From: a virus
Length of the DNA stretch: 64,000 nt
Virus record (IMG/VR): IMGVR_UViG_3300050343_000199
Location: 124,001-188,000 of that record
Direction: 5' to 3' (one strand)
Shown: in pieces, positions 1 to 64,000 of the stretch
How positions within the stretch are numbered: the first letter of the stretch is position 1
Layout: the number at the start of each line of letters is the position of its first letter
Translations under genes and position numbers: made by a program
The notes under the pieces: generated by a model
The model's input: only the letters and a program-made list of their open reading frames with translations
Told to the model about the DNA's origin: nothing
Databases searched by the model: none

Positions 1-1
1 G

Positions 2-277
2 GAAGGAAGAATTGATGTTCCTAAGCGATGCTTTCATAAATACTTAACCAGTCAAGTAGATGGTATGATGCTTGACCTTGCTTCTAAAGAATGGGATACT
101 GCAATACTACTTCCTATTGAAAACTTTGTTCGTAATGTAAAAGGTAGTGCTGGTAGATTTCCATACACCAAGGAACTTGTATGGGAAGAAACAGATGATA
201 AGTACTACGATCGCATCAGAGGAAGGAGAATCATCCGTGGATATGGCAACCGTAAAGACACCGAGATGGTAAAATAA
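2..277 (+). CDS. 3' part of an unidentified gene upstream of gp48
   Basis: The frame is open from the first bases of the window and ends in TAA directly before the gp48 ATG, so only the last 91 residues of a longer protein are visible. The C-terminus is basic and Arg/Gly-rich. I do not recognise it. Position, strand and lack of a gap to gp48 suggest a baseplate or tail assembly gene in the same transcript, but that is inference from context only. Confidence 0.6.
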   Translation, partial: EGRIDVPKRCFHKYLTSQVDGMMLDLASKEWDTAILLPIENFVRNVKGSAGRFPYTKELVWEETDDKYYDRIRGRRIIRGYGNRKDTEMVK

Positions 278-1408
278 ATGGCAGTACCAACAAATACAAA
301 TTTTCCTCTCGGATCTAGAACAATAGACCCGGATACTAATAAAGTATACATGCTAACCGGAAGGAAAGATTCAAAAAGATGGACTCTAACTGATGTAAAC
401 GCTAGAAGTGCTAAAAATCATTCAATTAATTGGTATAGAACATTTAACTCTGCTGCAGAATTAGATACCGCAACATCTGGTAGTCTATCTGTTGATCCAA
501 AAAGTAAATATGTACGATATCCGTATAGTTCAGACCTCTTTGCAGAAAATAAAATAAATTACAATACGGATTATGTGTTATTCCAATTCATGGAATACAG
601 TCCTCCATTTAAAAATAGTGGAGATGGAGGTAATATCCTCGGAGATTATAATCAATCAATAAATGATTTAGAAGCGGTAGAAGTTCAATTAAGAAGTGGT
701 GGTGTAGCAGGAGTTATACTACCCATGCCTCAAGATTTGAGTACTGAGCAAAAACAAAATTGGAATGGTAAAAAATTTACTAGACTAGGTGCTAGTGCTA
801 TTAGAGCAGCAGGAGGAGATCTTAGTAAACTAGGAGATAATCTGGATGATGGAGGACTTAAATCAGCACTTGATGCATTAAAAACTTCTGCATTAAATCG
901 TATTCCGGGTGTTGGTGGTAATTTAAGTATAAATGATATTGCAGGTTCAACTAGAGGTGTAGTTTTAAACCCTAATGCAGAACTACTATACGATTCTCCA
1001 GATTTAAGAGAAATTGGTATGGTATTTAAAATGGTTCCTCAATCAGAAACGGAAGCAAAACAAATTAAAATGATTTGTGATACATTCCGAACCGCTTCAT
1101 TACCAGAGTATGGATCTAAACCAGGAAAGGTTGTACGATTTGAAGCAGAAGGGGCATCGGTTGCATTGGGTTCTTCTAATTGGATTAGAGTTCCAAATCT
1201 ATGTAAGTTTACTTTTATGACAGGATCAGGTGCAAATACTAATATTGCACAATACAAACCATGTGCAATCACCGGAGTACAAGTAAACTACACACCAGAT
1301 GGAACATATGCTACATATGGCGACGGTTCTCCAGTTGCAACAGAAATTACCCTTAAATTTGTAGAAACAAAACTCATATTCAGTAGCGAAATTCAAGCAG
1401 GATTCTAA
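278..1408 (+). CDS. 48: gp48 baseplate tail-tube cap protein
   Basis: A 376-residue protein whose length and position just before gp53 match the T4-like tail-tube cap/baseplate protein gp48, which sits on the baseplate where the tail tube starts to polymerise. It ends at TAA and the next gene starts on the last A (TAATG), so the two are translationally coupled. It has no signal peptide or membrane segment. The assignment rests on overall resemblance and gene order; the order (gp48 then gp53) is that of cyanomyoviruses rather than T4. Confidence 0.75.
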   Translation: MAVPTNTNFPLGSRTIDPDTNKVYMLTGRKDSKRWTLTDVNARSAKNHSINWYRTFNSAAELDTATSGSLSVDPKSKYVRYPYSSDLFAENKINYNTDYVLFQFMEYSPPFKNSGDGGNILGDYNQSINDLEAVEVQLRSGGVAGVILPMPQDLSTEQKQNWNGKKFTRLGASAIRAAGGDLSKLGDNLDDGGLKSALDALKTSALNRIPGVGGNLSINDIAGSTRGVVLNPNAELLYDSPDLREIGMVFKMVPQSETEAKQIKMICDTFRTASLPEYGSKPGKVVRFEAEGASVALGSSNWIRVPNLCKFTFMTGSGANTNIAQYKPCAITGVQVNYTPDGTYATYGDGSPVATEITLKFVETKLIFSSEIQAGF

Positions 1409-2076
1409 TGTATTTTTCTCTTATTCCCGATATTAAATACGATATAAAACCAATCAGTTATCCGTTTACGGAATCTGATTACATTACTGCAAAGAATTTC
1501 TTTCGTAGATTTAAAGTCAACAAAGATCTATTTGATTATAGTACATATTATACAAAGTATACAATAACAGACAGTGATAGATTAGATACTATATCCAATG
1601 ATTTTTATGGTGATACTAGTTATGATTGGGTAATTGTATTAACAAATAATTTAATCAATCCATTATTTTCCACCCCTGTATCAACTACTGTTCTACAAAA
1701 ATATACTGAAGATAAGTATGGAGATGAGGCATACTCAGGTACTCATCACTATGTGACATTTGAAGTTGCATCAGGTCAAGTAATTGATGGGATTGCAGTT
1801 AATGCACTAGAAGAGGGAATTGTTGTTGATAAAACGTTTTACGATGCCCCATTTGAATATTGGAATGGATCTCAGTTAGTAACTATTCCAGGAAGTACTG
1901 TTTGTAGAGAAGTATCTAACTACGAATATGAAACTGATGAAAATGAAAAGAAAAGAGAAATTTTTATGCTAAGACCAGCATACTTTACCAGATTTGTAGA
2001 AGAATTTAAATCCGTAAACAAATATGCAGAGTCTTCAGACTTCATAACAGAGAAACTAAAAAAGGTCGCAGTTTAA
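1408..2076 (+). CDS. 53: gp53 baseplate wedge protein
   Basis: A 222-residue protein resembling gp53 of T4-like phages, a wedge subunit that helps join wedges around the hub. Residues about 48-75 (SDRLDTISNDFYGD followed by W) look like the LysM-type motif seen in gp53 homologues. The start overlaps the gp48 stop by one base. Two hairpins lie at the 3' end (2061-2119), so this is the last gene of the plus-strand baseplate unit. Confidence 0.82.
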   Translation: MYFSLIPDIKYDIKPISYPFTESDYITAKNFFRRFKVNKDLFDYSTYYTKYTITDSDRLDTISNDFYGDTSYDWVIVLTNNLINPLFSTPVSTTVLQKYTEDKYGDEAYSGTHHYVTFEVASGQVIDGIAVNALEEGIVVDKTFYDAPFEYWNGSQLVTIPGSTVCREVSNYEYETDENEKKREIFMLRPAYFTRFVEEFKSVNKYAESSDFITEKLKKVAV

Positions 2077-2086
2077 CGCGACCTTT
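2061..2086 (+). terminator. Terminator 1 after gp53
   Basis: A 9-bp stem (AAAGGTCGC with GCGACCTTT) with an 8-nt loop overlaps the gp53 stop codon and runs into T residues. Confidence 0.8.
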
Positions 2087-2101
2087 TGAGTAAAAAATAT
2101 G

Positions 2102-2123
2102 CCGGGAAAATTTTCCCGGTTTT
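2102..2123 (+). terminator. Terminator 2 after gp53
   Basis: A perfect 18-bp palindrome (CCGGGAAAA with TTTTCCCGG) followed by TTTT lies 16 nt after the first hairpin. Being symmetrical, it could also end minus-strand transcripts arriving from the gp32 unit. Confidence 0.75.
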
Positions 2124-2133
2124 ATGAAACTAA

Positions 2134-2328
2134 CTAATCCAATTCGTAGCAAGCAGACCTTGCTAGTCCTGGATTTTTTTTCAGTGCTCTATGAACATGA
2201 CCATGCACATCAGTTTCTAAAGTGTGATGTGCTTTGGTGTGGACTACCTGAATCAATCCCAAGGTCCCAACAAATAGTAAGTTCAATACTGTCACGGGGT
2301 GGAAGATAACAGAAGCAATCTTTTTCAC
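2134..2328 (-). CDS. Small membrane-anchored protein, last gene of the gp32 unit
   Basis: 64 residues with a hydrophobic stretch at about 10-30 and a His-rich region after it. The start is GTG, overlapping the upstream stop (GTGA). The gene lies between the gp32 unit and the back-to-back terminators. I do not know its function; a single-pass membrane protein is the most that can be read from it. A plus-strand frame over the same bases lacks coupling to any gene and was rejected. Confidence 0.6.
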   Translation of the reverse strand: MKKIASVIFHPVTVLNLLFVGTLGLIQVVHTKAHHTLETDVHGHVHRALKKNPGLARSACYELD

Positions 2329-2441
2329 TTGATGAATTTATCCATTCTCAATTTAACATAATACATTCCGATGACCCATACGGAGAAGAGGAACCCCTCC
2401 CCGTAGGACATGGAGTTCCAAGCGTGTACTGCTTCTCCCAT
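2325..2441 (-). CDS. 38-residue membrane microprotein downstream of gp32
   Basis: A short frame starting with ATG on the gp32 stop (TGATG) and ending in TGA inside the GTG of the next gene. It encodes 38 residues with a hydrophobic, aromatic centre (residues 14-29) flanked by charged ends, the shape of a one-helix membrane peptide. Overlaps on both sides are the main evidence that it is translated. No function known to me. Confidence 0.62.
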   Translation of the reverse strand: MGEAVHAWNSMSYGEGFLFSVWVIGMYYVKLRMDKFIK

Positions 2442-3364
2442 CACTCCTCTGCAAGACGTGCAAAGTAGGACAGGGCATCATCATCCTCAACGATTGCCTC
2501 TTCCTTGACAGGAGAGGGAGCACTCATCTGCTGACGGAAAGAAGATCCACCAGTGATGTCAGGATCGTTGAACCCACCAGTAGCAGCGACTGGTTCATAC
2601 TCTTCACTGTCTACTGTAGGAGCAGCAGTGCGTTGAGTGATACCAAGTACCATGTTCAAACGCTTCTCAAGATCTTCATAAGACTTGAACTGATCTTTGT
2701 GAGTGAATGCCTCAAGGGAATGCTCACTCTTCCAGATTGCTTCTAGTTGATCATCATCAGCTGACAGAGCAGAGACAGAATCAAACTCAGAAGAATCATA
2801 GTTCCAGTAACCTGCAACTTTCTTGATCTTCAGTTTAAAGTTAGCACCTTCCCAAAGGTCAAAGACATTAGTTGGTGTCTCATCTTGGAACTCAGGTTGC
2901 ATCGCAGCGAGGATCTTGTCATGGATCTTCTTGCCATACTTATAGAGGAAGACTTTACCTTCGTTCTCAGGGTGCTTAGGATCCTTCACAACATAGATGT
3001 TGCTGTAGTATTGAAGCTTACGCTTCTGCTTACGAGCAGTCTCTTTGTCTTCATCTGCACCGCTGTTCCAGAGACGGCGGTTCACTTCACCAACGGGATC
3101 CTTCTCGTTGAGTGTAGTCAGAGAGTTTTCAATGTACCAACCACCAACACCTTGGAAGGCGTGGGAGTATAGTTTTGCCCAAGGAAGGGTTTGACCTTCT
3201 GGGGCAGGGAGGAAACGGATAACAGCGTATCCATTTCCAGAAGCGTCAACCTCTGGTTTCCAGAAACGTTCATCAACGTTCTTACCGCTGGATGATTTCT
3301 CTAGTTCCTTTTGAAGGAAGTCAAAGTTGGTCTGGGATTTACGCTTAAGGTCTGCAAAAGACAT
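2441..3364 (-). CDS. 32: gp32 single-stranded DNA-binding protein
   Basis: 307 residues. An N-terminal basic segment (LKRKSQTNFDFL), an OB-fold core rich in aromatic residues, and a very acidic tail (VEDDDALSYFARLAEE) follow the T4 gp32 plan: cooperativity, ssDNA binding, and partner binding. The protein coats ssDNA during replication and recombination. It contains no cysteine, so the T4-type zinc site (His and three Cys) cannot form as in T4. A strong host-type promoter lies 50-80 nt upstream (3418-3446). It leads a unit that includes two small membrane proteins. Confidence 0.93.
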   Translation of the reverse strand: MSFADLKRKSQTNFDFLQKELEKSSSGKNVDERFWKPEVDASGNGYAVIRFLPAPEGQTLPWAKLYSHAFQGVGGWYIENSLTTLNEKDPVGEVNRRLWNSGADEDKETARKQKRKLQYYSNIYVVKDPKHPENEGKVFLYKYGKKIHDKILAAMQPEFQDETPTNVFDLWEGANFKLKIKKVAGYWNYDSSEFDSVSALSADDDQLEAIWKSEHSLEAFTHKDQFKSYEDLEKRLNMVLGITQRTAAPTVDSEEYEPVAATGGFNDPDITGGSSFRQQMSAPSPVKEEAIVEDDDALSYFARLAEE

Positions 3365-3417
3365 AGGATTTTTAGATTGAATTGGATTTGGTTTGTGTGA
3401 TGCCCTATCACTTAGTC

Positions 3418-3446
3418 ATTATAACAGGCACAGAGTCAGGCGTCAA
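3418..3446 (-). promoter_or_regulatory. Host-type promoter for gp32
   Basis: On the minus strand TTGACG (3446-3441), 17 nt, TATAAT (3423-3418). Transcription would start near 3411, about 47 nt before the gp32 ATG. The -35 box lies inside an inverted repeat (3427-3435 with 3449-3457). Confidence 0.85.
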
Positions 3447-3787
3447 CTCTCTGTGCCGCTTTTAAGAATGTCTTTAAACTCACGGACTTTACCGAGCAGT
3501 TCATCAAACATATCAGTTGCTCGTAAATTTTCATCACCGCCAAGCAAAACGACTGCTTGTTTAATACTTTCTGCCACAGATTTTGCTTCAGGATCATCAC
3601 TCAAGCAAACTCGTGCATGAAAGATTTTCTGCTTTTCAATTAGCAATTCTAAAGCATCAAAGTATTCTAGTTTTCTATCGTAATCCAAGAGATTTAAATT
3701 CATTGCACAGCGGAAGCAAAACTCCTGCAGTGATGTCATCTCTTGGATCTCTCCTCTTACTAGTTCGGATTTAAAAAATTCACTCAT
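3443..3787 (-). CDS. DUF1825-family protein
   Basis: 114 residues. The opening FFKSELVRGEI pattern and the SDDPEAK segment near residue 62 match the small helical DUF1825 family shared by cyanobacteria and their phages. No catalytic motif is visible. The gene abuts gp33 with a one-base overlap and sits in the unit that ends before gp32. Its 3' end overlaps the gp32 promoter. Role unknown. Confidence 0.72.
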   Translation of the reverse strand: MSEFFKSELVRGEIQEMTSLQEFCFRCAMNLNLLDYDRKLEYFDALELLIEKQKIFHARVCLSDDPEAKSVAESIKQAVVLLGGDENLRATDMFDELLGKVREFKDILKSGTES

Positions 3788-4041
3788 CAGACTAACATTA
3801 ATTTTGCTCTGGACGTTTTTTTAATGAAGTTTAACTTCTGTGCCTCGCATTTTAGTTTTTCTTTTAATGGTTTTGAAATCAGTTTAGATACAGATTCAAC
3901 TTCAATTTCATTGATATCACATAGGTGTAGTACAGCATCAATATAATTCATATCTAAATTAGTGAGTGCTATTTTTTCTACCTCTTGAGAGAACTTCGCG
4001 CTTGTCATAAATTTATCTGCTAGTAGATTCTTTTTTTCCAT
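3787..4041 (-). CDS. 33: gp33 late transcription co-activator
   Basis: 84 residues. The central block with YIDAVLHLCDINEIEVESV followed by ISKPLKEKLK is the hallmark of cyanophage gp33. In T4, gp33 bridges host RNA polymerase to the gp45 sliding clamp and works with sigma gp55 at late promoters; gp55 and gp45 are also in this window. It overlaps the exonuclease gene upstream by 29 nt. Confidence 0.85.
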   Translation of the reverse strand: MEKKNLLADKFMTSAKFSQEVEKIALTNLDMNYIDAVLHLCDINEIEVESVSKLISKPLKEKLKCEAQKLNFIKKTSRAKLMLV

Positions 4042-4711
4042 ATCGGGTTTGGTATTCGTCTATGTACTGGATTAGTTTGAGCAAGTATTCTTTTTTGGGA
4101 GGAGTGACATGCACTTGCGTCTCTCCATTTTCACATGCAACAATAGTAACGAGTTGCTTTACGGTAATACCGTAAAGTTCTTGCAAACAACATGCATATG
4201 CAGTTTCTTGCACCAAATAGTCGTACAAATAAGCTTCTCTTTTTGGTTCAGCAGAAGTCTTGAAGTCAATGATAGAAAGAACTCCATCAAATTCCGCAAT
4301 ACAATCAACACGACCCGCAACTTCAAGTTGGTCGGAGTATAATGCTGCTTCCTGTAGGTAAATATTATTTATACGGTCCAAAACAGACCGAGAATGCTGG
4401 AACATTAGTACAGGTAAAGGAAACTTACTGTACTTTTTTAAGTCCAAATTATTATTAAAATAATCTTCAGCAATAGCGTGATACTTAGTTCCACGTCCAG
4501 AAGATCGTGCAGAAATATTTGCTGCCTTCTCTTTACCAACTCTCGCTCGCCATTTAGCAAGACCAGCTTGCTTCTTAGCGTTATTGCCAATCACAGTGGT
4601 GATTGACGGATAATGATTACCGGATGGTGTATAGTAGACACGCTTTCCATCTACCATCTCAGCATTCATTTCAATAGGTGTCACATCACCAACATGATTA
4701 AACAAATTCAT
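4013..4711 (-). CDS. PD-(D/E)XK-family exonuclease
   Basis: 232 residues. A His-containing motif (GRGTKYHAIAEDY, His78), Asp136 in GRVDCIAEF and DFK at 149-151 form the Cas4/RecB-like PD-(D/E)XK metal site, which points to a 5'- or 3'-acting DNA exonuclease. It lacks the CPxCG-type cysteines of Cas4 iron-sulfur proteins. Placed between PhoH and gp33 in a replication and transcription unit. Its ends overlap gp33 and abut PhoH, so it is co-transcribed. Confidence 0.8.
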   Translation of the reverse strand: MNLFNHVGDVTPIEMNAEMVDGKRVYYTPSGNHYPSITTVIGNNAKKQAGLAKWRARVGKEKAANISARSSGRGTKYHAIAEDYFNNNLDLKKYSKFPLPVLMFQHSRSVLDRINNIYLQEAALYSDQLEVAGRVDCIAEFDGVLSIIDFKTSAEPKREAYLYDYLVQETAYACCLQELYGITVKQLVTIVACENGETQVHVTPPKKEYLLKLIQYIDEYQTRYGKKESTSR

Positions 4712-5461
4712 TTATAGACCAAGAGATAATTTACTAACAAGATATGCTTTGACAAGTCCGGAGCGAACAATATCTTCCACTCCAAACTCAATCATAGAAA
4801 ACTCTTCCATGTTCTCTAAGATTCTTTGGAAGTCAAGAATACCATTACGTTCATTTGTTTTCTGCAAATCAGATTGGTTTACATCTCCACAGAAACAGAT
4901 CTTACTGTCCTGTCCGATACGTGTCATGATACTATCAAGTTCATGGAAGTTTAGATTCTGACACTCATCAACAATAACGATTGCATTATCTAGAGTAGTA
5001 CCACGGAGGAATGAAGTAGACCAGAATGAAATTGTTTCCTGTGCTTTAAGATTTTCATAAAGCATTTCAAAACTATTATCATCTGGCATCTCAAACATAT
5101 GCTTTACCATATTCTTGTATGGAATTTGATAAAGAGATGCTTTGTCATCATGAGTTCCAGGGAGGAATCCAATTTCTCTAGTTGCTACAAGAGAACGAAC
5201 AATATATACTTTTTCAAAAGGAGAATTCTCATTTAGAATATCTTTGAGTGCTAGGTACAAGGCAATGAAAGTTTTACCTGTTCCTGCTGCACCATATGCA
5301 AACATGTTCTTTCCTTCTGCCCACTCGGTGAAGAAAACTTCTTGGTTATCTGTTAGGGATTCAATCTCAAGAAGATATGCTTCGTTGATTGGCTTCCTGC
5401 GCTTAAGTTGTTTCTTAGACATCCCTTGTCCGGGTGTCCGATTTGATCTTCCTCTAGCCAT
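4712..5461 (-). CDS. phoH: PhoH-like P-loop ATPase
   Basis: 249 residues. Walker A GAAGTGKT at 57-64, Walker B IVIVDECQN and the SFLRGTTLDNA region identify the PhoH family (AAA-like ATPase related to the N-terminal half of superfamily 1 helicases). The first 25 residues are basic. phoH is common in marine phages; a phosphate-stress role has been proposed but the biochemical job is not settled. No sequence resembling a Pho box is seen upstream; it appears to be read through from the thyX unit. Confidence 0.9.
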   Translation of the reverse strand: MARGRSNRTPGQGMSKKQLKRRKPINEAYLLEIESLTDNQEVFFTEWAEGKNMFAYGAAGTGKTFIALYLALKDILNENSPFEKVYIVRSLVATREIGFLPGTHDDKASLYQIPYKNMVKHMFEMPDDNSFEMLYENLKAQETISFWSTSFLRGTTLDNAIVIVDECQNLNFHELDSIMTRIGQDSKICFCGDVNQSDLQKTNERNGILDFQRILENMEEFSMIEFGVEDIVRSGLVKAYLVSKLSLGL

Positions 5462-5464
5462 AAT

Positions 5465-5728
5465 TTACCATTGATACCCATCTTTGTGTTTGGTGGACAT
5501 ACCGTAACCGGGTGCCTCTTTTACTTTAGACATGACATCTTTCCAACCGGGGTGAGACTTAGACATTTTATCACGCCAGTCACCGGCTTCACCAGCACTA
5601 GCACAACCTTTTGACCAATCTTTATCCCAATCAGGGTTCTCTTCTTTCCATACCATGTAATCTTTCATAGACATATGAAGTTCTTTTTCTTCACCTGTCG
5701 TGAGATTTTTAACTGGATAAGTCGGCAT
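5465..5728 (-). CDS. Small soluble protein, conserved type
   Basis: 87 residues starting at an ATG that gives MPTYPVKN, chosen over an upstream ATG because MPTY is a typical beginning for this phage family and the longer form adds only a basic run that overlaps the neighbour further. Rich in Trp, Lys and Asp, with no membrane segment. It overlaps the next upstream gene by 20 nt and precedes phoH by 3 nt. Function unknown. Confidence 0.65.
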   Translation of the reverse strand: MPTYPVKNLTTGEEKELHMSMKDYMVWKEENPDWDKDWSKGCASAGEAGDWRDKMSKSHPGWKDVMSKVKEAPGYGMSTKHKDGYQW

Positions 5729-5936
5729 CTTCCCCCTCCTTCTTTTTATTAAATCCAAATGGACCCGCTAGTTTTTCTTCTAGTGCTACCTTTAATGCAA
5801 CACCACCAATCGCTTCCATAACTTTAAGGACTTGCTCAGGTTTGGCATCCTCCCCCAGTTCCTTAGCGATGTACCAATACTTAGGCCAGAATGTTTCGCC
5901 TGCTTTTTGATAGTCTTCAAGTGTTAATAGTTTCAT
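5709..5936 (-). CDS. Small helical protein downstream of thyX
   Basis: 75 residues. The start was set at the ATG that overlaps the thyX stop (ATGA); a GTG two codons earlier is possible. Predicted mostly helical, amphipathic, with a charged C-terminus. It belongs to the thyX-phoH unit. No recognised domain. Confidence 0.65.
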   Translation of the reverse strand: MKLLTLEDYQKAGETFWPKYWYIAKELGEDAKPEQVLKVMEAIGGVALKVALEEKLAGPFGFNKKKEGEDADLSS

Positions 5937-6571
5937 GTCCACTCCAGTGCTTCAGCACAAATAGGTAATTCTTTCACAAAGACATCGCGACATTGTAATG
6001 CGATATCCATATGTTCTTTCTGCGTTCCATTAGCAGAACGCAATTGGATATAATGAATCCATGAGCGGACTGAGCCCGTCATATAGATTTTGGTTGGTAC
6101 GGCAAGAGGAAGTACAAAACGAGCACACTCCTTTGCAATATTTCTATCAAGCATTTCTTGATAGAGTTTCATTCCCTCATCAAAATGAGCTTTCATTTTA
6201 ATTTGAAACTCTTGACGGGTAAACGCATCAATATCATCAATAGAATTCTGACGATTCTTGGTGTCTTGACGCCGAAGTTCTGGAAGAGGAATTGTATCTG
6301 CAAGCATAGAACTGTCAGCATACCGTTGAGAAAACTCTTGATATGTGAAACTCCTATGACGAAGGATTTGAGCCGCTAGACCCCGCGTGGTTTCAATCTC
6401 AAGCGTCATGTGTGCCTGCTCAAAGACGCTCCAATGGTTGTGTTTGATGCAATAGGATAGCAGACCAGCGACCTTAGGGTTCTCCTGGTTGTTCGGGTTG
6501 CTCACCCTCGCTACGTATCCCATCATCTTCTCCGCATCGGGAGTCACTGTTATGAGTTTCACTGAATTCAT
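5933..6571 (-). CDS. thyX: ThyX, flavin-dependent thymidylate synthase
   Basis: 212 residues. Residues 71-83 carry the ThyX signature RHRSFTYQEFSQR (RHR-x7-S-x-R), which binds FAD and dUMP. The enzyme makes dTMP from dUMP with methylene-THF and reduced flavin, so it supplies thymidylate for phage DNA alongside NrdA/NrdB. Its 5' end is overlapped by about 100 nt by a small gene in another frame, so its translation start lies inside that gene. Confidence 0.93.
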   Translation of the reverse strand: MNSVKLITVTPDAEKMMGYVARVSNPNNQENPKVAGLLSYCIKHNHWSVFEQAHMTLEIETTRGLAAQILRHRSFTYQEFSQRYADSSMLADTIPLPELRRQDTKNRQNSIDDIDAFTRQEFQIKMKAHFDEGMKLYQEMLDRNIAKECARFVLPLAVPTKIYMTGSVRSWIHYIQLRSANGTQKEHMDIALQCRDVFVKELPICAEALEWT

Positions 6572-6746
6572 TACTAAAACCTTTCTCCTGTTTGCGACGT
6601 TGTTGTTTGAGTTTCAATGCTATCTTAGCACGAGTTAATTGAATTACCATGTAAGAAATCTCTTCTGCTGTATACAGATTTGGATTTGTCTTTGCTTCTT
6701 TGATTGCTTTTTTTGCTAATCTAATTTGATCTTTTAGTCGGGTCAT
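6474..6746 (-). CDS. Small basic protein overlapping the thyX start
   Basis: 90 residues from an ATG giving MTRLKDQIRL; an ATG ten codons earlier exists but reaches further into the upstream gene. The first 55 residues are a basic helical segment; the last 30, in the zone shared with thyX, are acidic and low-complexity, which suggests the tail is just the other frame of thyX. It may be genuine with an expendable tail. No family recognised. Confidence 0.5.
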   Translation of the reverse strand: MTRLKDQIRLAKKAIKEAKTNPNLYTAEEISYMVIQLTRAKIALKLKQQRRKQEKGFSNEFSETHNSDSRCGEDDGIRSEGEQPEQPGEP

Positions 6747-6957
6747 AGTACGCTTTGTAGTAGGCAACAATGCCATCTGTTCTTAGGTTTCCTTGAGATA
6801 CCCAGTCATGAACACATTCATAAATGCTCTGGTTAGAATATCTAGGTGATCCATCAGAGCATATTTCAGATCCAAACTTCTTTAGTAGAATGTTTAGTCC
6901 CTGTGTTCTGATATCCATGCGTTCATCACTGTAGCGCCAATCAGTTGCGATGTCCAT
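6721..6957 (-). CDS. Small protein at the head of the thyX-phoH unit
   Basis: 78 residues, mixed charge, no membrane segment. It follows a promoter (6979-7007) at the distance expected for a first gene (about 15 nt from the predicted start of transcription). I recognise no domain. Confidence 0.65.
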   Translation of the reverse strand: MDIATDWRYSDERMDIRTQGLNILLKKFGSEICSDGSPRYSNQSIYECVHDWVSQGNLRTDGIVAYYKAYYDPTKRSN

Positions 6958-6978
6958 AGTTAAATCACAGATGCATAC

Positions 6979-7007
6979 ATTATAACATAAAAAAAGAGGG
7001 GTCGCAA
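6979..7007 (-). promoter_or_regulatory. Promoter of the thyX-phoH unit, overlapping a terminator
   Basis: Minus strand TTGCGA (7007-7002), 17 nt, TATAAT (6984-6979). The -35 box is made of the loop and 3' arm of the terminator hairpin at 6996-7013. Confidence 0.6.
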
Positions 7008-7013
7008 CCCCTC
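6996..7013 (-). terminator. Terminator after the 54-residue gene at 7021
   Basis: Stem GAGGGGT with ACCCCTC around a 4-nt loop, followed on the minus strand by seven T residues. Confidence 0.85.
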
Positions 7014-7020
7014 GTAAAAA

Positions 7021-7185
7021 TTAATCTAAAATACTCCTGCATATTCGTTTGCATTGACGTTGATCTAAAGAATCACATTCAATTAGACACTCATAGTAAT
7101 CATTTAATTTATAATTGTCCTCTTCCTGTGAATTTTCAAAACTCGTCCACTCATTTAACTGAGAACGGGATAAAAGATTGTGCAT
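7021..7185 (-). CDS. 54-residue protein with C-terminal cysteines
   Basis: The ATG giving MHNLLSRSQLNEW was chosen because a GAGGTG Shine-Dalgarno sequence lies just before it; the in-frame ATG eight codons earlier lacks one. Three cysteines in the C-terminal third (CLIEC and CKRIC contexts) could bind metal or form disulfides. It stands alone between its own promoter (7270-7298) and a terminator. Function unknown. Confidence 0.65.
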   Translation of the reverse strand: MHNLLSRSQLNEWTSFENSQEEDNYKLNDYYECLIECDSLDQRQCKRICRSILD

Positions 7186-7269
7186 TGAACACCTCGTAAC
7201 ATAGAACACATAATAAAGTGAGGGCGTGGGTTCATTGGTTCTCCTCTAATTCTACCACTATTTAATAGA

Positions 7270-7298
7270 ATTATATTGAAATCAACACCTGTTGTAAA
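7270..7298 (-). promoter_or_regulatory. Host-type promoter for the 54-residue gene at 7021
   Basis: Minus strand TTTACA (7298-7293), 17 nt, TATAAT (7275-7270); start of transcription near 7263, giving a leader of about 78 nt that holds a strong GAGGAG site before a 26-codon frame (7155-7235). Confidence 0.75.
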
Positions 7299-7335
7299 GA
7301 ATATTATTGCCTACTAGTTTATACTCATAAAAAAA

Positions 7336-7354
7336 GAGAGGGGTTAACCCTCTC
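7336..7354 (-). terminator. Terminator after the DUF4278-like gene
   Basis: Stem GAGAGGG with CCCTCTC, 5-nt loop, then seven T residues on the minus strand. Confidence 0.85.
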
Positions 7355-7369
7355 CCTAAAGTAAGTTGT

Positions 7370-7537
7370 TCACTTGGTGTAAAGTTTACCACGATAACAG
7401 AATGTACCATGGGTCTCTTTGGATTCTACACAACGTGTATTATACTCAACACCACGATATGAGGTGTGAGTAATTTGTGCGTCGTGAAGTGCAGATGCTT
7501 TGTTGATCTGCTTACGAATCAGATTAAGTGTGTTCAT
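7370..7537 (-). CDS. DUF4278-like microprotein
   Basis: 55 residues with two YRG motifs (SYRGVEYN and CYRGKLY) separated by about 20 residues, the pattern of the small DUF4278 family common in cyanobacteria. An AGGAGT site lies 7 nt before the ATG. It shares the transcript with the upstream 54-residue peptide gene, so it is probably under the same glutamine-type riboswitch, and ends just before a terminator. Function of the family is unknown. Confidence 0.75.
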   Translation of the reverse strand: MNTLNLIRKQINKASALHDAQITHTSYRGVEYNTRCVESKETHGTFCYRGKLYTK

Positions 7538-7577
7538 TGTAGTTACTCCTAAAGTAGTTGGAATTTAATCCGTTCCT

Positions 7578-7742
7578 TTAGTCGTTTGCGTCCCATGGAT
7601 AGCAATCGGGGGTTGATTCCTTCATAACTTCAATCAATTCCACCTTCATTTCAGGAGGAATATTCTCATTTGTTTTCATCCGAAACATAATTGAATCGGC
7701 TTGAGCACATGAGAGTGTTGTATAGAATAATAATTCTAGCAT
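7578..7742 (-). CDS. Riboswitch-controlled 54-residue peptide
   Basis: The ATG follows the last base of a 60-nt structured leader with no spacer. The peptide has a hydrophobic N-terminus (LELLFYTTLSC) and an acidic C-terminal half ending in PWDAND. It is not basic like the glutamine-synthetase inactivating factors IF7/IF17, so the same mode of action should not be assumed. The published downstream-peptide RNA class is defined by short genes in just this position. The gene has no ordinary Shine-Dalgarno sequence; the leader ends in CATCCC. Confidence 0.8.
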   Translation of the reverse strand: MLELLFYTTLSCAQADSIMFRMKTNENIPPEMKVELIEVMKESTPDCYPWDAND

Positions 7743-7802
7743 GGGATGAACGGCTCCGTTCCGCGACTTACTTGCGTCCCACCCAAGAGTGGGATGAACG
7801 AT
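7743..7802 (-). ncRNA. Downstream-peptide / glutamine riboswitch
   Basis: On the minus strand the leader begins CGTTCATCCC, forms a hairpin (TCCCAC with GTGGGA), continues GACGCAAGTAAG, then GGAACGG, and ends with a second exact copy of CGTTCATCCC touching the start codon. These blocks match the downstream-peptide RNA, a relative of the glnA RNA; both bind L-glutamine and are known from marine Synechococcus, Prochlorococcus and phage. Pairing of the 5' CGTTC with GAACG closes the aptamer; the 3' copy can compete for the same GAACGG. Family identity comes from remembered consensus, not a covariance-model search. Confidence 0.82.
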
Positions 7803-7808
7803 GGTATT

Positions 7809-7837
7809 AGTATACCATACTATGTATATGATGTCAA
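7809..7837 (-). promoter_or_regulatory. Near-consensus promoter of the riboswitch unit
   Basis: Minus strand TTGACA (7837-7832), 17 nt, TATACT (7814-7809). The predicted first base (about 7802) coincides with the 5' end of the riboswitch. Confidence 0.9.
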
Positions 7838-7856
7838 CTGTATCTGTTGATACTGT

Positions 7857-8105
7857 TTACTTTTTGGGTGCTTTCCAAAGGCGAGGACTTATCCTACCTT
7901 CTGCCTGTGACATATTTTTAAAATCTGTCTTATAATTATCCCAATAGTCATCAAAAATATCTACTTGCTTTGCAGCAGTAACAATATCAAACTGAGAAAT
8001 ACCTGCTTGAGAATACTCAATTAAAAAAGCATTAGTAGGAAGACTTTTGTCTTGTGCTAATGATGGATCACAATTTTTATGTAAAATCGTACATCCTTTT
8101 CCCAT
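7857..8105 (-). CDS. Unidentified 82-residue protein
   Basis: The ATG overlaps the upstream TAA (TAATG), so this start was chosen over one six codons earlier. Soluble, with two cysteines near the N-terminus and an aromatic C-terminal half. It is the last gene of the unit 8952-7857, which runs down from the glutaredoxin. No function known. Confidence 0.65.
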   Translation of the reverse strand: MGKGCTILHKNCDPSLAQDKSLPTNAFLIEYSQAGISQFDIVTAAKQVDIFDDYWDNYKTDFKNMSQAEGRISPRLWKAPKK

Positions 8106-8536
8106 TATGATCGTCCTCCCCATTGAATCTCTGGAAATGCTTGTTCAACACACTGCTTAGTGATCTTCCAACGCTTCCCAAGTTTTTTATCCTTTGCTAG
8201 AACCAAAACTCCTGCTTCTCCTTGACTGAGACCTTCCAGCATTTGGATAAACATAGTTTCACGTTTTGTTTTAGCAATATTAGACCCACCTTTAAAGAAG
8301 TGATGTAATAAACGTGCTTCTTTTTCTAAGATTGTATGCTCAGTTCCATCAGGAGATTCATTCTTTTTGTATGGAGGATCTCCTTCTGGAAGCAATGAGA
8401 TAATACTCTCATCAAAATTAATAATCAAAAGAGATCGCAACGGTTGTGTGTTGTATTCTCTAAGAAGTTTAATCTTTTCGGGTTTCGTTTTTGCGTTTGA
8501 TACTTTCTGTAGTATCTCATGCATCAAAAGTTTCAT
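8105..8536 (-). CDS. DUF6433-like protein
   Basis: 143 residues. The beginning (MKxxxEIxxxVSxAKTKxxKIxxL) and the internal LLPEGDPPY motif are those I associate with the DUF6433 family of cyanophages. Helical, soluble, with no catalytic motif. An alternative start four codons later would still overlap the upstream stop. Role unknown. Confidence 0.7.
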   Translation of the reverse strand: MKLLMHEILQKVSNAKTKPEKIKLLREYNTQPLRSLLIINFDESIISLLPEGDPPYKKNESPDGTEHTILEKEARLLHHFFKGGSNIAKTKRETMFIQMLEGLSQGEAGVLVLAKDKKLGKRWKITKQCVEQAFPEIQWGGRS

Positions 8537-8750
8537 CTGGTTCTTCCTCTATAAATCTCACGGATAAAAGTTCTTCGTTAATAATCATACCATCACCATC
8601 ATACATTTCTGGATGCATTGCCTGCATCTCTTCTTTAGAATAGAAGTAGTCATGCATGAACTGCTTTCCTACCCACCCTACGACAAGTCCGACACATAAG
8701 AACAAAAAAGATGCGGTTGCCGAGAAAAATAGGATTGTTGCCGTTTCCAT
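8517..8750 (-). CDS. Single-pass membrane protein
   Basis: 77 residues with one strong transmembrane helix at about 5-28 and an acidic C-terminal tail. It overlaps the next gene by 20 nt. An AGGAGTTGAAC sequence before the ATG serves as ribosome binding site. Function unknown. Confidence 0.68.
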   Translation of the reverse strand: METATILFFSATASFLFLCVGLVVGWVGKQFMHDYFYSKEEMQAMHPEMYDGDGMIINEELLSVRFIEEEPDETFDA

Positions 8751-8769
8751 TGTTCAACTCCTTAGTGGT

Positions 8770-8952
8770 TTAGTTACGTTCCCACCTCAGTTCAACGTTA
8801 AAATATAACTTACGTTTGAGGAGGGTGATCGTTTTCGTTAACCCAAACCCACCCTTGGGTTTAAGTGATGAATCTTTCGGTTTAGCCCTCCTTAACATGA
8901 GCTCTATGCCTTTATTTATGTGAAGATCATCACCCTTTCTTGGTTGAGACAT
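8770..8952 (-). CDS. Small basic protein overlapping glutaredoxin
   Basis: 60 residues starting MSQPRKGDD; the ATG lies inside the 3' end of the glutaredoxin gene (23 nt overlap). Strongly basic, rich in Lys and Arg, ending RWERN; it could bind nucleic acid, but no domain is recognised. Confidence 0.55.
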   Translation of the reverse strand: MSQPRKGDDLHINKGIELMLRRAKPKDSSLKPKGGFGLTKTITLLKRKLYFNVELRWERN

Positions 8953-9181
8953 ATCCATTCTTAACAAGGTACTTTGCTACGTTAACTAATCCACCATGTT
9001 CTACTCCATCAATAATAACATGAGGAAACCCTAGGGCGTTAGGATACTTCATCCTAAAATCACTTCTCTCAGAAGGAGAATCAACTAAAGATGTCTCGTA
9101 TTCTAATTCAGCTCTCTTAAACAATTCTTTTAGTTGATCGCAATAAAAACATCCTTTAGATGTGTACGCTTTGATCTCCAT
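8930..9181 (-). CDS. nrdC: Glutaredoxin (NrdC-type)
   Basis: 83 residues with the dithiol active site CFYC at 11-14, a cis-proline in GFPHVIIDG and a glycine pair (HGGL) at the glutathione site. This is a thioredoxin-fold reductant, probably for the phage ribonucleotide reductase at 26976-30456. It begins a unit with its own promoter (9206-9234). A second glutaredoxin is at 23994. Confidence 0.9.
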   Translation of the reverse strand: MEIKAYTSKGCFYCDQLKELFKRAELEYETSLVDSPSERSDFRMKYPNALGFPHVIIDGVEHGGLVNVAKYLVKNGYVSTKKG

Positions 9182-9205
9182 AAGATATGAGCATTAAACT
9201 AATTA

Positions 9206-9234
9206 AGTATACCATAAAAACTTTTTTGTGTCAA
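9206..9234 (-). promoter_or_regulatory. Near-consensus promoter for the glutaredoxin unit
   Basis: Minus strand TTGACA (9234-9229), 17 nt, TATACT (9211-9206); start near 9199, 18 nt before the ATG. Confidence 0.88.
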
Positions 9235-9278
9235 ATTTTGCCAGAGAAATTTTTACGAGTTTAAGGAAATCAAATACT

Positions 9279-9300
9279 AAAAAAGGGTCAAAGGACCCTT
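9279..9300 (-). terminator. Terminator after the psbD downstream genes
   Basis: Stem AAGGGTC with GACCCTT, 4-nt loop, T run on the minus strand. It separates the psbA/psbD block from the glutaredoxin unit. Confidence 0.8.
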
Positions 9301-9306
9301 GATGTA

Positions 9307-9516
9307 TTATTCAGTTTGTTTGTAAAGTTCTTCCAGTTTTTCTCTAGACAAATCTACATACAACACCTTTTCACCTAGTTGAGGTGCTTCAGGATGTCTC
9401 CGAGATCTAGCACCCCAGTAAATAGATTTAAGATTGTAGTACATAAGAGCAAAAGCACCACCAGTAATGAGAGCGAAGCATACAAAGTAAAGTGTGACTT
9501 CAAAACTATTCATCAT
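9307..9516 (-). CDS. Small membrane protein downstream of psbD
   Basis: 69 residues with one hydrophobic helix (about 7-27) and a charged C-terminal half containing an RRHPEAP stretch. Starts on an ATG overlapping the upstream TGA. Its position after psbD and before a terminator puts it in the photosystem transcript. Function unknown; a thylakoid or plasma-membrane role is only a guess. Confidence 0.65.
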   Translation of the reverse strand: MMNSFEVTLYFVCFALITGGAFALMYYNLKSIYWGARSRRHPEAPQLGEKVLYVDLSREKLEELYKQTE

Positions 9517-9734
9517 GCCTCCTGAAGAGATTGAACTGTGTTGTGAAGTTCTCCAATGTCACGGAGACCTTCAACGCTGAACCATGGGGCATTCGCCCAA
9601 CTAAATCCTTCACCCATGGTGCTATCAGGTGCTGTGATATACCAATGACATGCTGTGTCTGGTACATCTACTGCACACTTGGACCAATCATCCTGCCACT
9701 GTGGGACTTGCACCCACATCAATGCAGCAAACAT
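9513..9734 (-). CDS. Trp-rich 73-residue protein directly after psbD
   Basis: Begins 21 nt after psbD in the same frame as psbD, with no clear Shine-Dalgarno sequence, so it may depend on translational coupling. Contains seven tryptophans and two cysteines (SKCAVDVPDTACHW). The in-frame codons before the ATG would give a hydrophobic lead-in but contain no start codon. No family recognised. Confidence 0.6.
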   Translation of the reverse strand: MFAALMWVQVPQWQDDWSKCAVDVPDTACHWYITAPDSTMGEGFSWANAPWFSVEGLRDIGELHNTVQSLQEA

Positions 9735-9755
9735 AAAAGTGAAGAGTGATTTAGA

Positions 9756-10811
9756 TCACAGTGCGTTACCTCTTGGTAAAACTTCTTCAGGGAATACGAA
9801 TGACTCATGTGGTTGATCAACTGGTGCCAACCATGCACGTAGTCCTTCATTCAATAGGATGTTCTTGGTGTAGAAGGTCTCAAATTCTGGATCTTCTGCT
9901 GCTCTGATCTCTTGACTCACGAAATCGTAAGCACGAAGATTGAGAGCAAGACCAATAATGCCAATAGAGGATGTCCATAGACCCATAACAGGCACAAACA
10001 ACATGAAGAAATGAAGCCACCGCTTGTTAGAAAACGCAATGCCGAAGATCTGCGACCAGAAGCGGTTTGCAGTGACCATAGAGTAAGTTTCCTCCTCTTG
10101 TGTTGAATCAAACGCCTTAAAGGTGTTTGCTTGATCTCCGTCTTCATACAGTGTATTCTCTACAGTTACGCCATGGATTGCAGATAGCAATGCTCCACCT
10201 AGGATACCAGCAACACCCATCATATGGAATGGGTTGAGCGTCCAGTTATGGAAGCCCTGTAGGAAGAGTAGGAACCTAAATATCGCTGCAACACCAAACG
10301 ACGGTGCAAAGAACCAACTGGACTGTCCGAGAGGATAGATGAGAAACACACTGACAAAAACAGCGATAGGCCCAGAGAACGCAATAGCATTGTACGGTCG
10401 GATACCAATGAGACGTGCCAGTTCAAACTGACGGAGCATGAAACCAATTAGGGCGAAGGCACCGTGGAGAGCCACGAAATTCCATAGTCCCCCAAGTTGG
10501 ATCCACCTGACGAAATCCCCTTGAGCTTCAGGACCCCAAAGTAGAAGAAGAGAATGACCCATAGCATCAGCAGGCGTTGAGACAGCCGCTGTAAGGAAAT
10601 TAGCACCCTCAAGGTACGAACTTGCAAGTCCGTGGGTGTACCAACTCGTAGCAAATGTTGTGCCCGTAAGCCAGCCACCAATTGCAAGATAAGCAGTGGG
10701 AAGAAGAAGTAATCCAGACCAACCCACAAAGACAAAGCGATCCCGTTTAAGCCAGTCATCCAGGATATCAAACCATCCCCTCCGTTGTTGTTGTAATGTT
10801 GACGCTACCAT
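9756..10811 (-). CDS. psbD: Photosystem II D2 protein
   Basis: 351 residues, full length for D2, with the five transmembrane helices, the [15 protein letters not shown] chlorophyll and quinone region and the C-terminal [11 protein letters not shown] end typical of cyanobacterial D2. Phage-carried D2 keeps photosystem II working in the infected host. The psbA terminator lies upstream (10900-10928), so psbD is probably started separately; an AAATAAAGGAAAC sequence precedes the ATG. I see no disrupting change. Confidence 0.97.
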
Positions 10812-10899
10812 TTTTTGTTTCCTTTATTTAAAAATGTTCAGACACATTAGAATAGTAGCACACAGAGTATGGGAACTACTAGAGTAAGAATGCCTATAA

Positions 10900-10928
10900 A
10901 AAACCCCCCCACATATGTGAGGGGGTGG
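10900..10928 (-). terminator. Terminator after psbA
   Basis: Stem of five G:C pairs, one mismatch, then CACAT/ATGTG, followed by six T residues on the minus strand. The sequence between it and psbD holds no obvious promoter. Confidence 0.8.
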
Positions 10929-10946
10929 AGACTACCAGAGGTTGTA

Positions 10947-12026
10947 TCATCCAATGGTAGGTGCCTGAAGTGCAACAGGAGTTGACTCAACAGCTGCTAG
11001 GTCAAGTGGGAAGTTGTGTGCGTTACGCTCATGCATAACTTCCATACCCAAACCTGCGCGGTTCAATACGTCTGCCCAGGTGTTGAGCACACGACCCTGA
11101 CCATCAAGGATGGACTGGTTGAAGTTGAAACCGTTGAGGTTGAACGCCATCGTGGAGACACCAAGTGCGGTGAACCAGATGCCAACAACTGGCCATGCAG
11201 CAAGGAAGAAGTGCAATGAACGTGAGTTGTTGAATGATGCGTATTGGAAGATCAAGCGACCGAAGTACCCGTGGGCAGCAACGATGTTGTATGTCTCTTC
11301 TTCTTGACCGAACTTGTAACCGTAGTTCTGTGACTCTGTTTCAGTTGTTTCACGAACAAGTGAGGAAGTAACGAGACTTCCATGCATAGCAGAGAAAAGA
11401 GATCCACCGAATACCCCAGCAACACCGAGCATATGGAACGGGTGCATAAGGATGTTGTGTTCTGCTTGGAATACAAGCATGTAGTTAAAAGTACCAGAGA
11501 TACCAAGAGGCATAGCATCGGAGAAAGAACCTTGACCGAAAGGATAGACGAGGAATACTGCACTCGCAGCAGCGACTGGTGCCGAGTAGGCAACACAGAT
11601 CCATGGACGCATACCTAAACGGTATGACAGTTCCCATTCACGTCCCATATATGCAAAGATACCAATGAGGAAGTGAAAGATAACCAGTTGGAAAGGACCA
11701 CCATTGTAAAGCCATTCATCCAAAGATGCTGCTTCCCAGATGGGGTAGAAGTGAAGACCGATTGCGTTTGAAGAAGGAACAACTGCACCAGAGATGATGT
11801 TGTTACCATACATGAGTGAACCAGCTACGGGTTCACGGATACCGTCAATGTCCACGGGGGGAGCAGCGACGAAAGCGACGATGAAACAGATAGTTGCAGC
11901 AAGCAACGTAGGAATCATCAGTACGCCGAACCAACCAACATACAGACGGTTGTTGGTAGAAGTTACCCACTCGCAGAAGTTATCCCACGAAGAGGCAGAT
12001 TGTTGCCTTGAAAGAGTTGAAGCCAT
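10947..12026 (-). CDS. psbA: Photosystem II D1 protein, D1:2 type
   Basis: 359 residues, full length, with five transmembrane helices and the C-terminal NFPLDLA processing site followed by a 15-residue extension. The motif [10 protein letters not shown] has Glu at the position that separates the high-light D1:2 form from D1:1 (Gln), so this is the photoprotective type. It replaces photodamaged host D1 during infection. A near-consensus promoter is 160-190 nt upstream and the leader contains a stable hairpin (12077-12097). Confidence 0.98.
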
Positions 12027-12076
12027 TGTTTTGAAAAAAGTAAGATCATCAGGGAGATGATGGTTTTACTATTCCT

Positions 12077-12097
12077 CTGCGCCCTAGGCAGAGGTAT
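12077..12097 (-). other. Hairpin in the psbA leader
   Basis: A 7-bp stem (CCTCTGC with GCAGAGG) around a 7-nt loop in the untranslated leader, about 50 nt before the psbA ATG. It has no U run after it, so it is an RNA-stability or translation element rather than a terminator. Confidence 0.55.
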
Positions 12098-12190
12098 GAA
12101 AGACGTGTTTATACACCCTATAGGTCTTGGTTTGAGGAGTGTTACGAACCGTTAAGAAATATGTTGATTCCTTAACTAACCGATGTATTT

Positions 12191-12219
12191 AGTATAGCAG
12201 GTGGTCGGTTTCCCGTCAA
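12191..12219 (-). promoter_or_regulatory. Near-consensus promoter of psbA
   Basis: Minus strand TTGACG (12219-12214), 17 nt, TATACT (12196-12191); transcription start near 12184, leaving a leader of about 158 nt before psbA. Confidence 0.85.
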
Positions 12220-12349
12220 CCCTTAAAAGATGAGTACTTGTACTTATTTCTAAGGGGGTGCTTGGGGACCTTGTGCTTTGGGTTTCTTTTCAAATCCTTT
12301 TTAAGATCCGCAAGAAACCTAAGGTGCTGCTTGGTGTTGGTGGATGGTA

Positions 12350-12526
12350 TCAGAATGATGCGTCCTCAACACTGTATTCAGTATAGCATGATTCTATCTC
12401 CCAGTGCTCCCAATCCACCTCTTTTTTTGCCAGCATTTGTTCCAGTTCTTCGGTTGTCACACTGTGCTTGATGACTTCCGTTGACTTAACATTTTTTTTA
12501 TAAATGTGAAATACTCTGTCGTTCAT
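12350..12526 (-). CDS. 58-residue acidic protein upstream of psbA
   Basis: ATG to TGA, 58 residues, starting MNDRVFHIYKKN and followed by an acidic half with E-E-L-E and W-E-H-W segments. It lies between a terminator (12547-12585) and the psbA promoter. Codon use looks coding (no long low-complexity run). The Shine-Dalgarno sequence is weak. Function unknown. Confidence 0.6.
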   Translation of the reverse strand: MNDRVFHIYKKNVKSTEVIKHSVTTEELEQMLAKKEVDWEHWEIESCYTEYSVEDASF

Positions 12527-12541
12527 GTAATTTATTGAAAA

Positions 12542-12579
12542 GAAAAAAGGGACCTTCTGTTATGTGGCAGAGGTCCCTT
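12542..12579 (-). terminator. Terminator after the hli cluster
   Basis: Stem AAGGGACCT with AGGTCCCTT, extended by partial CTG/CAG pairing, with a T run on the minus strand. Confidence 0.88.
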
Positions 12580-12602
12580 GCGGCGACGATATATTCTATT
12601 TA

Positions 12603-12746
12603 TTAGTTGGTAGGAACCATAATAGGTGTCATCATTCCGCCATCACCTCCACCATCACCATCATCATCAGATTGTCTTATAATCAATAGCATAAAATTTG
12701 CTACCATAAATCCAACTATTAATGCTAGGAAGTTAGAGGTGTCCAT
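12603..12746 (-). CDS. 47-residue membrane peptide with Gly/Asp tail
   Basis: Starts on an ATG overlapping the hli stop (ATGA). Residues 5-24 are a hydrophobic helix; residues 26-39 are a run of Asp and Gly, then methionines. It is the last gene of the hli unit before the terminator. No family known, but its coupling to hli suggests a membrane role near the photosystem. Confidence 0.65.
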   Translation of the reverse strand: MDTSNFLALIVGFMVANFMLLIIRQSDDDGDGGGDGGMMTPIMVPTN

Positions 12747-12853
12747 CACCAAATACCTGGGATGAGTTGTCCTGTAGTTGCATAGCTACCGATAGCAGCG
12801 ATGACTCCGAGCATTGCTGCCCAACCGTTGATGCGTTCTGCGTTTTCGTTCAT
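12746..12853 (-). CDS. hli: High-light-inducible protein, minimal form
   Basis: 35 residues. ERINGWAAMLGVIAAIGSY matches the chlorophyll-binding helix motif of Hli proteins (ExxNGRxAMxGF), with Trp in place of the usual Arg. Hli proteins bind chlorophyll and carotenoid and protect photosystems under excess light. It overlaps both neighbours by a few bases, which fixes start and stop. Confidence 0.85.
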   Translation of the reverse strand: MNENAERINGWAAMLGVIAAIGSYATTGQLIPGIW

Positions 12854-13065
12854 GAGTTTTCTCCTAGTGTAAGATAAAATTTGGTTTGGTCTGATGGTGA
12901 GTTCTCGTAGATGGAACTATCACCATACTCTTTGTGGTCTTTGTATCCAACCATACGACCTTTCGTATTTTGGATCGCTCCCATCATAGCAATGATCAGG
13001 AAGATTGCAGGTGGTCCAATGATAAGGGCACCTCCAATCACATAATAAGTCAGTAGTTCAATCAT
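12850..13065 (-). CDS. Small membrane protein between two hli genes
   Basis: 71 residues with a transmembrane helix at about 5-30 that contains GPPAIFLIIAMMG, then a polar tail. It starts immediately at the stop of the upstream hli and overlaps the downstream hli start. Cotranscription with both hli genes suggests it works at the photosynthetic membrane. Function unknown. Confidence 0.7.
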   Translation of the reverse strand: MIELLTYYVIGGALIIGPPAIFLIIAMMGAIQNTKGRMVGYKDHKEYGDSSIYENSPSDQTKFYLTLGENS

Positions 13066-13283
13066 CAGAATCCGAACGCTCCAAAGAAAAATACGCTACC
13101 ACTGAAAGCATAAGAGACAACAGCAGCAACAAATCCAACCATAGCAGTCCGTCCATTTAATTTCTCTGCTTTCTCTGCATATGTCTCGTAACCGTAACGT
13201 TCTGCGTCGGTCTGGGAGATGTACATTTGTGGTTCTCTGGCGAACATGTTTGTCCGTCCACCATCTTCAGTTGTTACAGTCAT
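13065..13283 (-). CDS. hli: High-light-inducible protein
   Basis: 72 residues. A polar N-terminal part is followed by AEKLNGRTAMVGFVAAVVSYAFSG, the canonical Hli helix with the ELNGR-AMxGF-type chlorophyll site, and a C-terminal hydrophobic end. First gene of a four-gene unit behind a near-consensus promoter (13311-13339). Confidence 0.92.
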   Translation of the reverse strand: MTVTTEDGGRTNMFAREPQMYISQTDAERYGYETYAEKAEKLNGRTAMVGFVAAVVSYAFSGSVFFFGAFGF

Positions 13284-13310
13284 GATACGTTTCGTAATGA
13301 ATCTTTACAT

Positions 13311-13339
13311 AGTATATAGTAAGTCAGAGCTTATGTCAA
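13311..13339 (-). promoter_or_regulatory. Near-consensus promoter of the hli unit
   Basis: Minus strand TTGACA (13339-13334), 17 nt, TATACT (13316-13311); start near 13304, about 20 nt before the hli ATG. Confidence 0.88.
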
Positions 13340-13374
13340 GCATAAAGTGTGCCATTTTGAACAGTGGCACACCG

Positions 13375-13383
13375 CTAAATAAA
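13375..13383 (+). promoter_or_regulatory. Late-promoter-like CTAAATAAA before the exported genes
   Basis: CTAAATAAA, close to the T4-type late box (TATAAATA), 25 nt before the first plus-strand exported gene. The same nonamer recurs at 13899 before the second. Confidence 0.5.
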
Positions 13384-13407
13384 ATATATACCGCTTTGGT
13401 AAATCGT

Positions 13408-13902
13408 ATGAAAAGGTTTTTACCTATCATAATGTTACTGATGACGGCACCAGCAGCGAATGCAGGTGCTCTTACACATAGATTATCTTCCAGTGTTCAA
13501 CTAACCGTTGATGCTGCTGCTACTAACGTTACAAGATTAGGAAGTACATACTCTGTTTCTGGTAGTGGTGTAGATACTACTGACGGAACCACAGTTAACA
13601 CAATTTCTACTGGTGCAATTACTAGTGGAATAATGTCTCCTGGTACTATTGCTGCCACTCAAGATAACCCAGGAAGTGCTTTTAGTTATTCACAGTCTTA
13701 CACACAAGGTGATGCAATTCCAACGAGTGCAGTCACTGTTGGTGATGTAGCAAACTTCGGCAATATTACATCTACAACTGCAGGATCTGCTGGTTCTCTA
13801 GCTGGTACTCTTAGTACTGCTGGTGCTCTCACGATAACAGCTGGTGGAGCTGGTACAAATGCTACGGGACAATTTGTCTCTGAACTCACGATTCTACACT
13901 AA
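13408..13902 (+). CDS. Exported Thr/Ser/Gly-rich protein 1
   Basis: 164 residues. The ATG giving MKRFLPIIMLLM was chosen because it begins a clear Sec signal peptide cleaved after AANA (about residue 19); the frame is open further upstream but those codons are not protein-like. The mature part is Thr, Ser, Ala and Gly rich with beta-type repeats, including YSVSGSGV and AFSYSQSYTQ segments shared with the next gene. Probably periplasmic or outer-surface in the host, or a virion decoration. Function unknown. Confidence 0.7.
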   Translation: MKRFLPIIMLLMTAPAANAGALTHRLSSSVQLTVDAAATNVTRLGSTYSVSGSGVDTTDGTTVNTISTGAITSGIMSPGTIAATQDNPGSAFSYSQSYTQGDAIPTSAVTVGDVANFGNITSTTAGSAGSLAGTLSTAGALTITAGGAGTNATGQFVSELTILH

Positions 13903-13907
13903 ATAAA
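13899..13907 (+). promoter_or_regulatory. Late-promoter-like CTAAATAAA
   Basis: Second copy of the nonamer seen at 13375, overlapping the stop of the first exported gene and 16 nt before the next ATG. Confidence 0.4.
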
Positions 13908-13922
13908 TGGGGATCAGAGATC

Positions 13923-14393
13923 ATGACTTCTGGAAGGATAACACTCTGGTATGTCCTAAGTGCGGTGGTTGCAAGTGTCATACCTGCAACTGCCCTGGCG
14001 GTCCCCGTGGTCCCAAACTTCAGCCAGGGCTCCATGACGAGCCACACAGAAACAACGTCAAAGGTGACTGAGACGATTAACTCTATAGATTATGCAACAG
14101 GATGGCAATATTCAGTATCGGGCACAAACGTGACCAATGGGGGACAATCTCTAAGTCCCAACCCAACAACAAACTCAGTGATAGTGAATCCATTAGGAGG
14201 AACAGAGGGGCAAGTAACAAGCGCGAACTCTGGTCTAAATTTAAATGGACAGAGTTTCACGATCGCAGAACCAGGAGCAGCATTCCAGTTCACTCAGACC
14301 TACATGGGACCGGGTGTAACGAATCAAACTGTGATTCAAAGAACAACAGAGGTTACCAGCGTAACCGACACCACAAGTATCTTTACCCAGTAG
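13923..14393 (+). CDS. Exported protein 2, paralogue of the preceding gene
   Basis: 156 residues with a signal peptide (YVLSAVVASVIPATALA, cleavage after about residue 26). The mature part repeats the layout of its upstream neighbour: YSVSGTNV near the middle and AFQFTQTYMG near the end, so the two look like a tandem duplication. Ends in TAG, with the next exported gene opening around this stop in the -1 frame. Confidence 0.68.
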   Translation: MTSGRITLWYVLSAVVASVIPATALAVPVVPNFSQGSMTSHTETTSKVTETINSIDYATGWQYSVSGTNVTNGGQSLSPNPTTNSVIVNPLGGTEGQVTSANSGLNLNGQSFTIAEPGAAFQFTQTYMGPGVTNQTVIQRTTEVTSVTDTTSIFTQ

Positions 14394-15391
14394 TATTATG
14401 TCTAACTCAACTTGCGACTGTCCCTGCCACACTGGCGGCAGATGTCGGGGGTGTAAGTGCAACAGCAAATCCGATAGCTAATAGTTCAGGCTCAGTTACG
14501 AACCAAGCTATTCAGGTATTACAAGGACCATATATCACTAACCAATATGGTGGTGGTATCGCATGTCAAGGACCTACTGCTAACATAACACCATTCATTA
14601 CTCATGCTCGTAATGAGAAGGATCCATTTGAGACACACTACATGGAACCTCAATACGACAACAGAGATTTTGAAGGTCAGATGGTAGAGACTCAAAAAAA
14701 TGTGAAGAACTGGCCATGGGAATCTTGGTATGATGATAGAACATATACCAACTCAGATGGTGAGACTGTTCGTGCATTTGAAGATGGTGCAGACATGACT
14801 ATCACTACCATGGAAATGATGGGTGATGGTGTGCCTGATAATCCAGGTCACGAACTCTGGAGGAAACCAGTAAGAACTGGAGACACTAGAAATTATAGCA
14901 CAAGCGTTGGATTATCTGCAACAATCTCTTTCCCACTTGATGGTGGAATGCAAGAGCGTTGTAAGCAAGCAGCAGATACTCAGATTCAAATGCAGCAACA
15001 GATGATTGCTAATAAAAGATTAGATTTTGAGATTGCGAGACTTAAGAATTGCGGTCAGTTAATGCAGGCAGGTATCAGTTTCCACCCACGTAGCCCATAC
15101 TTTAAAATATGTGCAGACGTGGTAGTTAACAATGTTAATACCGTCAAGCAACATCGTCACTCTATCCCTTCGGTTTCAGTGCCGAACGTAAGATCTTTAT
15201 CGCCCGGTTCCGATCCCGTTGCTCCGCCTTCCTCTCAGTCGCAGACAATACAGGGGGCTTCTTACCCCGTAAGGCAGCAATCTTCTTCACAACCTTCTTC
15301 GTCACAGGTTTCACCACTTTTAACAAAAGATCAGCAAGAGGCTTTGCAAGCAGTGCAGAGGTCGTCGCAACTACAGCAATTGAGGCGGTAA
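14375..15391 (+). CDS. Exported protein 3, no usual start codon
   Basis: An open frame of about 338 residues. It begins with a convincing signal peptide (KYLYPVVLCLTQLATVPATLA, then ADVGG) but no ATG, GTG, TTG or CTG lies in frame at the expected place; the only in-frame ATG is 91 codons earlier inside gene 2. The middle is acidic and aromatic, then a coiled-coil stretch (KQAADTQIQMQQQM) and a Ser/Gln/Pro-rich tail that overlaps a minus-strand gene. The start given is the first codon of the signal-like segment. A -1 frameshift from gene 2 or a sequence error are possible. Confidence 0.55.
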   Translation, partial: KYLYPVVLCLTQLATVPATLAADVGGVSATANPIANSSGSVTNQAIQVLQGPYITNQYGGGIACQGPTANITPFITHARNEKDPFETHYMEPQYDNRDFEGQMVETQKNVKNWPWESWYDDRTYTNSDGETVRAFEDGADMTITTMEMMGDGVPDNPGHELWRKPVRTGDTRNYSTSVGLSATISFPLDGGMQERCKQAADTQIQMQQQMIANKRLDFEIARLKNCGQLMQAGISFHPRSPYFKICADVVVNNVNTVKQHRHSIPSVSVPNVRSLSPGSDPVAPPSSQSQTIQGASYPVRQQSSSQPSSSQVSPLLTKDQQEALQAVQRSSQLQQLRR

Positions 15392-15968
15392 CAGTTATCA
15401 TACCTGCTGATGGTATGTTCTGTACAATCTGATCAGGTATTGTAAGGTTTTCAAATACAGGGAGACATTCTTTTCCGACTGTCTCATACCCAGTAATCTT
15501 TTTATTACCCTCTAGGATTTTTCCTACAGGGTTTTTTAATTCTTGTGCTCTACTAGGACACTCTGCTAATGCAGCATCAGTTTTAGGAGCTGGTGGTGTA
15601 GCAGGAGTCTCTGGTGTTTTTGTATCTGGTGGAATGATTGGTGGAGGTGGTGGACCCTCATTTGTTATAGTTAACCTACGTGGATCATAATCTATTGGAT
15701 TATAACTAGGTGTTCCTGCATCACAGAATACTTGTACACCATCTCTATCTTCTTCTTTGAGTGTTTGATTCTCACTACTATCCCTATGGGACTCAACACA
15801 CCCTGGTATATTAATAATAGGAATACCCACCTGTGTAGTTACGGGTGGGTAAATTGGTAGTGCCTGTGGAGGATTAGTCATCCAATCAGGCATTACATTA
15901 ATATTCAAATCACGAATATCACCAACACGAATATCATTATTCGGTATATTAATATTAGGTATGTCCAT
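15162..15968 (-). CDS. Pro-rich membrane protein
   Basis: 268 residues starting on an ATG overlapping the upstream TGA. N-terminal INIP-type segments, a proline run (PPPPPIIPP) near residue 110, a hydrophobic helix at about 190-212, then a very basic tail (KPVTKKVVKKIAALRGKK). It shares the P-x-INIP signature with the 210-residue protein upstream. The last 230 nt are antisense to the tail of exported gene 3. Likely a membrane or virion protein; function unknown. Confidence 0.62.
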   Translation of the reverse strand: MDIPNINIPNNDIRVGDIRDLNINVMPDWMTNPPQALPIYPPVTTQVGIPIINIPGCVESHRDSSENQTLKEEDRDGVQVFCDAGTPSYNPIDYDPRRLTITNEGPPPPPIIPPDTKTPETPATPPAPKTDAALAECPSRAQELKNPVGKILEGNKKITGYETVGKECLPVFENLTIPDQIVQNIPSAGMITVTASIAVVATTSALLAKPLADLLLKVVKPVTKKVVKKIAALRGKKPPVLSATERKAEQRDRNRAIKILRSALKPKG

Positions 15969-16600
15969 CAGCAATCATTAAATACACTACCAACTGTAGA
16001 ACCAAGTGAGGATCCTGCCTTTTGTCCTAGTAGAAGTGCCCATCCACCTGCTAACCATCCAACGTATGGGATGCCAACAGCAGCAGGAACAGCAACACCA
16101 GCAGCGATAGCACTACCTGCCATTGCACCTTGACTCCGTGCGCCAGCGTCCGCCACTAAACACTCTGCTTCTTTTGCAGTCAACTTTCCCTCATCATCTG
16201 TTGCACCTCCCATATTTCTGGTGCCTTCCATAGTGAACTGATCGCTACGATACTCACGACGGTTCTCGTATTTCTTACCACCAAAGAATCCACTTTGATT
16301 TTTTTGAAGTTCTAAGGATCTATCGGACTGGAGAACTTTAGGATCGTTTGCACGATACTCAATCTCATATCCATCCTTACCAGCTTTAATGGTATATGAT
16401 GAATAATCTCCACGAGGGATATTGATTGTGGGTACGTTTGGAACTTGTGGTTCTTCTGGTCTATGGATTACATAACCCAACAAACCAACATGTGCTAAAG
16501 CAAAGAGTCCACCTAGTGTCAGTGCAATACCTTTGATAGGAGACTTATTTGGTGCCCCAACTTTTTCAGTTCCATCTACTCTAAATGTTTCGTTAGTCAT
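15968..16600 (-). CDS. Membrane protein with Gly/Ala-rich C-terminus
   Basis: 210 residues. A single transmembrane helix at about 25-46 follows a short basic N-terminus, then PTINIPRGDY, a charged middle, and a Gly/Ala/Val-rich hydrophobic C-terminal region (about 155-200) that resembles glycine-zipper segments. Two late cysteines. It is in a tight minus-strand group with three other membrane proteins. Role unknown; glycine-zipper regions suggest oligomerisation in a membrane. Confidence 0.65.
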   Translation of the reverse strand: MTNETFRVDGTEKVGAPNKSPIKGIALTLGGLFALAHVGLLGYVIHRPEEPQVPNVPTINIPRGDYSSYTIKAGKDGYEIEYRANDPKVLQSDRSLELQKNQSGFFGGKKYENRREYRSDQFTMEGTRNMGGATDDEGKLTAKEAECLVADAGARSQGAMAGSAIAAGVAVPAAVGIPYVGWLAGGWALLLGQKAGSSLGSTVGSVFNDC

Positions 16601-16602
16601 AG

Positions 16603-16866
16603 TTAGAATGGCAAGGAAGGAATAGCACCACCAGTAGCAGCAGGCATACCTATAGCACCACCAGTAGCACCAGGGAGTTCTGGCATTGCAGAGTCCATCA
16701 TTCCAGGAAGTTGTCCAGCAATTGCTTCTGCTGCTGCAGATGCAACTTGAGATTTAATATTCTCAACAATAGAATCTTTATTGAGATATAGTGCGGTGCC
16801 TCCACCGATGATACCTGCAGTTCCTACAAATGATAGTACTGCTAAAACATTAATTACTTTTTGCAT
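16603..16866 (-). CDS. Small membrane-anchored Gly/Ala-rich protein
   Basis: 87 residues: N-terminal hydrophobic helix (about 5-28, could be an uncleaved signal anchor), an Ala-rich helix, then a repeat of GATGGAIGMP and AATGGAIP. It lies 3 nt before the next gene. No recognised domain. Confidence 0.62.
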   Translation of the reverse strand: MQKVINVLAVLSFVGTAGIIGGGTALYLNKDSIVENIKSQVASAAAEAIAGQLPGMMDSAMPELPGATGGAIGMPAATGGAIPSLPF

Positions 16867-16877
16867 TTTATTCTCCG

Positions 16878-17303
16878 TTACATTTTATATTTTTCATCAG
16901 TAGAAATTTTGACTGGTGCCTGTTCAATACGAATAGTTTGTCCAGGTGCAGTTTGTGCTGCTTTCTCAATCAATCTTTCCATCTGTTCTTTGGTGATACC
17001 ACCACCACCATTACTACTACCACCTTCTCCTGCTTTCTTCGCTGCCTGGACACCAAAAGTAGCTAAAACTCCAGTGAAGACGCTGGCGATAAAAGTTGGA
17101 TCTAGTTTTTGTTCAGGAATTCCAAGTGCTGGTGGAAGTTTGATGTATGCCAGCGTGAGTATTCCGCCAGACCAAACAAGGATGCCGAGCCTAACAAAAG
17201 TAGACAGAATAGCAAGCTGCTCTTCTTTATCATCTGCTGCCTCCTTAATTTTACCGAGAAGACCTTTCTTTTTAGGTTCTTCCTTCTTTACTTCTTCTGA
17301 CAT
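16878..17303 (-). CDS. Membrane protein with charged ends
   Basis: 141 residues: a Lys/Glu-rich start (MSEEVKKEEPKKKG), two hydrophobic segments at about 31-53 and 68-85, a Gly/Ser linker and a C-terminal helix. Possibly two membrane passes with both ends in the cytoplasm. First gene of the four-protein membrane group; an AATAAATA box lies upstream at 17325. Function unknown; a holin has two or three helices of this kind, but nothing else supports that. Confidence 0.65.
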   Translation of the reverse strand: MSEEVKKEEPKKKGLLGKIKEAADDKEEQLAILSTFVRLGILVWSGGILTLAYIKLPPALGIPEQKLDPTFIASVFTGVLATFGVQAAKKAGEGGSSNGGGGITKEQMERLIEKAAQTAPGQTIRIEQAPVKISTDEKYKM

Positions 17304-17324
17304 ACATCAACAGCAAGGCTCTTT

Positions 17325-17332
17325 TATTTATT
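17325..17332 (-). promoter_or_regulatory. Late-promoter-like AATAAATA
   Basis: Minus strand AATAAATA (17332-17325), 22 nt before the start of the 141-residue membrane protein and overlapping the protease stop. Confidence 0.45.
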
Positions 17333-19721
17333 GTTTATAAAGTCCATTAACTCTTGGGTAAATTTGTCTATTGTAATTAAGATTATTATCTTCCCTATCT
17401 GTAGTGCGTCTACCATTCAAAGTAGATTGTTTAAACCCAGAAATATATCCAGTAGTTGGTCTTGGATTGCTACAAAATACTTCTCGGTTAGGACTACCTT
17501 TTGAACAAGTGTAATCATCATATCCACCTTGCTGTCCTATATTACTTACAGCATTTATAACAATACTTCCTTCCATATTACTGTGACTACCACACTGATA
17601 CTTAACTGTCTGTCCAGAGTATGTACTTCCCGGTGTCCAAATAACTTGAGTGGCATTGTTAGCAAATCCTTGACCAGTTACACCAGGAATGTTATTACCA
17701 CTTGAATCTCTAATGTAAAGAGGGTGAGTCCAAGATGCTCCTGCAGTTAAATTAATAGTTCCTTGCATACCAGGGTGAGCACCACACTGATACTTGTATG
17801 TTCCAGAGGAATATCCACTTGTGTCCCATAGAATTTGGTTCCCTTGAGAATTAGCTCCCTGACCAGTGACCCCGGTCGTAAGATTATTTCCGCTACTATC
17901 TCTAAGATATATTGGGTGAGTGGTCATGTTTGCAGCTAACTCCATATCAAGTGAGTCACCTACGGTGAGGTTTATGGTAGGGTTCCAACTCTGAGATCCA
18001 TTAGTATCAGTCATTTGATAACCATTACTAGTTTGACCAGCATCTACCTGATAGTAAACATACCCGCCAGCGGAGGGAAGAGTGATAGTCAAAGTATCGT
18101 TAGGATCAATAGTTATAGTCGGATCAAGTCCATTAATATTACCATTACTATCTGTTCCGGTTAGGTAGTAATCTTGAGATGTAGTTTGAGCTCTATCAAT
18201 AGAGATGTTGTAGCTGTTACCAGTAGCACCAAGAATATCAAAGTCCATCAAGTCATCACGAGAAAAATTTCTAATGAATTGAATTGCATCATCATTAGTA
18301 AATCTTTCTCTACCCGTAGCAGCACAGGCAAGGATACCACATACCTGAGGCGATGCCATACTAGTACCACTAATCGTTAGCATGTTATCAATACCAGCAG
18401 GATATCCTGGTCTTGTAATAGGTCCCTTATTCTTTCCCTTGGCTCCATCACCACCAATAGAAAGAATATTTGAACCAGGAGCAAAGACATCAATCCTTTC
18501 TCCAAAGTTTGTAAACGATGACCGGCGATGATCGCTAGTAGTATTAATTGAACCTACACAAATGAAACCCTTTGCATGGCAAGGGGAGCTCCCTCTATGC
18601 ATATTACGGATATACCCACTTATCTTAATTTTATTATTATAATCTTGATGACCTTCACGGACAGAATATGTATTTGCATTACCGGCAGCACCAACCATAA
18701 CAACACCTTCTTCCATAGCATCAATAGCATCTAGATCTAGAGCTTCATATCTAGAAGGATATCCATTTGGATTATATCTAGCACCAAAGTCAGCTTGGAT
18801 TCCATCATTAGTCCACCCTGAAGGACCGGGATTATTAGCATCATATGTCGTTCCTCGGTAAGTAATATACTCTACATCACCAGAATTCCAATCACCAGTA
18901 TAAGCATATCCCCAACTATTATTACATATAGTAGGGTTTCTTCTACCCGTTACAGGATTGATCGGTTTAGTTCTATGAAACTCTCTTACATAATCAAAAA
19001 TTCTCAGAGCTCCATGTGATCCTCCAAAGGTAAGCGCATAAATGTTTGCTTCTTTTGCCCACCCATAATACTTTCCAGCAACAGTACCTGCAACATGACA
19101 CCCATGATCATCGGCATTACTAATAGGAGGGTGTGAATAATTACCACCATAACCTAGATTAGAATGTTCTACATACCAATCGTACTGAACAAATCTACTT
19201 TGTCCTGGAGTAACCGCTTCGCTTTCCCATTCATCAGAATCAAATCCAACTTCACCATCAACAATAACTACATCAACATGACGACCATCATTAAAAATAT
19301 TTACATCTTTACCTACTGTTCTTTGATTGGTTCCCCAAACACCTTTCATTCTCTCAGCAATAGTTCCAGCTGAATGAAGATGTCCCCACTGACGATCATT
19401 TTGTTGAGCAACATTAGTAGTACTATACTTTGTAAAGTCACCAACGATATCATATGGACTTTGATTAGTATATCCACAAAGTGTTGGTTCTAAACCAAGT
19501 TCTTCCGGGGATAATTCACAAGCAATAACTCTCTCATCTTGAGAAACTAATACAGATTCTTCTTCTGTTAATTTGTAGTGTGTATTCCTACTAACTGATC
19601 TACGATCTAAAAGTTCTACTGCTCTATCTGGAATGTATAGCGCACCACCTTCTGTCTCCATGTCATTATAGAGACTCTGTAGATCTTCATACGATCTACA
19701 TGAGACAATATATTCTTTCAT
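17328..19721 (-). CDS. Subtilisin-like protease with two cupredoxin-like repeats
   Basis: 797 residues. Residues 1-75 resemble an I9-type propeptide. The S8 catalytic triad is readable: Asp155 (VVIVDG), His206 (DDHGCHVAGT) and Ser454 (SGTSMASP), with oxyanion Asn348 (GAAGN). Behind the protease are two tandem repeats beginning THP(I/L)Y(L/I)RDSSGNN and ending YQCG(A/S)HxxMxGxI, the C-x2-H-x2-M pattern of copper-binding cupredoxins. There is no signal peptide. It is followed after 25 nt by four membrane proteins. Possibly virion-borne and used at the cell envelope, but the substrate is unknown. Confidence 0.85.
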   Translation of the reverse strand: MKEYIVSCRSYEDLQSLYNDMETEGGALYIPDRAVELLDRRSVSRNTHYKLTEEESVLVSQDERVIACELSPEELGLEPTLCGYTNQSPYDIVGDFTKYSTTNVAQQNDRQWGHLHSAGTIAERMKGVWGTNQRTVGKDVNIFNDGRHVDVVIVDGEVGFDSDEWESEAVTPGQSRFVQYDWYVEHSNLGYGGNYSHPPISNADDHGCHVAGTVAGKYYGWAKEANIYALTFGGSHGALRIFDYVREFHRTKPINPVTGRRNPTICNNSWGYAYTGDWNSGDVEYITYRGTTYDANNPGPSGWTNDGIQADFGARYNPNGYPSRYEALDLDAIDAMEEGVVMVGAAGNANTYSVREGHQDYNNKIKISGYIRNMHRGSSPCHAKGFICVGSINTTSDHRRSSFTNFGERIDVFAPGSNILSIGGDGAKGKNKGPITRPGYPAGIDNMLTISGTSMASPQVCGILACAATGRERFTNDDAIQFIRNFSRDDLMDFDILGATGNSYNISIDRAQTTSQDYYLTGTDSNGNINGLDPTITIDPNDTLTITLPSAGGYVYYQVDAGQTSNGYQMTDTNGSQSWNPTINLTVGDSLDMELAANMTTHPIYLRDSSGNNLTTGVTGQGANSQGNQILWDTSGYSSGTYKYQCGAHPGMQGTINLTAGASWTHPLYIRDSSGNNIPGVTGQGFANNATQVIWTPGSTYSGQTVKYQCGSHSNMEGSIVINAVSNIGQQGGYDDYTCSKGSPNREVFCSNPRPTTGYISGFKQSTLNGRRTTDREDNNLNYNRQIYPRVNGLYKQ

Positions 19722-19722
19722 A

Positions 19723-20742
19723 TCAGACCTCTAGTTGTACAAAGTGTAGAGTTACTGTAATATTTTGAGTGCCACCACTTTTATTTACAACCTTAACATA
19801 AGCAGTTGTTGATGGTGTTCCATCATCATTCCAACCAATAGTACCTGGAGTAATAGGTTGCGTACCACCATCGGTCGTAATAATCTCAGCAATTACACCA
19901 GATCCTGGTTGAGGATCCGTAACTTCATTTCTGGATATATCATTACTTCTAGCAGTAGATGATGTATAAAGTGTTACCCATGCAGCATGTGATGTTTGAA
20001 TCTTAAGTAATGCGTATGTTTTTGCTGCAGTAATATCAAGATAGTAACTCTGTCCATCAGCAGCAGCATTATAAGTTGCTTGAGCAGTTGTTCTACTAGT
20101 AAGACCTGATCCACCACCACCAGATGGTGCTGCTGGTTCCCATTTAGATCCATCCCAAGTTAATACATCATTAGCACTAGGTGCTGTAGTTGTAGTGTCT
20201 ACATCAGATAATGCATCAATTGAAATACCATTCAAATCTGATGCAGTGACTGCAGTTAAATATCCGGATAAATCCGGAGGAGTGTATGAAAACACTCCAC
20301 TACTATTATTATAAGAAAGAGATGCAGCACCAACAGAATTTGATGTGACAGAGAGATCTGACAATGCGATACCGCCACCTCCACCGCCGCCACCTGACTG
20401 GTCAACTGGTGCAAATGCCTGTAGTGATTGGTCCCATGCGAGAACTTTACCTCCACCACTACTACCATTAAGAGTGACACTATTAAAAGTAACGTCAATA
20501 AGTTCGGAAATACTCTCGTTATTGAGATTCATTACTGCACTAAGAACTCCAGTGCCATTAATGCTTAAATTATTTCCAATTTTAATTCCGCCAAGTGAAT
20601 TGACAGATGCAATACCTAATGTATATACGCCAGTAACACCCTGACATTTCCAGGTTGATCCAGTATTATCCCACTGCCACTGAATACCTTCAGCGGTATG
20701 GATATCACCATTGTTTGGTGATGTTGGAAAATTAATTGCCAT
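19723..20742 (-). CDS. Fibre-like structural protein
   Basis: 339 residues. The opening INFPTSPNNGDIHTAEGIQWQWD is the short motif that starts many cyanophage fibre and neck-whisker proteins; Ser/Gly/Asp-rich beta repeats follow, then a run of glycines near residue 120 and a C-terminal beta domain (KTYALLKI to the end) that I associate with virion structural proteins. It ends one base before the protease gene. Probably a trimeric fibre; which one is not clear. Confidence 0.7.
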   Translation of the reverse strand: MAINFPTSPNNGDIHTAEGIQWQWDNTGSTWKCQGVTGVYTLGIASVNSLGGIKIGNNLSINGTGVLSAVMNLNNESISELIDVTFNSVTLNGSSGGGKVLAWDQSLQAFAPVDQSGGGGGGGGIALSDLSVTSNSVGAASLSYNNSSGVFSYTPPDLSGYLTAVTASDLNGISIDALSDVDTTTTAPSANDVLTWDGSKWEPAAPSGGGGSGLTSRTTAQATYNAAADGQSYYLDITAAKTYALLKIQTSHAAWVTLYTSSTARSNDISRNEVTDPQPGSGVIAEIITTDGGTQPITPGTIGWNDDGTPSTTAYVKVVNKSGGTQNITVTLHFVQLEV

Positions 20743-20762
20743 GCTTAGAGTACTCCTTCCTT

Positions 20763-20771
20763 CTTATTTAG
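20763..20771 (-). promoter_or_regulatory. Late-promoter-like CTAAATAAG
   Basis: Minus strand CTAAATAAG (20771-20763), about 20 nt before the 339-residue fibre-like gene, close to the CTAAATAAA boxes at 13375 and 13899. Confidence 0.4.
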
Positions 20772-20772
20772 A

Positions 20773-22809
20773 TCAAACAATTTCAACAACTGCTTTCCAA
20801 CCAGACAGGTAAACCATCTTGACATTGAAAACCTGAAGGGTATTTCCTGCAGTAGTTCCAACAACACGAAGTTGAGTTGTTGAGATAGAACTGCCTGCAA
20901 AATCTTTAATTAAAATAGAACTAACAGTGCCTGCGGTAGTTCCTTGATCAACATAAACAGTAAACTCAATAGTATATCCATCTTCAAATTTAGATTCTGC
21001 AACTTGAATTTGGAAGTTTCCATTTGGTGTTTTTAAAACATAAGCAGGAGATCTAAGATCAACTGTAATCGTATCTGAACTATCAGTTATAGGTGATTGA
21101 GTAAATCCTGATTGTCCAAGTTCAACAGATTCTTCATAGTCAGACTCTTCAAAGTTTGAATCACCTGGTGATGGGAATAATTCTCCTGCAGTAGTTACTA
21201 CGTTAGTATCAATTCCAACAGCTATAGCATATTGATACCATTGAGACAGAGTAACTAGCGAAAGATCTGCTTTGTCTGGTTCATATACATTAGCATTAAA
21301 CCAGTTAAGTGCGTGAGCAGGTGCCTGAGTATTGGTTGAAATTAATCCAGCACTAATCAACTGAGATACAATTAAACTGGGTACAAATCCATCTCTCTTC
21401 TTACGTTTTCTAATCTGAGTTTTTCCACTTGATGTAGTAACTTTACTCTCATCACCTAACCACATTGAGTTATCAGACAAGAACAAGTGACGAATTTTAT
21501 ACTCAGCAGATCCTAAATCATATGCAGCATTAGAAGATGGTAAGATATGACCATTGATTTCAATGCCAGCAGCAGTTTTAATAATACTTCCAGTATTAGG
21601 ATTGATTATAATACTATCAGGACTGTTACCAAATGGTCCAGTATTATGTGCTCCAATTGCAATACTAGATGATTGATTAGAAATATTAGTAGGTGCTAAT
21701 GGTGGAGATGCATCAATCCACTGGTTGCTACTACCGTCAGCATAATAGACTTTAAGTCTACCTTCATTTGATTTCCACCAAAGATCTCCATCAACTGGAG
21801 ACGTTGGTGCATCATCAGATGTAGTAACAGTAGCACCACCACCGCTTCCACCACCTACAGAATTAATTCTAAATCCAGACGATGTTACCTGATCAATAGT
21901 AATTCCAGTACCTGCGTTTACATTGATATCATCAATCGTACCGTTACTTGAAGTCAGTCTTAACGCAGCACCAGTTGCAATTGAAGCAGCAGACTGAGAA
22001 TATGTTGTGTCAACATCAACAGGGATATCAGTTAGTTTTGCCAACTCAACCCAGTTTCCACTATGGGCAAAGTATGCACCACCAGTAGAATGAACATGTG
22101 CGAACATGCCATGATAAGTACTTGGACTAGGAAGATCAGCAGTAGTATCAAAATGAAATCTAATTCTATTACTTTGACTACTGATATCAATGATTCCTTG
22201 ACCATTAATATTATGTCCTTGGATGTCTAGATTGCCACCTAGTTGAGGTGTAGTATCTTCTTTGAGTTCAGTGATGCCAGCAGAACCTGAAGATGCTATC
22301 CATCTTGCCTGCGCTGCATCCCACTTAATATATGTACCATCAAGAATTGGACTAGGAAGATTAACGTCAGATAGATCCGTAACCGTAGATGGAATCTGAG
22401 GTTTACCAATAAGATCACTATACAAACCAGAAAACAAAGCTGGTTTGTTTAAAATAACACCAAGACCAGAAGTCTCATTCCAATCAGATTGAACTTGATT
22501 AGGAGGAATAATAGGTTTATTAATTAAATCACCGTAGTCTCCGCTTTGTCCTACTGCAGAGATTGTAGGTTTATTAAGAATTTGTGTAACACCAGATGAT
22601 GATGACCAGTCTGCATTAACTTGAGCAGCAGGGATAGAAACATCATCCCAACTAACACCATTACCGGTTGATCTAAGAAACTGACCGACATTACCTGAAG
22701 CACCATTTACTTCTAAGGGTTTGCCAGTAGGAAAATTCAAACCTTCCTTTGCTTCAACAGGACCATTATCATTGTAGTTAGCAATTTGATTTGCTAGTAA
22801 TTTAGACAT
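20773..22809 (-). CDS. Long tail-fibre-like structural protein
   Basis: 678 residues. The N-terminal third contains three imperfect repeats with the pattern Q-V-(N/Q)-(A/S)-DW and ILNKP, followed by YSDLIGKP-type steps, typical of phage tail fibres. Further on is FPTSPVDGD-like DAPTSPVDGDLWW, and the C-terminus is a beta-rich domain. A perfect TATAAATA late promoter lies 39 nt upstream. Together with the 339-residue gene this is a host-contact module and a likely host-range determinant. Confidence 0.75.
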   Translation of the reverse strand: MSKLLANQIANYNDNGPVEAKEGLNFPTGKPLEVNGASGNVGQFLRSTGNGVSWDDVSIPAAQVNADWSSSSGVTQILNKPTISAVGQSGDYGDLINKPIIPPNQVQSDWNETSGLGVILNKPALFSGLYSDLIGKPQIPSTVTDLSDVNLPSPILDGTYIKWDAAQARWIASSGSAGITELKEDTTPQLGGNLDIQGHNINGQGIIDISSQSNRIRFHFDTTADLPSPSTYHGMFAHVHSTGGAYFAHSGNWVELAKLTDIPVDVDTTYSQSAASIATGAALRLTSSNGTIDDINVNAGTGITIDQVTSSGFRINSVGGGSGGGATVTTSDDAPTSPVDGDLWWKSNEGRLKVYYADGSSNQWIDASPPLAPTNISNQSSSIAIGAHNTGPFGNSPDSIIINPNTGSIIKTAAGIEINGHILPSSNAAYDLGSAEYKIRHLFLSDNSMWLGDESKVTTSSGKTQIRKRKKRDGFVPSLIVSQLISAGLISTNTQAPAHALNWFNANVYEPDKADLSLVTLSQWYQYAIAVGIDTNVVTTAGELFPSPGDSNFEESDYEESVELGQSGFTQSPITDSSDTITVDLRSPAYVLKTPNGNFQIQVAESKFEDGYTIEFTVYVDQGTTAGTVSSILIKDFAGSSISTTQLRVVGTTAGNTLQVFNVKMVYLSGWKAVVEIV

Positions 22810-22847
22810 ACTTCTAGTCTCTCAGAATGCTGCTATTATCTATCAAA

Positions 22848-22855
22848 TATTTATA
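22848..22855 (-). promoter_or_regulatory. T4-type late promoter TATAAATA
   Basis: Minus strand TATAAATA (22855-22848), perfect match to the gp55-dependent late box, 39 nt before the tail-fibre-like gene and immediately after tRNA-Gly. Confidence 0.85.
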
Positions 22856-22858
22856 AAG

Positions 22859-22930
22859 AGCGGGAGATCGGATTTGAACCGACGACATCTAACTTGGAAG
22901 GATAGCGTTCTACCACTGAACTACACCCGC
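22859..22930 (-). tRNA. tRNA-Gly (TCC)
   Basis: Cloverleaf with acceptor GCGGGTG pairing at the 3' end (one U-U mismatch), D arm GTTC/GAAC, anticodon loop CTTCCAA (TCC), T arm with GGTTCGAATCC. CCA is not encoded. It reads GGA and GGG. Confidence 0.95.
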
Positions 22931-22931
22931 A

Positions 22932-22955
22932 AAAAAGGAGGGAGGTCAATCCCTC
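22932..22955 (-). terminator. Terminator before tRNA-Gly
   Basis: Stem GAGGGA with TCCCTC, 6-nt loop, then AGG-free run of T residues on the minus strand (CCTTTTTT). It lies after the 127-residue gene, so tRNA-Gly is downstream of a terminator. Confidence 0.65.
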
Positions 22956-23157
22956 ACTAGACTCATGCACGCCACTTGTTTTATTATTTCAGATGCTAAA
23001 CAAGAAAACAACCACACGGAAGGGGATTTACCACCAATATATTTTTACTGGAACATATAAACCAGGCGGCAAAATCTTCACCCGCACCAGGGCAAGTTTA
23101 GAGTCCATCCGAGACTGGACCAGAAGACGAATCTACCCAGCTCCACCAGGGCGAGTT

Positions 23158-23541
23158 TTATGAGTCATCCCGAGACTCTTTGTAATCACCAAAAGAAATT
23201 ACATCTTGCCCGAAAGAACTAGGATAATCTACAGGACCAGCAGCATGAGGAGCATCGGCAGCAGAAGAAAACGAAATGTTATCTAGGGCATCCATGTCAC
23301 CACCAGGACGAATGAGATAATCTGACGAAAGATTGAAGTTATATTCAAGTCTATCTTCTTCCCACTGCGATGTATTGTCAGTAAAACTAATAGTATTATT
23401 AATTTTATTTTTTAGATTACGAACCGTATTAAGAAGATCAAATAGTTCAGACAGATATGAATCATCACCCTCAGCAAGAGCATTGATTAGTGCCTGACGA
23501 ACAGATTCTTCTGCAGTTTCAAGATGTGATTGCATTGACAT
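23158..23541 (-). CDS. Acidic protein of unknown function
   Basis: 127 residues, acidic, with a helical N-terminal half (ESVRQALINALAEGDDSYLSELFDLL) and a disordered C-terminus. Start taken at the first ATG, overlapping the upstream gene by 23 nt; a second ATG is two codons later. No membrane segment, no known domain. Last gene of the talC unit. Confidence 0.6.
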   Translation of the reverse strand: MSMQSHLETAEESVRQALINALAEGDDSYLSELFDLLNTVRNLKNKINNTISFTDNTSQWEEDRLEYNFNLSSDYLIRPGGDMDALDNISFSSAADAPHAAGPVDYPSSFGQDVISFGDYKESRDDS

Positions 23542-23794
23542 AAGGATTTCTCACAGAATTAAATTTACGATATGCACATACATCTGGATCAGGGTCTAAC
23601 CATTTGGTGTACTCTGGATCTTCAAGGCATGTGTCAAGTTGCATTTGGTTATCAAGATAGTACATGTCTTGATAACGTTTAGTCCATTCATTTATTTTTT
23701 GAATGCGATAGTCAGGTCTACCGTTGATCTCCAAAAGACCGCACTGGACGTAGCGGTAAGGAGACCGCTCAAGAATGACTGTCGGTTTGTTCAT
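23519..23794 (-). CDS. Unidentified 91-residue protein
   Basis: Starts on an ATG overlapping the upstream stop (ATGA). Tyr- and Asp-rich, soluble, with single cysteines at about 18, 57 and 73. It is part of a tightly packed group from talC to 23158. No function known. Confidence 0.62.
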   Translation of the reverse strand: MNKPTVILERSPYRYVQCGLLEINGRPDYRIQKINEWTKRYQDMYYLDNQMQLDTCLEDPEYTKWLDPDPDVCAYRKFNSVRNPYVNAITS

Positions 23795-23997
23795 GAAGCA
23801 TCATTGTGTTCGTTATAACTATTGTACCACTCATCATCATCCATTTGCGCTGCTGCTTGGTCCAGTTCTTCAGCTGGCATAGCAATGACTGCTGTGCCAT
23901 CAGATTTACGAACTATAAACTGTTCTTTTTTAGATTCAATACGATCCATGTAAGAATCAAAGTTTTTTTCAAACTCTTCTAGTGTTACTTCAATCAT
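23791..23997 (-). CDS. Phd/YefM-like small protein
   Basis: 68 residues from the ATG that overlaps the glutaredoxin stop (ATGA). The beginning (VTLEEFEKNFDSYMDRIESKKEQFIVRKSDGTAVIAMPAEEL) follows the N-terminal DNA-binding fold of Phd/YefM antitoxins, where a short beta strand (I-V-R-x-x-G-x-x-V-x-x-M-P) precedes a helix. No toxin gene is next to it. The acidic C-terminus is where antitoxins usually bind the toxin. Family resemblance is moderate. Confidence 0.6.
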   Translation of the reverse strand: MIEVTLEEFEKNFDSYMDRIESKKEQFIVRKSDGTAVIAMPAEELDQAAAQMDDDEWYNSYNEHNDAS

Positions 23998-24236
23998 ACT
24001 ACACAACAAATAGATTGTTCTTGCATATACTTAATTGACTCTTGACATCCACCAAGTTTGATGCCATCAAGGACAATCTGAGGGAACGTAGAGTTGTCTC
24101 CAAACTCCTCATAAAATTCTTCATAAGAAAAATCTCGGTCTAACTCATAGACAACGTACTTTAATTCAGACAAGTCCATTACTTGTTTAATTTTAGCACA
24201 GAACTTACATCCTTTTTTAGAGTAGATAGTAAACAT
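23994..24236 (-). CDS. Glutaredoxin, second copy
   Basis: 80 residues with active site CKFC at 11-14, TFPQIVLDG (cis-proline) and GG at the glutathione site. Ends in CCVV, an unusual pair of C-terminal cysteines. It overlaps talC by one base and the antitoxin-like gene by four. Different from the copy at 8930, which suggests distinct partners. Confidence 0.88.
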   Translation of the reverse strand: MFTIYSKKGCKFCAKIKQVMDLSELKYVVYELDRDFSYEEFYEEFGDNSTFPQIVLDGIKLGGCQESIKYMQEQSICCVV

Positions 24237-24895
24237 TATACTACAGATAGGGTTGCCATGGTTTCATCATAATCTTTCTGAAAAAGTTCTAATCCTTTAT
24301 CAGTTAGGACATGATTGTACATCTTATCAAAAATACCTGACGGCATAGTAACAATATGAGCACCATTATAAAATGCACGGGATACTTTATACACATCACG
24401 AAGAGATGCAGCAAGAACCTGAGTACGAACACCCTGTACCTGGTAGATACTAGTAATAGAACGTACCAATTCTAATCCAGAGATAGAATTGTCATCATAT
24501 CTACCAACAAAAGGAGACACATAAGTTGCACCTGCTTTAGCAGCAAGAATTGCCTGAGCAGCACTGAAAATCAATGTAACATTGGTACGAATACCAACAT
24601 CACTAAGAGATTTACAGACCTGAAGACCATCTGGAGTACAAGGAAGTTTAATTGTAGCAACTTCCTTGTACTCCTGATGTAAATTAATTGCTTCACTGTA
24701 CATCTCACCAACAGTACCGACAACCTCCATACTGATATCTACAATACCTAAATCTGCTAGTCCACGGTAAACATCATGTGGATCTTTACCGCTTTTTCTA
24801 ATTAGAGTTGGGTTGGTAGTTACACCATCAATAAGTCCAGTCGCAAAACGACTGGCAATAGAATCTACGTCTGCTGTATCAAGAAAAATTTTCAT
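24236..24895 (-). CDS. talC: TalC transaldolase
   Basis: 219 residues, the short transaldolase / fructose-6-phosphate-aldolase-like form. FLDTADVDSI and GVTTNPTL open the barrel, and the Schiff-base lysine is Lys83 (TIKLPCT). Cyanophage TalC feeds the pentose phosphate pathway and so NADPH and ribose for nucleotide synthesis, fitting with NrdA/NrdB and ThyX here. Preceded by tRNA-Ser and a promoter at 25038-25067. Confidence 0.95.
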   Translation of the reverse strand: MKIFLDTADVDSIASRFATGLIDGVTTNPTLIRKSGKDPHDVYRGLADLGIVDISMEVVGTVGEMYSEAINLHQEYKEVATIKLPCTPDGLQVCKSLSDVGIRTNVTLIFSAAQAILAAKAGATYVSPFVGRYDDNSISGLELVRSITSIYQVQGVRTQVLAASLRDVYKVSRAFYNGAHIVTMPSGIFDKMYNHVLTDKGLELFQKDYDETMATLSVV

Positions 24896-24921
24896 TTAAT
24901 TATATTGGTGAGTGTACCAAG

Positions 24922-25006
24922 CGGAAAGGGTGGGATTTGAACCCACGGATGCTCTCACATCGTCAGTTTTCAAGACTGATGCATTCAACCGCTCTGCCAC
25001 CTTTCC
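24922..25006 (-). tRNA. tRNA-Ser (TGA)
   Basis: Class II tRNA with a long variable arm; acceptor GGAAAGG/CCTTTCC, anticodon loop CTTGAAA (TGA), T arm GGGTTCAAATCCC. The 3' end of an upstream protein gene reads 44 nt into it. Confidence 0.95.
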
Positions 25007-25199
25007 GAGATTCCAGTTTAACGAACTGTTCTTTAAGATTATAGAACAACTTGTGGTCATTTGTCAAGACATAATATCCGTCAATGTCCTTACCATCACA
25101 CGTAAATCCATAACCGATTACCTGTTCACACACATCGTCAATGGTAAAACATTTATCTGTATGAAGGTAATCGTGATAGCGTTCATCCAGATTAATCAT
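24963..25199 (-). CDS. Unidentified 78-residue protein running into tRNA-Ser
   Basis: Tyr/Asp-rich soluble protein beginning MINLDERYHDYL. The start overlaps the upstream stop. The last 15 residues are encoded inside tRNA-Ser and look unlike the rest, so the stop is probably accidental to the tRNA sequence. A strong promoter sits inside the gene. No family recognised. Confidence 0.55.
   Translation of the reverse strand: MINLDERYHDYLHTDKCFTIDDVCEQVIGYGFTCDGKDIDGYYVLTNDHKLFYNLKEQFVKLESRKGGRAVECISLEN
25038..25067 (-). promoter_or_regulatory. Promoter for tRNA-Ser and talC
   Basis: Minus strand TTGACA (25067-25062), 18 nt, TATAAT (25043-25038); start near 25031, 25 nt before tRNA-Ser. It lies inside the upstream coding region. 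Confidence 0.75.
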
Positions 25200-25447
25200 T
25201 ACCGTTCCTCAAAATTAATTTTACGGACACGTCTTTTCTTACGTGCCTCCTGGTATTCTAAATCAGAATTTGTCAGGATACCATTATATTTAACAGAACT
25301 GTTATGATTCGTTAGAACTACTTGACTTAAATCAACAGCACCAACGTGGTCATCCACAACCCTCATTTGGTTAGGACAACCACAGAACTGAACTTTACTT
25401 GTACTCGTCAGTTCAATATTACATAGTTTGCATCTTGCAGATAACAT
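25199..25447 (-). CDS. Zinc-ribbon protein
   Basis: 82 residues. CKLC at 6-9 and CGC about 12 residues later form a likely Cys4 zinc ribbon, followed by a region ending in a basic patch (EARKKRRVRK). A small nucleic-acid- or protein-binding role is plausible. It lies between tRNA-Val and the 78-residue gene and overlaps the latter by one base. Confidence 0.65.
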   Translation of the reverse strand: MLSARCKLCNIELTSTSKVQFCGCPNQMRVVDDHVGAVDLSQVVLTNHNSSVKYNGILTNSDLEYQEARKKRRVRKINFEER

Positions 25448-25474
25448 TATTCAGCATTTAACCTCTTTAATTAA

Positions 25475-25546
25475 TGGGTGAAGAGGGACTTGAACCCCCG
25501 ACCGCCTCCGTGTAAAGGAGATGCTCTACCACTGAGCTATTCACCC
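25475..25546 (-). tRNA. tRNA-Val (TAC)
   Basis: Acceptor GGGTGAA, D arm GCTC/GAGC, anticodon loop TTTACAC (TAC), T arm GGGGTTCAAGTCCCT. Reads GTA and GTG. Confidence 0.95.
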
Positions 25547-25549
25547 TAA

Positions 25550-25632
25550 TGTCGGTAAGAGGACTTGAACCTCCACGTCATAAAGACACCAGAACCTAAA
25601 CCTGGCGCGTCTACCAATTCCGCCATACCGAC
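25550..25632 (-). tRNA. tRNA-Leu (TAG)
   Basis: Class II tRNA with variable arm; acceptor GTCGGTA/TACCGAC, anticodon loop TTTAGGT (TAG), T arm GGAGGTTCAAGTCCTC. Reads CTA and CTG. Confidence 0.94.
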
Positions 25633-25635
25633 AAG

Positions 25636-25709
25636 CGACTCAGATAGGATTTGAACCTATGACCGACTGCTTAGAAGGCAGTTGCTCTATCCAGCTGAGC
25701 TACTGAGTC
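25636..25709 (-). tRNA. tRNA-Arg (TCT)
   Basis: Acceptor GACTCAG/CTGAGTC, D arm GCTC/GAGC, anticodon loop CTTCTAA (TCT), T arm TAGGTTCAAATCCTA. Reads AGA and AGG, codons frequent in this AT-rich genome. First of three tightly spaced tRNAs. Confidence 0.95.
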
Positions 25710-25724
25710 ATAAAAGTTAGTTGC

Positions 25725-25964
25725 CTAACTTATACCAGACATCCAACCAGTAGGGTTAAGTTGTGTGGTTGTTTTACCATGACCAGTGGCAATATCATAC
25801 ATCACTTGATGTATATTTTTTACTTCTGTATAGTTATCAGCAAGTAAAAGGTTTTCTGCTACTGCTTGATCGTAAGCAAGTTTATATTCCTTCTGATTAA
25901 GAGAAAAAGTAGCCGGTCCAAACCATGGATCGTCTTCAAGATATTTTGGTGCTGGATATGTCAT
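25725..25964 (-). CDS. Unidentified 79-residue protein after the hydrolase
   Basis: Starts on the ATG overlapping the hydrolase stop (ATGA); an ATG three codons earlier is less well placed. Soluble, mixed composition, N-terminus MTYPAPKYLEDDPWFG. Coupling to the SleB-type hydrolase may mean a lysis-related role, but no domain is visible. Confidence 0.6.
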   Translation of the reverse strand: MTYPAPKYLEDDPWFGPATFSLNQKEYKLAYDQAVAENLLLADNYTEVKNIHQVMYDIATGHGKTTTQLNPTGWMSGIS

Positions 25965-26350
25965 GTTTGCCAATGATAGTGGTAAAAGTTTCCTTTACGA
26001 TCACACATAGGATCTTCTGTAACTACACGATAAGGCAACATACGTTGTCCTTTGAAACTGGTCCTGTCTCCAATAATTGAATACGCTTCCAGAAGATTAT
26101 CTGTGTTTTTTAACCTAGCAACAACACTTGACTTTGCTGCTGGACGGCGATAAAGAAACCCTTCATATTGTCCAGGAGCATAAACTACATCGGCAACATT
26201 GTTAGGAAATACAGGAGAGTTGACCCTGTTAAGGATAGAAACCGCAACGCAGTATTCATCTTTAGTTCCAGTTGCTGCCTCAACTTGCACTGCTCGTGCA
26301 AGGTGGTCATAGTCAGCAGGCGTCAACGCCAGAATCGTTTCCAAAATCAA
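25961..26350 (-). CDS. SleB-like cell-wall hydrolase
   Basis: 129 residues. LARAVQVEAATGTKDEYCVAVSILNRV with a later VVYAPGQYEGF is the pattern of the Hydrolase_2 / SleB family of peptidoglycan-cleaving enzymes; Glu24 in VEAATG is the likely catalytic acid. There is no signal peptide, so it would need a holin or act from the virion. A candidate endolysin. Behind its own promoter (26388-26417). Confidence 0.82.
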   Translation of the reverse strand: MILETILALTPADYDHLARAVQVEAATGTKDEYCVAVSILNRVNSPVFPNNVADVVYAPGQYEGFLYRRPAAKSSVVARLKNTDNLLEAYSIIGDRTSFKGQRMLPYRVVTEDPMCDRKGNFYHYHWQT

Positions 26351-26792
26351 AATAATCTTTCCTGTAGTAACGTCCGAGTATGTTGCTATTATAGTAGGCG
26401 GGGGTGTGGTCTGTCAAGCTCTCGGTAAGAACGTTGTTGACGAAGAGTTGACGGGTCTCCTCATAGTTGACTCGTCCTGGTGTGGTGTGTAAGGAGAGGA
26501 TCTCTCTAGCAAAAGACTCCCGTCCATACTGTTTAATATCCTCTGTAAGCTCTGGACAACTTCCATAGTACTTTTTCCAGTTACTCTCACTTGTAACTCT
26601 TCGCCGCTTTCCAGTATTAGAACTAGTTCTAGGCTTTCGTTTTTGCCAGAAGTATTTTCTACCGATGTAGGAACGGTTGGTGGTGCTACAGGTAATCTTG
26701 TAAACAAAACCATAGTTGTCCCCAATAAGAGACCCGTCAAAGACGCTGCCACAATAGATCCAGGGATTCGGATACTCTTTATTTTCTTCCAC
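26313..26792 (-). CDS. GIY-YIG-like endonuclease
   Basis: 159 residues, GTG start. GFVYKITCSTTNRSYIGRKYFW corresponds to the two short strands of the GIY-YIG fold (VYKI and YIGRK), followed by a Lys/Arg-rich segment and YYGSCPEL with a downstream Glu-rich region. Such proteins in T4-like phages are homing-type or repair nucleases; the homing role is not shown here. Its 3' end overlaps the hydrolase gene by 38 nt. A 128-residue frame begins 8 nt upstream in another phase. Confidence 0.75.
   Translation of the reverse strand: MEENKEYPNPWIYCGSVFDGSLIGDNYGFVYKITCSTTNRSYIGRKYFWQKRKPRTSSNTGKRRRVTSESNWKKYYGSCPELTEDIKQYGRESFAREILSLHTTPGRVNYEETRQLFVNNVLTESLTDHTPAYYNSNILGRYYRKDYFDFGNDSGVDAC
26388..26417 (-). 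promoter_or_regulatory. Promoter for the SleB-like hydrolase and tRNA cluster
   Basis: Minus strand TTGACA (26417-26412), 18 nt, TATAAT (26393-26388), start near 26381. It lies inside the GIY-YIG gene. Confidence 0.7.
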
Positions 26793-26814
26793 ATACTCAT
26801 GATATAACCTCCAT

Positions 26815-26822
26815 TATTTATT
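26815..26822 (-). promoter_or_regulatory. Late-promoter-like AATAAATA
   Basis: Minus strand AATAAATA (26822-26815), 15 nt before the ATG of the 128-codon frame and 23 nt before the GTG of the GIY-YIG gene; a TGGAGG Shine-Dalgarno sequence follows. Confidence 0.4.
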
Positions 26823-27013
26823 CAGTCCCATGGGTCGCGTATTTGTATTTTATTGCCTGCATTCTCCACGCTTGAGCGAGACTTGACGGACCCTTTGAGA
26901 GGAGATCTCTCTCCTCTTGATTGGGTAGGTTTGTCTGTAGGAGGTCTTCCCTCCAACCAGGTAAAGAATATCTTATCACAACTGAAAACCAGCGAACGTA
27001 TCTTTTTGAACAT
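26822..27013 (-). CDS. Small basic protein overlapping the nrdB end
   Basis: 63 residues from an ATG inside nrdB (38-nt overlap) preceded by a GGGGGGAT sequence. Basic, with a hydrophobic start (IRSLVFSCDKIFFTWLEG) and an ending of the form IRDPWD. The overlap and good ribosome site favour a real gene. Function unknown. Confidence 0.5.
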   Translation of the reverse strand: MFKKIRSLVFSCDKIFFTWLEGRPPTDKPTQSRGERSPLKGSVKSRSSVENAGNKIQIRDPWD

Positions 27014-28163
27014 CTTGCGTGATCCCCCCAATGATATAAGATTCTACTTCTGTTTCTTGAGGTGCTACCTGCAGTCCTTTAGACGACAACCAATGCTCAG
27101 TCCATGGTAGAGGATTGTTTGTGATTGGAGTATCAAAGATTGCTTTAAGTCCAATAGATTTTAGACGGCGATTAGCAGTCCACTCAACATACTTAGAAAG
27201 CAACTTATCATTCAAACCAATGATAGAACCATCCTTGAACAGATATTCCGCCCAAAGTTTTTCTTCTTCTACGCACTGCTTAAACATATTGTAGACATTT
27301 ACTTGCTCTTCCTTAGCAATCTGTGCCATCTCAGGATCATCACCATCACGCCACTTGTTCAGAACATTCTGAGAGATGGTCATGTGTTGGGATTCGTCTC
27401 TTGCAATGAGTCCGATGATTTTGGCAGATCCTTCCAGGAGTTTAAGTTCTCCAAAGGCGAAAGAACATGCAAACGAGACATAGAATCTAATGCCTTCCAG
27501 GATATAGACATTAGCCATTGCTCGGTAGAGTTTTCTTTTGAGGTCATAAAGTGTATCTTGTGCGGTTTGACAATCATCCAATGCATGCTGCCATTGATTA
27601 CCAGCACCCCATTCTTGTGCTGCTTGTATAAACTCATCGTATGCACGGGTAACTGATTGTGCTCGTGAGAGGATCTTCTCATCGTCTAGAATGTGGTCAA
27701 AGACATCAGAAGGATCAGCATATACATTCTTGATAATGTGGGTGTAGGAGCGACTATGGATCATCTCCATGGTCTGCCAGATATTCATGGCACCCTCAAG
27801 CTCGGGTAGGCTGCAATAAGGCATGAAAGCCATGCCAGGACCACGACCTTGTACGGAGTCCAAGAGGATCTGGTACTTAAGGTTTGACGTGAAGATATGT
27901 TTTTGTGCTTCATTTAAAACTTGATAATCAGCGCGATCTTTTTGCAGCGATACCTCTTCAGGACGCCAGAAAAAACCTAGTTGTGTTTGAGTCAACCTAT
28001 CAAACACAGGATACTTAAACTTATCATACCTCTGAACTCCAAGAGGGGGTCCAAAGAACATCTTTTGCTTGGTACTATCTACTTGACTGGTATTGAATAC
28101 CGTCATGCCATCTACTTGACTACGCATCTGACTACTACCAACTCTAAATTTTGCAACTGTCAC
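26976..28163 (-). CDS. nrdB: Ribonucleotide reductase beta subunit
   Basis: 395 residues. The diiron ligands can be read in the helices (NIWQTMEMIHSRSYTHII, and RDESQH near residue 250), and the C-terminus is the tail that docks in NrdA. Class Ia reductase makes dNDPs from NDPs for phage DNA. Overlaps nrdA by 20 nt. The radical tyrosine should lie in the helix after the second ligand; I have not pinned it. Confidence 0.93.
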   Translation of the reverse strand: MTVAKFRVGSSQMRSQVDGMTVFNTSQVDSTKQKMFFGPPLGVQRYDKFKYPVFDRLTQTQLGFFWRPEEVSLQKDRADYQVLNEAQKHIFTSNLKYQILLDSVQGRGPGMAFMPYCSLPELEGAMNIWQTMEMIHSRSYTHIIKNVYADPSDVFDHILDDEKILSRAQSVTRAYDEFIQAAQEWGAGNQWQHALDDCQTAQDTLYDLKRKLYRAMANVYILEGIRFYVSFACSFAFGELKLLEGSAKIIGLIARDESQHMTISQNVLNKWRDGDDPEMAQIAKEEQVNVYNMFKQCVEEEKLWAEYLFKDGSIIGLNDKLLSKYVEWTANRRLKSIGLKAIFDTPITNNPLPWTEHWLSSKGLQVAPQETEVESYIIGGITQDVQKDTFAGFQL

Positions 28164-30456
28164 AATCGTCCTCCTCTGTTGTAAAGATATCTTCTAGTAA
28201 ATCCTGAATCCCTTGTTTCTTGTCCTCTAATTCTGGCATATCGTTTTTGTTATCATATGTGTTTTGATAATAAGAAGTTTTCCATCCGTACTTGTAAGTT
28301 TTTAAAAGGTCACCCGCCATAACAGAAACTGGAACCTCATTGTTCTCATAGTTCTCTGGATTATAACTCCAGTTGCCAGAGATTGCCTGGTCAAAGAACT
28401 TTTGCATAGCAGAAACAATTTTAATATAACCATCGTTATCTTTCATGTCCCATAAAAGAGTGTAGTTAGTTTTATGAGTACTGAACTGAGGAACGATTTG
28501 TTTGAGTGGTCCTTTCTTGGACTTTTTAGTGGACAAGTAAGCTCTTGGTGGTTCAATTCCATTGGTGGCATTTGACACAACGGAACTGCTTTCCGATGGC
28601 ATCTGTGCGGACAGAGTGCTGTGTCTGAGTCCGAACTCTTTGATGTCATCCCTAAGACTATCCCAATCATGACTTAACTCCGTCCCACAAAATTCGTCAA
28701 TGTCCTTCTTGTATGTGTCAATGGGAAGGATACCGTCTGCATACTTAGTGCGATTGAAATACTCACATGCCCCCTTTTCTTTTGCGATGGTGTTACTTGC
28801 TTTAAGAAGATAGTATTGAAAAGATTCAGACAAGTCATGGACTAATCTCCATGCTGCTGGATCGTCATACTTGAAACCATTTTTTGCTAGAAAATGTGCA
28901 AGTCCAATGTAACCAATACCAAGAGAACGACGTGCAAGAGTAGAACGTTCTGCTGCTTTGACTGGATAGTTTTGATAGTCAATCAATTCCTCCAAACCTC
29001 TCACTGAAAGATCACAAAGTTCTTCCAGCTCTTCATTGGATTTAATTTTACCTACGTTGATAGCAGACAAGATGCACAGAGCAATCTCACCATCACCATC
29101 AATATGCTCCAGAGGAGTAGTTGGTAAAGTAATCTCCTGACAAAGGTTACTCATGTAAACTTTATCTTTAAAGGAAGAGTGTGAGTTACAGTGGTCAATA
29201 TTCATGATGTAAATACGACCGGTCTCTGCTCTCTCTTTCAGAAGATCCAGAATTAATTCCTGTGCCCCGATAGTTTTTCTTGGAACAGACTGATCTGATT
29301 CATAGTCCACATAGCGAGCGTCAAATGCGTCAGTACCAAAAGCATCATAGAGACCTGGTACGTCATGCGGTGAGAAGAGGCTAATCTCTCCATTCGCAAT
29401 GAAACGTTCGTAGAAAAGTTTTGAAATTTGGATTGAGTAGTCAAGTTTCCTCACTCGGTTGTCTTCTGTACCCTTATTGTTCTTAAGAACTAGGATGTCT
29501 TCTATTTCTTGGTGCCAGATTGGGAAGTGGACGGTTGCTGATCCGCCACGAATCCCATTTTGTGTGCAACATCGTACAGTTGATTCAAATTTTTTAAGGA
29601 AAGGAACAACACCCGTGTGCTGTACTTCTCCGCCTCGGATCTTAGCGTTGATTCCACGGATGCGACCTGCGTTGATACCAATTCCCGCCCTCTGTGCAAC
29701 ATACCTGCCGATAGCCATATCAGAGCTAAAGATGCTATTGAGGGAGTCATCGCTGTCAACAAGCACACAGCTAGCAAATTGTCTAAGTGTTGTCCTGACA
29801 CCCGCCATGATGGGGGTGGGGATGTTGATTTTGTGCTTGCTGATTGCGTCGTAGTATCTTTTGACATATGAAAGACGGTCTTCTTTATATTCTTGAAACA
29901 GAGTCAGAGCAATCATCATATACATGTACTGGGGAGTTTCAAAAACATTCCCTGTACTTCTATCTTGGACAAGATACTTATCAGCAACCTGTCGTAGACC
30001 TGCATAGGTAAACAACATGTCACGATCATGATCAATCCAACTATTAATCCGTGACCACTCTTCCATAGTGTATTTACTCATGATGTGATTGTCATACACA
30101 CCTTGGTCCACACATCCTAGTGCATGATCATAAATTGATGGGTATCCATTGACCCAATCAGGTCCAAACACTTGCTTACGCAAACTATACAATAGTAAAC
30201 GTGCTGCTACAAATTGATAGTTGGGAGAATCTAAAGAAATTAAATCGCTAGCAGAACGTACCAGAATTTGCTGGATTTCTTCTGTAGTAATTCCATCATA
30301 GAATTGGATACCGGAACTCATCTCAACCTGAGAGGCACTCACAGCACTCCCCAGACCCTCACATGCCTCCTCAACCACCTTATGAATCTTATCTAAATTC
30401 AAGGGTTCTACAGACCCATTACGCTTACGAACTTTTGTTCCGTGACCGTTGCTCAT
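28144..30456 (-). CDS. nrdA: Ribonucleotide reductase alpha subunit
   Basis: 770 residues. An ATP-cone-like start (TKVRKRNGSVEPLNLDKI) is followed by the catalytic barrel, with FASCVLVDSDDS and CILSAINVGKI near the active-site cysteines, and the C-terminal CDSCKI pair that takes electrons from glutaredoxin or thioredoxin. The ATG overlaps the gp61 stop (ATGA), four codons after a first possible ATG. Forms a pathway with NrdB, two glutaredoxins, ThyX and TalC in this window. Confidence 0.95.
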   Translation of the reverse strand: MSNGHGTKVRKRNGSVEPLNLDKIHKVVEEACEGLGSAVSASQVEMSSGIQFYDGITTEEIQQILVRSASDLISLDSPNYQFVAARLLLYSLRKQVFGPDWVNGYPSIYDHALGCVDQGVYDNHIMSKYTMEEWSRINSWIDHDRDMLFTYAGLRQVADKYLVQDRSTGNVFETPQYMYMMIALTLFQEYKEDRLSYVKRYYDAISKHKINIPTPIMAGVRTTLRQFASCVLVDSDDSLNSIFSSDMAIGRYVAQRAGIGINAGRIRGINAKIRGGEVQHTGVVPFLKKFESTVRCCTQNGIRGGSATVHFPIWHQEIEDILVLKNNKGTEDNRVRKLDYSIQISKLFYERFIANGEISLFSPHDVPGLYDAFGTDAFDARYVDYESDQSVPRKTIGAQELILDLLKERAETGRIYIMNIDHCNSHSSFKDKVYMSNLCQEITLPTTPLEHIDGDGEIALCILSAINVGKIKSNEELEELCDLSVRGLEELIDYQNYPVKAAERSTLARRSLGIGYIGLAHFLAKNGFKYDDPAAWRLVHDLSESFQYYLLKASNTIAKEKGACEYFNRTKYADGILPIDTYKKDIDEFCGTELSHDWDSLRDDIKEFGLRHSTLSAQMPSESSSVVSNATNGIEPPRAYLSTKKSKKGPLKQIVPQFSTHKTNYTLLWDMKDNDGYIKIVSAMQKFFDQAISGNWSYNPENYENNEVPVSVMAGDLLKTYKYGWKTSYYQNTYDNKNDMPELEDKKQGIQDLLEDIFTTEEDDCDSCKI

Positions 30457-31442
30457 ACTTTTTTCCAAGTGTTAAATTTAAGTGTTGCTTCTAATCCCTG
30501 ATATACATTTTCATGTATTAAATTTTGGACATCATGTCCTGCAAGATGCATATCGTTGATGTCCTTCTCCTGTATTTTATTAGGCCAGACAACTACCTTA
30601 TCTCCTCGGTCAATGACTTTGGAGATTCGGTTGACGATCTCTCTATTGCGTGGTTCGTTATCAAAAATCCAAATATAATTGCTCCAACCAAACGTGCGAA
30701 TATCAGCATCGGACCCAGCCATAGCAACTGAGTTTTTAATGAACGTCGCATCAAATGGTCCTTCTACAATATAGATCGGTTGTTCTTTGTTAATTCTATC
30801 CAGTCCAAAGATTTTAGGGTGTTCATCATCCAGCATGATCGTGATGTATCTTAGTTTTGCCTTAGGGGCTAGCGATCTGCCTTGGTATCCGAATAAGTTT
30901 CCTTGTGTATCTTTAAATGGGATTATAATGCGTGGACTATCTTGCCTGAGGGTATCAAATGTCTTCTTTTGTTTATTTGTCCACTCTTTAAATTTTGGAC
31001 AGTAATAAAAGTATTCAAGATCTTTGATGCCTCTTTGTTCTAGATAGACTCTCGCCGGGTGAGAAATATTTAGGTCAGAAATCTTCTCAAGATCTGTATT
31101 TCTTTTGACAAATTTTGGTTCAGTAAAATTAAATTTTGGATTGGGTGTAGTAGTTCCCTTGCCAGTCCTACCTTCTTTAAATTTCTCCATGACATATTGA
31201 TCATGGAGAAAATTATCTTGATCCTTAAGAAAATTTGAAAGTGTTCTACCAACACCACAATTGTGGCATTTGAACACAAAATTATTCTTAATCTTAAACA
31301 AATATCCCCTCGCTTTGTTGCGTCTCTTTTGCGAGTCGCCACAGTAAGGACACCTGAAATTGTACAGGTCTGCCTTCTTGCGACTGAAAAGTGTCAAGCG
31401 AGGGGATATTAAATTTATGTACTTGACATCAAGAAAACTCAC
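30453..31442 (-). CDS. 61: gp61 DNA primase
   Basis: 329 residues. An N-terminal zinc site uses Cys31/Cys34 (CPYC) and Cys59/Cys62 (CHNC). The toprim domain has the Glu of YIVEGPFDA and the Asp of WIFDNEP. It makes RNA primers for the lagging strand with helicase gp41. A promoter sits just upstream inside the 149-residue gene. Confidence 0.92.
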   Translation of the reverse strand: MSFLDVKYINLISPRLTLFSRKKADLYNFRCPYCGDSQKRRNKARGYLFKIKNNFVFKCHNCGVGRTLSNFLKDQDNFLHDQYVMEKFKEGRTGKGTTTPNPKFNFTEPKFVKRNTDLEKISDLNISHPARVYLEQRGIKDLEYFYYCPKFKEWTNKQKKTFDTLRQDSPRIIIPFKDTQGNLFGYQGRSLAPKAKLRYITIMLDDEHPKIFGLDRINKEQPIYIVEGPFDATFIKNSVAMAGSDADIRTFGWSNYIWIFDNEPRNREIVNRISKVIDRGDKVVVWPNKIQEKDINDMHLAGHDVQNLIHENVYQGLEATLKFNTWKKV

Positions 31443-31878
31443 TAGGAGACATCACCACTGATCCTATAATACCAGATCCGATAGTGTGCGTCAACCTTGA
31501 TTGTGACGATTCTGAAAGTGGTTTCAGTATTCTCTGACCTACTGGAGAAACCAAGAAACTAATAATAGCAAGTCCACCAAAGATAGACCACATCTTCTTT
31601 TCCATAAGGCGAAGACGTTCATCAATTAATCTAATGTCTCTCTCACATCCCTTTTTAATGTCTATGGTAGAGCGATTAACTTCTCTATGTAAACTCTCTA
31701 CCTTTTCAAAAAGTACAGCGTCAATTCTATCTTGCTTATCCAGTTTTTCATTATGAACAGCAAGAAGTTTCCCCATTTGTATGGAGTTTTCCTGCAAAGA
31801 CTCTACAACCTTTTCCAATCTTTCTAAGATAGCAGTATTGATATCGCGGGAATCTCCCATACTAGTATCCTCAGACAT
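31429..31878 (-). CDS. Coiled-coil protein with C-terminal membrane helix
   Basis: 149 residues. Residues 10-90 are a long charged coiled coil; residues about 98-117 (MWSIFGGLAIISFLVSPVG) form one transmembrane helix, then a short Ser/Gly-rich tail. The layout resembles XhlA-type and other tail-anchored phage membrane proteins. The ATG overlaps the upstream stop. Role unknown; lysis accessory protein is one possibility. Confidence 0.6.
   Translation of the reverse strand: MSEDTSMGDSRDINTAILERLEKVVESLQENSIQMGKLLAVHNEKLDKQDRIDAVLFEKVESLHREVNRSTIDIKKGCERDIRLIDERLRLMEKKMWSIFGGLAIISFLVSPVGQRILKPLSESSQSRLTHTIGSGIIGSVVMSPSEFS
31466..31494 (-). promoter_or_regulatory. Promoter for gp61, nrdA and nrdB
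   Basis: Minus strand TTGACG (31494-31489), 17 nt, TATTAT (31471-31466); start near 31459, 17 nt before the gp61 ATG. Confidence 0.8.
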
Positions 31879-32572
31879 TACGGATAGCAAAGTCAAGAGC
31901 AGACTGATATGTAGTGGCGTCTTTATTCACCATGTATTGAAACTGTTGCTTGTGAGCATCATCCAACTGCGCGTAGCAAGCAGCAATACGTTTTGCTGAG
32001 AAATTATCAAGGTTCTGTGTAGATCCATCACCAAATTGTACCTTAGCAAAAGATGCTTCTCCTTGAGGATTAAGTTCTGATGTTGCAACATCTAATGCAA
32101 CTTGAATTACGTCTTGATTTTCCATAATGTTATCACCTTTTAATTCTACAGAGTTATTCATTCTAGAAAGTTTCTTCGTTTGTGAAGATGCTTTCTTTTT
32201 AAAGTCTTGAAGACGTGCTTTCATAAGAGTGTCCATCTCTTTCGTCTTAGACTGCATTTTTTTCTTAGCGTCATCACGCTTTTTCTGGACATCTTTTTGA
32301 CGACCCAATTTTTTCATTTGGCCGATCTGTTTCTGTGCCCTCTCAGTTTCGGTAGGAGCAGCTTCAGAAATAGTGTTGATTTCTAATTCTTCTTTCATTT
32401 TTCTACGATTAATACGGGACATTAAAGCACGGGCACCATTTGTACGCCCATCAACTTTATCTTGATTTGCTTTTTTATACTTACGATGCTGTTTAGGATT
32501 AACAAACACAAAAGCAGGTGGTAAAGATAAATTACCCCCGTCTCCTGCTACCATTTCTGAGATGTTTTTCAT
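31871..32572 (-). CDS. Lys/Arg-rich protein with separate C-terminal domain
   Basis: 233 residues, start on the ATG overlapping the upstream TGA. The N-terminal 150 residues are a basic, charged helical region; after an internal Met (MENQDVIQVALDVATSEL) comes a compact C-terminal part that looks like an independent domain. Probably a structural or scaffold protein; it lies downstream of genes with late promoters. No known family. Confidence 0.6.
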   Translation of the reverse strand: MKNISEMVAGDGGNLSLPPAFVFVNPKQHRKYKKANQDKVDGRTNGARALMSRINRRKMKEELEINTISEAAPTETERAQKQIGQMKKLGRQKDVQKKRDDAKKKMQSKTKEMDTLMKARLQDFKKKASSQTKKLSRMNNSVELKGDNIMENQDVIQVALDVATSELNPQGEASFAKVQFGDGSTQNLDNFSAKRIAACYAQLDDAHKQQFQYMVNKDATTYQSALDFAIRNV

Positions 32573-32925
32573 ATCAGATTCAGTTCCTTTAAACAATATG
32601 TATCTATGTCATTATTTAGTGATGGAGGAAGTCTATCTAAAAATAAAAGGAACGATTTTAATACACTCCAATATTCTTTTTCAATTTTAAAAAGCAACAA
32701 CGGAGTTGCTGCTTCCCCAAAGATATTATACAAACAAATGATATGGTTTAATATCAAATGTTTTTTAAACTCCTTCGTAGTTTGGTATCTACGAAGGAGT
32801 CTTTTAATATATTTGAATTTTTTAATATCCTCCTCAAAATCAGCATATGTAACTGACTGAGGATTGTCATAATTTTTAATTGCAAAAAGTACCCAATTAT
32901 CTTGGGTCAACTCATCAAATTTCAT
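32569..32925 (-). CDS. Conserved helical protein of unknown function
   Basis: 118 residues, all-helical, aromatic-rich (KNYDNPQSVTYADFEEDIKKFKYIKRLLRRY). The pattern resembles a small protein family widespread in T4-like phages, but I cannot give it a function. It overlaps its downstream neighbour by 4 nt. Confidence 0.65.
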   Translation of the reverse strand: MKFDELTQDNWVLFAIKNYDNPQSVTYADFEEDIKKFKYIKRLLRRYQTTKEFKKHLILNHIICLYNIFGEAATPLLLFKIEKEYWSVLKSFLLFLDRLPPSLNNDIDTYCLKELNLI

Positions 32926-32932
32926 TTAATAA

Positions 32933-33562
32933 TCAATTGAATGTGAGTGTGACAGCATCGGAAGTAACGTCTCCAGACTGTCCTGCTGTAGAAAGAACAA
33001 CACGATACTGATAGTTACCCATTCCACCTGATGTACTAGTGGAAAGTAATTCTTGACCAGTGAATCCACTACCTTGATACTGATATGTTCCACCGGATCC
33101 GTTTGATGCTCCAGAGGAGATGGGAGTGAAAGTACTTCCACCATTGTCAGATACCTGCCATTGAGCAGTGATAGATCCGCCAGTAGCACCTTCAATAGAA
33201 GCTGATACTGTGAATGTTGCGGGAGCTCCTGCTGCAACTACACCAGTAAGAGCAGGTTGAGAAGAAATAACAACCGTGCGATCTGCTGCTACAGCATCAT
33301 CTGATTGTGACTCAGAAGAATTCGCTTCTGCATCAGCAAGTGTTACCAACATCTCTGCTTTGTGACGTGTAGCGCCAGAGCTATCAGTAAATGTATAGTA
33401 TGACCACCAACCAGGAGCGTTCAATCCTCGTGCTTTATTTTCTGCAAGTGCTGCTTCCGTTTCGTCAACGAAAATTGTTTGCTTTGCTTGACTTGATGCA
33501 GCGATGCCTCTACCAGCCTTGGTGACATTTGCATTGCTGTCAGTTTTTCCGTATAGAGACAT
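32933..33562 (-). CDS. Virion structural protein with Ig-like domain
   Basis: 209 residues. The opening SLYGKTDSNANVTKAGRGIAAS and RGLNAPGWWSYYTF segments are typical of a cyanophage structural protein; the C-terminal half (ATFTVSASIEGATGGSITAQWQVSDNGG) is an Ig-like beta sandwich of the kind found on capsid and tail surfaces. Preceded by a perfect TATAAATA late promoter. Confidence 0.75.
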   Translation of the reverse strand: MSLYGKTDSNANVTKAGRGIAASSQAKQTIFVDETEAALAENKARGLNAPGWWSYYTFTDSSGATRHKAEMLVTLADAEANSSESQSDDAVAADRTVVISSQPALTGVVAAGAPATFTVSASIEGATGGSITAQWQVSDNGGSTFTPISSGASNGSGGTYQYQGSGFTGQELLSTSTSGGMGNYQYRVVLSTAGQSGDVTSDAVTLTFN

Positions 33563-33594
33563 GGTTTCTCCGTAAAATGACTTAATCTAAATTA

Positions 33595-33602
33595 TATTTA
33601 TA
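33595..33602 (-). promoter_or_regulatory. T4-type late promoter TATAAATA
   Basis: Minus strand TATAAATA (33602-33595), 33 nt before the 209-residue structural gene. Confidence 0.82.
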
Positions 33603-33607
33603 AAGAT

Positions 33608-33627
33608 GGGGGGACTTGAATCCCCCC
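33608..33627 (-). terminator. Hairpin after the 67-residue gene
   Basis: Stem GGGGGG with CCCCCC and an 8-nt loop, followed by a weak T-containing run. Probably a terminator; the late promoter at 33595 begins right after it. Confidence 0.55.
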
Positions 33628-33633
33628 ACTATA

Positions 33634-33837
33634 TCACGCTTCTTCGCGTGTCTTGATTGCTTTGGTGACAACTTCAAGAAGTTGATCATCCATATCGGTC
33701 TTTGTCAACTTAACTGCTTTAGCAAGAATAACAAGACAGATCTCAACCATCTTCTCACCGAGTTCTTCATTCTCAGGAATTTTATTAATGGCATCGGTGA
33801 TAATTTTTGACGCCAAGGGAAGTAAAAATGTAAGCAT
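33634..33837 (-). CDS. Small helical protein, late-expressed
   Basis: 67 residues, hydrophobic N-terminal segment (LTFLLPLASKIITDAI) and charged C-terminal helix. It lies between an AATAAATA box and a hairpin, so it may be transcribed alone. Could be an amphipathic membrane-associated protein; unknown function. Confidence 0.6.
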   Translation of the reverse strand: MLTFLLPLASKIITDAINKIPENEELGEKMVEICLVILAKAVKLTKTDMDDQLLEVVTKAIKTREEA

Positions 33838-33861
33838 AATCTTATTGCGTGTTGCAAATAC

Positions 33862-33869
33862 TATTTATT
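33862..33869 (-). promoter_or_regulatory. Late-promoter-like AATAAATA
   Basis: Minus strand AATAAATA (33869-33862), 25 nt before the 67-residue gene and overlapping the stop of the 42-residue gene. Confidence 0.5.
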
Positions 33870-33993
33870 TAACACTCATCTTCTGACCGTTATCATCCTT
33901 AATCTGTGGCATTACTTCCACAGTTTTTTTCTTGGACTTACGTTCTTTCTCCTTACTCTCACACTCCTCACGAAGTAGTTTAAAATTTTTCAT
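33865..33993 (-). CDS. 42-residue charged microprotein
   Basis: ATG overlaps the upstream TGA (ATGA). It encodes 42 residues, very rich in Lys and Glu (EECESKEKERKSKKKTVEV), ending in TAA. Probably unstructured until bound. Coupled to the 188-residue protein upstream. Unknown function. Confidence 0.6.
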   Translation of the reverse strand: MKNFKLLREECESKEKERKSKKKTVEVMPQIKDDNGQKMSVK

Positions 33994-34556
33994 TTTTTCT
34001 TACTCATTCCAATGATCTTACTAACTTTCTTACGACGTGCTAGAAGATACTTATCTGACTTATCTTTGTCTCCATCGTTATCAACGTCACCGTCTTCCTT
34101 GCCTACGGGATCAAGTTTTTTTTCTTTGATCTCTTCACCAGTGGGTTCAAACCCTGCCTTGACACAGTTGTTAACTTCCTTACCACCTTTCTTCTTGGTG
34201 CCTTGCTTCTTATATCCTTTCCAGCAAGAGGTGTTGCCGTTGTCATCAACGCCATCCATCTTTACTTTCTCAATGATGATTACTTCACCATCAACTTCAA
34301 TCTCTTCACGCTCAAGAACGATTTCTTCTGCAACCGACTTCTCTTTCTTATCAATCTTCTTTTTCTTCTTGGTAATTTCCTCTACTTCAGCACCATGTGA
34401 CTGAGGATCCATACCCTCAAATGCTTCAGGAGTATATTCAGGAATATGACTACCCTGGAAACAATCACCGTCCATCCAATTCGTATACATCTCCATCAAA
34501 GATGCAGAATATGCATCATTATGTGCAACTTTGTTAACAGGTCTCTGCTTATCCAT
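33990..34556 (-). CDS. Conserved charged protein with Asp/Lys repeats
   Basis: 188 residues. Contains SCWKGYKKQGTKKKGGKEVNNCV and, near the end, GKEDGDVDNDGDKDKSDKYL, an EF-hand-like Asp-rich stretch (DVDNDGD) seen in several cyanophage proteins. Soluble, strongly charged. Late promoter upstream at 34585. Perhaps a structural or scaffold protein; calcium binding is only suggested by the Asp pattern. Confidence 0.65.
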   Translation of the reverse strand: MDKQRPVNKVAHNDAYSASLMEMYTNWMDGDCFQGSHIPEYTPEAFEGMDPQSHGAEVEEITKKKKKIDKKEKSVAEEIVLEREEIEVDGEVIIIEKVKMDGVDDNGNTSCWKGYKKQGTKKKGGKEVNNCVKAGFEPTGEEIKEKKLDPVGKEDGDVDNDGDKDKSDKYLLARRKKVSKIIGMSKKK

Positions 34557-34576
34557 GTTTAAAATTGAAGATCTTC

Positions 34577-34789
34577 TTATGGTTTATTTATAGTGCGAAT
34601 ATCCTTCACCCACTCCCGAAACATTCTCCCATCTTCAGTCACCACAATGGCATAGTTGACACCAGTGCGATGAACTGTTCCTTTATCTCCAGTTCTAGCA
34701 GACATAACAATATCACCCTCAGAAATCACATCATTCTGACGATGTGCTTGACGGAGTGCTTGTTCTCTAAGTTTCTTAAAGTTTTTCAT
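34577..34789 (-). CDS. Small protein of unknown function
   Basis: 70 residues, basic N-terminus, then a beta-rich part (GDIVMSARTGDKGTVHRTGVNYAIVVTEDGRMFREWVKDI) resembling KOW/SH3-like small barrels. It overlaps the adenylyltransferase stop by 4 nt and contains the late promoter of the next gene. Unknown function. Confidence 0.62.
   Translation of the reverse strand: MKNFKKLREQALRQAHRQNDVISEGDIVMSARTGDKGTVHRTGVNYAIVVTEDGRMFREWVKDIRTINKP
34585..34592 (-). promoter_or_regulatory. T4-type late promoter TATAAATA
   Basis: Minus strand TATAAATA (34592-34585), 29 nt before the 188-residue gene, inside the end of the 70-residue gene. Confidence 0.75.
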
Positions 34790-35349
34790 TTAAAATTAGC
34801 GGGCAAATTTGCCTGTATCTCTTGCATAAGAGCACGGCAATCATTATCATTCAGTGCTCTGGGTATACCAGAACGAAAAGTTTTAAAGTCACCAGCAAAT
34901 GCTGCGCGTCTCATTTTTGTTCCTGAAATAGCGAAGGTATCGCCATCAGCATCTCTACTTCCAGAAGATTGAATATCAATTTTTCTGAATGAGAAATCCT
35001 TTCCGTTATATTTATGGAGGAACTGCATGGCGCTCACTCTATCAGAACCCACAAGGAATACTACCTCATTATACCCTGCCAGCATAAGATCTTGCAAGAT
35101 AGCGACAGGTTGTTTAGGTCCAGAATGAATCTTCCCCCTATGCTCTGGGAACATCTTCTCCATGTAATATAATTTTCTATCAGGTGGTAATGGATTGCTA
35201 CCTTTCTTGTCTACAGTTTGTGAAATATAAATGCGATAGTCATGAGAACCTGCTGCTCTTTTTACACCAGCAAAGTTTTCTTTATGACCTGTAGTAGGTG
35301 GTTGAAACCTACCAAAAGTAAAGTAGCAAGTATTACAATTTAACGCCAT
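34786..35349 (-). CDS. Cytidylyltransferase-fold (NMNAT-like) nucleotidyltransferase
   Basis: 187 residues. FTFGRFQPPTTGH at 10-22 carries the (H/T)xGH nucleotide-binding motif, and ISGTKMR at 141-147 is the equivalent of the ISxTxxR motif of nicotinamide-nucleotide and related adenylyltransferases. It would transfer AMP or CMP to a phosphate acceptor; which acceptor (NMN, pantetheine, sugar phosphate, nucleic acid end) cannot be read. It overlaps the ligase-fold gene upstream, which is notable since both chemistries involve adenylylation. Confidence 0.82.
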   Translation of the reverse strand: MALNCNTCYFTFGRFQPPTTGHKENFAGVKRAAGSHDYRIYISQTVDKKGSNPLPPDRKLYYMEKMFPEHRGKIHSGPKQPVAILQDLMLAGYNEVVFLVGSDRVSAMQFLHKYNGKDFSFRKIDIQSSGSRDADGDTFAISGTKMRRAAFAGDFKTFRSGIPRALNDNDCRALMQEIQANLPANFK

Positions 35350-36533
35350 TGCTTCTGTAGGGTGAAGTTATTGTATGCAAACTCCATACGATTGACAAAC
35401 TTAATCATATCACCATCCTTATGAAGAACATATCCTTCTGGAGTTGTGACCTTATATCCTTTCTCTGTCTGGACATAGGTCCGGAACTCTTCAAGGTGGT
35501 CAAGCTTATCTATAACCATTTGCTTGACTGTCTGTAATTCTTTATACAAAGAGAGCATTGATTTAAACTTGTACACATTATCTACAACATAGTTCTGACT
35601 GTTATATACAAGATTTCTTTTTGCTGTTAGGTTTGCAACTGTCTTAATTTTTGCAAGTTCTTTTTCCATCTTATCGCCATAGAAATTAAGCATGTCATAC
35701 ATTGCTTCATCTACATTTCCAATACCACGAGCATTCTTAATTTCATTATTAAAGAACTGTTTTAGATAAGATGCAATATGAAACTTCTTATCTCCAGTAG
35801 TACCAGTAAGAACTACCAGTTCATCTAGAAAATCTCCACAGATCTGACACATGCGTTCAATCTTAGTAATATAACTATCAAATTTTTTCATTTCAGTTGG
35901 ACTAAATCCAACTTTATTCATGGGAGTATCATTTTTTATGACTAATGCATCAGTAGATCCATTAACATCAGCTCCAGCAAGTGCTTGCATAGATTGAAAG
36001 TCATCACCTCTGTAATGTGTATGAAATACTACTCCAATTTTTGACCTACCTGCTGCTTGTCCGATAGGATGATCTACTGGAATGCCATATGTAATAGTAT
36101 TAGGTCTAAATGTATACAGTTTTTCACCATTAATAGTTTCAGTTTTTACTGTTGAGTCAGTAAACATTAAATCTCCCTGCACTATCCCCTTTATACCTAA
36201 GGCAGCAAAATATTTCAAAGAGAATTTTAATTTCTCTGCTAAATCTCCTTCATAATACATGTCAACATCAACATCCGTATAGCAAATCTTTGGTGTTTTG
36301 GCGAATACTGATTTAGTTCCAACAAAAAACATCCCACTATTAGGATCAGTACCACAAATAATAGACGGAGCACCATCCCATTTGGTTTGCATAAAACCAC
36401 CACTCTCTTCTTGCCCTAACATCTTGCGAAGTTCTTTAAGGAAAGACACAGCAGCTTTACAACCCTCAACTCCATAGTTAAGCATCTCATCTTCCAGATG
36501 TTCTAGATGTTTTAGTTGTTTAATGTTTGCCAT
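35340..36533 (-). CDS. Ligase-fold nucleotidyltransferase-like protein
   Basis: 397 residues. KWDGAPSI with Lys51 matches motif I (KxDG) of covalent nucleotidyltransferases (DNA/RNA ligases and capping enzymes); GIVQGDLMF (116-124) resembles motif III, PEGYVLH (365-371) motif IV, and MIKFV (376-380, Lys378) motif V. Between motifs III and IV is a helical insert of about 200 residues, longer than in ordinary ligases. I associate this family with DUF6267. Probably an RNA or DNA end-joining or adenylylating enzyme; activity unproven. Confidence 0.68.
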   Translation of the reverse strand: MANIKQLKHLEHLEDEMLNYGVEGCKAAVSFLKELRKMLGQEESGGFMQTKWDGAPSIICGTDPNSGMFFVGTKSVFAKTPKICYTDVDVDMYYEGDLAEKLKFSLKYFAALGIKGIVQGDLMFTDSTVKTETINGEKLYTFRPNTITYGIPVDHPIGQAAGRSKIGVVFHTHYRGDDFQSMQALAGADVNGSTDALVIKNDTPMNKVGFSPTEMKKFDSYITKIERMCQICGDFLDELVVLTGTTGDKKFHIASYLKQFFNNEIKNARGIGNVDEAMYDMLNFYGDKMEKELAKIKTVANLTAKRNLVYNSQNYVVDNVYKFKSMLSLYKELQTVKQMVIDKLDHLEEFRTYVQTEKGYKVTTPEGYVLHKDGDMIKFVNRMEFAYNNFTLQKQWR

Positions 36534-37684
36534 TAGTCGTTAAATACCGTCTCAATACTTTCACCCTTCATCTTATATCCTGACTGTAACTTATCTGGAT
36601 ATACACGATCTGGATCTGCAGCAGATCCTTTATCGGAAGTGTTTCTAATATTAAATGACATATCTAAGAGAGGTGTTTTTAAATTAATGTTTACTCTCTT
36701 TGCACCACCAGTTTCACCACCATATGATACGGATACATTACTAGCAGTAGATGCTTTATTTAAAAATGCCTCATCAATTTCTAGATGTTTTATCTTACCT
36801 TTGTTTAGATGGACATAATGAAATCCATACCCTAACGATCCCTTAATAAGTTCTTTTAGTAATCCCCTATCATATGTTGGAGAAGAATCAAGCACCTTAA
36901 AAGATCTATTGCCTGATTGATACTCATTAAAAGTTTGACATAATAATTGCTCATTCAATCCAAACGTTTTCATCAAAGCTTTTCCAGCAACAGTTTCAAT
37001 TTTAGATGCCTTTACTTGATCAACTGGAAATACCTCTTTCTTTAATCCAAGATTAGATAAGTTAGTAGTGCCACTCATCTTCAGTGAAAGATAATACTTA
37101 TGTAAAGGTTTTCCTTTACACTTAGATTCTAATGTTAAGTCAGTAACTGTTGCACCAATATTATATCCCGTTGATGGTGAAGCATTTCCAATTTGCCAAT
37201 GTCCATTGACAATTTTCATAGGTCTAGGTTTATTTTCTGCACCTTCTGCTATTACTCTCACCGCAATACAATCTTCAAGATGATAATGTTTTACTAGACC
37301 GTAAATAAAATCTTTGTATTTGTTATTTGCTAAGTCATCTGGATTTTCAATCCAGTCATTGATACCTGATTCTAATTGCCCTTCAAATAAATTTCCCCTA
37401 TTACCTGTACCACGATTACCTCTACTACCATCACCAAAATCAAAACTAAGAGAAGTTAATTTTAGTTTTCTTTTTAGTTCTGCTTTAGTAAATTCTGTTT
37501 GCAATGCTCTAGCAATTTTTACTGCTTTTTTATTAGTCGGATTAAAAGCAATAGGGTTTTCCATGCCATATGTATTGACAAGATAATTCCATAACCTCAA
37601 TGCTTCTGCAGCTGCAGCATTATCCATATGCTTTACAGCAGAACCTGCATCTGAGAAAGTAGATGGTATAAGATTGTATGCCAT
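36533..37684 (-). CDS. Unknown protein, possibly nuclease-like
   Basis: 383 residues, operon partner of the ligase-fold gene (they share one base). A Gly/Arg/Asn run (DGSRGNRGTGNRGN) near residue 88 is followed by FEGQLESGINDW, and further on ATVTDLTLE with KYYLSLKMSG about 15 residues later, an arrangement that could be the E...D...xxK core of a PD-(D/E)XK nuclease. That reading is weak. The ATG comes straight after a terminator U run and its Shine-Dalgarno sequence is the hairpin 3' arm. Confidence 0.6.
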   Translation of the reverse strand: MAYNLIPSTFSDAGSAVKHMDNAAAAEALRLWNYLVNTYGMENPIAFNPTNKKAVKIARALQTEFTKAELKRKLKLTSLSFDFGDGSRGNRGTGNRGNLFEGQLESGINDWIENPDDLANNKYKDFIYGLVKHYHLEDCIAVRVIAEGAENKPRPMKIVNGHWQIGNASPSTGYNIGATVTDLTLESKCKGKPLHKYYLSLKMSGTTNLSNLGLKKEVFPVDQVKASKIETVAGKALMKTFGLNEQLLCQTFNEYQSGNRSFKVLDSSPTYDRGLLKELIKGSLGYGFHYVHLNKGKIKHLEIDEAFLNKASTASNVSVSYGGETGGAKRVNINLKTPLLDMSFNIRNTSDKGSAADPDRVYPDKLQSGYKMKGESIETVFND

Positions 37685-37720
37685 AAAAAACCTCCCGTCT
37701 AACTATTTAGATGGGAGGTT
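37685..37720 (-). terminator. Strong hairpin overlapping the next gene's ribosome site
   Basis: A long stem (AACCTCCC with GGGAGGTT, extended by TCTAA/TTAGA) with a 4-nt loop, followed by TTTTTT and at once by the ATG at 37684. It overlaps the end of the 66-residue gene. Confidence 0.82.
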
Positions 37721-37903
37721 CTTAAGATAATCTTGTTCACTTTGATAAGGGTGCGTTTGTCCTGACCATATTTTATATCCTTCTTGAAGTTCTGGCAAGA
37801 GCCACTGGTCCACCCGAACACATTGATCCCAGTTGGCAGGATGAGAACAACTCACAACTACCACAGTGAAGAATGCTCTCAGGTGAATCCAGAAGGTAAG
37901 CAT
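37703..37903 (-). CDS. Possible small lipoprotein
   Basis: 66 residues. An N-terminal hydrophobic stretch ends in VVVVSC, which fits a lipobox with Cys19 as the lipidated residue. The mature part is polar, Trp-, Gln- and Pro-containing, as in small phage outer-membrane lipoproteins (for example spanin subunits), but no partner is adjacent. Its 3' end lies within the terminator stem. Confidence 0.5.
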   Translation of the reverse strand: MLTFWIHLRAFFTVVVVSCSHPANWDQCVRVDQWLLPELQEGYKIWSGQTHPYQSEQDYLKNLPSK

Positions 37904-37905
37904 TA

Positions 37906-38120
37906 TTACTCAGTAAAATGTTTATCCAGAACTTCAATACGTTCTTCTTCGTGTGCAATGATATCAAGTTGTTCTTGAATTGCACCGAGAACATCAGGGT
38001 GTTCACCAATACCTACAGGATTGTGTAGGTATACTTCTACATTCATTTTTGCTTTCTGAATGTTACCCTCGGCATTGCTACGTAGAGCAGCGAGAGTATT
38101 TTCTCTTAGATTACAAGACA

Positions 38121-38121
<1 letters not shown>
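37906..38121 (-). CDS. Small helical protein next to ferredoxin
   Basis: 71 residues, acidic, all-helical, no membrane segment. Its ATG abuts the ferredoxin stop. Probably cotranscribed with ferredoxin. No function known to me. Confidence 0.65.
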
Positions 38122-38441
<320 letters not shown>

Positions 38442-38846
38442 TTAACGATCGTTAGCAGCCCTTACCTCAGATCTGTTGATTTCAAAACTTCCACCAGGAT
38501 AACGCTTCTCCAATTTCTTTACGTTGCGTTCAATTACCTCGTCAAAGGATATATCAAGTGCCATTGTTGCTTGAGCCACATACCACATAACATCACCCAA
38601 CTCAATAATAAGATGCTCGCGGTTATCTTCGTTCCACGGTTTTCCTTGGAAGACCATTTTTTTAATGATCTCAAGGAACTCACCGCCCTCAGCATTAATT
38701 CCAACGCCAGCAGTAAGCAGTCTCTCAATATTGGCACCTTGTCTATCCAGATCACCAATACGGTCAGCGAAATCAACAAAGTTTGTAGAGCATTCTGAAG
38801 TAACTGCTGCCACAAATTCTTCATAGCGATTAAAGTTAATAGTCAT
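38442..38846 (-). CDS. mazG: MazG-type nucleotide pyrophosphohydrolase
   Basis: 134 residues. The metal site reads EGGEFLE (Glu53, Glu56) and ELGDVMWY (Glu82, Asp85), the ExxE...ExxD pattern of MazG. Cyanophage MazG hydrolyses nucleoside triphosphates; an early idea of (p)ppGpp control is not well supported, and pool clean-up is also proposed. It lies between ferredoxin and the halogenase. Confidence 0.9.
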   Translation of the reverse strand: MTINFNRYEEFVAAVTSECSTNFVDFADRIGDLDRQGANIERLLTAGVGINAEGGEFLEIIKKMVFQGKPWNEDNREHLIIELGDVMWYVAQATMALDISFDEVIERNVKKLEKRYPGGSFEINRSEVRAANDR

Positions 38847-38852
38847 AATAAT

Positions 38853-40427
38853 TTAGGAGTAAATATTTTCTTTTAAAAATTCGTAAGAGGTTGGGAGTGT
38901 TAGAATGTTTTCCTCCATTATTTTAGCATACTTTTTATAGTCTTGGTATACTTTTTCAATATCAGATTCAAAATTATCTTTGGATCCATTTCTCAAATAA
39001 TGATAAAGATGATCTGCATAAGGAACATGCCCCATACCAGCCATAATATATGCGATACCATGTTTTTCAGGATCCCATCTATGTGCTAAAGAGTGCATTT
39101 GATGTACATTTTCATAAAAAGATGTTGATCCATTTTCATATGAGAAATGCATTTTTCTATCAGTAAACAATCTAGGATCAGAAAGTTTAAACCAATCTTT
39201 AAGTTCCGTTTGGTATTTCCAATAAGGAGTATCGGATCTTTGAGAAAGTTTATAGTGAAGAGAAACAAAATGCATGTATCCAGACACAACTAACTGAGCT
39301 GTATAGTTGTAAGAGTCTCTATCAAAACCAGTAATATTACACTTACGTCTATCAAGAGTTTCAACCAGTTGATCAATCATCTCATGAGTAGAAACAAGTC
39401 CTGTGGATTCTAGTGGTTCAATAAAACCATACGAAAGACCTACACCAACTACATTTTTAACCCAACCTCTTTCTCTTACACCATGTCGGATATTGATTTT
39501 ACGAATTTCAATATCTTCATTACCTACATGTTGTTTGAACTCTTTTTCTGCATCATCATCACTGATAAAATCACTAGAGTAAACATATCCAGATCCCATG
39601 CGATTCCACAGAGGAATATTCCATGACCATCCACTGTTTAATGCTGTGCAATTAGTAACGTTTCGGATCTCTGTCGTTTTATCTTTATAAGGTAGATGAG
39701 TTGCAATAGCTCTATTATTATCCAACCATGGTTTGAAAGAAATAAATTCAGATCCCATTTCTTTTTCTAGAAGTAGAGATTTGAATCCGGTACAATCAAC
39801 ATACAGATCTGCAGAGTACTCAGTTCCAGAATTTCCAACCAGAGAAGTAATGTATCCTTCTTCATCTTTTTTTACAGCAACAACATCATCAATGTAATGG
39901 TTTGCTTTCTTACAGAATCTAGTTTTAAGAAATTTTCCAAAGAGACTAGCATCAAAATGATATGCAGTATCATTTTTTAAACTAAATGACATGTTAAAAT
40001 CATTTCCATCCGTCATCCTATTGTGCTTCGCTAACCAATACGCATGGTTTAAAAATTCGCAAAAAGAATCTGGTCCTAATTTATATTTGGCACGAATAAC
40101 TGACCAACTACCAAATGATTCTTCTGTGTGAGATCCAGCAAAAGGATATTCAAATACTTCACCTTTACCATCTCTAAAGTTAGTAAATCTAATTGAAGTT
40201 TTATAAGTGGCATTGCAATGAGGCATCCATTCTTTATCTTCAAGTTCAAGAAGATTTAAATAAGTATTAAACTTAGTAATAGTAGATTCTCCTACTCCAA
40301 CTGGATTAGAATTCTCTCCTTCAAGCACAGATATTTTAATATCTTTACCAAATTTTTTAGATAAAGCAGCAGCAGTCATCCAACCAGAAGATCCGCCACC
40401 GACAACCATAATACTTTTAATCTTCAT
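38853..40427 (-). CDS. prnA: Flavin-dependent tryptophan halogenase
   Basis: 524 residues. FAD-binding GGGSSGW at 10-16, the halogenase signature GWSWNIP at 266-272, active-site Lys76 (TYKTSIR) and Glu340 (EPLEST) are all present, so it is predicted active. Such enzymes chlorinate or brominate the indole of tryptophan with FADH2, O2 and halide. The ATG overlaps the gp41 stop (ATGA). It is striking in a phage; no other biosynthetic gene lies nearby. It needs a flavin reductase not seen here. Confidence 0.93.
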   Translation of the reverse strand: MKIKSIMVVGGGSSGWMTAAALSKKFGKDIKISVLEGENSNPVGVGESTITKFNTYLNLLELEDKEWMPHCNATYKTSIRFTNFRDGKGEVFEYPFAGSHTEESFGSWSVIRAKYKLGPDSFCEFLNHAYWLAKHNRMTDGNDFNMSFSLKNDTAYHFDASLFGKFLKTRFCKKANHYIDDVVAVKKDEEGYITSLVGNSGTEYSADLYVDCTGFKSLLLEKEMGSEFISFKPWLDNNRAIATHLPYKDKTTEIRNVTNCTALNSGWSWNIPLWNRMGSGYVYSSDFISDDDAEKEFKQHVGNEDIEIRKINIRHGVRERGWVKNVVGVGLSYGFIEPLESTGLVSTHEMIDQLVETLDRRKCNITGFDRDSYNYTAQLVVSGYMHFVSLHYKLSQRSDTPYWKYQTELKDWFKLSDPRLFTDRKMHFSYENGSTSFYENVHQMHSLAHRWDPEKHGIAYIMAGMGHVPYADHLYHYLRNGSKDNFESDIEKVYQDYKKYAKIMEENILTLPTSYEFLKENIYS

Positions 40428-41812
40428 ACATTCCACTCAGCAAATTTAGATAGTCGGTTTTGTGTGTCTGCAAATTGGGAGAACTCTTCACCAGGGTCCT
40501 CTTGATTAATGTTGATGGCAGAAGCATCTTCCGCTACATCATACAACCTCATCTTGGATCTGTCAATTCCCACCATGAATTTTCGTGAGGCAGCAGTTTC
40601 GTTGTATCTGTTCTTAAGTTGTTTGACCATGATGCGACCCTGTTGTTCAAGTTCATCAGTGCTGATGAGAGCAAACATAAAATCAGCAGTGGCAGGCAAA
40701 CCAAAAGACTCAGAAGTATCGGTAAGGTCAGGGTCAGAATTGCCATAACCACTACGAGTAGTTTGAGTAGCTGTGACAATAGGAACATTACATTCCACAG
40801 CAAGACCCCGAAGCTCCTCAGCAATCGCTTTGACATACGTGTAAGAATTGACAATCGCACCTTTATACCTCGCTGATGCACAGATGTTCAGATAATCAAT
40901 ATAGATTATATCTGGTTTGAAATCTCTTTTAAGAGACAGATCACTTATAAGTGATTTAAAGTGTCCAGCATGTGCTGATGCTGTAGGATACTCTTTGATA
41001 ATAAGTTTGCCTCTAGTTTTCCTAGAGATCTCCTGAACTTTAGAATTGAAGATAACTTCAGGTAGTTCAGCAATATCTTTGATAGAAACATTTAAAAGAT
41101 TCGCGTCAATTCGTTCAGCAATTTTCTCCTCTGCCATTTCACATGTAATGTAGAGTACGTTCCTGCCCTGAGTGAGCGCGGCACCAGCGCAATGGCACAT
41201 GAATAGAGATTTCCCGACACCTGTACCAGCAAGAGCGACACTGAGAGTCTTGTTAGAGATACCACCTTTCGTGATGTAGTTAAACTTTTCCAGATCAAAG
41301 GGAACCTTTTCTTCTTTGCGGTGGTAGAATTCATAACGGTCTTTTGCTTGTTCAATGTAGTCGTGTCCTATGTGTTCGTCAAACGATACTGCGAGAGCCT
41401 CTTGTAAGATACCTGGGATCGCATCCTTTGATATTTTTTTATCGCCTCCGTCTGCGATTTTGATAGAGGACATAAGGGCGAGATAGATTGCTCGGTCTTG
41501 ACACCATTTTTCGGTTGCATCAAGGAGCCATTCGTAGTCAACCCATTCATCGGTGAGTCCTCGTATCGCCTGTAACGTATCTTTAAACGATTCGTCAGTA
41601 AGATCGTTACGATTCTGGACATTAATCGCCAAGACCTCTTGAGTAGGAACTTTATCGTACTTACTAGCGAAGTCCGAAATCTCCTCAAAGATAACTTTTT
41701 CATGATACTCTTCAAAATAATCTGCTTTTAAGAAAGGAACCACCTTACGATAATACTCTTCAGTGAAGATGAGATTACGTAAGATAGTTTCTTGGATGCG
41801 CTCAGTTGCCAT
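40424..41812 (-). CDS. 41: gp41 replicative DNA helicase
   Basis: 462 residues. DnaB-like: N-terminal helical domain, then RecA core with Walker A GTGVGKS (about 205) and Walker [10 protein letters not shown]. The ATG giving [12 protein letters not shown] was chosen because it overlaps the uvsX stop and gives a standard start. Works with gp61 primase at the fork. Confidence 0.93.
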
Positions 41813-42815
41813 AGGAGAATTCTTTCTGTGCTGCTTCTTCAAGTCTATTCATTACTTCTTCTGTAAAATACTTATCAGGATCTGCAAGAATTGATTTAGG
41901 ATAAACAGAACTACCGTCAATCTTAATACGATTACCAACTTTCTCAAAGACTCCGTACTTTTCACCCAACTCTAGTAGTCCGTAATACTTATCAAGTCCC
42001 CGCTCATCATAAAATAAACGGGTCTCAACTTTACTTCCTTCTTTTGTTAAGCGAGACTTCTTTGCCTCACATTTAATAATGTTACCTACAAGTTCTGTAC
42101 CGTCTTTCTCCTTTTTCTTACCCAAATAGATGATAGTAGAAGCAGCATACTTAAGACCTGTACCGCCTCCCATCTCCTTCATTGGCACGTAAGACCCAAT
42201 CACATCATAGGTGTGGTTAGTGACGATCATAGGCACCTGTGCTTGCCCTAGTTTGAGGGTAAGTACCCGAAAGGCACCTTTGATCAACTGACTCTTAGTC
42301 ATGTCCCTGACCTGTTTGTCATTGGCAACATCTTCCATCTCTTTAGATGTAGAAAGCATACCCAGAGAGTCAAGAACAAAGAGCATAGGCACTCTTTCAT
42401 CCTTAGGTTCTTTTACATACTTGTCTAAAATACGACAAGCTTGTGTTCTAAACTCCTCAATGGTAGCAACAGGCATGATAATCATTCGCTTACTGTCAAT
42501 GCCCCGTTCCTCAATCATGTTACGAGAGATGGCAGATTCAGATTCAAAATAAATGACTCCGCCTGTAGGATTAGCAGCAAGGAAATTACGAACGACACTA
42601 AGAGCAAAAAAAGTCTTCCCCGTGCTTGATTCTCCCGCAAGAGCGGTGACTTTGTTTGAAGGCAAACCTCCAAAAAGAGAACCACTAACCAGGGCGTTAA
42701 AAATATAAGACCCAGTATCAACGTAACCGGTAATATCACCAGCAGCAACCCCTTCACTAACAACGCTAGCAAATTCATTTCCACTATCTTTAATTACAGA
42801 ATCTAAAAATCCCAT
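41802..42815 (-). CDS. uvsX: UvsX RecA-like recombinase
   Basis: 337 residues with Walker A GESSTGKT at 61-68 and Walker [10 protein letters not shown]. Forms filaments on gp32-coated DNA with UvsY (60616) to drive strand exchange and recombination-dependent replication. It is preceded by the 58-residue gene at 42803, which overlaps its start. Confidence 0.95.
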
Positions 42816-42979
42816 TGTGTTGCCTCATCCTCGTAAAAGTTTACATAATTATAAGATTGCCGCATGAGTTTAGCAAACCCAAGAGCAACTTTGTAGTCCT
42901 CAAAACATTTAATGTCTTCTGGTCCTACTTGTCCCACGACATGGTTAGTCCATGTGACAACATAGATTTTCTTGCTCAC
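42803..42979 (-). CDS. 58-residue protein between gp43 and uvsX
   Basis: GTG start overlapping the gp43 stop (GTGA), TAG stop 13 nt inside uvsX. The 58 residues are well mixed and aromatic ([22 protein letters not shown]), unlike a random frame. The coupling on both sides argues for a real gene. Possibly a DNA-polymerase or recombinase accessory, but unknown. Confidence 0.62.
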
Positions 42980-45465
42980 TCAAAGAAACTCCCAATGGAC
43001 ACGGACTTTTTATGAGACCATCCTATACATTGTAGCACATTTTTGAGCGGTTCCAAGAACGACTTTTCAAACTGTGTCTGATAATCCACGTAGTTTTCCA
43101 ACCCGAATTCTTTCGGCAAATCTCCAAAGAAACTAACCACATTTTCGTGCAGAGGGTTGGGTGTCTTAAGATACATGAACTTGATCTTTTCACCTTCTTG
43201 AATCAGAGGATGCTTGTTTTCAATATCATGTTTCTTGACATAATAATTATACAACAATGCACCCCTCACCGCAATGGGTGTTCCTTTCTGATAAATCTCA
43301 TTCGGGTGGCGATATTTTGCCAAGTTGTTAACTCCTCTGGGGAAGGCAACTTCGTTATAGGGTCGTTCCCTAGTTTCTGTTCGGACAACATTGATAAAAT
43401 TGATAAGTTCATCATTTGTTTTGCCGATAATAATCTTGAACGCTGCATACAACTTGTCTCTAAAATACGCCGGAGTAGAACTCCTTGCCGTTTCAAGACC
43501 CATGATTTTCATCTTGGGTTCTTTGTATCTAACTCCCTCGCTGTCCCATACGTTGAGAATGTAACGCTTCTTTGCAGTCCAAATGCCACGGTCAGCGATG
43601 TTCTCTCGCTTCATTTGCATCTTCTGATCATATGCCGAAACATAATCTGCAAGTTCTTGATATGAACTCTCAATAAAAGGTTCCAATTTCTCCTCACAGA
43701 TCTTATCAAGTATCGCAACAATTGCTGCTTTATTATCAGACTTAGCACTAAAAAATTTAGTAACAAGAGGTCCAAGATTAAGATAAATTGAGTCGGTATC
43801 GGATGCGATGACATAATCTACACCCTTAGTTTGCAAAAGAGTATTTAGATATCCATTCATCTTGTTCTCAATCCACCTGATAGAGACCTGACCTGAAAGG
43901 GTGATAGCCTCAGCATTAGCAAGACGATAGTATCTAAAGTGTTCGTTGCCAATAGCACCATAAGCAGAGTTCAAAGAGATCTTCTTTGCCATCTGGATGT
44001 TATTGCAACGGGCGATCTCTTTCATGAGTTCAACAGTAGGAGTTTTCTCATACTGTTGCTTTGCCTTGATCATCCTCTTCTTAAAGATAACACTAGAGTC
44101 ATACATCTTCTGCATCATCTGTGGGAGAAACCCATGCTTATCTTTACGTGTACTGTGCTCCATTAGCACACACAGCATACTCCCCATCAATCTCTAGTTC
44201 TTTATTAAGTATCTTATCAACAGTTGCCGTTGAATGTCTCTTGTCAAGGAGGGTCTCGGGCGAGATGTTGTATTGCATAATAAGATGAGGATACAGAGAG
44301 TTGAGGTCAAAAGACACAACCCAATCATAGAATCCAGGCTTCGGTTCTTTAACATATGCCCCCGCATACTTAGCATCTTTAGTTGCTTCCTTCTTAGGAG
44401 GGATAGCAATCTTTCGTTTCAAAAGTTCCACATAGATGTAATTATCCCACATACGAACCTGTGAGAACACGTCCTCATAGTTTACCTTAGCATCGTATGC
44501 CATGGTATATGCGAGTTCAATCAACTTCATCTTATCATCTAGTTGATCTACCAGACGAACGTCATGAATGTTATACTCAATAAACTTCTGCCAATCTCCT
44601 TCGTAGAACTCTTTGAATGTATCAAACTCAGAGTGATCTAGTTTTTTAGATCCAAGTTCCACAAATGCAATGTGGTCCAGGCGATATGATTCTTGGTTGG
44701 TGTAAGTAAATTTTCTATAGAGATCATAATAATCTAGCGTAGCAATTCCCCGAAGATCATAAGCAATTTGCTTTCTTCCTTTAATAAAATTTCTCTACAA
44801 GAAATAAGTTTCCAAGGACTAAGAGTTTTAGTATAACTTTCTCCAAGAATTCTATCAATACGCCTAGCAATATATGGAATATCAAATAACTGAACATTCC
44901 AACCCGTGATAACATCAGGGCAATTTTGATTCCAATGATATAGGAATGCCTGAAGCATGGTTTCTTCAGATGCAAAATGCATATAGTCAACCATAGGATC
45001 TTTATTGTCAAATGGACGAGCTCCAAAGACAATAATGCGACCAGTATAAGAGTCCTTAATACTGATCGCTAAGATTTCTTGATCTGCAGTTTCAATGTTG
45101 GGGAATCCATTTTCTGCTGCAGTTTCAATATCAATTGTGAACACCCGAATTTTAGAAACGTCATAACGAATCTCTTCCTCGGGATGTTGTTCAGCAATAT
45201 ACTGATACAAGTACCTACTGTTACCGTAGATAGGAAATTCTTCAACCTCCCTATACCGTTTGATAAACTCCTTGGCTTCATTGATAGAACCCATGGGTAA
45301 AGGTTCTACACAACCTCCCTCTAAGGTTCTCCACTCAGAATAATTCTTGGTAGGAATATAGAGGGTAGGATTGAACGGCACCCTGTGAGAAAAAGGAACA
45401 CCTCCCTCATATCCACGGACTAGCAGACGATTGCCTGCTTGCTCAACATTTGTATAAAACTTCAT
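42976..45465 (-). pseudogene. 43: gp43 DNA polymerase, interrupted by two frameshifts
   Basis: Family B polymerase of normal length (830 codons from start to stop) but in three pieces. Frame 1 (45465 to about 44790) holds the 3'-5' exonuclease (FTIDIETA). After a -1-type shift in an A/T run near 44781-44792, the other frame (44662-44144) holds palm motif A (FDLNSLYPHL). Near 44150 a compensating shift returns to the first frame, with KKISLNSAYGA (motif B) and DTDS (motif C). Sequence errors explain it most simply, since a functional polymerase is otherwise essential. Confidence 0.85.
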
Positions 45466-45743
45466 TCAGTAAGCAGTTCGGTTTTTCCGTTACGGTACAA
45501 GGCAATGATGTCATTGCTTGGGTCCACAAAGGTTATTATATCAGAAGAACGGATCACTGCCACCTTTTCGGAAGCAAATGGGAGCCAGTCTGTCAACTGG
45601 TCTCCCTGTATGGACATAGGATCATGCAAGATACAATCTGGATCTCCCATGATCACGTCTTCAATCTCTTCAATCTTCGCTATCAGCCACTGGTCCTTCA
45701 GTAGCAGCACTTTGAGTTGGTTCGCCAATGATATCATCTCCAT
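45462..45743 (-). CDS. Small Sm/LSm-like protein B
   Basis: 93 residues. LKVLLLKDQWLIAKIEEIEDVIMGDPDCILHDPMSI follows a pattern of beta strands like that in the gene upstream and at 58169. I recognise the layout as a family repeated in this genome. The start is uncertain; it overlaps the upstream gene by about 74 nt. Sits between gp43 and the Sm-like protein A. Function unknown. Confidence 0.6.
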   Translation of the reverse strand: MEMISLANQLKVLLLKDQWLIAKIEEIEDVIMGDPDCILHDPMSIQGDQLTDWLPFASEKVAVIRSSDIITFVDPSNDIIALYRNGKTELLTE

Positions 45744-46071
45744 TATTAGGTAAGAAAGAGCAGTCAACGCCTGCTTCTTTCAGTTTAGTTACGTAGTTGT
45801 CAAGAATTTCTTGAGAAGGTGGCATTGCAGTAATAACGGCAGTAGGTGCTACCCGATGATCTTCGTAAGGGGTGAAGGGATTCCACCTACGATATGTTAC
45901 ATTGAACGAATCCCCTTGACTAGGGTCTTGGGACAGTGTAAGAGTAAGAGGATAAAGCATCTGATAAGCAACAAACTTATCTTCCTCTCTAATTTGAGTG
46001 AAATTACAAATTACATGTTCTCCAGTCATTAAATGAATGATCCGGACGTTGTGCTCAATTGGAGTTGCCAT
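45670..46071 (-). CDS. Small Sm/LSm-like protein A
   Basis: 133 residues. NVRIIHLMTGEHVICNFTQIREEDKFVAYQMLYPLTLTL has the beta-strand sequence of the Sm-like fold (short ligand-binding loop HLMTGE). Followed by a polar, Pro/Ser-rich tail. Its promoter lies inside the hsp20 terminator (46090-46118). Leads the unit containing gp43. RNA-binding would be the default expectation for an Sm fold, not shown. Confidence 0.62.
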   Translation of the reverse strand: MATPIEHNVRIIHLMTGEHVICNFTQIREEDKFVAYQMLYPLTLTLSQDPSQGDSFNVTYRRWNPFTPYEDHRVAPTAVITAMPPSQEILDNYVTKLKEAGVDCSFLPNNGDDIIGEPTQSAATEGPVADSED

Positions 46072-46089
46072 AGTTTAAATCTTTTTTAT

Positions 46090-46118
46090 ATTATACCAAG
46101 TAAAAAGGAGACCGTCAA
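46090..46118 (-). promoter_or_regulatory. Consensus promoter inside the hsp20 terminator
   Basis: Minus strand TTGACG (46118-46113), 17 nt, TATAAT (46095-46090). The -35 box is the hairpin loop and the 3' arm lies in the spacer. Confidence 0.85.
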
Positions 46119-46127
46119 GTCTCCTTT
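46104..46127 (-). terminator. Terminator after hsp20
   Basis: Stem AAAGGAGAC with GTCTCCTTT, 6-nt loop, T run on the minus strand. Confidence 0.85.
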
Positions 46128-46136
46128 ACAATTTAT

Positions 46137-46541
46137 TTAGAACCAAGTTTTTCGCTTTTGATTCTCGGGGAGTTCTTTCCGAAGAAGAATTGTTAATAGA
46201 CCATTTTCAAATTCAACTTCTTCAATCTCTACATCGTCTGCCATCTGCCAGTTTCTTGCAAATGTTTTGTAAGAAATTCCACGATGAGTATATTCTCGTT
46301 CAGTTTCTTCACGACTTTTATTAGCAGAAACTGTTAGAACATTTCGTTCTGTCTCCACTTTGATATCTCCTGATGAAAATCCTGCAAGAGCGATTTCCAA
46401 AGTGGTTCTACCATCAGGTCCAGTAACGATGTTGTATGGAGGGTAATTCTTTCCACCTCCAGCAAGAGCTTCAAGTCTGTGGAATGTTTCATTAAATCCA
46501 AGTGAATAGGGAGTATAAGTTTCCCAGTTAATATCTACCAT
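46137..46541 (-). CDS. hsp20: Hsp20-family small heat-shock protein
   Basis: 134 residues. Alpha-crystallin core with NIVTGPDGRTTLEIALAGFS and, near the end, VEFENGLLTILLRKELPE (the A-x-x-x-N-G-V-L signature is NGLLTI here). Holds denatured proteins for refolding. Stands alone between its leader (46542-46653) and a terminator. Confidence 0.92.
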   Translation of the reverse strand: MVDINWETYTPYSLGFNETFHRLEALAGGGKNYPPYNIVTGPDGRTTLEIALAGFSSGDIKVETERNVLTVSANKSREETEREYTHRGISYKTFARNWQMADDVEIEEVEFENGLLTILLRKELPENQKRKTWF

Positions 46542-46653
46542 GTCCTTAAATAAGCGACGTTTACATGTGACCCTTTCGGCATCACACAGTTATTTAAACA
46601 TACCCAATAAAATTTTAATAAGGGGTTTTCTTTATTAAAAATTACGGATTACT

Positions 46654-47079
46654 CTACTCTTCAGTAGATTTTTTGCGACCGATATTGTATTTGGACTCAA
46701 GTACCCATTCTTCTTTATCACGAAAAGCAAGAACTTTAATTTGGTTAAGTGGTGCTAGATCCTGAATTTTTTCAGCATCAACAATAGTAATTAAACCCCA
46801 ATCAGAAAGGAGTTGTGAAATTCTATTACGCCTTTGCAAATCATTCACAGAAAAGTTAGTGTTCTTACCATCCAGGGCGAACAACTCTTTAAAATGAACA
46901 ATATAATACTTTCCTTGCTTATGAAGGATGTGACAAGATTGGTAGATCTTTCTTTCTTTACGTGAAGCAACACCAATTCTAGTCAGAGTTTCTCTCACTT
47001 TCAAAAAGTCATCGGGTTCACTAAGAAGAACCTCTACCATATCACTTTGCTTCCACTGAACTTCAGTTTCACCGCTCAT
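46654..47079 (-). CDS. regA: RegA translational repressor
   Basis: 141 residues from the ATG overlapping the gp62 stop. YQSCHILHKQGKYYIVHFKELFALDG and DLQRRNRISQLLSDWGL are the conserved RegA blocks. In T4 it binds start regions of early mRNAs to shut them off, including clamp-loader messages; here it follows gp62, as in T4. Confidence 0.93.
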   Translation of the reverse strand: MSGETEVQWKQSDMVEVLLSEPDDFLKVRETLTRIGVASRKERKIYQSCHILHKQGKYYIVHFKELFALDGKNTNFSVNDLQRRNRISQLLSDWGLITIVDAEKIQDLAPLNQIKVLAFRDKEEWVLESKYNIGRKKSTEE

Positions 47080-47461
47080 GTTTACCACCTTTGCACAATG
47101 CTTTTTTAATATTATCTAACTGATCCTTGGTGAGAATCCTAAGAGCTTGGAGTGCTTTATCGTCATTATAACCATAATACTCTTTAACTAATTCAAGATA
47201 ATCAATAGAATCTTTTCTTGCCCAAGGAGAGAAACGCTTCCTTGGCTTCACACTATTTATAAAAAAGTCATATTGCATCTTCTTTGGTAGATGCGGGTTC
47301 TTATTCATCTCATTGGAATAGAGCACAGTATCAGTGAAAGAACTGAGGCACCTGTTAATAATATAAGGAGGATACCCTCGCTCAGAATCAACGTCATCAT
47401 CTAGAATACTTTTCTTTGATTGGTTAATTGAATAAAGATAGTCTTTCAGTTGATATGTCAT
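47069..47461 (-). CDS. 62: gp62 clamp-loader small subunit
   Basis: 130 residues; opening TYQLKDYLYSINQSK and the position between dam and regA mark it as gp62, the subunit that with four gp44 copies loads gp45 onto DNA. Here a Dam gene separates gp44 from gp62, unlike T4. Confidence 0.88.
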   Translation of the reverse strand: MTYQLKDYLYSINQSKKSILDDDVDSERGYPPYIINRCLSSFTDTVLYSNEMNKNPHLPKKMQYDFFINSVKPRKRFSPWARKDSIDYLELVKEYYGYNDDKALQALRILTKDQLDNIKKALCKGGKHER

Positions 47462-48297
47462 AATTCATAGTTGGTTAAAACGAGTTCCTTACGAGCTGCT
47501 TGATCAGTATTATAACTTCCTACGCTCCTCATGGTATAGGTGTGTGCAAATTCAGCAGCTGTCCACCCATGAAAACGATCACGGATTAGTTGAGATGAAT
47601 TGTAAGATACAAGTTGAGGACCAACAAACCGATCACAGACAGCAGAAAACCCATCATGATCAAACCCTTTATGCATGTTCCCCTTCTTACCATAGAGATT
47701 AGAACCAATCTCATAAGGAGGATCTAGATAAGTAAAGATGTCTTTGTTATCAGTAAAGAGTTCTTGATAGCGAAGATTAGTAATCTTCCATTTCTTGATC
47801 ATCAAGGAATAGTCTGGGAGTTTATCAATGCCTCGCATTGAGAAATTACTTTCTGAAGCCTGCTTTGAGAAGGAGCTGGATTCAGTGAGACCAGAAAAAG
47901 AGCACTTGTTAACAATGTAAAAACTAACAGCACGAGATAGGTTGGATGTTTGATCATCGTTTACTTTCTCCTTAGCGTCTAGAAATAATAGTTTTGCTGA
48001 TACTGGTTCTGGATGACGATTCTTAAGTTGCACAAGTTGATCACGCATCTCTCTACCATTTTCCTGGAGTTCTCTCCAGAAGTTATAGAGTGGTTCGTAT
48101 AGATCATTCACCCAGATATCTAGGTTTGGGTAACGTTTGCCAATTTCAATAGCAACAGACCCACCACCCAAGAATGGTTCACGATACTCGCTTGCCTGGG
48201 AAAGGTCTGGGAGGAACCGGAACAGGTTTGCCAGCGCCCTGCTTTTGCCCCCTGGGTAGCGAAGGGGTGTCTTCAGAGATTTCAAAGTTTGGGGCAT
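47458..48297 (-). CDS. dam: Dam-type adenine-N6 DNA methyltransferase
   Basis: 279 residues. TPLRYPGGKS near the start binds DNA/AdoMet, EPFLGGGS is motif I and DPPYE motif IV of the D12 class. It probably methylates adenine in a GATC-like site, which could protect phage DNA from host nucleases. It overlaps the small gene upstream by 119 nt and the gp62 start by 4. Confidence 0.9.
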   Translation of the reverse strand: MPQTLKSLKTPLRYPGGKSRALANLFRFLPDLSQASEYREPFLGGGSVAIEIGKRYPNLDIWVNDLYEPLYNFWRELQENGREMRDQLVQLKNRHPEPVSAKLLFLDAKEKVNDDQTSNLSRAVSFYIVNKCSFSGLTESSSFSKQASESNFSMRGIDKLPDYSLMIKKWKITNLRYQELFTDNKDIFTYLDPPYEIGSNLYGKKGNMHKGFDHDGFSAVCDRFVGPQLVSYNSSQLIRDRFHGWTAAEFAHTYTMRSVGSYNTDQAARKELVLTNYEL

Positions 48298-48445
48298 TGT
48301 ATTTTAGGTATTCAAAAAACGTCATTTTTAATTCCTTCTCAGTCATACCGCAGTGCTTTGCTGCAGCAGGTAGGTTCATTGTAGCATAGAAAAGACCCTC
48401 GTGGGATTCTTTTACATTCTGCGGTGTGGTTTTATTCGGTTTCAT
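48179..48445 (-). CDS. Small HTH-like protein between gp44 and Dam
   Basis: 88 residues. Its ATG overlaps the gp44 stop (ATGA). NLPAAAKHCGMTEKELKMTFFEYLKY reads as a helix-turn-helix (A-A-K-x-x-G-M-T-x-x-x-L). The C-terminal third, shared with the dam start in another frame, is Pro- and Gly-rich. May bind DNA or a clamp-loader partner. Unknown. Confidence 0.62.
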   Translation of the reverse strand: MKPNKTTPQNVKESHEGLFYATMNLPAAAKHCGMTEKELKMTFFEYLKYNAPNFEISEDTPSLPRGQKQGAGKPVPVPPRPFPGKRVS

Positions 48446-49386
48446 TTGAATTCACAACTCATCATGATCTCAGTAAGACATGCCAACAGGTTGATCTCTT
48501 GATCGGGAACAATAGTAATGTCTTTCATATACTTGGCAATGATGAGAACAGCTTCAGGAATAGAAGCAGGTTTCAACACACCATACAAACTGTCATAGAT
48601 CTTACGCATCACCATACTAGGATCGTTATCCAGATGCTGAACTACCCAGTTCTTTACATTAGTAAAGTCTTTTTTCTTCAAGGACGAAAGGAGAGTGTCC
48701 AGATTGACATCAGCAACATCCACAAGAATAGCAGACGTAATAGCACCAGTAGCGGCATAGCGTTGGCACTCATTAATAAGACGCCTCCAGTCAGGATAAT
48801 AACGCTTAGTAATTTTAGCGAGAACTTTATCTTCATACTCAACATTCTCGTTAGTCAGAATAGTTTGGAGACGAGTAAAAAACTCACCTTGAAGTTGAGT
48901 AGACTGCTCAGGTTTGATCCTAAAATCTACTACCGTACAACGTGAGTGCAACGGTTCAATAATTTTATTGATAAAGTTGCAAGTAAAGATGAAACGACAG
49001 TTGCTATGAAACTCTTCTACAGCAGTCCTGAGGGACAGTTGCACGTCGCTAGTGGTGTTGTCTGCTTCGTCAATGATGACCACCTTGTGGGATGCTCCAG
49101 AGGTCAGAGAGACCGTAGTGGCAAACTGCCTCACACGGTTCCTCACAGTGTCTAGGAAGCGTCCTTCATCGGATCCATTGATCACGATGTAAGAGGCACC
49201 AATCTCCTCACACAGCGCCTTAGCGATGGTTGTCTTACCCACACCAGCAGTGCCACTCAGCAGCAGGTTGGGTAGTTCTCCCTGGTTGACAAAACCCTGA
49301 AACACTTCCTTGATACTAGCGGGAAGGATACAATCTTCAACAATACTTGGACGGTATTTCTCCACCCACAAAAACTCTTTACTCAT
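48442..49386 (-). CDS. 44: gp44 clamp-loader ATPase
   Basis: 314 residues. AAA+ fold with Walker A GTAGVGKTT at about 44-52, IIDEAD (DEAD variant of Walker B), and HSRC (SRC motif, arginine finger). Loads gp45 with gp62. Overlaps speD at the 5' end. Confidence 0.94.
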   Translation of the reverse strand: MSKEFLWVEKYRPSIVEDCILPASIKEVFQGFVNQGELPNLLLSGTAGVGKTTIAKALCEEIGASYIVINGSDEGRFLDTVRNRVRQFATTVSLTSGASHKVVIIDEADNTTSDVQLSLRTAVEEFHSNCRFIFTCNFINKIIEPLHSRCTVVDFRIKPEQSTQLQGEFFTRLQTILTNENVEYEDKVLAKITKRYYPDWRRLINECQRYAATGAITSAILVDVADVNLDTLLSSLKKKDFTNVKNWVVQHLDNDPSMVMRKIYDSLYGVLKPASIPEAVLIIAKYMKDITIVPDQEINLLACLTEIMMSCEFK

Positions 49387-49718
49387 TCTAATGGTCGCAT
49401 AAATGATTTAGATATGATGTCATTGGCACTGAACATCATTTGCATATACTCCATACCTTTTTTTGGTTTGGTATGCTCACCACAGGTAAAGATATCGCAA
49501 ACTGCCATACCTTTCTCTGGCCATGTGTGAATACTAATATGACTCTCTGCTAGCATCGCCACACAAGTTACACCTTGAGGATCAAACTTATGTGAGTTGA
49601 TTGATAACAGAGTTGATTTACACTTTTTAGAAGCAGTGTAAATAATATCTCTGATAAACTCTTCGTCATTTAAAAGATCACGGTTACAATCTTTCAGAGT
49701 AAACAGAAGGTGCTTCAC
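49383..49718 (-). CDS. speD: S-adenosylmethionine decarboxylase proenzyme
   Basis: 111 residues with the self-cleavage site LAESHISIHTWPE, where Glu58-Ser59 is cut to make the pyruvoyl group, and catalytic Cys at CDIFTCG (74-80). First step to spermidine; polyamines may compact phage DNA. Sits between gp45 and gp44, coupled to both. Confidence 0.93.
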   Translation of the reverse strand: MKHLLFTLKDCNRDLLNDEEFIRDIIYTASKKCKSTLLSINSHKFDPQGVTCVAMLAESHISIHTWPEKGMAVCDIFTCGEHTKPKKGMEYMQMMFSANDIISKSFMRPLE

Positions 49719-50389
49719 GCTGGCTCAAGGGCAATGTAGTAAGTCAAGTCAGTATTTACATTGGTCCACTCTGAAATAAGGTGTTGAGAGACTTTAACAG
49801 TGTAGTCGCCAGGAAGAAGACGAATGTTCTCAATTTTAAGATCAAGAGTATAGGTGCCAGTAGAGCAACCTGCCACAGTGATATCATAAGTATTACTGGT
49901 ATCATTCTCTTTGTCCCGGAGGATAAGTTTAATCTCATCATGACCTTCAATTGATTGGAAGGTTAGATCAGGTAGACTATAAACAGCAGATGCTTTTTGT
50001 AGCGCAACAAGATCTTCACCAGTTAGATTAAACTGAAGATCAGCACCAGGAAATTTTACATTTTTTTCCGGAGCACCTTTGAGCGTAATTTCAGGATCAG
50101 AAAAATAATACTTAACAGACTGACGACCGCCACGGATGTTGACAAAATCGCCAGATGCGAATTCAAGCTGAGGATCGTGAAACAAAGAGATCCCAGAAAG
50201 AAACTGACTGAGATCATAAATTGCGAAGTCCACAGGAAATACTTCTTCACCAGTGAACTTTGCCAGAATGTTCTCTGCATTAGAGATGGTTCGTACAGTG
50301 CTTCCCTTACGGAAGACGATTGAGGAATTGATTGTACTGAAGTTTTTGAGAACATCTAGAGTTTTTTTAGATAGGATGACTTTACTCAT
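49715..50389 (-). CDS. 45: gp45 sliding clamp
   Basis: 224 residues, two-domain sliding clamp; trimeric ring that tethers gp43 and also activates late transcription with gp33 and gp55. Overlaps the DUF3310-like gene upstream (ATGA) and speD downstream. Driven by a promoter at 50697-50725. Confidence 0.93.
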   Translation of the reverse strand: MSKVILSKKTLDVLKNFSTINSSIVFRKGSTVRTISNAENILAKFTGEEVFPVDFAIYDLSQFLSGISLFHDPQLEFASGDFVNIRGGRQSVKYYFSDPEITLKGAPEKNVKFPGADLQFNLTGEDLVALQKASAVYSLPDLTFQSIEGHDEIKLILRDKENDTSNTYDITVAGCSTGTYTLDLKIENIRLLPGDYTVKVSQHLISEWTNVNTDLTYYIALEPA

Positions 50390-50679
50390 TGATTGTAAGA
50401 TTCGGTAATAGCAGTTTTGTCAGAGAAGTGGAGCAGCAGCAATGCGTAGTGAAGGATCTTAATGATATCACGACGGGCAGTTCCTTTTTTATCGTAACGA
50501 GAAGCATACTTTAGGATGTTGCTTCGGCAGAATGCCTCAGCATCACCCACTGCTTCAATCAAATCTAACGTTTGAATCTCGTCGTTGCCAGCAGAATAGT
50601 GTTGTCCATAGGTTCCAGAAATGTAATCACTTAACTCTTTTAGAAGAGCATCTTCATTGTATTTTTTCACGGTATGCAT
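50386..50679 (-). CDS. DUF3310-like protein
   Basis: 97 residues. DLIEAVGDAEAFCRSNILKYASRYDKKGTARRDIIKILHYALLLL fits DUF3310 (nucleotide-kinase-associated) with C and Y/K pattern typical of this phage family. Starts the clamp unit; no catalytic motif. Role unknown. Confidence 0.65.
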   Translation of the reverse strand: MHTVKKYNEDALLKELSDYISGTYGQHYSAGNDEIQTLDLIEAVGDAEAFCRSNILKYASRYDKKGTARRDIIKILHYALLLLHFSDKTAITESYNQ

Positions 50680-50834
50680 ACGTAATCAATATCTTTATAA
50701 TAGCACTCTTGACTTTCTCCGTCAAGGTTAATGACAGTAATAATATCACCTGCCACATTAGAAACTCTAGCAGCGCCTTGACCACTGATGTGGATGACAC
50801 TGCCAATAAAGTTACAATCTCCCAGTTCAGGCAT
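50667..50834 (-). CDS. 55-residue beta protein after cobS
   Basis: The ATG overlaps the cobS stop; a longer frame from 50927 lies inside cobS and was rejected. Sequence PELGDCNFIGSVIHISGQGAARVSNVAGDIITVINLDGESQ looks like a small beta barrel. It contains the promoter for the clamp unit. Unknown function. Confidence 0.62.
   Translation of the reverse strand: MPELGDCNFIGSVIHISGQGAARVSNVAGDIITVINLDGESQECYYKDIDYVCIP
50697..50725 (-). promoter_or_regulatory. Promoter of the gp45-gp44 unit
   Basis: Minus strand TTGACG (50725-50720), 17 nt, TATTAT (50702-50697); start near 50690, 11 nt before the DUF3310-like ATG. Confidence 0.78.
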
Positions 50835-51915
50835 CTTCAGTTTCTCCATCAATTTCAACTCCAGCATCAATTTTATCATACAATTCAATAAAGGATTGTT
50901 TGGTTTCTTCATCAAAACGATTGACACAAACCTTGATCGCCTTCATACGATCACCCCAGATAGCATATGCTCGTACAATATGAACCAAACGACGGGTGCT
51001 GATCACTTCATCAATACCCCCGTCCTTGAAGGTGCGACGGATAATGTCTGCCCAGTTAGCAAGGTTAACACAAAATTCTTCATCATGCTTACCAACAGCA
51101 GCAGTAATACGAAGAAGAATTTTAGTTTCTACAGCAGGAGTAGGATACTCCTGCTCAAAGGTCAAGGCAAAACGCTCAAGGAAGGCTTCGTTGAGAACGT
51201 TAGTTCCAATAAAGCGACCGTCATCGCTGCCTTTACCTTTAGTATTTGCAGTTGCAATAACATTGAATCCAGATTTAGGGTTTACGTAACGACCAGTTTT
51301 CTTTAGGAAGACACCCTTACCTTCCAAAACAGATTGAAGGCATAAGATTTTATTAGATGCTAGGTCAACTTCGTCTAGAAGCAACACAGCTCCGCGTTCC
51401 AAAGCCTCAATGACTGGTCCGTTGTGCCAAACAGTTTCACCATTAACAAGACGAAACCCACCAATAAGATCATCTTCGTCAGTTTCAATGGTGATGTTCA
51501 CACGAATGAGTTCCCTATTTAGGGAAGCACATGCTTGCTCTACCGAAAGAGTTTTACCATTACCAGACATACCAGTGATAAACACCGGATAAAATAATTT
51601 GGAACTGATAACTTTTTTCACATCAGTAAAGTTACCAAAAGGAACGAAGTTCTCATCCTTCATAGGAATAAGATTTTGTTCTACTGCAGGCATAGCAGCA
51701 GGTGCTTCGTAAGTTTGTTCTAGATGTTCCTGTACTGTAAGGTTCCAAGTGCCACGTTTAACATAGAAGTCCCGTAGACGCTTGGTAGCAGTAGCATAGG
51801 TTACACCAAAATAATCACATGCAGAAGTGACATGTTGTGCATTAATATCATTGCCATAATTTTCTGACAGATAAGAAGCAAGTTGTGATGTAGTAAGATC
51901 TGACTTTGCAGGCAT
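50827..51915 (-). CDS. cobS: CobS/MoxR-like AAA+ ATPase
   Basis: 362 residues. Walker A GMSGNGKT at about 114-121, Walker B VLLLDEVD and sensor region NVIATANT, the arrangement of CobS and MoxR ATPases. CobS forms the cobaltochelatase with CobT/CobN in B12 synthesis; the phage protein may instead be a MoxR-type chaperone with the VWA protein downstream (51985). I see no CobN here. Confidence 0.88.
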   Translation of the reverse strand: MPAKSDLTTSQLASYLSENYGNDINAQHVTSACDYFGVTYATATKRLRDFYVKRGTWNLTVQEHLEQTYEAPAAMPAVEQNLIPMKDENFVPFGNFTDVKKVISSKLFYPVFITGMSGNGKTLSVEQACASLNRELIRVNITIETDEDDLIGGFRLVNGETVWHNGPVIEALERGAVLLLDEVDLASNKILCLQSVLEGKGVFLKKTGRYVNPKSGFNVIATANTKGKGSDDGRFIGTNVLNEAFLERFALTFEQEYPTPAVETKILLRITAAVGKHDEEFCVNLANWADIIRRTFKDGGIDEVISTRRLVHIVRAYAIWGDRMKAIKVCVNRFDEETKQSFIELYDKIDAGVEIDGETEDA

Positions 51916-51937
51916 GATGCGTTTTGTTTATGTAGTT

Positions 51938-51961
51938 ATTATAGGGCAGAGTGAGGTAGAG
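51938..51961 (-). promoter_or_regulatory. Possible promoter for cobS
   Basis: Minus strand TATAAT at 51943-51938 with a partial -35 (TGAC-containing) 16-17 nt upstream; start about 20 nt before the ATG. Confidence 0.5.
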
Positions 51962-51984
51962 TCATGGGCAGAGTGGACGGTTCG

Positions 51985-54084
51985 TCAAGCGACATACTCC
52001 ACAAAAGAACTGAGAAGTTTTTTATTTGCAGATTTACCACCAAGCATTTTTTTAAATGCCTTAGTAATATCTCCTTTTTTTGCGCCACTCTCAACATTAA
52101 ACTCAGCAGTCTCGTTCAATGAATTATTAGAGATGGCATAAAGAGCAGTGAATGCTTTAGGGTTTTTAATAATAGCAGACTTTTCTTTCTTCCACTGTTT
52201 TTGAATATCAGAGTAACCTTCATAAGAAGCATAACGTCCAACAAAATTTTGCAACTGAGAACCTCCAAGAATACGAAACCCAATCACATTTACACCTGGG
52301 TTACGATCACGAACTTGCTGAATAAAAATGTTAGTTACATTACTGTAGTCAAACTGCTCATAGGTAATTCCAGTTTTACGATCCCGAAGTACTTGATAAT
52401 AATCAATACGGCGAGGAGCAACACGATACTCATCTTTATGATCCATATAAATTTCATGACCATATGCAGCAGAGCAACTCTCACCATCAGAAAGAACACA
52501 AACGTTGACTTTTTGGAGATCATTGTTACTTTTGAATTCAGGAATAATATAGTTCAACATAACGATTGCTTCGTTTAATGGAGTACCAGACAGACCGACA
52601 CCTAAAGTAGTTGAGTATCCACTATACGCTTTGTAGTAATGAGCCTCACGAAATAAATTCTTACACATACGCTCATACTGACGAGAGTTAGAACGAGAGG
52701 AAACGAAGTTCATCAGATGAAAATGTTCATCGTTTATATACACTGTATTTTTTTGAATATTTCCATAAGTCATACTATAGTAACTAGTATCATTTTTCAT
52801 GGAACGTTGAGCACATACCCATTCATTAGTGAAAGCATATACTTCAAATGGAATCTGAACCTTCTTACAAAATGCAGTCAGGTTAAGAACTTGCTTAACA
52901 GTAGCAAGGATTTCATTACTCATAGAACCAGACCAGTCAAGCAAGAATATCAAACCATGATTCTTGCCATCAGGAATTACAGTTACTTTTTTGAAAAGAT
53001 CTTCGTTGTACTTATAAGTGTGAAGTCTAGAAGTATCAAGTACACCAGTCTTAGATTGACCAGCACGAGCATAAGCGTCAGCTGACTTACGGCATTCAAA
53101 TTCTTTTACTAAGTAGTTTACTTCTTTTTGTGATTGCTTACGAAATTTATAATACTCACTATCAACATACTCATAGTTTTCTTCTTCTCCTGCATTTTTA
53201 TCAATCCAATTATGCAATATAGTCCAATCAACAATATGATTATTCAAATTCATTGCTTCTGGAATTTCAACATACACAGGGGAACGACCCTGACGAGAAG
53301 AAAGATTTTCTGCTGAGTTGTCAAAGGAACGTTGAGTTTGAGAAGTCTCTCCACCGGTATCTCCACCTGAAAAATCTTCTTCTCCTTCTTCATAATCTTC
53401 TTCGTAATCATTATCTTGCTGAGGCATTGAAGAATTTTCAAACTGATCTTCACTAACCTGAGTATTTTCTTCTTCTTTACTATTTTCGTTTTCACGTTGA
53501 TGTGCTACCTCAAGCATTTCTTCATGCGTCATAGGTGTTTCAGTTTGATTACTAAACTGATATACATCAAAAGCAATCTGCAATACTTCAGCAAAAGTTT
53601 CTGCTTTTTCTGTACGCTCAACAAAAACTAATTCGGATGCACCAAACGGAATGAATGCACTTGCACCAATTTTAAAATGTAAATTGATACGATCAATCAA
53701 ACTAAAGTTATCAAGATTTTGATCAACAATTTCAAAAAAATCTAAATTATTTAATTCCTTATATCCACCATTAAAAGATTTACGTAAACCAGGAAACTTA
53801 CGTTTCATTAATTTCTCAATACGAGCATCTTCTATAACATTAACAAAATCTTTAGGGCAATCTACAGCATCACGCCAGTCTTTGTTGGGTGTGAACAAAG
53901 CATGTCCAACCTCATGACCCACCAGCATGTCATAGACAATCCCAGATGCTTTGTCCCACATAGGAAGGGTAAGCAAGCGACGGTCAACATCAAAGGATGC
54001 TGTAGCAGTCTTACGGTGCTCTACAATAAGGTTCTCAGTTGCAAGCAGTCGTGCTAGGTTGCCTTTGATTTCTTGAGTTTGCAT
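51985..54084 (-). CDS. VWA protein with HEXXH metal site (CobT-like)
   Basis: 699 residues. HEVGHALF (His57, Glu58, His61) with VNVIEDARIEKL soon after gives a zinc-metallopeptidase-like site; a long acidic region follows (EDYEEGEEDFSGG); and the C-terminal half is a VWA domain with MIDAS DWSGSMS (about 388). The acidic-plus-VWA plan matches CobT, the partner of CobS, but the HEXXH part is an addition. MoxR-VWA pairs remodel proteins. Coupled in order with cobS. Confidence 0.8.
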   Translation of the reverse strand: MQTQEIKGNLARLLATENLIVEHRKTATASFDVDRRLLTLPMWDKASGIVYDMLVGHEVGHALFTPNKDWRDAVDCPKDFVNVIEDARIEKLMKRKFPGLRKSFNGGYKELNNLDFFEIVDQNLDNFSLIDRINLHFKIGASAFIPFGASELVFVERTEKAETFAEVLQIAFDVYQFSNQTETPMTHEEMLEVAHQRENENSKEEENTQVSEDQFENSSMPQQDNDYEEDYEEGEEDFSGGDTGGETSQTQRSFDNSAENLSSRQGRSPVYVEIPEAMNLNNHIVDWTILHNWIDKNAGEEENYEYVDSEYYKFRKQSQKEVNYLVKEFECRKSADAYARAGQSKTGVLDTSRLHTYKYNEDLFKKVTVIPDGKNHGLIFLLDWSGSMSNEILATVKQVLNLTAFCKKVQIPFEVYAFTNEWVCAQRSMKNDTSYYSMTYGNIQKNTVYINDEHFHLMNFVSSRSNSRQYERMCKNLFREAHYYKAYSGYSTTLGVGLSGTPLNEAIVMLNYIIPEFKSNNDLQKVNVCVLSDGESCSAAYGHEIYMDHKDEYRVAPRRIDYYQVLRDRKTGITYEQFDYSNVTNIFIQQVRDRNPGVNVIGFRILGGSQLQNFVGRYASYEGYSDIQKQWKKEKSAIIKNPKAFTALYAISNNSLNETAEFNVESGAKKGDITKAFKKMLGGKSANKKLLSSFVEYVA

Positions 54085-54114
54085 CTGTCTCTTTTGCTGA
54101 TGGACTCATCATAC

Positions 54115-54140
54115 AAAAAAGAATGGTCATCCAACCATTC
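54115..54140 (-). terminator. Terminator after gp46
   Basis: Stem GAATGG with CCATTC, 8-nt loop, then TTTTTT on the minus strand. It overlaps the gp46 stop. Confidence 0.75.
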
Positions 54141-55872
54141 CATGTGTCACTTCATTAACTGTCTCAGTCAAGACTGAATAGTTTTTAACCTTATCAACTG
54201 TAATAGTTCTGTCAAATTTATCATCCAAACCTTGTTTGTGACTGATAACAAACACCTTGGTGCTTTCATCAAAGTTACGAAGGATCCATCCTAGATCAGA
54301 TGTTCCTGATTGGTCAAGAGATCCATCAAAGATCTCGTCCAGAATCAAGAGGTTAGTATCCACAGAATTCTTAAGTTTAGCAATACTACGCCAAGTAAGC
54401 AACAGAGCGATATCAATACGAGCTTTCTCTCCTTCGCTAAAACTTTCATAGGAAAAAACATCGCGGAATCTGGACTTAATTATCTCCTCAAAATTTTCGT
54501 TTAGGGTAAAATTGACATAGAACTCCATCCTTTGTAAGAAATCGTTAATTAACTTATTCATAGTAGGAAGATATGTTTTAACAATTCGGGATTTAATACC
54601 GTTATCTTTTAGCAATTGACTTGCTGTTGTTAATACATCGCGATCTTTTTTTAATTCAGTGATACTACCACTAAAAGATTTTTTACTTGTAAGAAGTGCT
54701 TCTAATTTAACAAACTCAGATTTTTTATCAATGTTATCACCTTGCAATTCCTGCACTTCATCTTGAAGTGCTTCTATTTGTTTACGAATAGTCATCAACT
54801 GAAAATTGGTTTGTGAAATTGTAACATTAATATTGTTAACTTCAGAAGACAGCTCAGTAAATTTATTAAATTTAACTTCCTCTTCTCCTATAGCAGAGAG
54901 GATATCATTATATCCCACAAGCATTTCATCAACCTTAGTCTTTCCAGACTCTAACTTTTCATCACGAAAATTTTCGGAAAGTTCTTGAGTACATGTAGGA
55001 CACACATGATTGTTCTCAAAAAACTCATGTTCTTTCTTACATGTGTTCAATTTACCCTGAACTTTAATAAGAAAAGTGTTTAACTTCTTTAATTTCTCAC
55101 TGGAAGTTTTACACCCCTCCATTTCTTTATTAAGATTACCGATTTGATTAGTCAGAATAACTACATCTTCAGCACCTTGTAGTTCAGTTTTTTTATACTC
55201 ATTAATCTTTTCTTCTTTTTTATTAATTTCTTCTTGAGTACGTTTTTCTAACGTATGCATATGCTGCTTCTGAATTTCAATCTTATCTTTCAACAAATCA
55301 AGTTGGTAATCCAGTTCGCGAATCTCTTCTATATTTTCTCGGGACTTATCCCGAAGAAGAACATTCATTGTTGAGAATACTTGAATGTCTAAGATGTCTT
55401 CAATAATATCACGTCTCTGTGCAACTGGAAGACGCATGAAAGGAACAAACGTAGAAGAACCAAGCACCACAATCTGAGTAAATGACTTGTAGTTCATCTT
55501 AAGAACGTTCAACTCAAAATTTTTCTGCTGTTCGGCAAGTGAACTTTCTTGATTCCACAATTTACCGTTTGCATAGATCTCAAACTTGTTTGGTTTAATA
55601 CCGCGTACAACTTTATACTGTTGCTTCCCGATACGGAATTCAATTTCAACCAAACAATCTTTTTCGTTTATACTATTAACCATTGCTGGTTTAGGAATTT
55701 TACGAAATGGTTTTCCAAACAAAGAAAAGGTAAGAGCATCTAGAATAGTGCTCTTACCTGCTCCATTTGTTCCGACAATTAAATTTGTCCTTGCAGTTTC
55801 TAAATTTACTTCACTATAAACATTACCCGTAGACAAAAAATTCTTCCAACGGAGTTTTTCAAAAATAATCAT
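54127..55872 (-). CDS. 46: gp46 recombination endonuclease subunit (Rad50-like)
   Basis: 581 residues. Walker A GTNGAGKST at about 34-42, two coiled-coil arms around a CPTC zinc hook (NHVCPTCTQEL), ABC signature SEGEKARIDIALLL. With gp47 it processes DNA ends. Overlaps the upstream small gene by 4 nt. Shorter than bacterial SbcC, as usual for T4-like phages. Confidence 0.94.
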   Translation of the reverse strand: MIIFEKLRWKNFLSTGNVYSEVNLETARTNLIVGTNGAGKSTILDALTFSLFGKPFRKIPKPAMVNSINEKDCLVEIEFRIGKQQYKVVRGIKPNKFEIYANGKLWNQESSLAEQQKNFELNVLKMNYKSFTQIVVLGSSTFVPFMRLPVAQRRDIIEDILDIQVFSTMNVLLRDKSRENIEEIRELDYQLDLLKDKIEIQKQHMHTLEKRTQEEINKKEEKINEYKKTELQGAEDVVILTNQIGNLNKEMEGCKTSSEKLKKLNTFLIKVQGKLNTCKKEHEFFENNHVCPTCTQELSENFRDEKLESGKTKVDEMLVGYNDILSAIGEEEVKFNKFTELSSEVNNINVTISQTNFQLMTIRKQIEALQDEVQELQGDNIDKKSEFVKLEALLTSKKSFSGSITELKKDRDVLTTASQLLKDNGIKSRIVKTYLPTMNKLINDFLQRMEFYVNFTLNENFEEIIKSRFRDVFSYESFSEGEKARIDIALLLTWRSIAKLKNSVDTNLLILDEIFDGSLDQSGTSDLGWILRNFDESTKVFVISHKQGLDDKFDRTITVDKVKNYSVLTETVNEVTHGMVG

Positions 55873-56132
55873 TCTTTATCAGGTGGGGGAATAATAAGGT
55901 CGTCTGCTGTAATAATAGAATACTTTTGTCCTTGAGATCTGCATGCAGTGATAATCAAATCAGGTTCAACTTCAAGAATTTCTAAGTCAGGATTGCTATT
56001 GGTTTCTTCTAGCAAAAAAAGATAACGCAATGCATCATCTTCTTGTTCAAATAATGGAATAATACGATCTTCGGAATCATTGAATACAGAATAAATTCCG
56101 GATGGTTCATCTTGCAATGTGATTATGTACAT
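55869..56132 (-). CDS. DUF3110-like protein
   Basis: 87 residues. YIITLQDEPSGIYSVFNDSEDR with LFEQEDDALRYLFLLEE fits the DUF3110 family of cyanobacteria and cyanophages. It sits between gp47 and gp46, coupled to the latter. Role unknown, though its place in the nuclease pair is suggestive. Confidence 0.68.
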   Translation of the reverse strand: MYIITLQDEPSGIYSVFNDSEDRIIPLFEQEDDALRYLFLLEETNSNPDLEILEVEPDLIITACRSQGQKYSIITADDLIIPPPDKE

Positions 56133-56135
56133 GCA

Positions 56136-57176
56136 TTAAACAGTCTCACATGATTCTATGTAGAGAGATTGCATTAATTTTTTGAGGTCGGTTTTGTCTA
56201 CCGCAAGTTCAATCTCATCAATGTACTCACTTAAAAGAGTGAGTGTATCTTTTACATTTAATTCTACATCATTTAGATCTTCTGTGTCAACTAAAGTTTC
56301 AACAATTTTAACATCATGAACACCTACGTTGTAAAGACGATCAACCAATGTTTCAAACATTTGGTAGTTTCGTTTTTCATTGACAACGATCTTAATGAAC
56401 TTGTCTTTATAACTAGACACATCCTGTTTGTTGTAGTCTGTACTGGTGTCATCGTAGAAGATCTTATCAAAGATCTCGTAGGGATTTCTGACAAACTTAA
56501 GTTTATCACTTTCAGTATCGTAGATATGGAATCCGCGAGTGTCCTTATAATCATTCCAGAACATCTGATAAGGGTTGCCTAGGTATTGAACGTTGCCATG
56601 TTTTGATTTGTGATGAAAGTGTCCAGACCAAACACGTTTAAAGTTTTTAAAATCCGAGACTTTAAATCCACCGTCAAACTTCATACCAGGAGTAACTTCA
56701 AATCCATCACACTCAAGGTGACCACATACATTATCAGCATTACTTTCGCTGATCATTTTTAAACTTACTTCTTTATTCCCAGCATTAATCCACGGCAACA
56801 TTAAAAATGTTTTGCTGCCTAGTTTAATTTCTTTTGGATCTACATAAATTTTAATATTATTATACTGTTCTAATAAAAGTTCAGGGGAATTAATCTGATT
56901 TGTATTTTTGTAATACGTACAATGATTTCCCAAGATCATATGAACTTTATAATTTTTTAATCGCTTGAAGTAATTTTCATTAACACGGTTAAAAGTATTA
57001 AAATCCATAGACTTTCGGTTATCAAAAGTGTCACCCAAATCAATAATGGTATTGACACCTTCTTTCTCAAGAGTAGGAAAAAAGATCTCGTCATAGAATC
57101 TTTGAAAGTAATTCCAGAACGCTAAAGAACCTTTGCGTCCATCAAGATGTTGGTCTGTAATGAGTGCAACTTTCAT
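56136..57176 (-). CDS. 47: gp47 recombination endonuclease subunit (Mre11-like)
   Basis: 346 residues, calcineurin-type phosphoesterase: DQHLDGR, GDTFDNRK, GNHC and HGNVQYLG supply metal ligands. Nuclease partner of gp46 in replication and repair. The ATG overlaps the upstream TGA by one base or so. Confidence 0.94.
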   Translation of the reverse strand: MKVALITDQHLDGRKGSLAFWNYFQRFYDEIFFPTLEKEGVNTIIDLGDTFDNRKSMDFNTFNRVNENYFKRLKNYKVHMILGNHCTYYKNTNQINSPELLLEQYNNIKIYVDPKEIKLGSKTFLMLPWINAGNKEVSLKMISESNADNVCGHLECDGFEVTPGMKFDGGFKVSDFKNFKRVWSGHFHHKSKHGNVQYLGNPYQMFWNDYKDTRGFHIYDTESDKLKFVRNPYEIFDKIFYDDTSTDYNKQDVSSYKDKFIKIVVNEKRNYQMFETLVDRLYNVGVHDVKIVETLVDTEDLNDVELNVKDTLTLLSEYIDEIELAVDKTDLKKLMQSLYIESCETV

Positions 57177-57409
57177 AACTTACCGCTCACTGTCCCATCG
57201 TATCGTGCTGAGTATTTGCAGTTAGCCCAGTTAGTAGCGACACCTTCCAAGTGGAATGGCGTTCCTTCCATGACAGATTCCCTCGTACCGCCTGTGACGA
57301 TTCCCTCGCCATCCTCACCAAAGCTAGTCCACGTTCCAAACCGTCTCTTCTCAATGCGGAATTTTCCATAGGGTGTTTCATACCACTCATGCTCATTGGA
57401 ATTGCTCAT
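57173..57409 (-). CDS. Small protein upstream of gp47
   Basis: 78 residues, acidic and aromatic-rich, beta type (EWYETPYGKFRIEKRRFGTWTSFGEDGEGIVTGG). Overlaps the 55-residue gene upstream by 17 nt and gp47 by 4. No recognised family. Confidence 0.65.
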   Translation of the reverse strand: MSNSNEHEWYETPYGKFRIEKRRFGTWTSFGEDGEGIVTGGTRESVMEGTPFHLEGVATNWANCKYSARYDGTVSGKL

Positions 57410-57560
57410 CGGTTGCTTGCTTCCTTAAGGTATTATTATAGATCACAACTCTGCCGTGACGGTGAGTAAAGACCAGTTCGTCATCTGGACCCCAACACAG
57501 CTCTTCATATAGAGCATTCAATTTATACATGTCTTCATACAGTTGATTTGGATTTGGCAT
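57393..57560 (-). CDS. 55-residue protein between gp55 and gp47
   Basis: The ATG overlaps the gp55 stop region and the stop lies in the next gene. Sequence MPNPNQLYEDMYKLNALYEELCWGPDDELVFTHRHGRVVIYN is well balanced and looks real. A helix-strand arrangement is likely. Function unknown. Coupling to late sigma gp55 may matter. Confidence 0.66.
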   Translation of the reverse strand: MPNPNQLYEDMYKLNALYEELCWGPDDELVFTHRHGRVVIYNNTLRKQATDEQFQ

Positions 57561-58048
57561 CAGCGATTCATTTTAATTTCAATATTTTCTTTAATACTAC
57601 CCATGTCAGAATAAGAAGCGTTCATGCCTGCCATACTACCATCGTATGTGTCTGTATGCATTACTTCATCGTATCCTGAACGTTCAAGAATTTTATTTTT
57701 AATTTCTAATTGTTTCTTTTCTTTTTGAATTCTTCTTAAAAATGCATAGTAAATAATTTGCGTAAAATAAGCAAACGGGTTAGAAGATTTCTCTGGATTA
57801 AAGTTGTCAATGTACTGCAGGCAGTTCTCAATGCCATCACAGATCATATCCTCACGAAACATGTAGTTGACAAAGTTTGGTTTGTATGATAGATGTGTAG
57901 CGATCTTAAGGAAACACTCACCAATATAATTTGGAACACGAGGACGTGGTTGATCGTTTTCTTTTGCTGCGATCACTTTGTTCCGGTAGACAGAGACCGC
58001 CTCTAGAAATTCTTTATTATTGACGTAATACTCTGTCTTTTTTTTCAT
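57560..58048 (-). CDS. 55: gp55 late sigma factor
   Basis: 162 residues. MFREDMICDGIENCLQYIDNFNPEKSSNPFAYFTQIIYYAFLRRI is the region 2-like helix of T4 gp55. It directs RNA polymerase to TATAAATA promoters, several of which are in this window. Has its own promoter and a KxxxR-rich tail. Confidence 0.92.
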   Translation of the reverse strand: MKKKTEYYVNNKEFLEAVSVYRNKVIAAKENDQPRPRVPNYIGECFLKIATHLSYKPNFVNYMFREDMICDGIENCLQYIDNFNPEKSSNPFAYFTQIIYYAFLRRIQKEKKQLEIKNKILERSGYDEVMHTDTYDGSMAGMNASYSDMGSIKENIEIKMNR

Positions 58049-58075
58049 GAGAACTTTTCCTTTTCGGATACTCTT

Positions 58076-58104
58076 AGTTTAGTTCATCTTATGAATATTG
58101 TCAA
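58076..58104 (-). promoter_or_regulatory. Promoter for gp55
   Basis: Minus strand TTGACA (58104-58099), 17 nt, TAAACT (58081-58076); start near 58069, 21 nt before the ATG. Confidence 0.75.
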
Positions 58105-58168
58105 GGCTTGACAAATCCCGAGAACCTGAGTAGGATAACTATGTCAGAGTTCAGAAGGGTTGTAGCTC

Positions 58169-58579
58169 TTAGCTTTTATTAAATAGATCTTCTAAAGATT
58201 TTTTAGTTTCTTTAATAGAACCTAGGTTTCCCATTGTACGAGAAAACTTATGAGGTTCATATGAATCTTTAAATGAACTAACTTGATTAATATGTCTTGC
58301 TACTGTATCAGAGTAAAATTTTTCAATACGTTTATCTTCAACTTGTGTCATGGTTATAATATGTTGTTTAGGTAAAACAAACATATGATCAAAAGTTGAA
58401 TGAATCCATTCTGTTAAAGAGAATCCATTAATTTTTAAATGATTTCTTTGTTGATCAACAAAGGTTACCTCCATAGGATTTTCTAATACAAGACTATCAT
58501 CATCAGGCATATAAGAAACTTTTGAAATTATTTCTTCACCTGTAATTAACTTCATAGTTGCTAAAAATTCTTCTTCCAT
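58169..58579 (-). CDS. Sm/LSm-like protein C
   Basis: 136 residues. FLATMKLITGEEIISKVSYMPDDDSLVLENPMEVTFVDQ parallels the Sm-like proteins at 45462 and 45670 in strand order and the loop before GEE. A polar C-terminus follows. Lies between uvsW and the gp55 promoter. Function unknown; see the related finding. Confidence 0.62.
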   Translation of the reverse strand: MEEEFLATMKLITGEEIISKVSYMPDDDSLVLENPMEVTFVDQQRNHLKINGFSLTEWIHSTFDHMFVLPKQHIITMTQVEDKRIEKFYSDTVARHINQVSSFKDSYEPHKFSRTMGNLGSIKETKKSLEDLFNKS

Positions 58580-58581
58580 AT

Positions 58582-60051
58582 TTAACTTGATCTAAGGTTT
58601 ACTTTTATAACCTCATACTTAAAGTTTTCATCATTATAAATGTTGACTCTCTCATTCAAATGTCTAAGGGTATAGTTCTGACCGCCAATGTCATCAGCGA
58701 TATCGTATAAGGTTGCGATGTCTTTGCCTTCGCCTTTCCTTAACACACGTCCAATTGATTGGAGATTACGGATGCGTGACTTACTAGGGGATGCAAAAAT
58801 AATATTGTGTAATCTTTTAATATTAATACCTGTAGAGAATGTACCGTATGAAGCAAGGATTACGGCGTTGTTTTCAGTCTCTGTAATCTGACGAACTGAT
58901 TCTCTGTCTTCAACATCAGTGCCACCGTGAACAAAAAATAATTTTCGTTCGGGGTCTATGTTACTATTTATCAATTCCAAAAGTGGTTCACCGTGCTTCT
59001 CAATATAGTTGAATAGCACAAGAGTGTTCCCTTCAATATCTTTTACTAAATTTTTAATTAGATTATTTCTACCACGATGCTCTACAATGTAGTCCATTTC
59101 ATCATGATATGATTCAAAATGTTGCGGAGCATGTTTACAAAGTAAAATTTTTATTCTAAACTTGCTAAGATAACCTGACTTAATTAGATCATCTGTTTTA
59201 GTGACTTGTTCGCAATCACCAAACAATCCTTCTAACACCCACTTGTGTGTCTTGGTGCCGTCCAGGGTGCCGGTAAAACCAAACCTATACTTTGCATTAT
59301 GTAACTTGGTCATGATTCCTGTGAGGGACTTTGACTTAAATAGGTGTGCCTCATCACCGATAACACAGTCAATATCATCAAAGTATCTTTTTGGAAACTT
59401 GTAGATGGATTGCCAAGTGGAAATAATAATTGGTTTGTCTGTATTTTTATCCTTGCCTGAATATATCTTATGCACATGATCGTCAGCATTCCATCCATAG
59501 TCATTAAAGTCGTTGACCATCTGTTCTACCAAGGACGTAGTAGGGACGATGATGAGCGTTTTCTTGTTGGTAGCAGTATAGTATCTGACGAGGGAATAGA
59601 TCATCAAAGATTTACCAGACCCCGTAGGAGAAAGTAATAACTTCCTATTATTTTTAATTGCTTCATATACAGCACGATACTGATACACTCTAGGTTTAAT
59701 TTCAGATCGTGTAATTTTATTCATGTAAGTTTCAATGCCTGCGTATGAAACAAAGTCATTAGTTTCTCTGACTTCTCCATACCAGTCATTAGTTTCATAC
59801 TCAACTTTATATTGTCGTTCATCTGCCCAGACCTGCAGGTGCTTCATCAGACCACCATAAAGGTCGCCTGTACCAGGAGAGTACAGACGAATGGTTCCAT
59901 CCCAGTATTTGTATCTGGGGTTCTTCTTCAGGAACTTTGCTTCAGGAACTTCAAAAGAAAAGTAATCTGAGAGCTCCTGATGCACATGGGGTTCTTCAGA
60001 ATGGATAGTAATATATACTTCGTTTTTCTTTTTAATAATTAAATTAGACAT
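58582..60051 (-). CDS. uvsW: UvsW helicase
   Basis: 489 residues from the ATG that overlaps the upstream TAA. SF2 helicase: Walker A SPTGSGKS at about 128-135, GDEAH as motif II, and helicase C region with ASYGTFSTGIN and QSIGRVLRKGEG. Unwinds R-loops and Holliday junctions and switches origin-dependent to recombination-dependent replication. Confidence 0.94.
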   Translation of the reverse strand: MSNLIIKKKNEVYITIHSEEPHVHQELSDYFSFEVPEAKFLKKNPRYKYWDGTIRLYSPGTGDLYGGLMKHLQVWADERQYKVEYETNDWYGEVRETNDFVSYAGIETYMNKITRSEIKPRVYQYRAVYEAIKNNRKLLLSPTGSGKSLMIYSLVRYYTATNKKTLIIVPTTSLVEQMVNDFNDYGWNADDHVHKIYSGKDKNTDKPIIISTWQSIYKFPKRYFDDIDCVIGDEAHLFKSKSLTGIMTKLHNAKYRFGFTGTLDGTKTHKWVLEGLFGDCEQVTKTDDLIKSGYLSKFRIKILLCKHAPQHFESYHDEMDYIVEHRGRNNLIKNLVKDIEGNTLVLFNYIEKHGEPLLELINSNIDPERKLFFVHGGTDVEDRESVRQITETENNAVILASYGTFSTGINIKRLHNIIFASPSKSRIRNLQSIGRVLRKGEGKDIATLYDIADDIGGQNYTLRHLNERVNIYNDENFKYEVIKVNLRSS

Positions 60052-60616
60052 AAGGTCCGCCACCAAACCAAGAGACAATAGATTTTCTAACTCCTGATGT
60101 TATTGGATTAATTTTGTGCCAAGTATCCGATGGAAAAAATATAACTGTTCCTTTAGGTTCTTTAAATTTTACACTTCTTTCTTTTTCTAAAGGTCCAAAG
60201 AGTTCTAGTTCTAATTCACCACCTTCATATTCTTCAGGATCATTTAAAAATAATGTAAGACTTATTTTTCTAATAGGAGTGTCTGGACACAAACCCATCT
60301 GCTGCATCTGAGATTTTAAAAGTCCTTGTGCATCAACATGCCAATCATAATAATCTCCTTCGTTATACAGAGTATATTGAATACCTTCACCTCCTAAAAT
60401 TTGGAGATTCCATTCTGCATCTACATTTACTTGATGGCAAAGAGTTAGCAACAGAGATCTAACTTCGTAATTTTCAATCCAATTAATTTTACATTTTCTT
60501 AAATCTTGATTACTTGCCTCACCTTTTTCAAGATTATTTTCTGCGATTGCATTTTCAATTATTGAAAGATCATGATCATTTAATTTAAATTTAGCGAGAG
60601 GATTACCGAATTTCAT
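60044..60616 (-). CDS. 2OG-Fe(II) oxygenase (PiuC/PKHD-like)
   Basis: 190 residues. Iron ligands are the HVD of DWHVDAQG and the His of DTWHKINPI, and Arg of SGVRKS binds 2-oxoglutarate. Hydroxylates an unknown substrate (protein or nucleotide) using O2 and 2-oxoglutarate. Between uvsY and uvsW, coupled to both (stop TAATG of uvsY). Confidence 0.88.
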   Translation of the reverse strand: MKFGNPLAKFKLNDHDLSIIENAIAENNLEKGEASNQDLRKCKINWIENYEVRSLLLTLCHQVNVDAEWNLQILGGEGIQYTLYNEGDYYDWHVDAQGLLKSQMQQMGLCPDTPIRKISLTLFLNDPEEYEGGELELELFGPLEKERSVKFKEPKGTVIFFPSDTWHKINPITSGVRKSIVSWFGGGPYV

Positions 60617-61089
60617 TATTGTCCATTGACGAATTTTTCCCACTCAATTGCACTCTTGACCTGGAAACCTCTATTAGAAATTTGACGCATGACTTGATCT
60701 ATCCAGTAAAGCATCTGGTCTAGATATTTAATTTTTGCCTCAAGGTTGATGATGTCTTCATCCGCCTCCAGGTAAGTTCTCATTTTTTCTGAAGTCTTAA
60801 TGCTTGATCCGAAAGGTTTAGCAGCATATGTTTTAGCATCTGCTTCGCCTGAGTAATACTCACGCTTATTTTTTACCAGTTTGCGAATCTCAAATTCTAG
60901 CGAGGTCTTGATCTGCTGAATGTCAGTGTAGTGGTTTAAGTATTTATTATGCTGGAAAGGGATAGATAATGCGAGTTGTCCCAGATCTGTGGTATACTGT
61001 TTGTTCTTAAACTGAAAGTCAACTGCAGAATCTTCCGACCAGTCTTCTCTTAGTTTTTCAAATTTATTACGAAGGGTTTCAAAATTCAT
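60616..61089 (-). CDS. uvsY: UvsY recombination mediator
   Basis: 157 residues, helical and basic, with ETLRNKFEKLREDW and a long central coil as in T4 UvsY. Loads UvsX on gp32-coated ssDNA. Overlaps the next upstream gene by 4 nt. Confidence 0.88.
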   Translation of the reverse strand: MNFETLRNKFEKLREDWSEDSAVDFQFKNKQYTTDLGQLALSIPFQHNKYLNHYTDIQQIKTSLEFEIRKLVKNKREYYSGEADAKTYAAKPFGSSIKTSEKMRTYLEADEDIINLEAKIKYLDQMLYWIDQVMRQISNRGFQVKSAIEWEKFVNGQ

Positions 61090-61598
61090 AAAGGTTGTAA
61101 ATTCTCATTGCAAATAGTGTATTTCTCATACTTAAACGTTACGTCTGCAAGTAGATACTCCACATCTCCTACTGTAGCATCAAATTGAACTCCAGACAAT
61201 GACACTGGAAAAATATTTTTAAAATCAATAATGTGATTTACATTATTATATGAAGTTAAAATGTGTAGTCGTGCTGATGAGTATTCATCTGGACCAGACG
61301 ATTTTCCATTTGCCAATCCAAATTCAGTAATCCAATCATGTACTGTACGGTAATTAATTAATTCTTCATCAATAATAAACCGAACATTTAAATCTCCATA
61401 ACTAACTCCGCCACTTGGAGCAATTGCTACACCTCTATATGGTGTAGGAACTTCAACAAATGGCATTGAAATATCTGGAATGCTTGCTGTCTGGCAGAAA
61501 AAATCTACACCACGAAAAATTTCAAGATCCAGTTTAAACCCAACTGGAGATAAAAAGTTGCGGTTACCGATTTGTTCTTTGTACCATTCTGCAGGCAT
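61086..61598 (-). CDS. Tail-tube-fold structural protein (gp19/gp54-like)
   Basis: 170 residues. NRNFLSPVGFKLDLEIFRGVDFFCQTASIPDISMPFVEVPTPY, then GVSYGDLNVRFIIDEELINYRTVHDWI, repeats the layout of T4 gp19, whose barrel is shared with gp54. It could be a tube initiator, completion or baseplate-tube protein. A CATAAATA late box lies 23 nt upstream. Confidence 0.72.
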   Translation of the reverse strand: MPAEWYKEQIGNRNFLSPVGFKLDLEIFRGVDFFCQTASIPDISMPFVEVPTPYRGVAIAPSGGVSYGDLNVRFIIDEELINYRTVHDWITEFGLANGKSSGPDEYSSARLHILTSYNNVNHIIDFKNIFPVSLSGVQFDATVGDVEYLLADVTFKYEKYTICNENLQPL

Positions 61599-61620
61599 GT
61601 CAACTTCCCAAGCTACTTAG

Positions 61621-61628
61621 TATTTATG
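61621..61628 (-). promoter_or_regulatory. T4-type late promoter CATAAATA
   Basis: Minus strand CATAAATA (61628-61621), 23 nt before the tail-tube-fold gene, overlapping the stop of the 75-residue gene. Confidence 0.65.
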
Positions 61629-61851
61629 GGTTGTCTGCATCAAGACCTAAACTAATTAAATATTCTGTCCACCAATCCGGATCTCTTTTCTGTCTCCATT
61701 CCGGAACTGGTAAACCACGAAGCGAATAGTATTCATTAATCGCTTCATTGATAATCTGTGCGATCTCCAAATTCTTCTTCCTTTTCATCAACGTCTGCAT
61801 ATGGATTGTCCAAGAATGGTCCTCGTTTTCGTGAAGGTTCTTTTCTGACAT
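61624..61851 (-). CDS. Helical 75-residue protein
   Basis: 75 residues, charged and helical (SWTIHMQTLMKRKKNLEIAQIINEAINEYY), then PEWRQKRDPDWWTEYL. The first 36 codons are in the zone shared with the upstream gene; later ATGs exist at residues 18 and 22. Overlaps its neighbour by 107 nt. Function unknown. Confidence 0.6.
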   Translation of the reverse strand: MSEKNLHENEDHSWTIHMQTLMKRKKNLEIAQIINEAINEYYSLRGLPVPEWRQKRDPDWWTEYLISLGLDADNP

Positions 61852-61957
61852 AATCCGATTCAGTGTTTACAGCGGACATCCAAACAACAAATTTCATTAT
61901 AATAAAGATTGTTGCTAGTGGAGACAAACATAATAATAATACTAATGATTGATTCAT
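61745..61957 (-). CDS. Membrane-anchored protein overlapping the next gene
   Basis: 70 residues: N-terminal transmembrane helix (about 4-28), then a charged tail (RKRGPFLDNPYADVDEKEEEFGDRTDYQ). The ATG overlaps the upstream TGA. The tail is read in a different frame from the 75-residue gene downstream. Function unknown. Confidence 0.6.
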   Translation of the reverse strand: MNQSLVLLLCLSPLATIFIIMKFVVWMSAVNTESDYVRKEPSRKRGPFLDNPYADVDEKEEEFGDRTDYQ

Positions 61958-62121
61958 TGACTATATTCGTTTATGATATCTAATATCTTATCTAGGGAAT
62001 CATGAGCACCGTCATACCATTGACCTGTCATACCAGAATTCGTTTCTTTATTGTACAGATCTGTTTTTAATTTATATACCTTTGCAAGCATATCTGTTTT
62101 ATGTAAGCTACCACGAGGCAT
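61954..62121 (-). CDS. 55-residue protein upstream of the membrane protein
   Basis: ATG MPRGSLHKTDMLAKVYKLKTDLY; stops at TGA overlapping the next ATG. Balanced helical sequence (WYDGAHDSLDKILDIINEY). It is the first gene after the gp23 terminator. Function unknown. Confidence 0.66.
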   Translation of the reverse strand: MPRGSLHKTDMLAKVYKLKTDLYNKETNSGMTGQWYDGAHDSLDKILDIINEYSQ

Positions 62122-62153
62122 AATAATTAAACGATACTACTTCTATTTAAGCA

Positions 62154-62180
62154 TAAAAAAAGGGACCCCGCAGGGTCCCT
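62154..62180 (-). terminator. Terminator after gp23
   Basis: Stem AGGGACCC with GGGTCCCT and 4-nt loop, then seven T residues on the minus strand. Ends the capsid transcript. Confidence 0.88.
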
Positions 62181-62200
62181 GTGTTGATATCGTAACGATA

Positions 62201-63586
62201 TCACATGAGGTTCTGAACCAATACACGACGGTAGTACTGGTTACGTGAAGCGGTAAGTGCTTCAGCATCAGGTGTACCGTTAGCCTGGGTGACGAATGGG
62301 TTAGCGACCATGCCGTAGCGGGTCTTAAATCCAATCTTGGGCTGGAAGGTGTCAGGACCGATTGAGCGGACCATCTGGAGGGGTACGTATGGGCAGTAGA
62401 ACAGACCCGAATCATAAGGGGAAGTACCCTTATAACCAACTACGTAGTAGTGGGAGTTAGAAACGTTAGCAGAGTAAGGATCAACGAAGACCTTAATGCG
62501 ACCGTTCATGGTTCCAACTAGAAGGTTACCGGTGTCATCAACTTCACCGATGGAAGGACCACCAGCACCAGTTAGACCTGAGGTGTAGTCTAGAGTACCA
62601 GACATCGCGAGAGCAGAAGCAACATCAGCAGAAGTGATGATGAAGTTGCCCTTTCCTCTACGAGTCTCTTGTGCGATTGCGTTGGCATCGCGCTCAATTT
62701 GGAACATAAGTCCCTTGAATTTTTCAACTGACCATCTGCCGTTGGAGTCAACGTCTAGGTCAAATTTACCAGCGTTGGCAGTGTTGTTCTGAGCACCAGG
62801 CTTAGCGATGGTGTACACAGTACGAACAACTTCACGGTTGATCTCAGCAAGGATCTCGCTAGACAGAATGTTAGCAAGTTCCTGTTCAGCATCAAGACCA
62901 TGAATTGCCTTAAGGTCTTGTGCCAATTCCAAGGTGTATTCTGCTTTGAGAGCTCTGGACTGTGCAGTCACAGAAGTCTTCTCAATGCTGAATGACATCT
63001 CGCGGAATAGTTTTCCGCTTTCTCCTAGTGCCTCAGCGTCCTCACGTGCCATGGGCTTAACGCCACGGTCATAAGTACCTGAATCGTTAAGAAGACCGGG
63101 GTTGCTGCCTGCAACGGGGTTAGCGGTGTCGTATGCGTTTGCGGTTGCATCGTATCCTGCAGAGAAGTCGCTGTCGGGTTCGTTGTACAGTGCTTCAACA
63201 CCGTCACGACCTTCATACTGACTCTTCATTGCGAAGATTAGTCCGGTAGGACCAGACATGGGTTGAACGCCACAAATGTCATAGGCAATGAGGTTAGGCA
63301 TTGCACGACGGATGAGGCTGATCATTACAGGATCAAATCCAGCAAGACCACCAGTTTGGGTGGATAGACCTGAACCAGATAGTGCGTTACCACCGATAGC
63401 ACCAGCAGAATTACCTGCTGATCCACCAGCTTCGTTAAGCATACCGCGCTCTTCGCGCATGAATCTTTCTTGGTTTTCTAACAGAACAGCGGTAACACTC
63501 TTTCTATAGTTGTCAGTGATGGCTGAAGAGCCTTCATGACCTAGAACAGGTGCCCACTTTTCGGTTAGAGCTTGTGCATTAAACAT
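62201..63586 (-). CDS. 23: gp23 major capsid protein
   Basis: 461 residues. Opening FNAQALTEKWAPVLGHEGSSAITDNYRKSVTAVLLENQ with the HK97-fold core region (VGYKGTSPYDSGLFYCPYVPLQMVRS) is typical of T4-like capsids. N-terminal residues are removed by the prohead protease in T4. Follows the gp22 scaffold. A CGGAGC ribosome site precedes the ATG. Confidence 0.97.
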   Translation of the reverse strand: MFNAQALTEKWAPVLGHEGSSAITDNYRKSVTAVLLENQERFMREERGMLNEAGGSAGNSAGAIGGNALSGSGLSTQTGGLAGFDPVMISLIRRAMPNLIAYDICGVQPMSGPTGLIFAMKSQYEGRDGVEALYNEPDSDFSAGYDATANAYDTANPVAGSNPGLLNDSGTYDRGVKPMAREDAEALGESGKLFREMSFSIEKTSVTAQSRALKAEYTLELAQDLKAIHGLDAEQELANILSSEILAEINREVVRTVYTIAKPGAQNNTANAGKFDLDVDSNGRWSVEKFKGLMFQIERDANAIAQETRRGKGNFIITSADVASALAMSGTLDYTSGLTGAGGPSIGEVDDTGNLLVGTMNGRIKVFVDPYSANVSNSHYYVVGYKGTSPYDSGLFYCPYVPLQMVRSIGPDTFQPKIGFKTRYGMVANPFVTQANGTPDAEALTASRNQYYRRVLVQNLM

Positions 63587-63622
63587 TTTTAGCTCCGAAT
63601 TAAAAAATAGGTTTTATAATAA

Positions 63623-64000
63623 TCACTTCCAGCGATTGAGGGCAGTAAGGTATTGTGCCATTGCTGGTGTTACCTCTACGCCTACTCCTTCAACTGGAGT
63701 TTCATCAGCAACTTCTGCTGTGGGAGTAGAAACTGAATTCTTGAAGTATGACTCTTTGATAGTTTTAACTTTCTTAGAGAAATCTTCTTCAGTTACATAC
63801 TCTAGACCCTCAGCAAGTGCTGCGAGTTTTTCTTTTTGAGTATCTGCAAGTCCTTCTGACACATTGGACAGAACATTGAGTTTGGCAGACTCGTTAAGAC
63901 GATTCTGTAGTTTCACATTTGCCTTGACCTGTTCGTCTAGGCGCTCTTCCATTTCACGAATAGATTCAGCCATACCTTCTACCACGTCAACCTTGTCGTC
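63623..64000 (-). CDS. 22: gp22 prohead core scaffold, C-terminal part
   Basis: The frame is open to the edge of the window, so only the last 125 residues are visible. Acidic, coiled-coil-rich (MEERLDEQVKANVKLQNRLNESAKLNVLSNVSEGLADTQKEKLAALAEGL) as in gp22, which is degraded after capsid assembly. Ends 36 nt before gp23. Confidence 0.85.
   Translation of the reverse strand, partial: DDKVDVVEGMAESIREMEERLDEQVKANVKLQNRLNESAKLNVLSNVSEGLADTQKEKLAALAEGLEYVTEEDFSKKVKTIKESYFKNSVSTPTAEVADETPVEGVGVEVTPAMAQYLTALNRWK

Follow-up and report, generated by a model that had tools for sequence, protein, structure and literature searches.

Results

Genes and features of the locus

The window, which is the whole stretch of DNA analysed here (64 kb), comes from the 192,818-base record of a marine cyanobacterial virus. 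On its minus strand, a promoter at 7837–7809 and a terminator at 7357–7333 bound a transcript of approximately 470 nt, for which the following features were found or predicted.

7809–7837, minus strand: sigma-70 promoter, TTGACA-17-TATACT, 11/12 consensus bases, predicted start approximately 2 nt before aptamer 1
7757–7800, minus strand: predicted aptamer 1, compact; matches to RF01739 and RF01704 below threshold, core near-invariant in 228 loci
7800–7796 with 7761–7757, minus strand: P1 of aptamer 1, CGUUC/GAACG
7794–7789 with 7782–7777, minus strand: P2 of aptamer 1, UCCCAC/GUGGGA
7776–7762, minus strand: joining segment of aptamer 1
7754–7757, minus strand: GGAG, likely ribosome site of ORF2, 11 nt upstream
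7740–7752, minus strand: putative 5′ half of aptamer 2, P1 CGUUC (7752–7748) and P2 UCCCAUG (7746–7740, including the start codon), indicated by covariation
7578–7742, minus strand: ORF2, 54 aa, phrog_504, apparently located within the aptamer-2 P2 loop
7571–7597, minus strand: putative 3′ half of aptamer 2, P2 CAUGGGA (7597–7591) and P1 GAACG (7575–7571)
7590–7576, minus strand: joining segment of aptamer 2, encoding DAND and the stop
7549–7581, minus strand: helix 3, CUAAAG (7581–7576, ORF2 stop region) with CUUUAG (7554–7549), abutting the Shine-Dalgarno sequence of ORF3
7546–7550, minus strand: AGGAG, Shine-Dalgarno sequence of ORF3, detected together with an ATG by script in approximately 200 relatives
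7370–7537, minus strand: ORF3, 55 aa, phrog_545, DUF4278-like, the output common to all architectures
7333–7357, minus strand: intrinsic terminator, transcript end

As an earlier note on this DNA had described, ORF2 is an ATG-initiated frame of 54 codons (7742–7578, minus strand) that directly adjoins a structured leader. It was assigned to phrog_504 with an E value of 6e-29, and its homologues were found in 311 phage records, all of them from cyanophages, each with at least 80% query coverage; the carriers are T4-like cyanophages. The median dN/dS of ORF2 in relatives was 0.33, indicating purifying selection and supporting coding, and the corresponding values were 0.22 for ORF3 and 0.15 for ORF1, an ORF2-related gene of relatives. 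A promoter similar to that of the window precedes the RNA in 136 of 226 loci and a T4-like late TATAAATA in 33 of 226; the near-consensus promoter of the window is compatible with the early expression that had been suggested for the peptide.

ORF3 matched DUF4278 (PF14105) with 21.1 bits (E 4e-4), under the gathering score of 25.3, and its counterparts at the same position in two relatives scored 26.0 and 28.8 bits, above the cut-off. The description of the next gene as DUF4278-like thus stands, and the gene context is that of the DUF4278 genes behind cyanobacterial glutamine riboswitches.

Aptamer 1 is probably related to glutamine riboswitches

Against RF01739, the window leader scored 29.1 bits, below the cut-off of 35 (E 2.5e-5 within its own 192,818-base record), and against RF01704 it scored 25.0 bits, below the cut-off of 33, to which the best relative came closest with 32.1 bits for its unit 2. 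The core features of RF01739, namely P1 CGUUC/GAACG, P2 and the conserved GACG.AA, were present in aptamer 1 of 228 loci and also in aptamer 2 (79 distinct spliced units), and CGUUCA/P2/GACGCAA-9 nt-GGAACG is common to both units. The predicted folding energy of aptamer 1 alone was −16.8 kcal/mol. Together, these features strongly suggest that both units are related to the glutamine riboswitches RF01739 and RF01704. When loci were retrieved through the peptide only, 78/78 parsable ones carried aptamer 1 together with the leader and the half of aptamer 2, a count that leaves out 11 loci unparsed by the script and three that were too short; the loci are related, so that such counts are not independent events and pair counts are inflated. 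A conserved peptide does therefore stand behind the same RNA in relatives.

ORF2 lies within a probable second aptamer

As judged from sequence comparison, the locus comprises two tandem aptamers, with ORF2 inside the P2 loop of the second. CGTTCATCCC, immediately before the ORF2 ATG, would be the 5′ half of aptamer 2, and GGGACGCAAACGACTRAAGGAACGG, which consists of the codons for the invariant tail WDAND, the stop and 8 bases beyond, its 3′ half; the gene end plus the bases after it, GGGACGCAAACGACTRA-AGGAACGG, match CGTTCATCCC in this way. In the window, UCCCAUG pairs with CAUGGGA across the gene to give P2, and the CGUUC of the 5′ half can pair with the GAACG of the 3′ half to give P1. The distance from GAC to GGAACG was 16 nt in 208 of 210 loci, the same as in aptamer 1. 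The earlier note had recognized a riboswitch-like leader correctly and had missed that this leader appears to end in one half (5′) of another aptamer, the other half of which is the end of the ORF.

Across the gene, P2 was 97.5% paired in 79 distinct spliced units, with both-side changes at four of five pairs, and the covariation of aptamer 2 was 0.151 vs 0.107 ± 0.004 after shuffling (0/500), with slid controls reaching at most 0.048. Where the leader has C in place of U, the coding half has G in place of A, which turns WDAND into WGAND. Folding predicted P2 across the ORF in 66 of 70 units, with a mean probability of 0.915 (control, 0.014). Covariation is no test of P1 of aptamer 2 because this helix is invariant, and nearest-neighbour folding favours pairing of CGUUC of unit 2 with GAACG of unit 1 over it. 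A DNA-level site was considered and dropped, as the covariation spans the start and stop codons.

The D-A-N-D codons were GAC, GCA, NAC and GAC in 195/195, 195/195, 195/195 and 191/195 distinct peptides, respectively, the first figure including eight compensated GGC codons. Codon use in the window is GAT 73%, AAT 61% and GCA 46%; the DAND codons thus appear frozen at synonymous sites, against the genome codon bias for Asp and Asn. Furthermore, in four loci (L125, L127, L203 and L218), the ORF stops just before the 3′ half, and the half is still kept. Among the nested versions scanned, no unit scored in Rfam.

Helix 3 was paired in 99.6% of cells, with G-C/G-U/A-U variation. With CURAAG/CUUYAG strands and GGAACG in its loop, it corresponds to the second stem of RF01704, which forms a pseudoknot with CGUUC, in unit 2 only; a second stem of the Glutamine-II type was looked for in unit 1 and none was found. 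A role of helix 3 as an anti-aptamer only was dropped, its topology fitting the Glutamine-II second stem.

Position and ribosome site of the nested gene

The nested start codon is fixed at 10 nt from P1, usually inside or beside P2. Among 279 distinct nested units, the nested stop lay exactly at the aptamer in 76 and 15 nt into the aptamer in 178. ORF2 had been thought to lack a Shine-Dalgarno sequence, which is doubtful: GGAG was present in 94 of 96 peptide-selected loci with a nested gene vs five of 54 with a compact, gene-free aptamer 2. GGAG tracks the presence of the gene, therefore, as expected for a working, if distant, ribosome site.

Filled and empty loops in relatives

In S-TIM5, S-CAM1, Syn19 and S-IOM18, the 5′ half of aptamer 1 precedes the ATG of ORF1, approximately 200 nt further upstream; ORF1 is a small gene (gp196 in Syn9) whose stop codon ends at the 3′ half GACGCAAGTAAGTCGCGGAACGG or only a few bases away. 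Among 228 distinct viral loci, the P2 loop of aptamer 1 was short in 119, 21–60 nt in seven and longer than 60 nt in 98, and nearly all of the last hold ORF1. Nested loops of 100–130 nt were not found. The stop of ORF1 varies with the bases before its start (UCUUAUG-TAA, UCUCAUG-TGA and UCCUAUG-TAG), and variants ending in GRK-stop use a different frame across the aptamer-1 core. In 35 distinct spliced units, covariation of the gene-bearing unit 1 was 0.115 vs 0.054 ± 0.009 after shuffling (0/500), with no excess over shuffles in pairs changed on both sides; in approximately half of the distinct gene-bearing unit 1 variants, P2 is limited to three contiguous pairs.

Four loop combinations occur, with both loops filled (Syn9-like), the second only (the window), the first only (AG-345-E15) or neither (ACG-2014f); the virus record of the window itself holds no ORF1 homologue. 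Compact, gene-free second aptamers were found in 91 distinct viral loci, including ACG-2014f, and in 89 of the 91 the ORF that follows has the YRG motif of DUF4278. Six compact tandem stretches scored 35.6–45.9 bits against RF01739, above the threshold of 35, and compact unit 2 alone scored up to 34.5 bits. Some phages thus keep the RNA without ORF2. The peptides in the unit 2 loop vary widely (phrog_504, phrog_13397 or no assigned family).

Further variants were seen in unit 1. Six loci (L214, L416, L417, L418, L432 and L436) carry in place of gp196 a 75-aa two-cysteine protein (MPLLMLLMAFS...), the stop of which is exactly at the aptamer half. Another six (L414, L415, L427, L428, L438 and L440) have unit 1 loops of approximately 215 nt in which the ATG frame stops at 30–38 codons and the core GACGCAAGTAAATC is kept, representing decayed or different nested genes. 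In Prochlorococcus phage P-HM1 (L449, 1480–1960), the joining segments GACGCAAGTAAGCCGACTCGGAACGG and GACGCAAAAGCCGACTGAAGGAACGG are each 3 nt longer than usual.

The ORF2 protein

The hydrophobic N-terminus and the acidic C-terminus reported for ORF2 were both seen. Cys12 is invariant and Cys47 nearly invariant in the family, and AlphaFold2 predicted a helical hairpin (residues 12–24 and 30–43; pLDDT 80.7). Neither a Pfam search nor a PDB sequence and fold search with ORF2 gave anything significant, the latter being unsurprising for a helical hairpin of 54 aa. Divergent relatives encoded in the same loop have N-termini resembling signal peptides, such as MKFLLPLLLLTSPTYAGEYF. ORF1 (gp196) aligned with ORF2 cysteine to cysteine (hhalign probability 78%, E 1.8e-5) and has the same cysteine spacing, which is suggestive of homology, and the two-cysteine theme is common to the nested proteins.

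The two cysteines, the helical hairpin and the signal-like N-termini of some members point to an exported disulphide protein and not to a cytosolic regulator of glutamine synthetase; ORF2 is thus probably a small, exported, two-cysteine helical disulphide protein. The glutamine-synthetase inactivators IF7 and IF17 (gifA/gifB families) are basic, and ORF2, acidic and with no significant Pfam match, is unlike them, as had been remarked; the similarity of ORF3 is confined to DUF4278, which is the N-terminal domain of IF17. The comparison of codons and pairing suggests that the acidic WDAND tail is largely dictated by the RNA sequence, and inferring function from the acidic C-terminus is therefore unsafe.

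Discussion

A proposed tandem riboswitch with a gene in its sensor

A tandem glutamine-type riboswitch probably controls this two-gene transcript, the first gene of which would lie inside the apical loop of the second aptamer, and we hold this view with some confidence. We propose the following scenario to explain its action. When aptamer 2 is folded, the start codon of ORF2 would be locked in P2, and ribosomes translating ORF2 would unfold both P2 and the joining segment. P2 contains the start codon, and the final codons supply P2 and joining-segment sequence, so that folding of aptamer 2 and translation of ORF2 should be mutually exclusive. For GAACG of aptamer 1, both CGUUC stretches are possible partners. 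Without ligand it may pair with the one in unit 2, masking the ORF2 start, and ligand binding to aptamer 1 may free this start. Synthesis of ORF2 would fall early, while ligand occupies aptamer 1 and aptamer 2 either has still to be transcribed or is kept open by ribosomes; access to the Shine-Dalgarno sequence of the DUF4278 gene would subsequently be governed by aptamer 2. Host glutamine riboswitches precede nitrogen-linked genes, in cyanobacteria mainly those of DUF4278 proteins, and both types activate expression with glutamine (PMC6316151). Since the published host switches activate, the downstream gene is expected by default to be turned ON, and glutamine should, by homology, increase its expression. 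Helix 3 could either hide or free the ribosome site of ORF3, and either sign of control is possible. In a broader form of the model, one metabolite might decide by mutual exclusion which of two to three small proteins is made, the P2 loops acting as gene containers, an extension on which we lean slightly to the side of doubt. That the start region and the last codons or stop of a complete gene form each aptamer helix, as this gene-container reading has it, is put forward equally tentatively.

Other explanations of the locus were weighed against the model of two tandem aptamers. If only aptamer 1 were an aptamer, the second CGTTCATCCC would be an expression platform masking the ORF2 start, and WDAND would be a protein motif. 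The fold predicted with the platform indeed shifts GAACG of unit 1 to CGUUC of unit 2 and UCCC of unit 2 to GGGA of unit 1, and the unbound RNA probably also adopts this pairing. However, the frozen synonymous sites, the GGAACGG after the stop, the compensation between leader and coding end, and the ORFs that end before the element are all left unexplained, and the compact gene-free second aptamers also disfavour this proposal, which we consider highly improbable. The genes might alternatively be passengers in a tolerated P2-loop site, comparable to homing genes in the loops of introns, the aptamers controlling the DUF4278 gene only and nested translation not being regulated by the fold, as the four combinations of empty and filled loops and the wide differences among unit 2 peptides would allow. 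The fixed position of the nested start, the placing of the stops exactly at the aptamer or 15 nt into it, the two-cysteine theme kept in the nested proteins and the near confinement of GGAG to loci with a gene make such passengers unlikely.

It is likewise rather unlikely that this relative of the glutamine aptamers senses another ligand or none. The window and nested forms do fall below the Rfam thresholds, and their joining segments are shorter than those of RF01739, but six compact tandem stretches exceed the RF01739 threshold, and the DUF4278 gene context is as in host switches. The full model of the earlier note, in which one riboswitch has as its sole output an acidic cytosolic protein that regulates nitrogen or photosynthesis in the host, agrees with the co-occurrence of RNA and peptide in all parsable relatives. 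We nevertheless judge it quite improbable, given two aptamers, an acidic tail apparently dictated by RNA, two conserved cysteines with signal-like N-termini in relatives, and phages that have dropped the peptide and kept the RNA. Glutamine-type RNA does precede the peptide, but ORF2 itself appears to be part of the second aptamer, and every architecture shares the DUF4278 gene, and not the peptide, as its output.

Comparison with known systems

The tandem riboswitch proposed here shares with RF01739 the CGUUCA...GACG.AA...GGAACG core, a P1 around P2, tandem copies and a downstream DUF4278 gene, and differs from it in the score of the window form, in its short joining segment and in the whole gene that the P2 loop may hold. 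With RF01704 it shares the CGCA core variant, a second stem in unit 2 with GGAACG in the loop, and short ORFs downstream, whereas the short ORF here is inside the aptamer. Homing-endonuclease ORFs sit in group I intron loops; these too are genes carried by a structured RNA in one of its peripheral loops, although the RNA here is a riboswitch aptamer, with no splicing and no endonuclease.

One close precedent for a translated ORF inside an aptamer is the metE B12 riboswitch of M. tuberculosis, in which a translated short uORF alters control of the next gene (PMC11260477). That uORF is short and its proposed role is regulatory, whereas here conserved genes of approximately 50–75 codons fill the apical loops, one or both of the tandem aptamers are filled, and gene-free versions exist. 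The glutamine-riboswitch RNA family has already been annotated in cyanophages (PMC9964418, PMC9602691), and tandem glnA RNAs are known (PMC2864571). In cyanophage S-CREM1, a glnA RNA was annotated with 44.0 bits over 99 nt (PMC9964418). Compared by annotation only, this RNA of a T4-like cyanophage belongs to the same family, and its 99 nt fit a tandem element; the main text of that paper gives generic nitrogen genes only, with no tandem, nested gene or DUF4278 output. A search of the open-access literature, subscription journals being outside its scope, found no description of a gene nested in a glutamine aptamer. Whole conserved genes in tandem glutamine-type aptamers are thus without precedent in the literature searched, while the RNA family, its tandems and an in-aptamer uORF were already known.

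If the model is right, this is a riboswitch class whose sensor contains a gene under its control, and a protein C-terminus is written by RNA structure. Conserved protein tails such as WDAND can then be RNA fossils, and riboswitch searches would miss nested versions, as Rfam did with all of those scanned here. Abundant marine phages probably read host glutamine via the hosts' own DUF4278 module. The natural gene-free, one-gene and two-gene versions offer ready-made test constructs.

Other RNA elements

Additional elements were noticed near these RNAs. In five loci (L042, L006, L103, L125 and L277), a conserved extra hairpin, ACGGATCC[hairpin]GAGAAGGTTAATTT, lies between aptamer 2 and the Shine-Dalgarno sequence of the DUF4278 gene, and in three (L170, L098 and L463) a second type of extra element, ACTCGGATCACCC..GGGTTAAAGGAG, was seen. 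These hairpin elements before ORF3, which had no Rfam match in the loci scanned, are possibly another regulatory RNA. In one viral contig (L469, 1351–1540), a manA RNA of 173 bits lies shortly upstream of the tandem glutamine-type element. The window itself also contains a PhotoRC-II RNA at 12154–12061 on the minus strand, with 71 bits, well above threshold, and a wcaG RNA at 23118–23023 on the minus strand, with 44.7 bits, just above the threshold of 42.

Follow-up and report, generated by a model that had tools for sequence, protein, structure and literature searches.

The locus analysed here raises the question of what a cyanophage does with a leader RNA that resembles a glutamine riboswitch and carries a repeated segment directly at the start codon of a small gene. 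The window, that is the whole stretch of 64,000 nucleotides that was analysed, belongs to a virus record of 192,818 bp representing a T4-like marine cyanophage genome, with psbA, psbD, PhotoRC-II and tRNAs near the element. A PhotoRC-II RNA is found upstream of a psbA-like gene (12061-12154, minus strand, 71 bits), and a wcaG RNA scores just above threshold (23023-23118, minus strand, 44.7 bits). The element is encoded on the minus strand, a point on which an earlier note on this DNA was silent. All the parts named in that note, i.e., promoter, repeats, hairpin and GGAACGG, are found in the sequence: the first CGTTCATCCC at 7800-7791, TCCCAC/GTGGGA at 7794-7789 and 7782-7777, GACGCAAGTAAG from 7778, GGAACGG at 7762-7756, and the second CGTTCATCCC at 7752-7743, directly against the ATG (7742-7740). 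The near-consensus promoter consists of TTGACA (7837-7832), a 17-nt spacer and TATACT (7814-7809), and because of this placement the RNA is predicted to start 1-2 nt ahead of the CGTTC motif, at the leader as had been claimed. In relatives the -10 box is surrounded by an inverted repeat with arms of 5-7 bp (at least 78 arm sequences), mostly 0-4 nt 5′ of the aptamer, and in 106 elements TTGACT[AT][AT]ATA is found upstream, a sigma-70 -35 box overlapping a T4-like late-promoter motif. With the promoter overlap and the inverted repeat there may be two sites of initiation, and late transcripts may carry a 5′ RNA hairpin.

Both copies of the exact 10-base duplicate are present as described, but their identity is partly accidental; family-wide the two copies share only CGTTCAT and a pyrimidine, and the later bases differ with each P2 stem. 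Leader and ORF were matched in 437 annotated cyanophage records (blastn). Among loci fetched by the ORF protein and not by the RNA pattern, the 5′ half is present in all 77 with enough upstream sequence. The sequence at the end of the ORF, TATCCATGGGACGCAAACGACTAAAGGAACGG, together with the second CGTTCATCCCATG at the start codon makes up a second glutamine-aptamer-like unit, the former as its 3′ half and the latter as its 5′ half. This 3′ half, CATGGGACGCAAACGACTAAAGGAACGG, lies 150 nt 3′ of the second CGTTCATCCC, spans the stop codon of the ORF (7597-7570) and occurs in 80/80 protein-fetched loci. The breadth of these matches and the two complete sets of protein-fetched loci rule out chance similarity.

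The pairing of these halves was analysed in 291 distinct related phage double elements parsed from all loci, where those found by pattern have fixed cores. Judged from covariation, the element is a nested double aptamer, in which the first CGTTC pairs with the GAACG 3′ of the ORF and the second CGTTC with the GAACG 5′ of the ORF (Table 1). In the predicted structure junction A is a glutamine-I-like three-way junction made up of P1a (CGTTC1:GAACG2), P2a and P3. The P3 of A runs into junction B (P1b, i.e., GAACG1:CGTTC2, and P2b), which is a circular permutation of A, and both junctions cap this one common P3 helix.

Table 1. Parts of the element and its transcription unit, listed in the direction of transcription.
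Feature	Position	Strand	Basis or remark
Sigma-70-like promoter TTGACA-17-TATACT	7809..7837	-	Sequence; predicted start 1-2 nt ahead of aptamer
C1 (CGTTC), P1a 5′ strand, partner G2 7571-7575	7796..7800	-	Covariation of adjacent long-range pair
P2a hairpin TCCCAC/GTGGGA, junction A	7777..7794	-	Covariation, 0/2000 shuffles
Junction A core ACGCAAGTA, corresponding to glutamine-I AAGUA strand; C 7774 long-range with G 7570	7769..7777	-	Rfam and long-range pair analysis
P3 5′ strand AGTCG, partner 7580-7584	7764..7768	-	0/5000 shuffles; AATCG/CGATT compensatory variant
G1 (GAACG and long-range G 7756), P1b 5′ strand, partner C2	7756..7761	-	Circularly permuted P1
GGAG, probable Shine-Dalgarno of nested ORF, P1b loop	7754..7757	-	Distribution among relatives
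C2 (second CGTTC), P1b 3′ strand	7748..7752	-	RNAalifold, energy fold
P2b 5′ strand TCCCATG with start codon 7740-7742, partner 7591-7597	7740..7746	-	Covariation 0/2000, 0/1000; MFE fold
Nested 54-aa ORF	7578..7742	-	phrog_504; T4-GC_430 in S-BM3; Syn9 gp197
P2b 3′ strand CATGGGA, encodes part of PWD	7591..7597	-	Covariation, MFE fold
Junction B core ACGCAA; C 7588 long-range with G 7756	7586..7591	-	Covariation; protein-fetched loci
P3 3′ strand CGACT, over last sense codon and first base of stop	7580..7584	-	Covariation
G2 (GAACG and long-range G 7570), P1a 3′ strand	7570..7575	-	Covariation, RNAalifold, Rfam alignment
CTTTAG, can pair with CTAAAG 7576-7581 without junction A; candidate expression platform	7549..7554	-	Fold, shuffles
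Shine-Dalgarno AGGAG of downstream gene	7546..7550	-	Sequence
55-aa DUF4278-like (YRG...YRG) protein, phrog_545	7370..7537	-	Pfam DUF4278 21.1 bits, E 4e-4
Intrinsic terminator GAGAGGGTTAACCCCTCTC and T run	7329..7354	-	Sequence; ends ~480-nt transcription unit

The long-range pair of glutamine aptamers joins the base after GACG to the base after GAACG. Under the nested assignment this pair is Watson-Crick in 291/291 elements for junction A, where it occurs as two pair types, and in 287/291 for junction B. Side-by-side local pairing is contradicted in 67/291 elements, since G would face G at the long-range pair of A; in these, G is found in the first copy and directly 3′ of the proximal GAACG, and C comes after the distal GAACG. 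For 33 compact elements aligned independently (A1), agreement at this pair is 100% with the nested and 69.7% with the tandem assignment. P3 is formed by the first-half strand that follows AAGTA and the complementary second-half strand that precedes RAAGGAACG. Its duplex energy is -4.19 with the cognate partner and -2.73 (sd 0.24) after shuffling, and 0/5000 shuffles are as good, a count that, like the other shuffle counts given here, is not a probability because the compared sequences are related. P3 also displays compensatory variants among relatives (GGCTAACG/CGTTGAGCT; AATCG/CGATT). The change from AGTCG/CGACT to AATCG/CGATT is seen in nine loci fetched by protein, not RNA, and in the 8/8 of these that reach far enough upstream the closing pair of P2a has changed from T-A to C-G.

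RNAalifold, run without a supplied structure, gives the nested pairings C1:G2 (P1a) and G1:C2 (P1b) together with P2a and P2b. The Rfam glutamine-I model aligned to the relative L120 from C1 to G2 scores 38.6 bits, above gathering, with the second unit as a 39-nt P3 insert. P1a and P1b are invariant, so the case for them is made only by the adjacent long-range pair and by energy folding. The closing positions of P2b are paired in 81.8% of the ORF-bearing set as against 68.3% after shuffling (0/2000), and the layout is otherwise the same in relatives without the ORF (L012, L019, L039, and L120), where the P2b loop is short and the next gene follows. Junction B keeps the cyclic strand order and the long-range pair in 287/291 elements, and since it is without the AAGUA and GAA E-loop strands, it may not bind glutamine. 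A covariance model of the double element (R1) matched the halves in the window separately, with 28.7 and 11.7 bits, and did not span the ORF.

Two simpler arrangements have to be weighed against these data. In one of them, two glutamine aptamers of the ordinary kind stand in tandem, each closing on its own halves, and the ORF interrupts the second. Tandem glnA RNAs have been published and also occur among the present loci (L018 and L028), and P2a and P2b fit equally well under either model. However, the first half is tied to the last by the long-range pair and P3, the local pairing is broken in the 67 elements mentioned above, and both RNAalifold and the Rfam alignment choose the nested form. 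Simple tandem aptamers are thus rejected by covariation, and we regard them as very improbable.

The other arrangement is that of the earlier note, where both CGTTC copies compete for a single GAACGG, the first by forming a local aptamer (CGTTC1:GAACG1), and so give an OFF/ON switch for the 54-aa peptide. There are, however, two GAACGG strands, and covariation assigns C1 to the distal and C2 to the proximal one. The local GAACG:CGTTC hairpin is strong and is present in the MFE fold, and because all five bases are identical in both CGTTC copies, both pairings are sterically possible; exchange between local and nested pairings may take place during folding or translation. Against competition stand the G-G apposition that it would give to the first copy's long-range pair in those 67/291 relatives, a local aptamer that is left without P3 and the partner strand of the E-loop and scores under the Rfam gathering threshold, and the 3′ half that is conserved across the stop codon, which such a model overlooks. 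Since covariation pairs the second CGTTC with the proximal GAACG, the proximal hairpin is a part of the architecture rather than a competitor, and the local single aptamer with a competing repeat, being rejected by covariation, is in our judgement highly unlikely.

When it comes to family membership, sequence comparison supports the proposal that a glutamine-riboswitch-type RNA is present in a cyanophage leader beside small-peptide genes. RNA of this type in cyanophages has already been mentioned in print. The window scores 29.1 bits with Rfam glutamine-I (RF01739; E 1.9e-4 in 351 nt, gathering 35) and 25.0 bits with glutamine-II (RF01704; gathering 33), in both cases below gathering. The earlier note had stated that the lack of a hit above threshold would speak against its reading, and taken literally this is the outcome for the window. 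The threshold is missed because the ORF splits the element, which leaves the RF01739 match local only by blocking a match over the whole element, and a compact relative does pass across the nested junction. Three relatives are over the RF01739 gathering threshold (L120 as given above, L042 with 37.7, and L001 with 36.7 bits), and scores with RF01704 are 24.5-32.8 bits among relatives, under its threshold.

The likeness of junction A to glutamine-I (glnA RNA, RF01739) comprises P1 (CGUUC/GAACG), AUC, the P2 hairpin, the GACG-AAGUA strand, P3 and the RAAGGAACG strand in a three-way junction, a covarying long-range pair, and a compact relative above gathering. AAGUA and (A/G)AAGG form the E-loop-like strands beside P3, the latter being AAAGG just 5′ of G2 in the window. 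The phage element differs from glutamine-I in that its P3 ends in a second, circularly permuted junction and not in a small loop, its P2 loops hold complete ORFs, and its long-range pair is C:G where G:C is usual. With glutamine-II (downstream-peptide RNA, RF01704) it shares the pocket identity, the C:G long-range pair and the small DUF4278 peptide genes downstream; glutamine-II has been shown by reporter work to be an ON switch (PMC6698751). The H-type pseudoknot of RF01704 with an outer P2 flanking GGAACGG was not found in the phage element, which aligns with a low score and partly mispaired, and the nested structure accounts for the strands that RF01704 would place in that pseudoknot. The putative pocket residues are all kept; these are the core G, the C-G and G-C of P1, and the long-range pair, which covaries between C:G and G:C. 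By its strand features the element would be a descendant of the glutamine-I riboswitch and probably similar to it in its working.

Tandem glycine aptamers and tandem glnA RNAs likewise have two homologous aptamers in one leader, but these are placed side by side, whereas the second phage aptamer lies circularly permuted within the P3 of the first. Glutamine riboswitches encoded by phages have been reported as plain Rfam hits for S-CREM1 (glnA, 99 nt) and the OM43 phage Melnitz. The length of the S-CREM1 hit is compatible with a compact double element, and no double architecture or nested ORF was found in the accessible parts of the two descriptions.

The pairing of TCCCATG at the start of the ORF with CATGGGA near its end places the ORF inside the P2 loop of the second unit. 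The start codon is then part of P2b, the C-terminus WDAND and the stop are encoded by the conserved GGGACGCAAACGACTAA, and the stop codon overlaps the end of P3. P2b loops of at least 100 nt (n=179) contain an ORF in 176 cases, starting 3-6 nt after CGTTCA, and in 171/176 the stop codon is found 14 or 17 nt beyond the loop, within the second half of the aptamer. GGAG is present in the P1b loop of 74/179 ORF-bearing elements versus 1/112 compact ones. Some relatives carry a second ORF in the P2a loop; 61 of the 68 long P2a loops have one, with the stop 10 nt beyond the loop in 34/61, typically as GRK followed by the stop, from GGACGCAAGTAA. Among cultured phages, Syn9 (gp196 and gp197), S-TIM5, and S-SCSM2R, for example, have an ORF in each loop, and a P2b ORF is found in S-P4, S-RIM2, and S-SSM6b.

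These ORFs are under purifying selection, with median dN/dS of 0.10-0.36 in the nine largest sets and 0.26 in the family of the window ORF, computed without the ORF ends encoded by the aptamer. Together with the conserved reading frame this rules out that the inserts are non-coding filler, and in hundreds of cultured cyanophages the only annotation of the nested ORF is that of a hypothetical protein. The peptides of the P2a and P2b loops have in common a hydrophobic N-terminus and two invariant cysteines, and an AlphaFold model of the nested peptide displays two helices (pLDDT 78.6). They appear to belong to a single superfamily of small proteins with two helices and two cysteines, and since some resemble signal peptides, they may be exported and form disulfide bonds. 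In group I and II introns ORFs are placed in peripheral loops, and the phage element is similar in having a protein gene within a loop of a folded RNA. It differs from them in resembling a metabolite sensor rather than a ribozyme, in the overlap of the ORF ends with the paired core, and in peptides that are not endonuclease-like in length or sequence.

The earlier note had the leader control a peptide downstream, and this has to be amended, since the aptamer encloses the 54-aa ORF, and what follows the whole element is a DUF4278-like gene. In the window this gene is followed by a terminator, so that a single short unit runs from the promoter through the element with its nested gene and the DUF4278-like gene to the terminator. 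A small ORF is located about 30-60 nt 3′ of the element in 275/291 cases, with YRG motifs in 267/275. Pfam DUF4278 (PF14105) is matched by 16/17 diverse relatives at E≤0.01 (best 6e-12), and the protein of the window stays under the Pfam cut-off (21.1 vs 25.3 bits). In the glutamine synthetase inactivating factor IF17, DUF4278 spans the N-terminal part, and cyanobacterial, including picocyanobacterial, DUF4278 genes are controlled by glutamine riboswitches (PMC6316151). A literature search returned no paper combining DUF4278 and phage. The cassette is found just before transaldolase (talC) in Syn9, S-P4, Syn30, S-RIM2, and S-SSM6b, and shortly after the ribonucleotide reductase gene nrdB in four of these five. 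Divergent YRG proteins (HAPAHP..., KIEPHVEIYRG...) occur on element-bearing viral contigs (L341, L383, L397, L363, and similar), and because of these and of a distinct G-type element group the family may extend beyond marine Synechococcus phages.

As to function, we consider it rather probable that the nested double glutamine-type element with its gene switches the DUF4278-like gene ON with glutamine and is antagonistic to translation of the nested ORF. Glutamine would close junction A, and perhaps also B. The closed junction A would draw CGACUAAAGGAACG into P3/P1a and off the CUUUAG just upstream of the Shine-Dalgarno sequence of the DUF4278-like gene, which would be translated at high host glutamine, like genes behind known glutamine riboswitches. 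In the predicted ligand-free fold, CUAAAG from the stop-codon region (7576-7581) indeed pairs with this CUUUAG, and the complementarity of the cognate strands is better than that of shuffled ones (0/1000 as good). When the aptamer is forced, at a predicted cost of 1-9 kcal/mol, the predicted accessibility rises from 0.01 to 0.76 for CUUUAG and from 0.22 to 0.94 for the DUF4278 AUG, and that of the Shine-Dalgarno AGGAG falls from 0.41 to 0.24. The CUUUAG partner is absent in some relatives. An ON switch for the DUF4278-like gene is therefore favoured from the predicted accessibility of the platform, in line with glutamine-II, and we propose it with moderate confidence.

The nested ORF would be antagonistic because its ribosome must open P2b, B, P3 and part of A, and such an antagonism between ribosome and folded element follows from the overlap of ORF and element. 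The closed element would bury the start codon of the nested ORF. In secondary-structure predictions this AUG is buried in both states, so control by a ligand would act through tertiary stability or folding rate.

The buried start codon would also suit a different role, in which the nested architecture is right, but is now mainly a structural or co-evolved cassette where glutamine is irrelevant and the loops are insertion-tolerant sites for ORFs. The RNA would then be a protein-binding, mRNA-stability or translation-coupling element. The reduced junction B, the diversity of the ORF families and the hairpin-like repeat 5′ of many elements are in keeping with such a cassette; on the other hand, every pocket residue is kept, and downstream there is still a DUF4278-type gene, the type governed by glutamine riboswitches in the hosts. 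We hold this role to be rather unlikely. The glutamine switch can be extended to the tentative proposal that the aptamer itself encodes protein, start, C-terminal and stop codons being made from nucleotides of the sensor. Folding and translation might then exclude each other, with the peptide made at low and the DUF4278-like protein at high glutamine, and two interlocked pockets might give a steep response; we see this as possible but somewhat doubtful.

Within the sample the nested double architecture looks phage-specific. A pattern search of 386 cyanobacterial genomes did not find the double pattern. RF01739 was found in 72 of them, 62 above the cut-off, as ordinary glutamine-I only, and the double-element model matched only single aptamers of 50-63 nt. 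Among 14 longer host aptamers inspected none had a second junction; these are single-junction forms, including ones with long P2 stems. In several cyanobacterial genomes (L642-L645, L648, L649, and L651-L653) single glutamine-I aptamers precede small ORFs (ARLLM...KQNRQASML), which presumably resemble the glutamine synthetase inactivating factor IF7. A contig scan with the loose pattern GGAACGG-N-CGTTCATYC showed no double element among the matches listed, and a literature search with narrow terms gave no report of an ORF within an aptamer or of a double architecture.

Riboswitches are usually treated as untranslated leader elements. Here complete genes under selection lie within aptamer loops, and coding nucleotides overlap those of the paired core. 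The element shows why covariance scans miss riboswitch-like RNAs that are split by an ORF, and it is a test case for ribosome versus ligand on the same RNA. If glutamine controls it, these viruses would read the nitrogen status of the host by means of an architecture not found in the sampled hosts, and this reading would be linked to proteins with DUF4278, the domain in IF17. The element bears on the question of whether the timing of infection by lytic phages depends on nitrogen supply.
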